From a virus: a DNA stretch of 24,229 bases. The notes under the pieces were generated by a model. The model saw only the letters and a list, made by a program, of their open reading frames with translations. It did no database searches and was not told where the DNA came from. The DNA lies in IMG/VR virus record IMGVR_UViG_3300032223_000005, positions 1-24,229 of that record. One strand, written 5' to 3'. Below, piece after piece: positions 1 to 24,229 of this stretch. How positions within the stretch are numbered: position 1 is the first letter of the stretch; each line of letters starts with the position of its first letter. Both the position numbers and the translations under genes were made by a program.

Positions 1-69
1 AATGTACTAGGGTTTACCCCACTTGTCAAACAATGTATAGTTCACCAAACTTCCATAACTGGGTAAAGT

Positions 70-462
70 ATGAATGTGATTGATGCACTGCCAAACAACC
101 TAAAGAAAAAAGGTCGCCCCAAGGGTGCTGTGAACAAGAAGTTCACTATGGCAACCTATGCTGAAAGACCTGCGGCTTTACTGCCAAAGACTGAAGTTCA
201 GCGCATCAAAGAACTCAAAGACCTCCTGATAAACAGTGCAGGCTCCAATGTTGTTCATAAAGCAATTGAGATTGCCATGAATGATGAACACCCAGCACAA
301 GCAGCTATGCTCAAACTCTGTATGGATCGAATGCTTCCCGTCAGTCTGTTTGAGAAAGAAGGCAAGCAAAGGAATGCCGTGACCATCAACATCACAGGCA
401 TTGGTGGTGTAGAAATTGAACCCTTGCAAGATGTGACTGATGTAGAAACAAAGAATGTCTGA
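70..462 (+). CDS. Putative terminase small subunit (TerS)
   Basis: This 130-residue protein probably recognises phage DNA and feeds it to the large terminase. The assignment rests on position (the gene directly before TerL, overlapping it by 8 bases) and on size. It opens with a basic segment, KKKGRPKGAVNKK (residues 12-24), whose GRP core resembles an AT-hook DNA-binding motif. A helical middle (about 40-95) follows and could oligomerise, then an acidic tail. I do not see a clear helix-turn-helix. The ATG at 70 has only a weak purine-rich site (GGGTAAAG) in front. The first 69 bases of the window hold no other gene. A different DNA-binding role is possible, but context makes TerS the best reading. 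Confidence 0.68.
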   Translation: MNVIDALPNNLKKKGRPKGAVNKKFTMATYAERPAALLPKTEVQRIKELKDLLINSAGSNVVHKAIEIAMNDEHPAQAAMLKLCMDRMLPVSLFEKEGKQRNAVTINITGIGGVEIEPLQDVTDVETKNV

Positions 463-1714
463 CCTCAACTTCTCCCTTTTGCCTTGGCAACAAACAGTCT
501 TTGCTGACAAAACAAGGTTCAAGGTTGTGGCTGCTGGTCGGCGTTGTGGTAAGTCTCGTTTGGCTGCTACTACTCTCATCATCGAAGCATTGCGTTGCCC
601 AGCAGGAAGCGCAGTTCTCTATGTGGCTCCCACCAATGGACAGGCAAGGCAGATCATCTGGGATGTTTTGATGGAGATTGGGCGTGATGTGATTCAGTCT
701 AGTCACATCAACAACATGGACATAACTACCATCAATGGTGCAAAGATTTATGTTCGTGGTGCTGATAGACCAGATACCCTGCGGGGTGTGTCTCTTACCT
801 ATGCGGTGCTAGACGAGGTTGCCGACATTAAGCCCGAAGCCTGGGAACAAGTTATCAGGGCTTCTCTGTCAGACAAAAAAGGCAGAGCCATGTTCATTGG
901 CACTCCCAAAGGGCGCAACTGGTTCTATGACCTATTCAAACTAGGCCAAGAAGATGTAGATTCAGATTGGAAGTCCTGGCACTTCACTACAAAAGATAAT
1001 CCACTGATAGACCCAACTGAGATTGAGGCTGCCAAAAAAACACTCTCATCCTTTGCCTTCAAACAAGAATACATGGCATCCTTTGACAATGCTGGTAGCG
1101 ATGTTTTCAAAGAAGAATGGATCAAGTATGGAGAAGAACCTGAGTATGGCTCCTACTTTATTGCTGTTGACCTAGCAGGATTTGAAGAAGTTGCCAAACA
1201 AGCGGCAAATGCAAAGAAAAGACTAGATGAATCAGCCATTGCAATAGTCAAAGTCACTGAGGATGGGGTCTGGTTTGTCAGCAAGATTGAACATGGGCGG
1301 TGGGACATTAGGGAAACTGCGGTAAAAATACTTATGGCAATAAGGAAATACAAACCTTTAAGTATAGGTATTGAAAGAGGTGCATTAAAAAATGCTGTCT
1401 TGCCATATTTGAGTGACTTGATGCGTAAGAATAATGTATATTCGCACATAGTTGACCTGACACATGGCAACCGAAAAAAGACAGATAGGATTGTCTGGGG
1501 CTTGCAGGGCCGTTTCGAGCATGGCAGGATTGTGTTGAACCGCGAAGAAGACTGGGATGATTTCCTAGATCAACTTCTTATGTTCCCAGCCAAAGGTGTC
1601 CATGATGATTTGCCAGATGCGCTATCCTACATTGACCAATTGGCTGTCACCACCTACTTCCAAGAGGATGAAGGTGAGGAATGGGAACCCATTGACATAG
1701 TTTCGGGGGTGTAA
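455..1714 (+). CDS. terL: Terminase large subunit (TerL), packaging ATPase and nuclease
   Basis: This is the motor that cuts concatemeric phage DNA and pumps it through the portal. In 419 residues it carries the expected two domains. The ATPase part has Walker A GRRCGKS (28-34, lysine 33), a GADRPDTLRG segment (102-111), Walker B YAVLDE (116-121, Asp120 and catalytic Glu121) and coupling motif GTP (149-151). The nuclease part (RNase H/RuvC-like fold) has the acidic strand AVDLAG (Asp239) and a late HDDLPDALSY motif (383-392, Asp384/385/388) suited to metal binding. Length is normal for compact phage terminases. The ATG at 455 overlaps the TerS stop and its own stop overlaps the portal start (TAATG), which suggests coupled translation of the packaging proteins. 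Confidence 0.96.
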   Translation: MSDLNFSLLPWQQTVFADKTRFKVVAAGRRCGKSRLAATTLIIEALRCPAGSAVLYVAPTNGQARQIIWDVLMEIGRDVIQSSHINNMDITTINGAKIYVRGADRPDTLRGVSLTYAVLDEVADIKPEAWEQVIRASLSDKKGRAMFIGTPKGRNWFYDLFKLGQEDVDSDWKSWHFTTKDNPLIDPTEIEAAKKTLSSFAFKQEYMASFDNAGSDVFKEEWIKYGEEPEYGSYFIAVDLAGFEEVAKQAANAKKRLDESAIAIVKVTEDGVWFVSKIEHGRWDIRETAVKILMAIRKYKPLSIGIERGALKNAVLPYLSDLMRKNNVYSHIVDLTHGNRKKTDRIVWGLQGRFEHGRIVLNREEDWDDFLDQLLMFPAKGVHDDLPDALSYIDQLAVTTYFQEDEGEEWEPIDIVSGV

Positions 1715-3795
1715 TGGCAGAGATCATTAAAGGCGAAGCCGATGACGGCAAAGAGTTATCTCAGAATGAGTTTGAACAACCGACTGAGAATGACAAAGAA
1801 CTTGTTGGCTTTGTAAATGACCACTGCAATCGCTGGCGTGACTATCGTGATGTCAACTGGCTCCCTGATTGGCAAGAATATGAGCGTTTATTCCGAGGCC
1901 AATGGGCTGAAGAAGATAAGACCCGTGAGTCTGAACGTTCACGCATCGTAACCCCTGCCACACAACAAGCCATTGAGACTCGCCATGCCGAGATCATGGA
2001 GGCAATCTTTGGTCAAGGCGACTTCTTTGACATTGACGATGACATTGAAGATGTGAACGGCAATCCTTTGGATGTTGCTGCCATCAAAGCACAGTTGATG
2101 GAAGACTTCAAAAAGGACAAAATCCGCAAGTCTATCGATCAGATTGAGTTGATGGCAGAGATTTACGGGACTGGTATTGGCGAGATTGTCGTTACCACTG
2201 AAAAAGAATTTGTCCCCGCAACCCGTCCTATTCCTGGTCAACAAGGCCAGGCCGCTATTGGTGTGGTAGAAAAAGACAGAATTGCAGTCAAGATTGTTCC
2301 TGTCAATCCCAAGAATTTTTTGTTTGATCCTAATGGCACATCCATTGATGACTGCATGGGCGTGGCAATCGAGAAGTTTGTGTCTATTCACAAAATTGTG
2401 CGTGGACAAGAAAAGGGTATCTATCGCAAGGTGCAGATTGATACGGGAATGACTGATGATGACTTGGAAGCAACCCAAGAAGTTACCCAGTTCCAAGATG
2501 ATAAGGTCAAATTGCTGACCTATTATGGTCTGGTTCCCCGTGAATACCTGATAAAGATGGATGAAGAACAGGAAATGGTTGATCTATTTCCTGATGACTC
2601 AATTCAAGATGAGTATTCTGACTTGGTTGAGGCCATTGTGGTCATTGCCAACGATGGAACCTTGCTGAAAGCTGAAGAAAATCCATACATGATGAAGGAT
2701 CGGCCCGTCTTGGCATACCAAGATGACACTGTTCCCAATCGATTGTTGGGTAGGGGTACGGCTGAAAAGGCATTCAATATGCAAAAAGCTATTGATGCTC
2801 AGATTCGCTCACACCTAGACTCATTGGCGCTGACCACCAGCCCAATGATTGCAATGGATGCCACTCGTTTACCCCGTGGCGCTAAGTTTGAAGTCAAACC
2901 TGGAAAAGCCATTCTGACAAACGGCAATCCTGGCGAGATTTTGTTCCCATTCAAGTTTGGCAATACTGATGGCAACAACCTGACTACTGCCCAAGCCTTT
3001 GAGCGTATGCTTTTGCAAGCAACTGCTACTTTGGATTCTCAAGGTATGGTTACTCAAGGTGCTAGAGATGCCAATCCTGGCATTTCTATGGCTGTTGCTA
3101 CCATCATCAAGAAGTACAAGCGCACTTTGGTGAACTTCCAAGAGGATTTCCTAATTCCCTTCATCCAGAAGGCAGCTTTCAGGTATATGCAGTTTGATCC
3201 TGAGCGTTATCCTACTGTGGATTACAAGTTCATTCCGACTGCAACCCTTGGCATCATTGCCCGTGAACATGAGCAACAGCAATTTATCTCTTTGCTTCAG
3301 ACCCTTGGCCCAAATACGCCAATTTTGCCTGTCATTATGAAAGGCATTGTTGCCAACAGCAGCTTGAGCAATAGACAAGAAATGATGGCAATGCTTGACC
3401 AAATGTCTAAACCTGATACTCAGGGTCAGCAAATGCAGATGATGCAGCAACAGTTGGCAATGCAAGCGGCTCAGGCTCAGATTGCTGTCAATACGACTCA
3501 GGCAGAACAGAATCGTGCAGAAGCAACTAAGTTGATGGTTGAGGCTCAGTTGATGCCACAGGAAGTGCAAGCCAAGATGAGTGCATCTTTGACCAAGAAT
3601 CTACCTAATGAGGCAGATGCCAATCAAAGGGAGTTTGATAAGCGGGTCAAGATTGCTGACTTGATGCTTAAAGAAGCTGACATTAAGAACAAGTCAAAGA
3701 TTGTTGAGTTGCAAATGGCTGATAAGGTAAATGCTCAGTCCAAAGTCAAGCAAGATTTCCTTGCCAAACTCACAGATGGTCTAAAGAATGGCTAA
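1714..3795 (+). CDS. Portal protein (head-tail connector)
   Basis: This 693-residue protein should form the dodecameric ring through which DNA enters and leaves the capsid. It follows TerL directly by TAATG overlap, the usual place for a portal. Its size fits the large P22-type portals of short-tailed phages. The N-terminal half has an acidic start, then aromatic-rich segments such as WRDYRDVNWLPDWQEYERLF (42-61), typical of podophage portals seen in aquatic viromes. From about residue 560 it becomes Gln/Met/Ala-rich (QGQQMQMMQQQ), predicted helical, and could form the C-terminal barrel of P22-like portals. No catalytic motif is expected. The call rests on position, size and composition rather than a diagnostic short motif. 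Confidence 0.9.
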   Translation: MAEIIKGEADDGKELSQNEFEQPTENDKELVGFVNDHCNRWRDYRDVNWLPDWQEYERLFRGQWAEEDKTRESERSRIVTPATQQAIETRHAEIMEAIFGQGDFFDIDDDIEDVNGNPLDVAAIKAQLMEDFKKDKIRKSIDQIELMAEIYGTGIGEIVVTTEKEFVPATRPIPGQQGQAAIGVVEKDRIAVKIVPVNPKNFLFDPNGTSIDDCMGVAIEKFVSIHKIVRGQEKGIYRKVQIDTGMTDDDLEATQEVTQFQDDKVKLLTYYGLVPREYLIKMDEEQEMVDLFPDDSIQDEYSDLVEAIVVIANDGTLLKAEENPYMMKDRPVLAYQDDTVPNRLLGRGTAEKAFNMQKAIDAQIRSHLDSLALTTSPMIAMDATRLPRGAKFEVKPGKAILTNGNPGEILFPFKFGNTDGNNLTTAQAFERMLLQATATLDSQGMVTQGARDANPGISMAVATIIKKYKRTLVNFQEDFLIPFIQKAAFRYMQFDPERYPTVDYKFIPTATLGIIAREHEQQQFISLLQTLGPNTPILPVIMKGIVANSSLSNRQEMMAMLDQMSKPDTQGQQMQMMQQQLAMQAAQAQIAVNTTQAEQNRAEATKLMVEAQLMPQEVQAKMSASLTKNLPNEADANQREFDKRVKIADLMLKEADIKNKSKIVELQMADKVNAQSKVKQDFLAKLTDGLKNG

Positions 3796-5089
3796 TATCA
3801 AAGAACTTATCCAAAGTATTGAGTCAATAGACTCATCTTTTGATGAGAAGTTAGAAGCCATCAATAAGATGGAAGAAACCTTGGTGGCTATGCGCCAACA
3901 AGAAGAACAAGCCGTTCAAGACAATGTAGACCTGATTGTTGAGGCCATCAAAGTGATGGAGAACAAGGTCACTGCACAACTAGAAGTTGCAAAGTCTATT
4001 ATTCCTGAGAAGGGTGACAAGGGAGATAAGGGTGACAAGGGTGCAGATGGCCTCCCAGGTGTAGATGGAAAGAATGGATTAAATGGTAGAGATGGAAAAG
4101 ATGGCATTGATGGTGCAGATGGTGTTTCTGTAATAGATGCCAAGATTGACTTTGATGGTTCGTTGGTTATTACCTTGTCAACAGGCAAAGAGCTGAATGT
4201 TGGTGAAGTAGTTGCTCCAAACTTGGCAGAAAAGATCAAAGTCATCAGCACCATGTCCACCAATGGGGCCGTGACTATCTTAGATGAAGGCACAAGCATC
4301 ACAAGTGGAGTTAAGAAGATCAATTTTGTTGGTGCGACTGTTACTGCTACCAATTCAGGGGACGATGTAACTGTCAATGTAAGCGCAGGGACGGGAACAG
4401 TAACAAGCGTTGCTGCGTTGACTATAGGCACAACAGGAACTGATTTAAGTTCTACTGTTGCTACTGGAACAACAACCCCAGTAATTACTTTAAATGTTCC
4501 TACCGCATCTGCAACTAATCGTGGCGCGTTAAGTTCTGCCGATTGGACAACTTTTAACAACAAAGGTGTAGGTACTGTAACGAGTGTTGCGGCAACTGTT
4601 CCAGCATTTTTGTCTGTTACTGGTTCGCCAGTTACAACAAGTGGCACGTTGGCAATTACATTGTCTGGTACAGCTCTACCAATAACTAATGGTGGTACGG
4701 GTGCAACGACATTGGCTGGTGCATCTATTGTCACTTACACAGGAACAGAGACACTAACCAACAAGCGTATTGACCCAAGGGTTACTTCAGCCGCATCAGC
4801 ATCTTCTTTAACGCCAAGCGTTGCAACCGCTGATGTTTATGCCTACACAGCTTTGGCAGCGGGTTTGACAATCAATGCCCCAACAGGAACGCCATTAGAC
4901 GGGGACAAGCTGATGTTTAGACTGCTGGACAACGGCACACCGCAATCATTGACCTGGAACGCGACTTACACAGTCATTGGCGTAACTTTGCCAACCACTA
5001 CGACAGCAAGCAAAACAACGTATGTAGGGTGTATATACAACGCAAACAATACACGTTGGGATGTAATTGCAGTAACCACACAGGCATGA
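3788..5089 (+). CDS. Collagen-repeat tail fibre / adhesin
   Basis: This 433-residue protein is probably a trimeric virion fibre. Residues 1-70 are charged and helical (coiled-coil-like). They are followed by 12 uninterrupted Gly-X-Y triplets (residues 76-111, bases 4013-4120; GDKGDKGDKGADG at the start), a collagen-like triple helix. After that come Ser/Thr/Gly-rich beta repeats (GTGTVTSVA occurs once and GVGTVTSVA again; ITNGGTGATTLAG) typical of phage fibre shafts, then a C-terminal domain starting near GTETLTNKRIDPRV that resembles heads found on many phage fibres. It overlaps the portal gene by 8 bases. A receptor-binding role is inferred from architecture. The ATG at 3788 has no strong ribosome site, so translational coupling to the portal is likely. 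Confidence 0.82.
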   Translation: MANIKELIQSIESIDSSFDEKLEAINKMEETLVAMRQQEEQAVQDNVDLIVEAIKVMENKVTAQLEVAKSIIPEKGDKGDKGDKGADGLPGVDGKNGLNGRDGKDGIDGADGVSVIDAKIDFDGSLVITLSTGKELNVGEVVAPNLAEKIKVISTMSTNGAVTILDEGTSITSGVKKINFVGATVTATNSGDDVTVNVSAGTGTVTSVAALTIGTTGTDLSSTVATGTTTPVITLNVPTASATNRGALSSADWTTFNNKGVGTVTSVAATVPAFLSVTGSPVTTSGTLAITLSGTALPITNGGTGATTLAGASIVTYTGTETLTNKRIDPRVTSAASASSLTPSVATADVYAYTALAAGLTINAPTGTPLDGDKLMFRLLDNGTPQSLTWNATYTVIGVTLPTTTTASKTTYVGCIYNANNTRWDVIAVTTQA

Positions 5090-5256
5090 CCATGAAGATT
5101 GACTTTTCCTTTTCATCCCAATACGGCACGTTTTCAGATGCTTTGCATTTGCCTGACGATCACGGGCTAACGGCAGAAGAAATTACTGCTATGCAACAGC
5201 AAAGATACGACAATTGGCTTGCTGTAATAACTGCGCCCCCCACTGAGGAGGTCTAA
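5086..5256 (+). CDS. Small fibre-associated protein, unknown function
   Basis: A 56-residue acidic protein lies between two adhesin genes. I place the start at the ATG at 5086, which overlaps the previous stop as ATGA; a second in-frame ATG lies at 5092. An upstream ATG at 5029 is in frame but would sit deep inside the fibre gene. The sequence reads as a short beta segment (KIDFSFSSQYGTFSDALHLP), then a helix (LTAEEITAMQQQRYDNWLAVI) and a proline-glutamate tail. Similar small proteins, with a hydrophobic start, a helix containing QQRYDNW and a Pro/Glu tail, occur beside phage fibre genes. A role in fibre assembly or attachment is only inferred from the neighbours. The GAGGAGG near its end serves the next gene. 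Confidence 0.7.
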   Translation: MTMKIDFSFSSQYGTFSDALHLPDDHGLTAEEITAMQQQRYDNWLAVITAPPTEEV

Positions 5257-7046
5257 TGGCTGATCGCTATTGGATACTTGGTACGGGGACATGGGATGCC
5301 ACCAACACGGCTAACTGGTCTGCATCCTCTGGTGGGGCTGGCGGTGCATCTGTCCCAACTGCGGCAGACAACGTATTCTTTGATGCCAACTCAAACGTAG
5401 GAACAACTGCATTTACAGTCACCATGGCAAACTCGCCAAGGGTCTGTAATGACTTTACAGCGTCAGGACTTGATGGGGTAATGACGCTTGCTGGTGCAAG
5501 TATTGGATTGACAGTATCAGGCAGTCTTACATTTCAAGCCACAAACTTTTCTGTAACCTATAATGGAACAACCACATTTAATGCAACAAGCACAGGAAAA
5601 ACTGTAACAACTAATGGAGTTTCTTTTAATGGAAATGTAAATTTTAGTGGCGTTGGCGGTGGCTGGACTTTGGGTAGTGCACTTACTTTAGCTGGCTCAA
5701 CTCAACTCAGTGTTACCAGCGGCACATTTGATACTTCATCATCAGGAAACTATGCCGTTACTGCACAAAATTTTCTTTCTAGCAATTCAAACGTACGAAC
5801 ATTAAATTTAAATGCCTCTACATTAACATTTACTACTGCTTTTGGCACTGCTTGGAGTATGGCAACCAGCACTAATGCAACACTTAATGCTGGAACATCA
5901 ACAATTACTGTAACTCCATCAACACCAACTTTTTCTGGCGGCGGGTTAACTTATTACAACGTAGCATTTACAAATACAGCACAAACAACCCCGTCAATTA
6001 CAGACGCAAATACATTTAATAATCTATCCATAACTGGTAGAACTACTATTGGTATTGGCGTATTAAGTCTTAGCGCAAACCAAACAATCAACGGAACATT
6101 TACAGTAAGTGCGGGTACTGCGGGAGCATACCGCATAATGATTACCTCTGACACTATTGGCACAACTCGCACATTAACTTGTGCCGCAGTATCTTTTACT
6201 GATACCGACTTTAGAGATATAACTATTGCAGGTGCGGCATCTCCTGCTTCTGGAACAAGACTTGGGGATTGCAAAGGCAACAGCGGAATAACTTTTCCTG
6301 CGGCTAAGACTGTTTACTATAGACTAACCTCAACAAATTCTTGGGGTGTTACAGGCTCAGGAGCATGGTCTGCAACTAGTGGCAGCGCATTAGACGCAAC
6401 CATGTTTCCGCTGGCGCAGGATACTGCTGTATTCCCTGCGTTATATCCCGCATCTGCTGGAACGACAACTATCAATGCCTCATATAACATTGGCACATTG
6501 GATATGTCGCTTAGAACGTCAAACATTTTTAGGTTATCAACGGGTACAACTGCACCAGCAATCTACGGAAATTGGATTAACGGCACAGGAACAACTTTAA
6601 TTGGTACTGGAATAATTACTTTTGCAGGACGCACAACACAACAAATCACAAGTTCTGCAAAAACATTTACCCAACCAATAACAGTTAACAGCCCAAATGG
6701 TTCAGTGTCTTGTGCGGATGCTTTGACCCTTGGCTCAACGCTTGCATTGACATTCAGTCTTGGCACGTTGAAATTAGCGGCAGGGACTACCAGCACTGTT
6801 GGTTCGTTTGTCACATCAGGCACAACGCTAAAGTATTTGCAAAGCACAACGCCAGGAACACAGGCAACCATATCGGATGCAAGCGGCACAAACACTGCGA
6901 CATACCTGTCAATTCAAGATTCTGCCGCTACTGGAGGGGCAACTTGGGATGCAACTTCGGCGACAAACATCAATGCGGGAAACAACTCTGGGTGGACATT
7001 TGGGGCGGCTCCAACGGCAACAGGCAACTTTTTGATGTTTTTCTAA
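5256..7046 (+). CDS. Beta-rich repetitive virion adhesin
   Basis: This 596-residue protein is rich in Thr, Ser, Gly, Ala and Asn with almost no charged residues, the signature of an extended beta-helix or beta-solenoid. It begins RYWILGTGTWDATNTANW followed by SSGGAGGASVPTAADNVFFD, a motif I associate with phage tail and surface proteins. A related module appears to return at about residue 354 (VYYRLTSTNSWGVTGSGAWS, then the aligned TAVFPA), giving two divergent halves. The C-terminus ends NNSGWTFG plus a short hydrophobic tail. The ATG at 5256 has a strong GAGGAGG site and overlaps the previous stop (TAATG). It lies among fibre genes, so a virion surface or receptor-binding role is inferred. 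No enzymatic motif is visible. Confidence 0.75.
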   Translation: MADRYWILGTGTWDATNTANWSASSGGAGGASVPTAADNVFFDANSNVGTTAFTVTMANSPRVCNDFTASGLDGVMTLAGASIGLTVSGSLTFQATNFSVTYNGTTTFNATSTGKTVTTNGVSFNGNVNFSGVGGGWTLGSALTLAGSTQLSVTSGTFDTSSSGNYAVTAQNFLSSNSNVRTLNLNASTLTFTTAFGTAWSMATSTNATLNAGTSTITVTPSTPTFSGGGLTYYNVAFTNTAQTTPSITDANTFNNLSITGRTTIGIGVLSLSANQTINGTFTVSAGTAGAYRIMITSDTIGTTRTLTCAAVSFTDTDFRDITIAGAASPASGTRLGDCKGNSGITFPAAKTVYYRLTSTNSWGVTGSGAWSATSGSALDATMFPLAQDTAVFPALYPASAGTTTINASYNIGTLDMSLRTSNIFRLSTGTTAPAIYGNWINGTGTTLIGTGIITFAGRTTQQITSSAKTFTQPITVNSPNGSVSCADALTLGSTLALTFSLGTLKLAAGTTSTVGSFVTSGTTLKYLQSTTPGTQATISDASGTNTATYLSIQDSAATGGATWDATSATNINAGNNSGWTFGAAPTATGNFLMFF

Positions 7047-7081
7047 AAGCACTTACAATTTGATGTATAAAGGAATCAATC

Positions 7082-8458
7082 ATGGCAACCACAGTATCTC
7101 TAAAACCTAATGCTGTTGAAATCTCTGGTTCTACATCAGGGACAACCACATTGCAAGCAACTGCGGTAGCGGGTACTACTACTTTGACGCTTCCTGCGGC
7201 TACTGACACTTTGGTTGGTCGAGCAACCACTGATACGCTTACCAATAAGACGTTGTCCACACCTAGCATATCAAGCCCGACTATCTCTGATGGCACAGCT
7301 AATGGTGTTGCCTATCTCAATGGCTCCAAGGTGCTGACTACGGGTAGTGCGTTGGTCTTTGATGGGTCGAATTTGGGTGTGGGTGTTACGCCTAGTGCAA
7401 AGCTGGACGTTGTTGCAAGTAATTTTGTCGGTGGCCCCGCTATTGGCGCTCGATTTAACACAAGCAATGCGCGTATTGGATTTAACATTGCAAATTCAAA
7501 CGGCTTTCCTTACATTGGCTACAACACAAATAACGTAAGTGGCTCTGATACGCCAACTTACGATTTAAACCAAGCTGCTGCTCAACTTCGGATGGATGGT
7601 GGGTCGTTTAAATTTAACATTGCCGCATCCGGAACAGCAGGGGCTGGAATTTCCTTCACCCAAGCAATGACCCTTGATGCAAGCGGTAACTTGGGTGTTG
7701 GCACAACAAGTCCAAACTCAAGACTTCAAGTAAGCAATGCAAGCGCATCAACAAACGCCATTGCTCAATTCACAAATGGAACAACTGGCACAGGTGCTGG
7801 CAATGGTTTGTATGTTGGTGTGGACACTTCAAATGAAGCAACCATATTTAACTTTTACAACTCTGCACTAAAGTTTGGAACAAACAGCACAGAACGCGCC
7901 CGTATCGACTCCAGCGGTCGGTTGATAATTGGAAATACAACCATGCCCGTTGGGTATGGAACTGCTTTAAATGTGTATACCACGGGTCTTGGTGCTCGTG
8001 TTTATGGAACAGCGGAAGCAACTGGCCCATTTTGGGTTGATAAACAAACAAACACAAGTTCAACATCTCAAGTATTTGTTCAATTCACAATCAACACTCA
8101 ATCAACAGGAAATGGGCAAATAAACGGAAATGGCGCAAGCCAAGTTGCATTTGGCTCATTTTCTGATGCCCGTCTGAAAGAAAACATTGTTGACTTGCCT
8201 CCACAGCTTGCCAACATCATGGCATTGCGTCCGGTTGAGTTTGATTACATTGAATCAGAAGGTGGCGGTCATCAAACTAGCTTTGTTGCTCAAGAATTTG
8301 AGGAAGTCTATCCAGACGCAATTGGAGAGCGACCCGATGGCATGAAGACCTTAACAGGCTGGGGAAAGACGGAAGCAAGATTGGTCAAAGCCATTCAAGA
8401 ACAACAAGCCCTCATCACCCAACTTACCGCCCGTATAACCGCTTTGGAAGGAGCATAA
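7082..8458 (+). CDS. Tail fibre with C-terminal S74 intramolecular chaperone
   Basis: This 458-residue fibre protein ends in a peptidase_S74-type domain that drives trimerisation and then cuts itself off. The hallmark is FGSFSDARLKENI (357-369). Ser361 and Lys366 sit five apart, as in the Ser-Lys dyad of endosialidase-type chaperones, and cleavage before Ser361 would release about 98 residues. The domain continues through LRPVEFDYI and SFVAQEFEEVYPDAI and closes with a coiled coil (KAIQEQQALITQLTARITAL). The front holds beta repeats of fibre type, TDTLTNKTLSTPSISSPTIS, and modules with GNLGVGTTSP and ERARIDSSGRLIIG. AAAGGA at 7069-7074 gives a good ribosome site. The 35 bases before the gene show no clear terminator. 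It is a likely receptor-binding fibre. Confidence 0.92.
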   Translation: MATTVSLKPNAVEISGSTSGTTTLQATAVAGTTTLTLPAATDTLVGRATTDTLTNKTLSTPSISSPTISDGTANGVAYLNGSKVLTTGSALVFDGSNLGVGVTPSAKLDVVASNFVGGPAIGARFNTSNARIGFNIANSNGFPYIGYNTNNVSGSDTPTYDLNQAAAQLRMDGGSFKFNIAASGTAGAGISFTQAMTLDASGNLGVGTTSPNSRLQVSNASASTNAIAQFTNGTTGTGAGNGLYVGVDTSNEATIFNFYNSALKFGTNSTERARIDSSGRLIIGNTTMPVGYGTALNVYTTGLGARVYGTAEATGPFWVDKQTNTSSTSQVFVQFTINTQSTGNGQINGNGASQVAFGSFSDARLKENIVDLPPQLANIMALRPVEFDYIESEGGGHQTSFVAQEFEEVYPDAIGERPDGMKTLTGWGKTEARLVKAIQEQQALITQLTARITALEGA

Positions 8459-8461
8459 ACC

Positions 8462-8755
8462 ATGTCAACAACAGTTTGGAATATATCTCAGTTAGATAGA
8501 CAAACCTCAGATGGTTTTGTAACAGTTGCCCATTGGCAGTGCAATACAACAGATGGGGTTTACTCTGCATCTGCTTACAGTACTTGCTCATGGAGTGAAG
8601 GCACTGCAACTATTCCCTACGCTGACTTGACTAAGGAAACAGTCTTAGGATGGATTTGGGCCAATGGTGTGGATAAATCGGCTACTGAAACTGCTTTGAA
8701 TGCTCAGATTGTGTTGCAAAAGAATCCCACTAAAGCTACTGGAGTGCCTTGGTGA
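8462..8755 (+). CDS. Small phage protein downstream of fibre, unknown function
   Basis: This 97-residue protein starts three bases after the S74 fibre, with a strong GGAAGGAG site (8446-8453). It has a beta-rich first half (TVWNISQLDRQTSDGFVTVAHWQC, split across short strands) with conserved-looking aromatic and polar residues, and a helical second half (PYADLTKETVLGWIWANGV). I recognise this type as a small protein found in many aquatic phages near structural genes, tentatively the DUF7936 family; the family number is from memory and should be checked. Its function is unknown. Context suggests a minor virion or fibre-related protein. Confidence 0.72.
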   Translation: MSTTVWNISQLDRQTSDGFVTVAHWQCNTTDGVYSASAYSTCSWSEGTATIPYADLTKETVLGWIWANGVDKSATETALNAQIVLQKNPTKATGVPW

Positions 8756-8991
8756 GTCCTGAATTACAGAAATACTATGAAAATCGCTTCTCTATGATGG
8801 GAAGTGATGGGTGGAAAGACTTGGTGGAGGATATTGACACCATGATTGCATCCTTGAATAATATATCTGTGATTGATGGTGAAAAAGACCTAAAATTCAA
8901 GCAAGGCGAGTTATCTATCCTAAACTGGCTCAAAACCTTGCAAGAGGTGAGCAAAAGGGCTTACGAGGAACTTGATGAAAAGAATGTATGA
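8752..8991 (+). CDS. Small helical protein, unknown function (GTG start)
   Basis: I read a 79-residue protein from the GTG at 8752, which overlaps the previous stop as GTGA. GGAG at 8741-8744 lies seven bases upstream. A TTG three bases earlier is in frame but is spaced less well. The protein is charged and mostly helical, with two segments (about 20-40 and 50-75), and has no membrane segment or recognisable motif. It overlaps the zinc-ribbon gene that follows, and the two probably act or are made together. Such helical-plus-zinc-ribbon pairs occur just before scaffold genes in other aquatic podophages (recalled, not checked). Function unknown. Confidence 0.68.
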   Translation: MSPELQKYYENRFSMMGSDGWKDLVEDIDTMIASLNNISVIDGEKDLKFKQGELSILNWLKTLQEVSKRAYEELDEKNV

Positions 8992-9202
8992 ATTTGTCTG
9001 TGAAAGCGGGCATAGAACTGAAAAGCTGATTGGTTATGAGACTGTCAGTTTGAAGTGTGATTGCGGTGCAACAGCCAACCGAGTCATATCGGCTCCAGCA
9101 ATCAATTTAGAAGGGTGGTCAGGGAGTTTTCCTGGTGCGGCAAACAAGTTTGATCGCAGACACCAAGATAAATTGAAGGCAGAGCAAAAAGCCAACTCAT
9201 AA
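8975..9202 (+). CDS. FmdB-like zinc-ribbon protein
   Basis: This 75-residue protein opens MKRMYEFVCESGHRTEKL and continues with LKCDCGATANRVISAP. The pattern of an aromatic start, a Cys/His knuckle (C-x3-H) and then a C-x-C knuckle resembles the short FmdB-type regulatory zinc ribbons, with one ligand pair altered from the usual C-x2-C. The remainder (GWSGSFPGAANKFDRRHQDK) is basic and probably unstructured. I chose the ATG at 8975, four bases after GAGGAA (8965-8970); the ATG at 8984 is the alternative. It overlaps the previous gene by 17 bases. The role in the phage is unknown; nucleic-acid or protein binding is possible. Confidence 0.72.
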   Translation: MKRMYEFVCESGHRTEKLIGYETVSLKCDCGATANRVISAPAINLEGWSGSFPGAANKFDRRHQDKLKAEQKANS

Positions 9203-9259
9203 ACACATTGTGTCGAGTTGTTATCTCCTACAACCGAAAGCGGCAGGAAAAGGAAAATT

Positions 9260-10024
9260 ATGTTAATTGATGTTGAAGACGAGAAGCCTAATGAAATCCA
9301 GGCTGAAGAAGCGAAACTAGACGATCTCATTCAAGATTCTTCTGGCAATGACATTCCCGATACCTATCGGGGGAAATCCTTGTCTGAGGTTATCAAGATG
9401 CACCAAGATGCCCAAACTATGATTGGGAAACAGGCGCAAGAGGTTGGTGAAGTTCGCAAATTAGCTGATGAGTTGATTAAGCAGACCTTGCCAAGTAAGC
9501 AACAATCTCATAATGTTGAGGTAGAACCAGAGGTAGATTTCTTTGAAAATCCACAGAAAGCGGTTTTAAGGACTGTTGATTCACATCCCGATGTAGTTGC
9601 GGCGCGTCAAGCTACGCAAGACTTCAAAAGGATGCAAGTTCAGCAAAAGTTATCCACAGAGCATCCTGATTATGGTCAGATTGCTCAAGACCCTGAGTTT
9701 GTCAACTGGATCAAATCCAGCCCCGTCAGACTTGGGTTGTATGTGAAAGCTGATTCTGAATTTGATTTTGACAGTGCAAATGAACTGATTAGCACCTATA
9801 AGACAATCAAAGGTGTCAGAGCAAAGCAAACTGAACAAACGGGTGAAGCCGTCAGGAAGCAGAACATGGCAGCGGCGGGGGTTGATGTAGGAGGTTCTGG
9901 GGAGTCTTCAAGGAAGGTTTATCGCAGGGCAGACCTCATTCGGCTGAAGATGACAGACCCGAATCGATACGAAAGCCTAAGTGATGAAATCATGGCAGCT
10001 TACGCAGAAGGTCGGGTTAAGTAA
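9260..10024 (+). CDS. Capsid scaffolding protein
   Basis: This 254-residue protein should guide coat assembly and then leave the head. It lies directly before the major capsid gene, is acidic at its N-terminus, highly charged and helix-rich, as scaffolds are. The conserved-looking segment IPDTYRGKSLSEVIKMHQDA (32-51) followed by GKQAQEVGEVRKLADELI is the pattern I know from podophage scaffolds. The C-terminus is basic (SSRKVYRRADLIRLKM), a region that commonly contacts coat protein. The start is the ATG at 9260, with AAAAGGA five bases upstream; an in-frame TTG at 9218 is much less likely. Confidence 0.85.
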   Translation: MLIDVEDEKPNEIQAEEAKLDDLIQDSSGNDIPDTYRGKSLSEVIKMHQDAQTMIGKQAQEVGEVRKLADELIKQTLPSKQQSHNVEVEPEVDFFENPQKAVLRTVDSHPDVVAARQATQDFKRMQVQQKLSTEHPDYGQIAQDPEFVNWIKSSPVRLGLYVKADSEFDFDSANELISTYKTIKGVRAKQTEQTGEAVRKQNMAAAGVDVGGSGESSRKVYRRADLIRLKMTDPNRYESLSDEIMAAYAEGRVK

Positions 10025-10034
10025 CTTAACTTTC

Positions 10035-10050
10035 GTTTCTAAGGAGAAAC
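10035..10050 (+). promoter_or_regulatory. Hairpin holding the ribosome site of the capsid gene
   Basis: GTTTCT and AGAAAC form a perfect six-base-pair stem around the four-base loop AAGG. The AAGGAG ribosome site (10041-10046) therefore lies partly in the loop and partly in the 3' arm, seven bases before the capsid ATG at 10054. The structure could stabilise the message end or modulate initiation. The pairing is seen directly; the function is inferred. Confidence 0.5.
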
Positions 10051-10053
10051 AAC

Positions 10054-11034
10054 ATGGCAACAGCATTTTCCCCAGCGAATAGTGTAACTACCACTACCGC
10101 AGCAAAGTTCATCCCCCAAATTTGGTCGGATGAGATCGTAGCCGCATACAAGAAAAACTTGGTGTTGGCAAACCTCATTAAGAAAATGAGTTTCAAGGGC
10201 AAGAAGGGTGACACCATCCATATTCCTGCTCCCACCCGTGGTTCAGCTTCTGCTAAAGCCTCTACTGTTGCAGTCACCTTGATTGCCGCAACTGAGTCTG
10301 AAGTGCAAGTGTCAATCAACAAGCATTATGAATATAGTCGCTTGATTGAAGACATCGTTGAGGCTCAAGCCCTGTCTAGCTTGCGTAACTTCTACACTGA
10401 AGACGCTGGTTACGCCTTGGCTCGTCAAGTTGACACCGACTTGGTGCAATTGGGTCGCTCATTCAACGGCGCAACTGTTGGCACTGATGACTATGCAACC
10501 TCTAATTCGTCTACCAAAGCCTACATTGGCTCTGATGGCACGACTGCATACAACAGCACTAGCTCCAATGCCGCTGGCTTGACTGATGCTGCTATTCGCC
10601 GCACCATTCAGCGTTTGGATGACAACGATGTGCCTATGGATGGTCGCTTCTTCCTGATCCCCCCTTCTAGCCGTAACACGCTGATGGGCTTGGCTCGTTA
10701 CACCGAACAGGCTTTTGTGGGTGATGCTGGCGGTGGCAATACCATTCGTAACGGCGAGATTGGCAACCTGTACGGCATCCCCGTGTTCGTTACCAGCAAC
10801 GCTGATACGGGCTATGGCAGTACCCAGACTGACCGCATCTGCTTGATGGGTCATCGTGACGCTATGGTTCTGGTTGAGCAAGTTGGCATTCGCTCGCAGA
10901 CGCAGTACAAGCAAGAGTACTTGGGCACGCTGTTCACCTCTGACACCATTTATGGTGTGAAGGCATTGCGTACCTCTGGCACTGCTGGTGTTGCAACCTC
11001 TAGCGCAGCCTTTGCTTTGGCTGTTCCTGCCTAA
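10054..11034 (+). CDS. Major capsid protein
   Basis: This 326-residue protein forms the head shell. It follows the scaffold gene, has an excellent ribosome site (AAGGAG) and is followed by a strong terminator, all typical of the most abundant virion protein. The N-terminal segment IPQIWSDEIVAAYKKNLVLA (20-39), then KGDTIHIPAPTRG (51-63) and a long acidic helix region (HYEYSRLIEDIVEAQA), matches the style of coat proteins with the HK97 fold in podophages. Late strands include GIPVFVTSNADTGY and MVLVEQVGIRSQTQY. No fusion or protease domain is present and no separate maturation protease gene is in the window. The HK97 fold is inferred from family knowledge. Confidence 0.92.
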   Translation: MATAFSPANSVTTTTAAKFIPQIWSDEIVAAYKKNLVLANLIKKMSFKGKKGDTIHIPAPTRGSASAKASTVAVTLIAATESEVQVSINKHYEYSRLIEDIVEAQALSSLRNFYTEDAGYALARQVDTDLVQLGRSFNGATVGTDDYATSNSSTKAYIGSDGTTAYNSTSSNAAGLTDAAIRRTIQRLDDNDVPMDGRFFLIPPSSRNTLMGLARYTEQAFVGDAGGGNTIRNGEIGNLYGIPVFVTSNADTGYGSTQTDRICLMGHRDAMVLVEQVGIRSQTQYKQEYLGTLFTSDTIYGVKALRTSGTAGVATSSAAFALAVPA

Positions 11035-11043
11035 TTGCAGTTG

Positions 11044-11073
11044 CCCCCCTCCTTCGCGGGGGGGGTCTTTTTT
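11044..11073 (+). terminator. Rho-independent terminator after major capsid gene
   Basis: A run of six C (11044-11049) can pair with a run of eight G (11058-11065) across a short loop, followed by TCTTTTTT (11066-11073). It lies 10 bases after the capsid stop. Downstream genes continue on the same strand with no obvious new promoter, so it may act as a partial terminator that lowers expression of later genes relative to coat protein. Confidence 0.85.
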
Positions 11074-11097
11074 AACTTGTAATCTAGGAGAAAACAA

Positions 11098-11421
11098 ATG
11101 GCTGCTGCTACCGCTGTTGTTGTTAGTCAAGACAACGACTCTTTTCGTGGGCTTTTTAGCGACACATGGCAAGTTACCGCAACGCTTGACGCTGGTTCTT
11201 TGGTAGATGGTGCGGGTGAAACCGACACTGTTGCCGTTCCTGGCGTGAAGTTGGGTGACATGGTTATTGGTTGCTCTTTTGCCGTTGATGAAGCTGGCAT
11301 GAGCGTTACCGCTTATGTCAGTGCCGCTAATGTTGTCAGTATTCGTGTTCAAAACGAATCTGGTGGCACAGTAGACTTGGCATCTTGCAAGATTCGTCTT
11401 GTGGTTGTTCGGACTATTTAA
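11098..11421 (+). CDS. Probable capsid decoration or head-associated protein
   Basis: This 107-residue protein is short, beta-rich and has almost no helix-forming segments. It lies immediately after the major capsid gene and has a strong ribosome site (AGGAG, 11086-11090). Segments such as DTVAVPGVKLGDMVIGCSF and VTAYVSAANVVSIRVQNESG, followed by a strand-rich end (KIRLVVVRTI), match a family of small proteins I associate with the position next to phage coat genes. A decoration or cement role is inferred from size, fold type and placement between two terminators with the coat gene. There is no direct motif for it, and a minor tail or head-fibre protein is the alternative. Confidence 0.68.
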   Translation: MAAATAVVVSQDNDSFRGLFSDTWQVTATLDAGSLVDGAGETDTVAVPGVKLGDMVIGCSFAVDEAGMSVTAYVSAANVVSIRVQNESGGTVDLASCKIRLVVVRTI

Positions 11422-11426
11422 AGATT

Positions 11427-11455
11427 GGGGGGTTTATCCCCCCTTTCTTCATTTT
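11427..11455 (+). terminator. Terminator-like hairpin after decoration gene
   Basis: Six G (11427-11432) and six C (11438-11443) form a stem around TTTAT, followed by a T-rich but interrupted tail (TTTCTTCATTTT). It lies five bases after the stop of the preceding gene. The stem is strong and the tail weaker than that of the terminator at 11044, so partial termination or 3'-end protection are both possible. Confidence 0.7.
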
Positions 11456-11466
11456 GGAGTTAATAA

Positions 11467-11685
11467 ATGGCAACTTTTCGTTGTTTGCAATCAGGAAACA
11501 CTGTGACATTTACCTTGGCCCATGACATTGCGTCCATGAGGGGTCATGCTGGTTATGTTCGTGTTGATGAAGAAGAAAAAGAGCAAGATCAAGACTATTC
11601 ACCTGACGCAGTGCGTAAAGATACCGCTTTTATGGCCCCCGTTGTTCGGCGCATGGGTCGCCCAAGGAAAGTTGCAAATGTCTGA
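11467..11685 (+). CDS. Small protein with AT-hook-like C-terminus, unknown function
   Basis: This 72-residue protein follows a GGAG ribosome site at 11456-11459. The N-terminal part (TFRCLQSGNTVTFTLAHDI) looks like two short beta strands, the middle is acidic (VDEEEKEQDQDYS), and the end is basic: RRMGRPRKVANV. The GRPRK core resembles an AT-hook, which binds the DNA minor groove, but short basic GRP stretches arise easily by chance. I do not recognise the family. It overlaps the next gene by eight bases and begins the run of small genes between the capsid and tail modules. Confidence 0.66.
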   Translation: MATFRCLQSGNTVTFTLAHDIASMRGHAGYVRVDEEEKEQDQDYSPDAVRKDTAFMAPVVRRMGRPRKVANV

Positions 11686-11881
11686 TATAGACGCTAGAGA
11701 TTTTGGAAAACTGGAGGCTCAAGTTCAGGCTCTCCAGAATGAAGTTCAATCTTTGGGCAAAGATGTTAAAGAATTGCTTGAACTTGCCAACAAAGGCAAG
11801 GGTGGGTTTTGGATGGGCATGACGATTGCCTCTGCTGTGGGTGGTGTTTTTACCTTTATTGGTGAAAGGCTGCTCAAATGA
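11678..11881 (+). CDS. Coiled-coil protein with C-terminal membrane helix (holin-accessory-like)
   Basis: From the ATG at 11678, eight bases before the previous stop and seven after AAGGAAA (11664-11670), this is a 67-residue protein. Residues 8-40 form a heptad-like coiled coil (FGKLEAQVQALQNEVQSLGK), followed by a glycine-bearing hydrophobic segment (GGFWMGMTIASAVGGVFTFI, about 44-63) and a short basic end. Coiled coil plus one C-terminal membrane helix resembles the XhlA-type holin-associated proteins and other small phage membrane proteins. The longer in-frame ORF from 11546 is not credible because it runs through the preceding gene. A role in lysis or membrane association is inferred only. 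Confidence 0.72.
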   Translation: MSDIDARDFGKLEAQVQALQNEVQSLGKDVKELLELANKGKGGFWMGMTIASAVGGVFTFIGERLLK

Positions 11882-12288
11882 AAGGCTTGCTCTCAGGTTC
11901 TATTTGTCCCCTGCCTACTCAGGATGTATCGACTAACCTGAAGAACAGAAACAACGCATTCAAGAAGTTTGGTTATGGCCCACCCAACCCTGATGAAGCA
12001 AACGATGCTTTCTGGTTGAAAAAGGCCAAAATGTATAACGCTCCTACCTCTGTCATCAAGGGCATGAGATGTGGGAATTGTGCCGCTTTCATTCAGACTC
12101 CAAAGATGATGGAGTGCATCCTTGGTGGACTAGAGAAGGATGAAAAGATTGGTGAGTTGTCCTATGACGAAAACTTTGTCAAGGCGGCTAATCTGGGATA
12201 CTGTGATCTGTTTCAATTCACCTGTGCTGCGGCCCGCACTTGTGATGCCTGGAAGTCTGGTGGGCCAATAACCAAGGAAAAAGCATGA
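11878..12288 (+). CDS. Cys-rich protein, possible HiPIP-like iron-sulphur binder
   Basis: This 136-residue protein starts at an ATGA overlap with the membrane-protein gene. It has seven cysteines, six of them clustered: C65-x2-C68 (MRCGNCAAF), C80, C109 (NLGYCDLF), C116 and C122 (CAAARTCDAW). The C-x2-C, third Cys and G-Y-C-x2-F pattern resembles high-potential iron-sulphur proteins, although the spacing between C80 and C109 is longer than usual and two extra cysteines are present. A structural zinc site or disulphides are alternatives. The N-terminus is not a clear signal peptide. The C-terminal SGGPITKEKA is basic. It lies close to a Dps-like gene, which hints at redox or iron chemistry; this is inference. 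Confidence 0.68.
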   Translation: MKGLLSGSICPLPTQDVSTNLKNRNNAFKKFGYGPPNPDEANDAFWLKKAKMYNAPTSVIKGMRCGNCAAFIQTPKMMECILGGLEKDEKIGELSYDENFVKAANLGYCDLFQFTCAAARTCDAWKSGGPITKEKA

Positions 12289-12443
12289 TGTACGGCAAGC
12301 CAATGAAAGAGTCAAAGTCTGCTGACAAGAAGAAAGGTGTTCCTGTCACCATCATGGTGGCTATTGGGAAACCAAAGATGCTCCCTAAAAAGGGTCAGCG
12401 CACTGCAACTAACATGATGAAGAAGTCTTCGAAAGGTAAATAA
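12285..12443 (+). CDS. Small Lys-rich basic protein, unknown function
   Basis: A 52-residue ORF begins at the ATG at 12285, overlapping the previous stop (ATGATG), with AAGGA at 12274-12278 six bases upstream. It ends at a TAA sharing its last base with the next start. The product is very basic (MMYGKPMKESKSADKKKGVP at its start, KKSSKGK at its end), with a short beta segment (VTIMVAIG) in the middle. The ribosome site and tight coupling on both sides argue that it is real. The family is not recognised. It is the first of five small basic proteins in this stretch. Confidence 0.66.
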   Translation: MMYGKPMKESKSADKKKGVPVTIMVAIGKPKMLPKKGQRTATNMMKKSSKGK

Positions 12444-12760
12444 TGTCTACATTTCAACTCGATCCAAATCAAGTAGCCTGGGGTGTTGCCAGTAATGGCA
12501 CAACTCAAGTGGCAACAGTAACCACTAGCAGCGTTCAAATGACTGCTTTTGGAGCAACTACAACTATGATTCGTATTGCTTGTGGTCAAGGTCATTGTCA
12601 CTATGCAATTGGTGCAAGTCCAACTGCAAGCATAACAACATCAGCTATGATTCCACCAAATTGCGTTGAAATTGTGCGAGTAACTCCTGGACAAAAGATT
12701 GCATTTATCAAAGATGCAACTATTACTGCTTCAACTGTTTCTGTAACGGAGTTAGTATGA
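12443..12760 (+). CDS. Small beta-rich protein, possible virion component
   Basis: This 105-residue protein is mostly beta strand, rich in Thr, Ala and Val, and nearly uncharged (for example TTQVATVTTSSVQMTAFGAT). It contains three cysteines, among them CGQGHC. Composition and size suggest a small structural domain like those on phage heads or tails; I cannot name a family. It overlaps the preceding basic gene by one base (TAATG) and the following basic gene by three (ATGA), so it is embedded in the small-protein cluster. A virion location is inferred from composition alone. Confidence 0.66.
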   Translation: MSTFQLDPNQVAWGVASNGTTQVATVTTSSVQMTAFGATTTMIRIACGQGHCHYAIGASPTASITTSAMIPPNCVEIVRVTPGQKIAFIKDATITASTVSVTELV

Positions 12761-12897
12761 AAACCAAAGCGGCTAAAAAAGTGGATAAAGTCATGCACGA
12801 GTACAAGGCTGGCACTCTGCACTCTGGTTCTAAAAAGGGGCCAGAAGTAACCTCTCGTAAGCAAGCAATTGCCATTACTGTGAAAGTGATGAACTGA
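12757..12897 (+). CDS. Small basic protein, DUF6496-like, copy 1
   Basis: This 46-residue ORF starts at an ATGA overlap. It contains the core KVMHEYKAGTLHSGSKKGP followed by VTSRKQAIAI, a pattern I associate with small proteins of the DUF6496 type found in phages and bacteria (number from memory). It is closely related to the gene at 13283, sharing 26 identical bases (12818-12843 and 13347-13372). The usual ending ALSEAGK is replaced here by TVKVMN and a stop, so this copy looks C-terminally shortened or diverged. The high lysine content suggests nucleic-acid binding, but the function is unknown. The next gene starts one base after its stop. Confidence 0.74.
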   Translation: MKTKAAKKVDKVMHEYKAGTLHSGSKKGPEVTSRKQAIAITVKVMN

Positions 12898-12898
12898 A

Positions 12899-13273
12899 AT
12901 GGCTAACTCAACTGTTGCTGGCAAGTTTGTAGGGTTGTTGTTTGCGGCTCGAACAGTCGCACACATGATCCACCTGAAAACTAGGATTTATTCACAACAT
13001 AAAACTTTGAACGAGTTTTATGAAGCAATTGTTCCTTTGGCAGACGATTTTGCTCAACAGTGGCAAGGTCGTTATGGCATGGATTTGGACATTCCTATGC
13101 TTGGCAATGAGTACAAGGGTACGATTACTGAGGTCATCCAGCAACAGATGGATTGGATTGAGTCTAATCGTCAGCAGATTGTGCCTCGCACTGAGACTGC
13201 CTTGCAAAACAAGATTGATGAAATCGTTGCGTTGTACCAAAACACCTTGTATTTGTTGAAATGGTTTAAATAA
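12899..13273 (+). CDS. Dps/ferritin-like protein (DUF5856-type)
   Basis: This 124-residue helical protein resembles the phage family I know as DUF5856, related to Dps and ferritins. Dps proteins form shells that oxidise and store iron and may bind DNA. His22, His34 and Asp49 occur at spacings of 12 and 15, exactly those of the Dps ferroxidase ligands His-His-Asp (31/43/58 in Listeria Dps). The fourth ligand position, 53, is Gln instead of Glu. The core is HMIHLKTRIYSQHKTLNEFY, then LADDFAQQWQGRYG, and the final helix LQNKIDEIVALYQNTLYLL resembles the last Dps helix. It is shorter than the 150-165 residues usual for Dps. Two related basic-protein genes flank it. An iron-binding role is inferred and full activity is doubtful with Gln53. 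Confidence 0.78.
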   Translation: MANSTVAGKFVGLLFAARTVAHMIHLKTRIYSQHKTLNEFYEAIVPLADDFAQQWQGRYGMDLDIPMLGNEYKGTITEVIQQQMDWIESNRQQIVPRTETALQNKIDEIVALYQNTLYLLKWFK

Positions 13274-13282
13274 GGAACCACC

Positions 13283-13459
13283 ATGAAATCAGGAAAAGCA
13301 AAAGATAAAATTGTCAAAGTAATGACTGAATGGAAGGGTGGCAAGTTGCACTCTGGTTCTAAAAAGGGGCCAATGGTCACTTCTCAGAAACAGGCGGTGG
13401 CAATTGCTCTATCTGAAGCTGGTAAATCTAAGCCAAAAAAGAAGATGTATGGCTACTAA
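13283..13459 (+). CDS. Small basic protein, DUF6496-like, copy 2
   Basis: This 58-residue protein has a good ribosome site (AAGGA at 13272-13276, six bases before ATG). It holds the full motif KVMTEWKGGKLHSGSKKGP, VTSQKQAVAIALSEAGK, then a basic end KPKKKMYGY. It is the intact-looking paralogue of the gene at 12757, and the two flank the Dps-like gene. The KMYGY ending recalls the MYGKP start of the small protein at 12285. Lysine richness suggests contact with DNA or RNA. The function is not known to me. It overlaps the next gene by 11 bases. Confidence 0.78.
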   Translation: MKSGKAKDKIVKVMTEWKGGKLHSGSKKGPMVTSQKQAVAIALSEAGKSKPKKKMYGY

Positions 13460-13613
13460 AGCTGGACTTTATGCCAACATTCATGCAAAACAAGCCAGGA
13501 TTGCGGCTGGTTCTGGTGAAAAGATGCGTAAGCCTGGAACCAAGGGCGCACCTACGGCTATGGCTTTTAAACAATCTGCCAAAACTGCAAAGAAACCCAT
13601 GAAGGGTAAATAA
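13449..13613 (+). CDS. Small basic phage protein, GEKMRKPGTKGAP type
   Basis: From the ATG at 13449 this is a 54-residue, strongly basic protein: ATKAGLYANIHAKQARIAAG, then SGEKMRKPGTKGAPTAMAF and a KTAKKPMKGK tail. I recognise this sequence type as a small protein present in many phages and some bacteria, without a known function. The longer in-frame ORF from 13338 runs through the neighbouring gene and is rejected. The start overlaps the previous stop by 11 bases, and AAAAAAGAAG is the only purine-rich site, so coupling is likely. A nucleic-acid-binding or packaged role is inferred from charge only. Confidence 0.78.
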   Translation: MATKAGLYANIHAKQARIAAGSGEKMRKPGTKGAPTAMAFKQSAKTAKKPMKGK

Positions 13614-13614
13614 G

Positions 13615-13914
13615 ATGAAATCTGCCGCTTGGACTCGAAAAGAAGGTCAAAATAAGGCGGGGGGCTTGAACGAAAAGGGCCGAGCGTCTTATAATGCTGC
13701 AACTGGCGGTAATCTCAAGCCTCCAGTTAAATCAGGTGACAATCCTCGCAGAGCCAGCTTCTTGGCGAGAATGGGCAATATGCCTGGGCCTGAGATGAAG
13801 GAAGGAAAACCCACAAGGTTGCTTCTAAGTCTCAATGCCTGGGGTGCATCCTCAAAAGAAGACGCAAGAGCTAAAGCGGCGGCGATCTCCAAGCGAAATA
13901 AAGCAAAGGGATAA
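13615..13914 (+). CDS. Basic phage protein, GGLNEKGRASYN type (DUF6321-like)
   Basis: This 99-residue basic protein begins one base after the preceding stop. It contains AWTRKEGQNKAGGLNEKGRA followed by SYNAATGGNLKPPVKSG, then RRASFLARMGNMPGPEMKEG and a C-terminal helix rich in Ala and Lys. The GGLxxKGRASYNxATGxNLKPP pattern is a widespread phage-protein motif that I tentatively place in DUF6321. No enzyme motif is seen. Sequence style and location suggest a small nucleic-acid-associated or virion-associated protein. The last of the small basic genes, it ends three bases before the tail adaptor gene. Confidence 0.8.
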   Translation: MKSAAWTRKEGQNKAGGLNEKGRASYNAATGGNLKPPVKSGDNPRRASFLARMGNMPGPEMKEGKPTRLLLSLNAWGASSKEDARAKAAAISKRNKAKG

Positions 13915-13917
13915 GCT

Positions 13918-14580
13918 ATGGCTTTGGCAAACTTCTTGGATATGGTTAACGATGTTTTGGTGCGTATGCGTATGCCCCAAGTCACCACTGTTAACGAAAA
14001 TGTCGTTTCTACCCTTGTTGGTAAGTACATCAACGATGCCAAGCGTCAAGTTGCTGATTCTTACGATTGGGATGCCTTCAATACCGCAGTCACCATAACC
14101 ACTGTTGGTGGGCAGCAAACTGGCTATACCCTTACTGGTGCTGGCATTCGATTCAAAGTCATCAATGTTATTAACACCTCGCGTTATTACAATCTGACCC
14201 CAATCAGTCACGAGCAGTGGAATAACTACACCTACACAACTCCAACAGTTGTTTCTGCCTTTCCTGAAAACTATGTGCTAGAAGGCGTGAACTCCAATGG
14301 CGACATGGGCGTGAAACTGTGGCCTAGTCCTGATGGTGTATACAACTTGAGATTCGCTTTAGTTGTCCCTGAAACGAACATGGTAAGTGACAGTGACACC
14401 ACTAAGTTAGGTTATGAGCCTATTGTTTTGGGTGCTTTATCACGGGCATTGGTTGAGCGTGGTGAAGATGGTGGAATGACAAGTTCTGAGGCTTATTCGC
14501 TGTACAAAGCCTCTCTTGCTGATCTAGTTTCCCTGGAGTTGGCTCGTTCACCAGAGAATGATGCTTTTGAGGCTGTCTAA
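13918..14580 (+). CDS. Head-to-tail adaptor (gp11/gp4-like tail tubular protein)
   Basis: This 220-residue protein probably docks onto the portal and starts the short tail, like T7 gp11 or P22 gp4. The N-terminal helical part includes VGKYINDAKRQVADSYDWDA (about 34-53), the pattern typical of this family, followed by beta strands (AVTITTVGGQQTGYTL; GVKLWPSPDGVYNLRFAL) and a C-terminal helical stretch (ALSRALVERGEDGGMTSSEA). Placement before the nozzle gene, with which it shares a TAATG overlap, supports the call. It is separated from the portal and coat genes by the adhesin and small-protein blocks, as in several aquatic podophages. Confidence 0.82.
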   Translation: MALANFLDMVNDVLVRMRMPQVTTVNENVVSTLVGKYINDAKRQVADSYDWDAFNTAVTITTVGGQQTGYTLTGAGIRFKVINVINTSRYYNLTPISHEQWNNYTYTTPTVVSAFPENYVLEGVNSNGDMGVKLWPSPDGVYNLRFALVVPETNMVSDSDTTKLGYEPIVLGALSRALVERGEDGGMTSSEAYSLYKASLADLVSLELARSPENDAFEAV

Positions 14581-16139
14581 TGGCTCAACAAGTTCAAACC
14601 TTTGCCGTTACCGCTCCAGGGTTCTACGGCCTTAACACACAAGACAGTTCGCTTGATCTGGCGGCTGGTTTCGCCCTCATTGCAAACAATTGTGTGATTG
14701 ACCAGTACGGGCGCATTGGTTCCCGCAAAGGTTGGACAAAGGTAAATTCGTCTCTCAATTCAGACCTTGGATCAAACAACATCAAGGCCATTGGTGAGTT
14801 GATTACCAATGATGGCACTTCTTACACCATTCTTGCTGGCAACAACAAGATATTCAAACTTAGTGGATCATCACTGGTGACATTGACCTATGGTGGCGGT
14901 GGGACTGCTCCTACCATCACTGATAGTAACTGGCAGTTTGCTTCTCTCAATGGTATTTTGGTCATGTTCCAAGCAGGACATGATCCCATGTACTTTGATC
15001 CATCTGCCTCCACCACAGTCTATAAACGAATCTCTGAGAATGCCTCTTACGCAGGGACTGTCAACAAAGCAAATGCCGTTATTTCTTCTTGGGGTCGTTT
15101 GTGGAATGCTAATTCAAACACCGACAAGGTAACGATTCAATTCTCTGACCTTAAGGCATTCTCAAACTACTCTACGGGTACATCTGGAACTTTGGACATT
15201 ACGAGTGTATGGCCCAAGGGTGGAGATAGCATTGTTGCGTTGGCTGCTCATAACAATTTCTTGTTTATCTTTGGCACAAACAACATCTTGGTTTATCAGG
15301 GTGCAAGTACGCCATCAACAATGAGTTTGTATGACGCCATTGTGGGCATTGGCTGCATTGCAAGAGACTCGATTGCATACACTGGCACAGACTTGATTTT
15401 CTTGTCTAAAACTGGTGTTCGCAGTGTCTTAAGAACCATTCAAGAGAAGTCATCTCCATTGCGTGACTTATCAAAAAATGTCAGAAATGACATTATCACT
15501 GGCATTGCAAGCGAGACAGTTGCAGATATGAAGGCGGTTTATTCGTCTCTTGATGCTGTTTATCTGTTGACTTTCCCTGTTCTGAAGATTGTGTATTGCT
15601 TTGACATGAAAGCAACTTTGCAAGATGGTTCTGCAAGGGTGACGACTTGGGACAGTATTCAGCCAAAGAGTTTCTTTTGCAAACAAGATGGAACTCTGTA
15701 TCTTGGTCAATCTGGTTATCTGGGAACCTATACTGGTTATTCCGATAATACTGTCAGTTATAGGATGCAGTATTACACCAACTATGCAGACCTTGGACAA
15801 CCAGCAGTTTCTAGTCTATTAAAGCGCATTAATGTCAGTGTTGTTGGTGGCTCAAACCAATATTTAAGTGTGAAATGGGGATATGACTTCAGTGGTTCAT
15901 ATCAATCACAGAACATCTTGATTCCCATTCAAGGCATTGCTGAATATGGAATTGCTGAGTATGGTGCCAATGCCACCACTGTTGCCTACTACTCTGCTGG
16001 TATTGCCATTCACATATTAACTGCTTACCCCAATGGGGAAGGCAAGGCTGTTCAAACGGGCTATGAGGCTGAAATCAATGGGTATGCCTTGAGCATTCAA
16101 AAGATCGAAATCTATGCCAAAAATGGCAAAGCGTTGTAA
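14580..16139 (+). CDS. Tail nozzle / tail tubular protein B-like
   Basis: This 519-residue protein probably forms the nozzle or hub below the adaptor, comparable to T7 gp12 or P22 gp10. It opens QTFAVTAPGFYGLNTQDSSL, then an IDQYGRIGSRKGWTKV segment, a start I associate with podophage nozzle proteins. The body is a repeated beta pattern consistent with a beta-propeller (for example NNFLFIFGTNNILVYQGAST and DLIFLSKTGVRSVLR). A tandem GIAEYG-IAEYGA repeat lies near residue 452. Position after the adaptor and before the ejection genes supports the role. No lytic domain is visible. Confidence 0.78.
   Translation: MAQQVQTFAVTAPGFYGLNTQDSSLDLAAGFALIANNCVIDQYGRIGSRKGWTKVNSSLNSDLGSNNIKAIGELITNDGTSYTILAGNNKIFKLSGSSLVTLTYGGGGTAPTITDSNWQFASLNGILVMFQAGHDPMYFDPSASTTVYKRISENASYAGTVNKANAVISSWGRLWNANSNTDKVTIQFSDLKAFSNYSTGTSGTLDITSVWPKGGDSIVALAAHNNFLFIFGTNNILVYQGASTPSTMSLYDAIVGIGCIARDSIAYTGTDLIFLSKTGVRSVLRTIQEKSSPLRDLSKNVRNDIITGIASETVADMKAVYSSLDAVYLLTFPVLKIVYCFDMKATLQDGSARVTTWDSIQPKSFFCKQDGTLYLGQSGYLGTYTGYSDNTVSYRMQYYTNYADLGQPAVSSLLKRINVSVVGGSNQYLSVKWGYDFSGSYQSQNILIPIQGIAEYGIAEYGANATTVAYYSAGIAIHILTAYPNGEGKAVQTGYEAEINGYALSIQKIEIYAKNGKAL
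15936..15965 (+). repeat. Tandem 15-base repeat in nozzle gene
   Basis: ATTGCTGAATATGGA is followed at once by ATTGCTGAGTATGGT, two copies differing at two bases, coding for IAEYG twice. It is in frame inside the nozzle gene and probably arose by slippage. Confidence 0.8.
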
Positions 16140-16148
16140 GGAGTTATC

Positions 16149-16424
16149 GTGTCTAATTACTCAAAATCCACTAACTTTGCTGCCAAGGATGCACTGGCAT
16201 CTGGCAATCCATCTAAGATTGTCAAGGGCACTGAGATTGACACAGAGTTCAACAACATTGCCACTGCCATTGCCACCAAAGCAGATGGAACTTTTACCAA
16301 CTTTGCATTTGTAGAAACTGGTGGAATCTTGTATATCAAGTCCAGTGGAACCAGTGTTGCATCCATTGATGCCTCTGGAAACTTGACTGTGATTGGTAAT
16401 GTGATCTCCAACGGCACTATTTAA
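16149..16424 (+). CDS. Stand-alone fibre-anchor-like protein (GTG start)
   Basis: This 91-residue protein starts at GTG 16149, five bases after TAAGGAG (16137-16143). Residues 5-40 (SKSTNFAAKDALASGNPSKI, then VKGTEIDTEFNNIATAIATK) match the N-terminal section of many phage tail fibres that attaches to the virion. The rest (GGILYIKSSGTSVASIDASG, then NLTVIGNVISNGTI) is a short beta segment of fibre type. No long shaft follows, so the protein is either a truncated fibre, a minor spike tip, or an adaptor for the fibres encoded upstream. It ends by TAATG overlap with the first ejection gene. Confidence 0.74.
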   Translation: MSNYSKSTNFAAKDALASGNPSKIVKGTEIDTEFNNIATAIATKADGTFTNFAFVETGGILYIKSSGTSVASIDASGNLTVIGNVISNGTI

Positions 16425-18799
16425 TGGAAATCAAGCCATTTTATTCTGGCAGGGCATACTACGACATCACCGCAGACAATGGTGATAAATATGTATTTGT
16501 CCCTCAAGAATTTGTACAAAAAGGATTTGTACAAGATGGACAACAATTCTATAGCCCTGGATTTCTAACTCCTGGAGCAATGAGTACGGCATCTGCCTTT
16601 ACTCTGCCAAGCGATTCTTCATTAACAAGTGCAGCAAAATCAATCTACAAAGAGCCAACAAAAGGGTTTGTTTGGAAGGCAGATGATTTTAATAAGATTA
16701 ATTACGATGATTTTTCATTTAAATTTTATCAACCAAACAGCACATACGGAAAAATTCAAGGATACACATTAAAAGATGGTGTTCCAAATTATGTACAAGA
16801 ACCTGCGCCTGGAGCAAACTACACATTATTAGATAAGGATGGAACGAGTACAAACACAACTGTAACTGTTACTCGCTCTGGGGGTGGTGGTGGATTTCTT
16901 TCTCAACTAGGCAATGAGATTCTAAAGGCTGGGCCAATTGTCCCACTTGCGCTAGATATTGCTGGAACTGCATTTGGTGTTCCTGGGATTGGTACTGCGG
17001 TTGCTCTTGGCACTGCTGGAGGTCTTGCCGCAACTGGTCAACCAGAAGCTGCACTTAACTATGGCGCGCAAGCACTTGTTGGTCAATTAGGTGTAGGTTC
17101 TACTGTTGCTGGCGCAACTGGTTCTACGATTGCTGGTCAAGTTGCATCAGGAACAACTGCTGGACTGCTTACTGGAAAGAATCCAGAGAGCGCACTTACG
17201 GCTGGAGTTGTAGGTGCTGGTGCTGGCCTTGCTGGAAGTACTATTGCTGGCGAAACTGGTTCTAATGTTGCAGGTCAAGTAGCCGCAGGAACCACTGCTG
17301 GTTTGCTTACTGGTAAAACGGGTGAGCAAGCATTGGCTCAAGGTGTTGGCAATATAAAAGTTGACGCACTTCTTCCAGGTGCAACTACAACAACTGCCGC
17401 AACAGTTCCTACTGAGTCTCAAGCAGTTGTTAGCTCACAAGAATTGCAAGGTACTTTGTCTCCATTTGAGGCAGGAACACCAGCAGATACAACAAAATCT
17501 GGGTTTGATGTAGGCCAAAACATTTCAGATACATCTGGATTTGCCACTATTGCATCAACAACGCCGATCGCCAATCAAATACAAAATGCTGGGGTTAGCA
17601 CGATAACACCAGCAGCAACAACGCCAACCACACAAACTACTGTAAATACTGGAGAAAATAAAATGCCTGATATCTTAACAGACCCTGGTAATTATCTTGG
17701 AGATGTTGGTGATCCATACGCACTTCTTGACCCTGTAACTGGCGAATACAATGTTGGCGCTGAAGATCAAAATTATGATCCATATGCGGCAAATATAAGT
17801 GAAGCTGTTAAAGATTATGCCAAAGGCACTGGTTTAAAAATTAGTGATGTTGTCAACTTTTTTAAATCCAATCCTACTGCGGCTAAAGCACTTGCTGGCG
17901 TAGTGAGTGGTGGTGTTGGCTTATTTGGTAGTGCATTGTCAACTAAGACTGCTCAAGATGCTGCCAAAACTGCTGCTGATGCAATGAAGTTCAAGCCTGT
18001 TGGCGTAACCACTCGGTTTGGAACTACAGACTATACCTACGATGCCTCTGGAAATCTTACCAATGCTGGTTATACGCTTAGTCCAGAATTAAAGGCAATC
18101 CAAGACAAGTTAATGTCTGGAGCAACTTTAAGTCTTGATGAGGCAAAGAAGGTTTCTGATCTATATGACCCACTAAAGAAAGCATCTGCAAGTCTGTTTG
18201 ACTTAGGACAGTCTTATCTTGCAAAGACGCCTGAGCAAGTTGCTGCTGACTATATGGCGAAGCAACAAAATGTGTTGGCTCCTAGCCGTGAGCGTCAGTT
18301 ATCACAGTTGCAAAACACTTTGTTCCAACAAGGGCGCGGTGGATTATCTGTTGGTGGAACTGGATTGCGTCCAGGTGGCGGTGAAGGTCTACGGGCAGCA
18401 TCTCCTGAAATGGAAGCGTACTACAACGCATTGGCGCAACAAGATGCTCAATTGGCAGCAAATGCACAGCAAGCTGGTCAACAGAGTGTTTCGTTTGGCA
18501 AGGGATTGCTTGGTGCTGGTGGTGAATTCCTTGGCAAGTACACGGCTGGTCAAACTGGCGCTTATGACCCATTTAAGAGCCTTTTAAGCACTGCTGGAAC
18601 TGTTGAGGGCATGGGTGGTGGAGCATTGGATATTGGTGCTGGATTGGGTGGAAAAACCACTACTGCGGCAACCAATGCAGCAAAAACTCTGATGCCTAGC
18701 GCATCTGTTAATCCATATGGAACATTGTTTACAAGTCTTGCAGATGACCCACAATTTAAAGCTGCAATTCAGTCGTACATCAGTGGCGCTAAACCATAA
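16424..18799 (+). CDS. Internal virion / DNA ejection protein A
   Basis: This 791-residue protein is probably packaged in the head and ejected with DNA to help cross the host envelope. The first 130 residues are aromatic-rich and globular (FYSGRAYYDITADNGDKYVF). Residues about 165-320 are Gly/Ala/Thr-rich with glycine-zipper-like hydrophobic stretches (PLALDIAGTAFGVPGIGTAV) and a 46-residue tandem repeat (225-316). A disordered Thr/Ala/Gln linker follows, then another hydrophobic stretch (KALAGVVSGGVGLFGSAL, about 487-504) and an alanine/glutamine-rich C-terminus with QLSQLQNTLFQQGRGGLSVG and SPEMEAYYNALAQQDAQLAA, which I associate with podophage internal proteins. Placement before two similar genes supports this. 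No enzyme motif is evident. Confidence 0.75.
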   Translation: MEIKPFYSGRAYYDITADNGDKYVFVPQEFVQKGFVQDGQQFYSPGFLTPGAMSTASAFTLPSDSSLTSAAKSIYKEPTKGFVWKADDFNKINYDDFSFKFYQPNSTYGKIQGYTLKDGVPNYVQEPAPGANYTLLDKDGTSTNTTVTVTRSGGGGGFLSQLGNEILKAGPIVPLALDIAGTAFGVPGIGTAVALGTAGGLAATGQPEAALNYGAQALVGQLGVGSTVAGATGSTIAGQVASGTTAGLLTGKNPESALTAGVVGAGAGLAGSTIAGETGSNVAGQVAAGTTAGLLTGKTGEQALAQGVGNIKVDALLPGATTTTAATVPTESQAVVSSQELQGTLSPFEAGTPADTTKSGFDVGQNISDTSGFATIASTTPIANQIQNAGVSTITPAATTPTTQTTVNTGENKMPDILTDPGNYLGDVGDPYALLDPVTGEYNVGAEDQNYDPYAANISEAVKDYAKGTGLKISDVVNFFKSNPTAAKALAGVVSGGVGLFGSALSTKTAQDAAKTAADAMKFKPVGVTTRFGTTDYTYDASGNLTNAGYTLSPELKAIQDKLMSGATLSLDEAKKVSDLYDPLKKASASLFDLGQSYLAKTPEQVAADYMAKQQNVLAPSRERQLSQLQNTLFQQGRGGLSVGGTGLRPGGGEGLRAASPEMEAYYNALAQQDAQLAANAQQAGQQSVSFGKGLLGAGGEFLGKYTAGQTGAYDPFKSLLSTAGTVEGMGGGALDIGAGLGGKTTTAATNAAKTLMPSASVNPYGTLFTSLADDPQFKAAIQSYISGAKP
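17096..17347 (+). repeat. Tandem repeat coding for 46-residue Gly/Ala/Thr units
   Basis: Two diverged 138-base units start at 17096 and 17234, the second being recognisable to about 17347. Unit one reads GSTVAGATGSTIAGQVASGT and on through AGLLTGKNPESAL; unit two reads GSTIAGETGSNVAGQVAAGT and on through AGLLTGKTGEQAL. Codons differ at many third positions, so the duplication is not very recent. It lies in the hydrophobic part of the ejection protein. Confidence 0.88.
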
Positions 18800-18810
18800 A
18801 GGAAAAAGTC

Positions 18811-20010
18811 ATGGCAACAGATATTGTTGGTAGTTTATTTGGTGTGACTCCTGAGTTGTATCAGGAGCAAAGAGATCAATTGGCACGTCAACGGGCTGTG
18901 CAATTGGCTCAAATGAATCCGCTTGAGCAAGCGTCCTATGGCGCTGCCAGGGCTGGTCAGCAGTTTGGTGGTGCTTTGGGTAGTCTGATGGGCGTAGAAG
19001 ACCCTCAAATGCGTCTGATTAGCCAGCGCAATGCTTTAGCACGACAGATTGATATGACCGACCCTGATTCAATCATGCGTGGCGCACAACTAGCGGCTCA
19101 GATGGGTGATACAGCTACTGCTAGTGCATTGGCTGAGTATTCACGCAAAGCAGCTAGCGATTTAGCATTGACTCAGCAAAGACTGCGCGAGAGACAAGGC
19201 GTTGACCCAATTCAGCAATTGATACGGGCTGGAAAACACACTCCAGAAAGTATTTCTTTGTATGCTAAGAGTGGCGACATAAAAGACTTGGAACTTATTG
19301 AAAAGCCAGCAAAAGGGCCAACGCCAACAGAAATTGAAAAATTGCAGTTATATCGTCAACAATTGATTGACGGAAAGGCTCCTGCATCTCAAATAGCGGA
19401 AGTTGACGCCGTTATCAAAGCAGCTTCTACTGTCAGAGGTACAGTTGTTCAAAATATCATGCCTGGGGATAAGAATTTTGCTGACATTCCTGCGTTTAGA
19501 TCAAGCGTTCAGAAGACTGTTGAGCCAATGTCAAAGATTGTGCTTGCCACAGATAATGCTTTGACTGCCATTAATGATTCACTTAAAACAGATAACTTTG
19601 CTTCTTTCAGAGCAGCGCAAACACAGTTTGCTAGAGCAATTTCTGGTGGTGGAGATTTAAGTCAAAAAGAACTTTTGGCCGCTGGTGCTGATCCATCATT
19701 GTTGGGTGGCGCTCAAGACTTTATTTCAACAGCATTCACAAGCACCCCCTCAAAAGATACGCAACAAAAACTTAAAAAGACATTAGAGGCGCTGAAGACT
19801 GTTTCAATCAACAAAGCAAATGATGAAATTGAGCGTCAACGCAAGATAGCTTTGCGAAACAAGAATTACAACCCTGAAGATGTTAATACTGCATTGGATT
19901 TTCCTGAGTTTAAAAAGACAATGACAAATATCGGGACAGGGCCGTATTCTGATGCAGAAAAAGAAAAGCGTTATCAGGAATATAAGCGTCAACAATCTGG
20001 AGCAAAATAA
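18811..20010 (+). CDS. Internal virion / DNA ejection protein B
   Basis: This 399-residue protein is the middle of three candidate ejection proteins. It has a good ribosome site (AAAGGAAA, 18798-18805). The N-terminal third is helical and rich in Gln, Ala and Arg (QEQRDQLARQRAVQLAQMNP), with a hydrophobic glycine-containing stretch (GQQFGGALGSLMGV). Next comes a Gln/Arg-rich region (TQQRLRERQGVDPIQQLIRA), then a more globular charged C-terminal half ending in a basic tail (KEKRYQEYKRQQSGAK). I see no lytic or nuclease motif. Composition and position suggest a role like the P22 gp7/gp16/gp20 or T7 inner-core proteins, which are very variable in sequence. Confidence 0.72.
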   Translation: MATDIVGSLFGVTPELYQEQRDQLARQRAVQLAQMNPLEQASYGAARAGQQFGGALGSLMGVEDPQMRLISQRNALARQIDMTDPDSIMRGAQLAAQMGDTATASALAEYSRKAASDLALTQQRLRERQGVDPIQQLIRAGKHTPESISLYAKSGDIKDLELIEKPAKGPTPTEIEKLQLYRQQLIDGKAPASQIAEVDAVIKAASTVRGTVVQNIMPGDKNFADIPAFRSSVQKTVEPMSKIVLATDNALTAINDSLKTDNFASFRAAQTQFARAISGGGDLSQKELLAAGADPSLLGGAQDFISTAFTSTPSKDTQQKLKKTLEALKTVSINKANDEIERQRKIALRNKNYNPEDVNTALDFPEFKKTMTNIGTGPYSDAEKEKRYQEYKRQQSGAK

Positions 20011-22670
20011 TGACTGAACAAGAAGAGTTTGAGTTTCGTTTGCGCCTTGAAAGCGAACAGGCTGCTCCAGTTCAAACAACTACGCCTAGTTCTGAAGGGT
20101 ATTTAGCAGAGGCCGCAAGACAGGGTTTTGCTGGCACTGTTGGGGCACTTACTGGCGCTGCCAATGTTATGCGAGAGCAAGTATTAAGGCCAACTGGTGG
20201 TCAATTGACTCGCAGAAATCCACTGACTCCATTTGTTGCGCCACCTGGGGCGCAAGAGCAAAACCAAGCCGTTTTAGAGGCATATCGTGCTGGTCGTGAG
20301 CCTGTATATACAGGACTGATGGAATCAATGGGTTCCACTGGCGCACAACCACAAACTGGCGGGCAAAGAATTGCCGCAAAAACTGTTGAGGCAATGACTT
20401 CCCCAGAAAACTATCTTTTCCCTGCTGCTGCAGCAGTTAAGCGGCTGGGAATGCTTGGACAAGCACTAATGCGTCCTGCTGAACAAGCTATTGTTGGCGG
20501 TGGTGCAGAAGCTGGTGGACAAGTTGGTCAAGCCACTGGTGAAAAATTAGGCGCGCCTAGAGTTGGTCAATTTATTGGCAGTTTGCTTGGCGGTATGGCT
20601 AGTGGCTATGGGTTTGGCACTGCCGCAAAGACAGTTCCTCTTACTGGAAAAGCACTTGATTTAGCAAAAGATCAATGGGATAAGGTTCGTGGAACTATTC
20701 CTGAAGATGAGTTACTGCGAGATGTGGATAACCGCATAAGTAACATTTTTATCGCTGCTGGCGCGGCTGACCCTGCGTTTATGAAAACGCTTGAAGAGGC
20801 TGCAAAAGCACAGAAAGGCGTGTCTCTCAAAGCTCCAGGTGGCGCTGAAGTGCAGATGCCATTGAGTGCAATGCTTGCAGACAACCCTGTTATCAACAAC
20901 TTTATTCAAAGTTTGTCGGCAAAAGACCCCGTATTTCGAGCGCAGTATGGCAATCAATATGATGCTGCAAAACAGGCTTTGACCCAAAACCAAATAAGAT
21001 TGTTTGGTGATCCCAGCAAGGTTCAAGTCAGTGTTGTTGGCCCATCTCTGGAGAAGGTACAAACTAGGCGCGTTCGTTCTATTGATGAACAGATTGCTGA
21101 CCTGTCAAAAGATCAAACTATTGATCCCAATGTGTTTGGGCAGCGTGTTTCTAACCTTGTTGGACAAAAAGAAAAAGCAGCAAGAGCAGAAGTTCAGCCT
21201 TTATATACAGAAGCATTTGACTTAGCCAAAAAGAACAATGTTGAGTTGCCATCTGAATCTGTTGATGACATTTATAACTTTGTTGCTGGCGAACAAGCAT
21301 CTGATATTTTCAAAACATTTCCATCAATTTATAACAGGGTTCGCGCTAAGTTTCGCCCAACAACAACTGAGCCAAGCGCAATCTTGACCGCAGAAGGCGC
21401 TCCAATGACTCCTGGAGGCGTTAAATTTTCTGCTGCCACTGTTGAAGACTTAGACTCATTAAAGCGTGAAATCAATGCTCAATTGCGTAAGGCAAATGAT
21501 CCTGCTGACATTCGTTTGTTGACCGAACTCAAAGGTCGTGTTAGCGGTCATATTGACAGCCTTGACCCTGAGTTTGTAACTGCTTATCGTAATGCAGATA
21601 ACGCATATCTTCAAAAAGTTGGACTGCCTTTTTCTGCTGAGACTTTGAAGTCTGTTGACAGAAAGAAATTTGTTGAGCAAATCACTCCAGCTTTGATTGG
21701 CAATAAATCAAATGTCAGTCAATTCATTGATGCCACTGGTCAAGAAGGCCAGCGTCTTGCCCGTGATGCCTTCCTGGATAGTTTTTCTAGGGCTGCATTG
21801 AAGAACGATGTAATTGATCCTAAAGCGGCGAGCAAATGGTTAAAAGCAAATCAAGGTGGTGTTTCACTAATTCCAGGCCTTGATGATGAGTTGCGAGCAT
21901 CTGTAGACAATGTACAAAATCTAATCAATCAGAGAAATAGACTGAATGCAGATTTTCAGCGTGTTGCTGGCGAACAGATTGTCAGCAAAGAGGGATTTAA
22001 AAATCCGCAAGAATTGGTTAGCAAAATGTATGGTGATTTAAATTTCACCAACAAATTTATGTCTAATTCTGGTTATGGTCAAAACAAAGATGCTGTGAAT
22101 GCTGTGCGTTCATATATGCTTGATGACATTGTTAAATCGGCAGACCCTGTTGCGCTTTTGAGTGATAGGAATAAAGCGGCTGTGTTTAATCGTGTGTTTG
22201 GGCCAACCTATGCTCAAAAGGTGCAGGATTTTGCAACTGTTTCTGAGCGCATGGTCAAAGACATTACAAATGTACCATTCAGAGGCGAGACTGTTCCAAA
22301 GACACCAATTGAACAACTAACTGGAATTCCTCCAGAGCAAATCATTTCCCGCATTTACAATCCTGTATCTGGTGCAACTTACGCAATGACTTCATTGTTC
22401 AGTAAGTTTTGGGCTAATAAAGCATCTGCCGCAACAGAGGAAAAGCTAAAAGCATTGTTGCTTAACCCATCTGATGCTGTAAAGGTTTTCCAGGCTGTTC
22501 AACCAAGGGTTTCTGGTTTTGACCAACAGAAAATACAAGATGCCATTGATATTGGCAAAAAGTATGGGATTCAGTGGGTTGCAGACGCTGTGAATGACCT
22601 GAAAACTGGCGCGGCAAGAGGCGCTGCTCAAGGGATGCAACAAGAGCAACAACCAGTTCCTACCGAATAA
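20010..22670 (+). CDS. Internal virion / DNA ejection protein C
   Basis: This 886-residue protein is the largest in the window. It begins at a TAATG overlap with GGAG shortly upstream, and starts with a charged segment (MTEQEEFEFRLRLESEQAAP). A Gly/Ala-rich, weakly hydrophobic zone follows (about 30-210: EAARQGFAGTVGALTGAANV; AEAGGQVGQATGEKLGAPRV; GSLLGGMASGYGFGTAAKTV) that could interact with membranes. Residues from about 230 onward are long charged helices with repeated Lys/Asp/Gln pattern. The C-terminus is Gln/Glu-rich (GMQQEQQPVPTE). No lysozyme, transglycosylase or nuclease signature is visible to me. Size, composition and position suggest the main channel-forming or inner-core ejection protein; this is inferred. 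Confidence 0.75.
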   Translation: MTEQEEFEFRLRLESEQAAPVQTTTPSSEGYLAEAARQGFAGTVGALTGAANVMREQVLRPTGGQLTRRNPLTPFVAPPGAQEQNQAVLEAYRAGREPVYTGLMESMGSTGAQPQTGGQRIAAKTVEAMTSPENYLFPAAAAVKRLGMLGQALMRPAEQAIVGGGAEAGGQVGQATGEKLGAPRVGQFIGSLLGGMASGYGFGTAAKTVPLTGKALDLAKDQWDKVRGTIPEDELLRDVDNRISNIFIAAGAADPAFMKTLEEAAKAQKGVSLKAPGGAEVQMPLSAMLADNPVINNFIQSLSAKDPVFRAQYGNQYDAAKQALTQNQIRLFGDPSKVQVSVVGPSLEKVQTRRVRSIDEQIADLSKDQTIDPNVFGQRVSNLVGQKEKAARAEVQPLYTEAFDLAKKNNVELPSESVDDIYNFVAGEQASDIFKTFPSIYNRVRAKFRPTTTEPSAILTAEGAPMTPGGVKFSAATVEDLDSLKREINAQLRKANDPADIRLLTELKGRVSGHIDSLDPEFVTAYRNADNAYLQKVGLPFSAETLKSVDRKKFVEQITPALIGNKSNVSQFIDATGQEGQRLARDAFLDSFSRAALKNDVIDPKAASKWLKANQGGVSLIPGLDDELRASVDNVQNLINQRNRLNADFQRVAGEQIVSKEGFKNPQELVSKMYGDLNFTNKFMSNSGYGQNKDAVNAVRSYMLDDIVKSADPVALLSDRNKAAVFNRVFGPTYAQKVQDFATVSERMVKDITNVPFRGETVPKTPIEQLTGIPPEQIISRIYNPVSGATYAMTSLFSKFWANKASAATEEKLKALLLNPSDAVKVFQAVQPRVSGFDQQKIQDAIDIGKKYGIQWVADAVNDLKTGAARGAAQGMQQEQQPVPTE

Positions 22671-22680
22671 GGGGCACAAG

Positions 22681-23382
22681 ATTGATCCTCTCACCCTTCT
22701 GGCGATGGCAAATGGCTGTGTCGCAGCTATTCGAAAAGGCTGTGAACTCTATAAAGAGGTCAAGGGAACTGTTGCCGCAGCTCAAAAGACTGTTAAAGAG
22801 GTCACGGCTATTGCTGAAGAAGTGGGTGGCTTCTTTGGGTTCTTCAAGAAGAAAAAGCCCCAACCCACAGCAACTCCAGTTGCAGCCAAAGCAAAAAAAG
22901 CAGAGGCCGAAGTTTGGGATGAAGGTAGAGTTGTGGCTGACTTGGCGGCGAATCTGTCGCAGTTCTTCAAGGTTCAGCAACAGCTTGCAGACCACATTCG
23001 AGAAGAAGAAGAAAAGTCTAAGACTGTTTATGACCCGAATCAGAACATCATGGAGTCGGCGCTAAACAGGGAACTTGCCAAGACCCAGTTTGAGAAGTTA
23101 GCCAAAGAGATTCGTGAGATTATGGTGTATCAGTCACCCCCAGAGTTGGGGAACTTGTATACCAGGGTCAATGCAATGAGAGTGCAAATCATTGAAGAAC
23201 AAGAAGAAGCAAGACTGGCCCAAGAGCAAAGACAACGAGAGGTTGAATGGCAACGAAGAAAGGTAATCAGCGCAATCCAAGACAAGGCAATCTACGGGGT
23301 AGCCTGTTTAGTGTTCGTCCTTTACCTGATCCTGTTCTTCAGCCTCCTAGTGATGGATCGAAAGGTAAGATGGGGTTTCTAG
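22681..23382 (+). CDS. C-terminally membrane-anchored helical protein (probable ATT start)
   Basis: This 233-residue protein has a helical N-terminus, a basic/proline linker (GFFKKKKPQPTATP), a long charged helical middle and one membrane helix at about 203-225 (YGVACLVFVLYLILFFSLLV) followed by a basic tail. The first ATG is at 22705, but the reading frame extends upstream as IDPLTLLAMANG, which matches the MIDPLT-type start I know from related aquatic-phage proteins. I therefore place the start at ATT 22681, six bases after AAGGGG (22669-22674); the ATG at 22705 has no visible ribosome site and is the conservative alternative. Related proteins occur just after ejection genes in podophages. 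Function unknown; envelope association is likely. Confidence 0.7.
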   Translation: MDPLTLLAMANGCVAAIRKGCELYKEVKGTVAAAQKTVKEVTAIAEEVGGFFGFFKKKKPQPTATPVAAKAKKAEAEVWDEGRVVADLAANLSQFFKVQQQLADHIREEEEKSKTVYDPNQNIMESALNRELAKTQFEKLAKEIREIMVYQSPPELGNLYTRVNAMRVQIIEEQEEARLAQEQRQREVEWQRRKVISAIQDKAIYGVACLVFVLYLILFFSLLVMDRKVRWGF

Positions 23383-23564
23383 TCGCATTAGTTGCTATGG
23401 TGCTGGTCTTTGTCCTACTTCTTCCGCTGTTGGGAAGCATTTACTATGACACATTGGCTGCACAAAAAGAAAGCAAAATGCAGATTGAGCGCATGGAAAG
23501 ACTGCGCCAACAACTAGAGTACGAGCGTCAACAAATGGAGAAGTTTCGTAATGACTCAAAATAG
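23370..23564 (+). CDS. Small membrane protein with C-terminal coiled coil (i-spanin-like)
   Basis: From the ATG at 23370 this 64-residue protein overlaps the previous gene by 13 bases, with AAAGG at 23361-23365. It has an N-terminal membrane helix (FLVALVAMVLVFVLLLPLLG), then a charged coiled coil (KMQIERMERLRQQLEYERQQ) facing the other side. This layout is that of an inner-membrane spanin (Rz-like), although it is shorter than usual. An in-frame ATG at 23247 would give 105 residues but would overlap the previous gene by 136 bases, so it is less likely. The following gene is a lipoprotein, which fits a spanin pair, but no endolysin is nearby. The function is inferred. Confidence 0.7.
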   Translation: MGFLVALVAMVLVFVLLLPLLGSIYYDTLAAQKESKMQIERMERLRQQLEYERQQMEKFRNDSK

Positions 23565-23784
23565 GTTTCTCTGGTGCGTGATTACTATCTCACTTATGTG
23601 CCTTTTCTTATTGGCAGGATGTGAAGATCGATATAGATATATTTGCCAGAATCCAGACAACTTTGAACTCAAAGAATGCCAGAAACCCAGATGCCTGTTC
23701 ACCCAAACCTGTCCTGAATACCTTGTAGCCCCTGTTTTGACAAACAAAGTTGAAGAAAAGAAGGTTGAAGATGCTAAAAAATAA
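23551..23784 (+). CDS. Cys-rich outer-membrane-type lipoprotein
   Basis: This 77-residue protein has a short basic start, a hydrophobic signal segment (WCVITISLMCLFLLAGC) and a lipobox LAGC with the lipidated Cys at 24. The residue after it is Glu rather than Asp, which argues against inner-membrane retention. The mature part has four more cysteines (32, 43, 48 and 54; RYICQNPDNFELKECQKPRC), probably disulphide-bonded, and a charged Glu/Lys tail. I recognise the CQxPxxFELKECQKPxC style from other phages but know no function. It overlaps the preceding gene by 14 bases. It could be an o-spanin partner of that gene or a superinfection-exclusion lipoprotein. Confidence 0.78.
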   Translation: MTQNRFLWCVITISLMCLFLLAGCEDRYRYICQNPDNFELKECQKPRCLFTQTCPEYLVAPVLTNKVEEKKVEDAKK

Positions 23785-24229
23785 ATACACTCCTGATGAA
23801 ATTGAAGTCAGGATTTGGGGATTTGTAGTCGTGATGATTACCATCATCTTGGCTGGCATCGTATTTGCCTTGCTTTACTCGGTGACGTTTGTGACCCAAC
23901 CCATCAAGTCGATGGCCCCAATAGACCAAGCCTATACAAAGATGCTCAATGACATTGTGTTGTTGATTGTGGGTGGCATAGGTGGCATTGTGGGCAAGAG
24001 GGCAGTTGGTGCTGTAACCAGTGCCATAAACCCTCCTAGCGCCCCTACAAGCACTCCTGTCGCAACTGTCGCAGCAGTTCCATCTAATGCCATGCCTGTC
24101 TGGGTGAATCCTCCTTTGGATGAAACCTGGACACCGCCACCACCTCCTACAACGCCACCAACTTTTTTAGAACCTGATTCTGTGCGTGAGGAAATTGCTT
24201 TGGCAAGAAAAGAAGGCCAGTATGCTTAA
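23771..24229 (+). CDS. Two-helix membrane protein with Pro-rich tail (holin-like)
   Basis: This 152-residue protein starts at the ATG at 23771, six bases after AGAAGG, and overlaps the lipoprotein gene by 14 bases; an in-frame ATG at 23750 is less likely. It has two membrane helices, about 16-38 (WGFVVVMITIILAGIVFALL) and 61-78 (DIVLLIVGGIGGIVGKRA), and a long proline-rich soluble tail (TWTPPPPPTTPPTF). Two helices with a soluble tail would fit a class II-type holin or another small membrane channel, but I see no diagnostic motif and holins vary greatly. Its stop codon is the last triplet of the window. It is the final gene of the four-gene envelope set. Confidence 0.72.
   Translation: MLKNKYTPDEIEVRIWGFVVVMITIILAGIVFALLYSVTFVTQPIKSMAPIDQAYTKMLNDIVLLIVGGIGGIVGKRAVGAVTSAINPPSAPTSTPVATVAAVPSNAMPVWVNPPLDETWTPPPPPTTPPTFLEPDSVREEIALARKEGQYA

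Follow-up and report, generated by a model that had tools for sequence, protein, structure and literature searches.

We found that the open reading frame at 12899-13273 (+) of the window, that is, of the whole stretch of 24,229 nucleotides of viral DNA that was analyzed, encodes a protein of 124 aa which, as judged from sequence comparison, is a remote relative of Dps. By the same comparison, many phage proteins of 'unknown function', including T4 RI.-1, are stripped-down Dps relatives. The ORF is real and is under strong purifying selection. We consider it probable, though by no means certain, that the product is a cut-down miniferritin subunit of the Dps type and binds iron inside the infected cell, and that its site is weakened in the clade of the window protein, in which residue 53 is Gln (Gln53 clade). 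Iron handling by the window protein itself is plausible. The positions of the gene, its structural elements, its candidate ligand residues and its neighbors are given in Table 1.

Table 1. Features of the DUF5856 gene and its surroundings in the window
Feature	Positions	Strand	Evidence
DUF5856 / PHROG 858 gene, tail-less mini-Dps protein (putative), 124 aa	12899..13273	+	Pfam E 8.9e-19, PHROG E 4e-22, AF2 pLDDT 96.5 / pTM 0.90
Helix A, residues 4-27	12908..12979	+	DSSP on model
His22, conserved, not invariant; matches the position three residues N-terminal of Dps His51	12962..12964	+	homologue counts, Dps comparison
His25, equivalent to Dps His51 / Listeria His31; invariant	12971..12973	+	profile alignments, homologue counts
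A-B loop, residues 28-30 (shortened by three relative to Dps)	12980..12988	+	model, alignment, longer-loop relatives
Helix B, residues 31-59	12989..13075	+	model
His34, invariant; counterpart of Dps His63	12998..13000	+	homologue counts, HHalign
Asp49, equivalent to Dps Asp78; no variation among intact members	13043..13045	+	homologue counts, HHalign
Gln53, at the position of Dps Glu82; Gln arose once on tree	13055..13057	+	homologue counts, ML tree
Helix C, residues 76-94, break at 90	13124..13180	+	model
Helix D, residues 100-122	13196..13264	+	model
DUF6496 basic protein, upstream paralogue	12757..12897	+	Pfam
DUF6496 basic protein, downstream paralogue	13283..13459	+	Pfam
Cys-rich HiPIP-like protein	11878..12288	+	cysteine pattern, relatives' annotations

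Relationship of the DUF5856 family to Dps

The ORF matches Pfam DUF5856 (PF19174) with 68.8 bits against a curated cut-off of 34.6, and it also matches PHROG 858, which the PHROG authors named 'starvation-inducible transcriptional regulator', a hint that a similarity to Dps had been noticed before. DUF5856 is carried by 1,367 to 1,416 of 50,697 phage records, mostly T4-like, and by >570 IMG/VR stretches; genome collections contained just five relatives on chromosomes, each of them in a metagenome assembly, and a cellular ancestor of the family was not identified among them. Three homologue sets were used, namely 15 close relatives, 106 diverse members, and 221 unique homologues for the residue counts. 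A single-sequence search of the PDB with the window protein gave no useful match, the Pfam Ferritin model found nothing in the window, and DUF5856 members do not reach the Ferritin cut-off (one of the 106 scored E 0.003). With a profile built from the 15 close relatives, HP-NAP and other Dps already ranked first among solved structures (E 0.007). With the 106-member profile, HP-NAP was the best solved structure (E 2e-4), followed by Deinococcus Dps2, CAIP, Yersinia Dps, MrgA, and E. coli Dps, and no non-Dps match among solved structures was better than E 0.7. HHalign aligned the family with nine Dps over residues 5-121 (E 1.8e-5, probability 78%) and gave no match with E. coli FtnA and Bfr, a control profile of two sequences only. 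Ferritin and bacterioferritin are 24-mers with an intrasubunit diiron site; Dps, a bacterial protein that oxidizes and stores iron, is a dodecamer.

The AlphaFold model of the window protein is a four-helix bundle (scores in Table 1). In a Foldseek search of the PDB, Dps structures came out on top and made up nearly all of the nearest folds, with a probability of about 1.00 and a TM of about 0.7 (0.6-0.7 for most), at E-values of 0.06 or worse; we take this ranking as support, not proof. A T4-type DUF5856 member (pLDDT 92.9) likewise ranked Dps first. We call the homology remote because the Foldseek E-value against the PDB was never below 0.06 and the HHalign probability was 78%. An earlier note on this DNA had read the protein as Dps/ferritin-like, and the Dps part of that reading is borne out by the profiles, by HHalign, by the predicted bundle and by Foldseek. 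In a viral fold library, predicted proteins of the giant viruses Pithovirus LCPAC404 and Fadolivirus also matched the fold (TM 0.73-0.75), and a 'prohead protease' (A0A6J7XDU5) includes a similar bundle, with a weak E-value.

Compared with Dps (E. coli, Listeria, HP-NAP), the window protein has the same four-helix bundle and remote homology, with the counterparts of His51, His63, and Asp78 in place, whereas it differs in being only 124 aa long, in having no tail and no BC helix, in an A-B loop shortened by three residues, and in Asn38 for Asp67, Gln for Glu82, and Leu for Trp52. No helix is present in residues 60-75 of the model, where the BC helix would lie. The Dps dimer contact uses the helix between B and C; Dps-like pairing is therefore not assured and the dimer could differ. 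A basic N- or C-terminal DNA-binding tail, common in Dps though not universal, is absent, as indicated by the model (helix A starts at residue 4 and helix D reaches residue 122 of 124) and by the net charge of -1. Only 21 of the 219 homologues have an acidic residue (D or E) at Dps position 67. Such a residue is not essential in NpDps4, an example of a substituted Dps site that still works, and other substitutions at the site, among them Asn at 67 as at residue 38 here, are known in Dps (PMC6675082).

Candidate metal ligands and the substitution at residue 53

The earlier note placed His22, His34, Asp49, and Gln53 correctly in the ORF, and proposed that three of the four ferroxidase ligands are kept, with His22 as the equivalent of E. 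coli Dps His51 and Listeria His31; it paired His22 with His34 because the two are 12 apart. The count of three and the Gln in place of Glu are right, but the first His is His25. Indeed, His25 and His34 are invariant in 219 of the 219 sequences that cover them (221 unique homologues), whereas 15/219 have K, R, Q or Y at position 22; Dps proteins also vary at the counterpart of position 22 (Lys, His, Gln or Trp). Asp49 is invariant too, the sole exception among the homologues being a fragment from a frameshifted T4 record. The 106-member alignment has only five invariant columns, H25, H34, D49, G57, and Y118. Thus the family conservation that the note expected of its three residues exists for His34 and Asp49, and for His25, and not for His22.

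Moreover, in the HMM and HHalign alignments the ligand His of the Dps 'HW' motif falls on His25, with a three-residue gap in the A-B loop, and HP-NAP His25, which occupies the same Dps position as Dps His51 and Listeria His31, is aligned to His25 of the window protein. HW occurs at 25-26 in many distant relatives. In seven relatives (L233, L236, L239, L240, L244, L250, L255) the A-B loop is three residues longer, which puts the second His, that of HW, exactly 12 before the counterpart of His34, as in Dps; these seven carry the complete H-x11-H-x14-D-x3-E pattern at the Dps loop length. Therefore, in view of the invariance of His25, the gapped alignments and the longer-loop relatives, we rejected His22 as the Dps ligand and regard the His22-His34 spacing of 12 as a coincidence. 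An H-H-D triad spaced 12 and 15 arises in 0.18% of shuffles of the window protein.

Residue 53 is Glu in about 85% of the family: of 220 homologues, 188 have Glu, 31 have Gln, and one has Asp. Most DUF5856 members thus have counterparts of all four Dps ligands (His51, His63, Asp78, Glu82), and the window protein has three. Gln53 is confined to the clade of the window protein, which is monophyletic on a maximum-likelihood tree (support 100/97), so that one Glu-to-Gln change suffices. Within this clade, the median dN/dS is 0.077, the codons of the His and Asp residues show silent changes, and other nearby residues are altered, e.g. Pro46 and Gln54. Gln53 may mean that catalysis is not needed. 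In the best of the other explanations, the protein is a redox-inactive descendant: the Dps-type site of this clade would hold metal for structural purposes alone, or would take up Zn or some other ion, and the protein would now have a scaffolding or assembly role within the capsid-tail operon. The single loss of Glu53, never regained in any clade member, the changes at Pro46 and Gln54, and the retention of the gene in the head/tail operon in the clade loci checked are consistent with it, but the invariance of His25, His34, and Asp49 through silent codon changes exceeds the needs of a purely structural bundle, and Gln is still able to ligate metal; we hold this explanation to be unlikely, if far from negligible.

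Genomic neighborhood

The window gene shares its operon with genes for the terminase, portal, scaffold, capsid, and SU10-type adaptor. Its position in a virion gene operon between two paralogous basic-protein genes, as the earlier note described it, was confirmed, since both neighbors belong to Pfam DUF6496; one is 46 aa long with a net charge of +8, the other 58 aa long with +12. This flanking arrangement is local to the window: in most relatives the DUF5856 gene precedes a DUF6496 gene, so that a local rearrangement or duplication has taken place here. Elsewhere in the window, 3788-5089 (+) contains a collagen-like Gly-X-Y run (GDKGDKGDKGADGLPG) and probably encodes a tail-fibre or decoration protein, the C-terminal part of 7082-8458 (+) resembles, as judged by eye only, an intramolecular chaperone of the peptidase S74 type belonging to a tail-fibre or spike protein, and 8972-9202 (+) encodes a small protein with a weak zinc-ribbon match (Zn_ribbon_8, E 0.004, below the cut-off).

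A homologue of the Cys-rich HiPIP-like protein is encoded directly upstream of the DUF5856 gene, with a gap of <40 bases, in 39 of 42 clade loci, a number that includes some overlapping stretches of one contig; in the window the two genes are about 610 bases apart and not adjacent. The invariant cysteines of the HiPIP-like protein are CGNC at 65-68, C80, C109, C116, and C122, and each of the seven relatives that it has in phage records (7/7) carries the annotation 'high potential iron-sulfur protein'. The name rests on this cysteine pattern and on these annotations, since a Pfam scan and a PDB profile search gave no convincing match. A motif scan did not find the neighbor outside the clade. 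If the HiPIP name is right, two iron-related genes adjoin in the very clade that lost Glu53, which is one evolutionary event and does not imply causation.

Neighbors of the other DUF5856 members vary (portal, tail, lysis). A general adjacency to lysis genes was considered and rejected, as endolysin, holin or lysis-inhibition genes lie next to the gene in only a few cases. A DUF5856 member, rI.-1 (MobD.6), is present in T6 and in intact T4 sequences, and this bears on a rather improbable explanation, in which members such as T4 RI.-1 act in lysis timing with the rI antiholin system, the metal site sensing iron or oxidation. It would accord with the slight prolongation of lysis inhibition by rI.-1 overexpression (Golec et al. 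2010, as reported in the review PMC6832632) and with a Caulobacter phage member that abuts an endolysin gene. Against it, the window gene sits between capsid and adaptor genes, portal is the commonest upstream neighbor in the family (16/79), and the T4 effect is slight and comes from overexpression, while some T4 laboratory lines carry an rI.-1 frameshift and are viable (PMC8573959), so that rI.-1 is dispensable in the laboratory. A T4 'wild' record (L160:2459-2845) has rI.-1 frameshifted with no gene annotated, and intact copies are present in other T4 and T6 records.

The earlier note also suggested a virion protein that protects or compacts DNA, a very unlikely role: the Dps relationship, the morphogenesis operon and the basic neighbors would fit it, but the claim is unsupported because the protein has neither a DNA-binding tail nor a BC helix, its net charge is -1, its place beside basic genes is not conserved, and we found no virion proteomics for the DUF5856 family in the literature. 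Finally, an unrelated four-helix bundle that resembles Dps by chance, which the weak Foldseek E-values might suggest, is hardly credible when several Dps top both profile searches, HHalign gives an E-value as low as that reported above, and seven relatives carry the full ligand pattern at the Dps loop length.

Proposed mechanism and comparison with known systems

For the miniferritin reading that we prefer, we propose that two subunits would pair as in Dps and that, because of this pairing, His25 and His34 of one subunit and Asp49 and residue 53 of the other would form a metal site at the dimer interface. The two-fold interface site is proposed by analogy with Dps structures such as that of Listeria Dps, whose site has Asp58 and Glu62 from one subunit and His31 from its neighbor (PMC8389677). 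Members with Glu53, that is, most of the family, would bind and oxidize Fe(II), thereby removing iron and peroxide during infection. The window protein, with Gln53, would have a weakened site that still binds metal, with a slower or absent ferroxidase activity, and might act as an iron buffer in the infected cell. The HiPIP-like neighbor gene of the clade speaks in favor of this reading. Further, one may speculate that DUF5856 proteins including T4 RI.-1 are separate cut-down phage miniferritins through which assembly and lysis timing, at the end of infection, respond to iron or to the oxidation state, and that the ferroxidase of the window clade became a non-oxidizing iron buffer or donor working with the neighboring HiPIP-like protein; we regard this extension as quite doubtful.

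These results provide a testable mechanism for a family filed under 'unknown function', which occurs in T4 itself and in about 1,400 of 50,697 phage records, and identify the residues to mutate (His25, His34, Asp49, Glu/Gln53). The Gln53 clade amounts to an experiment of nature in which Glu is replaced by Gln at a Dps metal site. T4 rI.-1, with its so far undefined role in lysis inhibition, would also become accessible to biochemistry. We found no paper on DUF5856 in the literature searched, which covers few subscription journals, and that literature does not seem to describe the ligand register, the single origin of Gln53, the reduced anatomy or the link with T4 RI.-1.

Phage-encoded Dps are known from Lactobacillus and Streptomyces phages and 'Gratiaviridae', and have been proposed to counter iron or oxidative damage (PMC6669764, PMC8008677). 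Like the window protein they are phage-encoded and of Dps type, but they are recognizable by BLAST (E. coli Dps retrieves 125 phage records), whereas DUF5856, with its about 1,400 records, is mostly missed. T4 RI.-1 belongs to the same family as the window protein, and the T4-type protein has the same fold prediction; T4-type members keep the Glu and adjoin the rI antiholin gene, whereas the clade of the window protein has Gln53.
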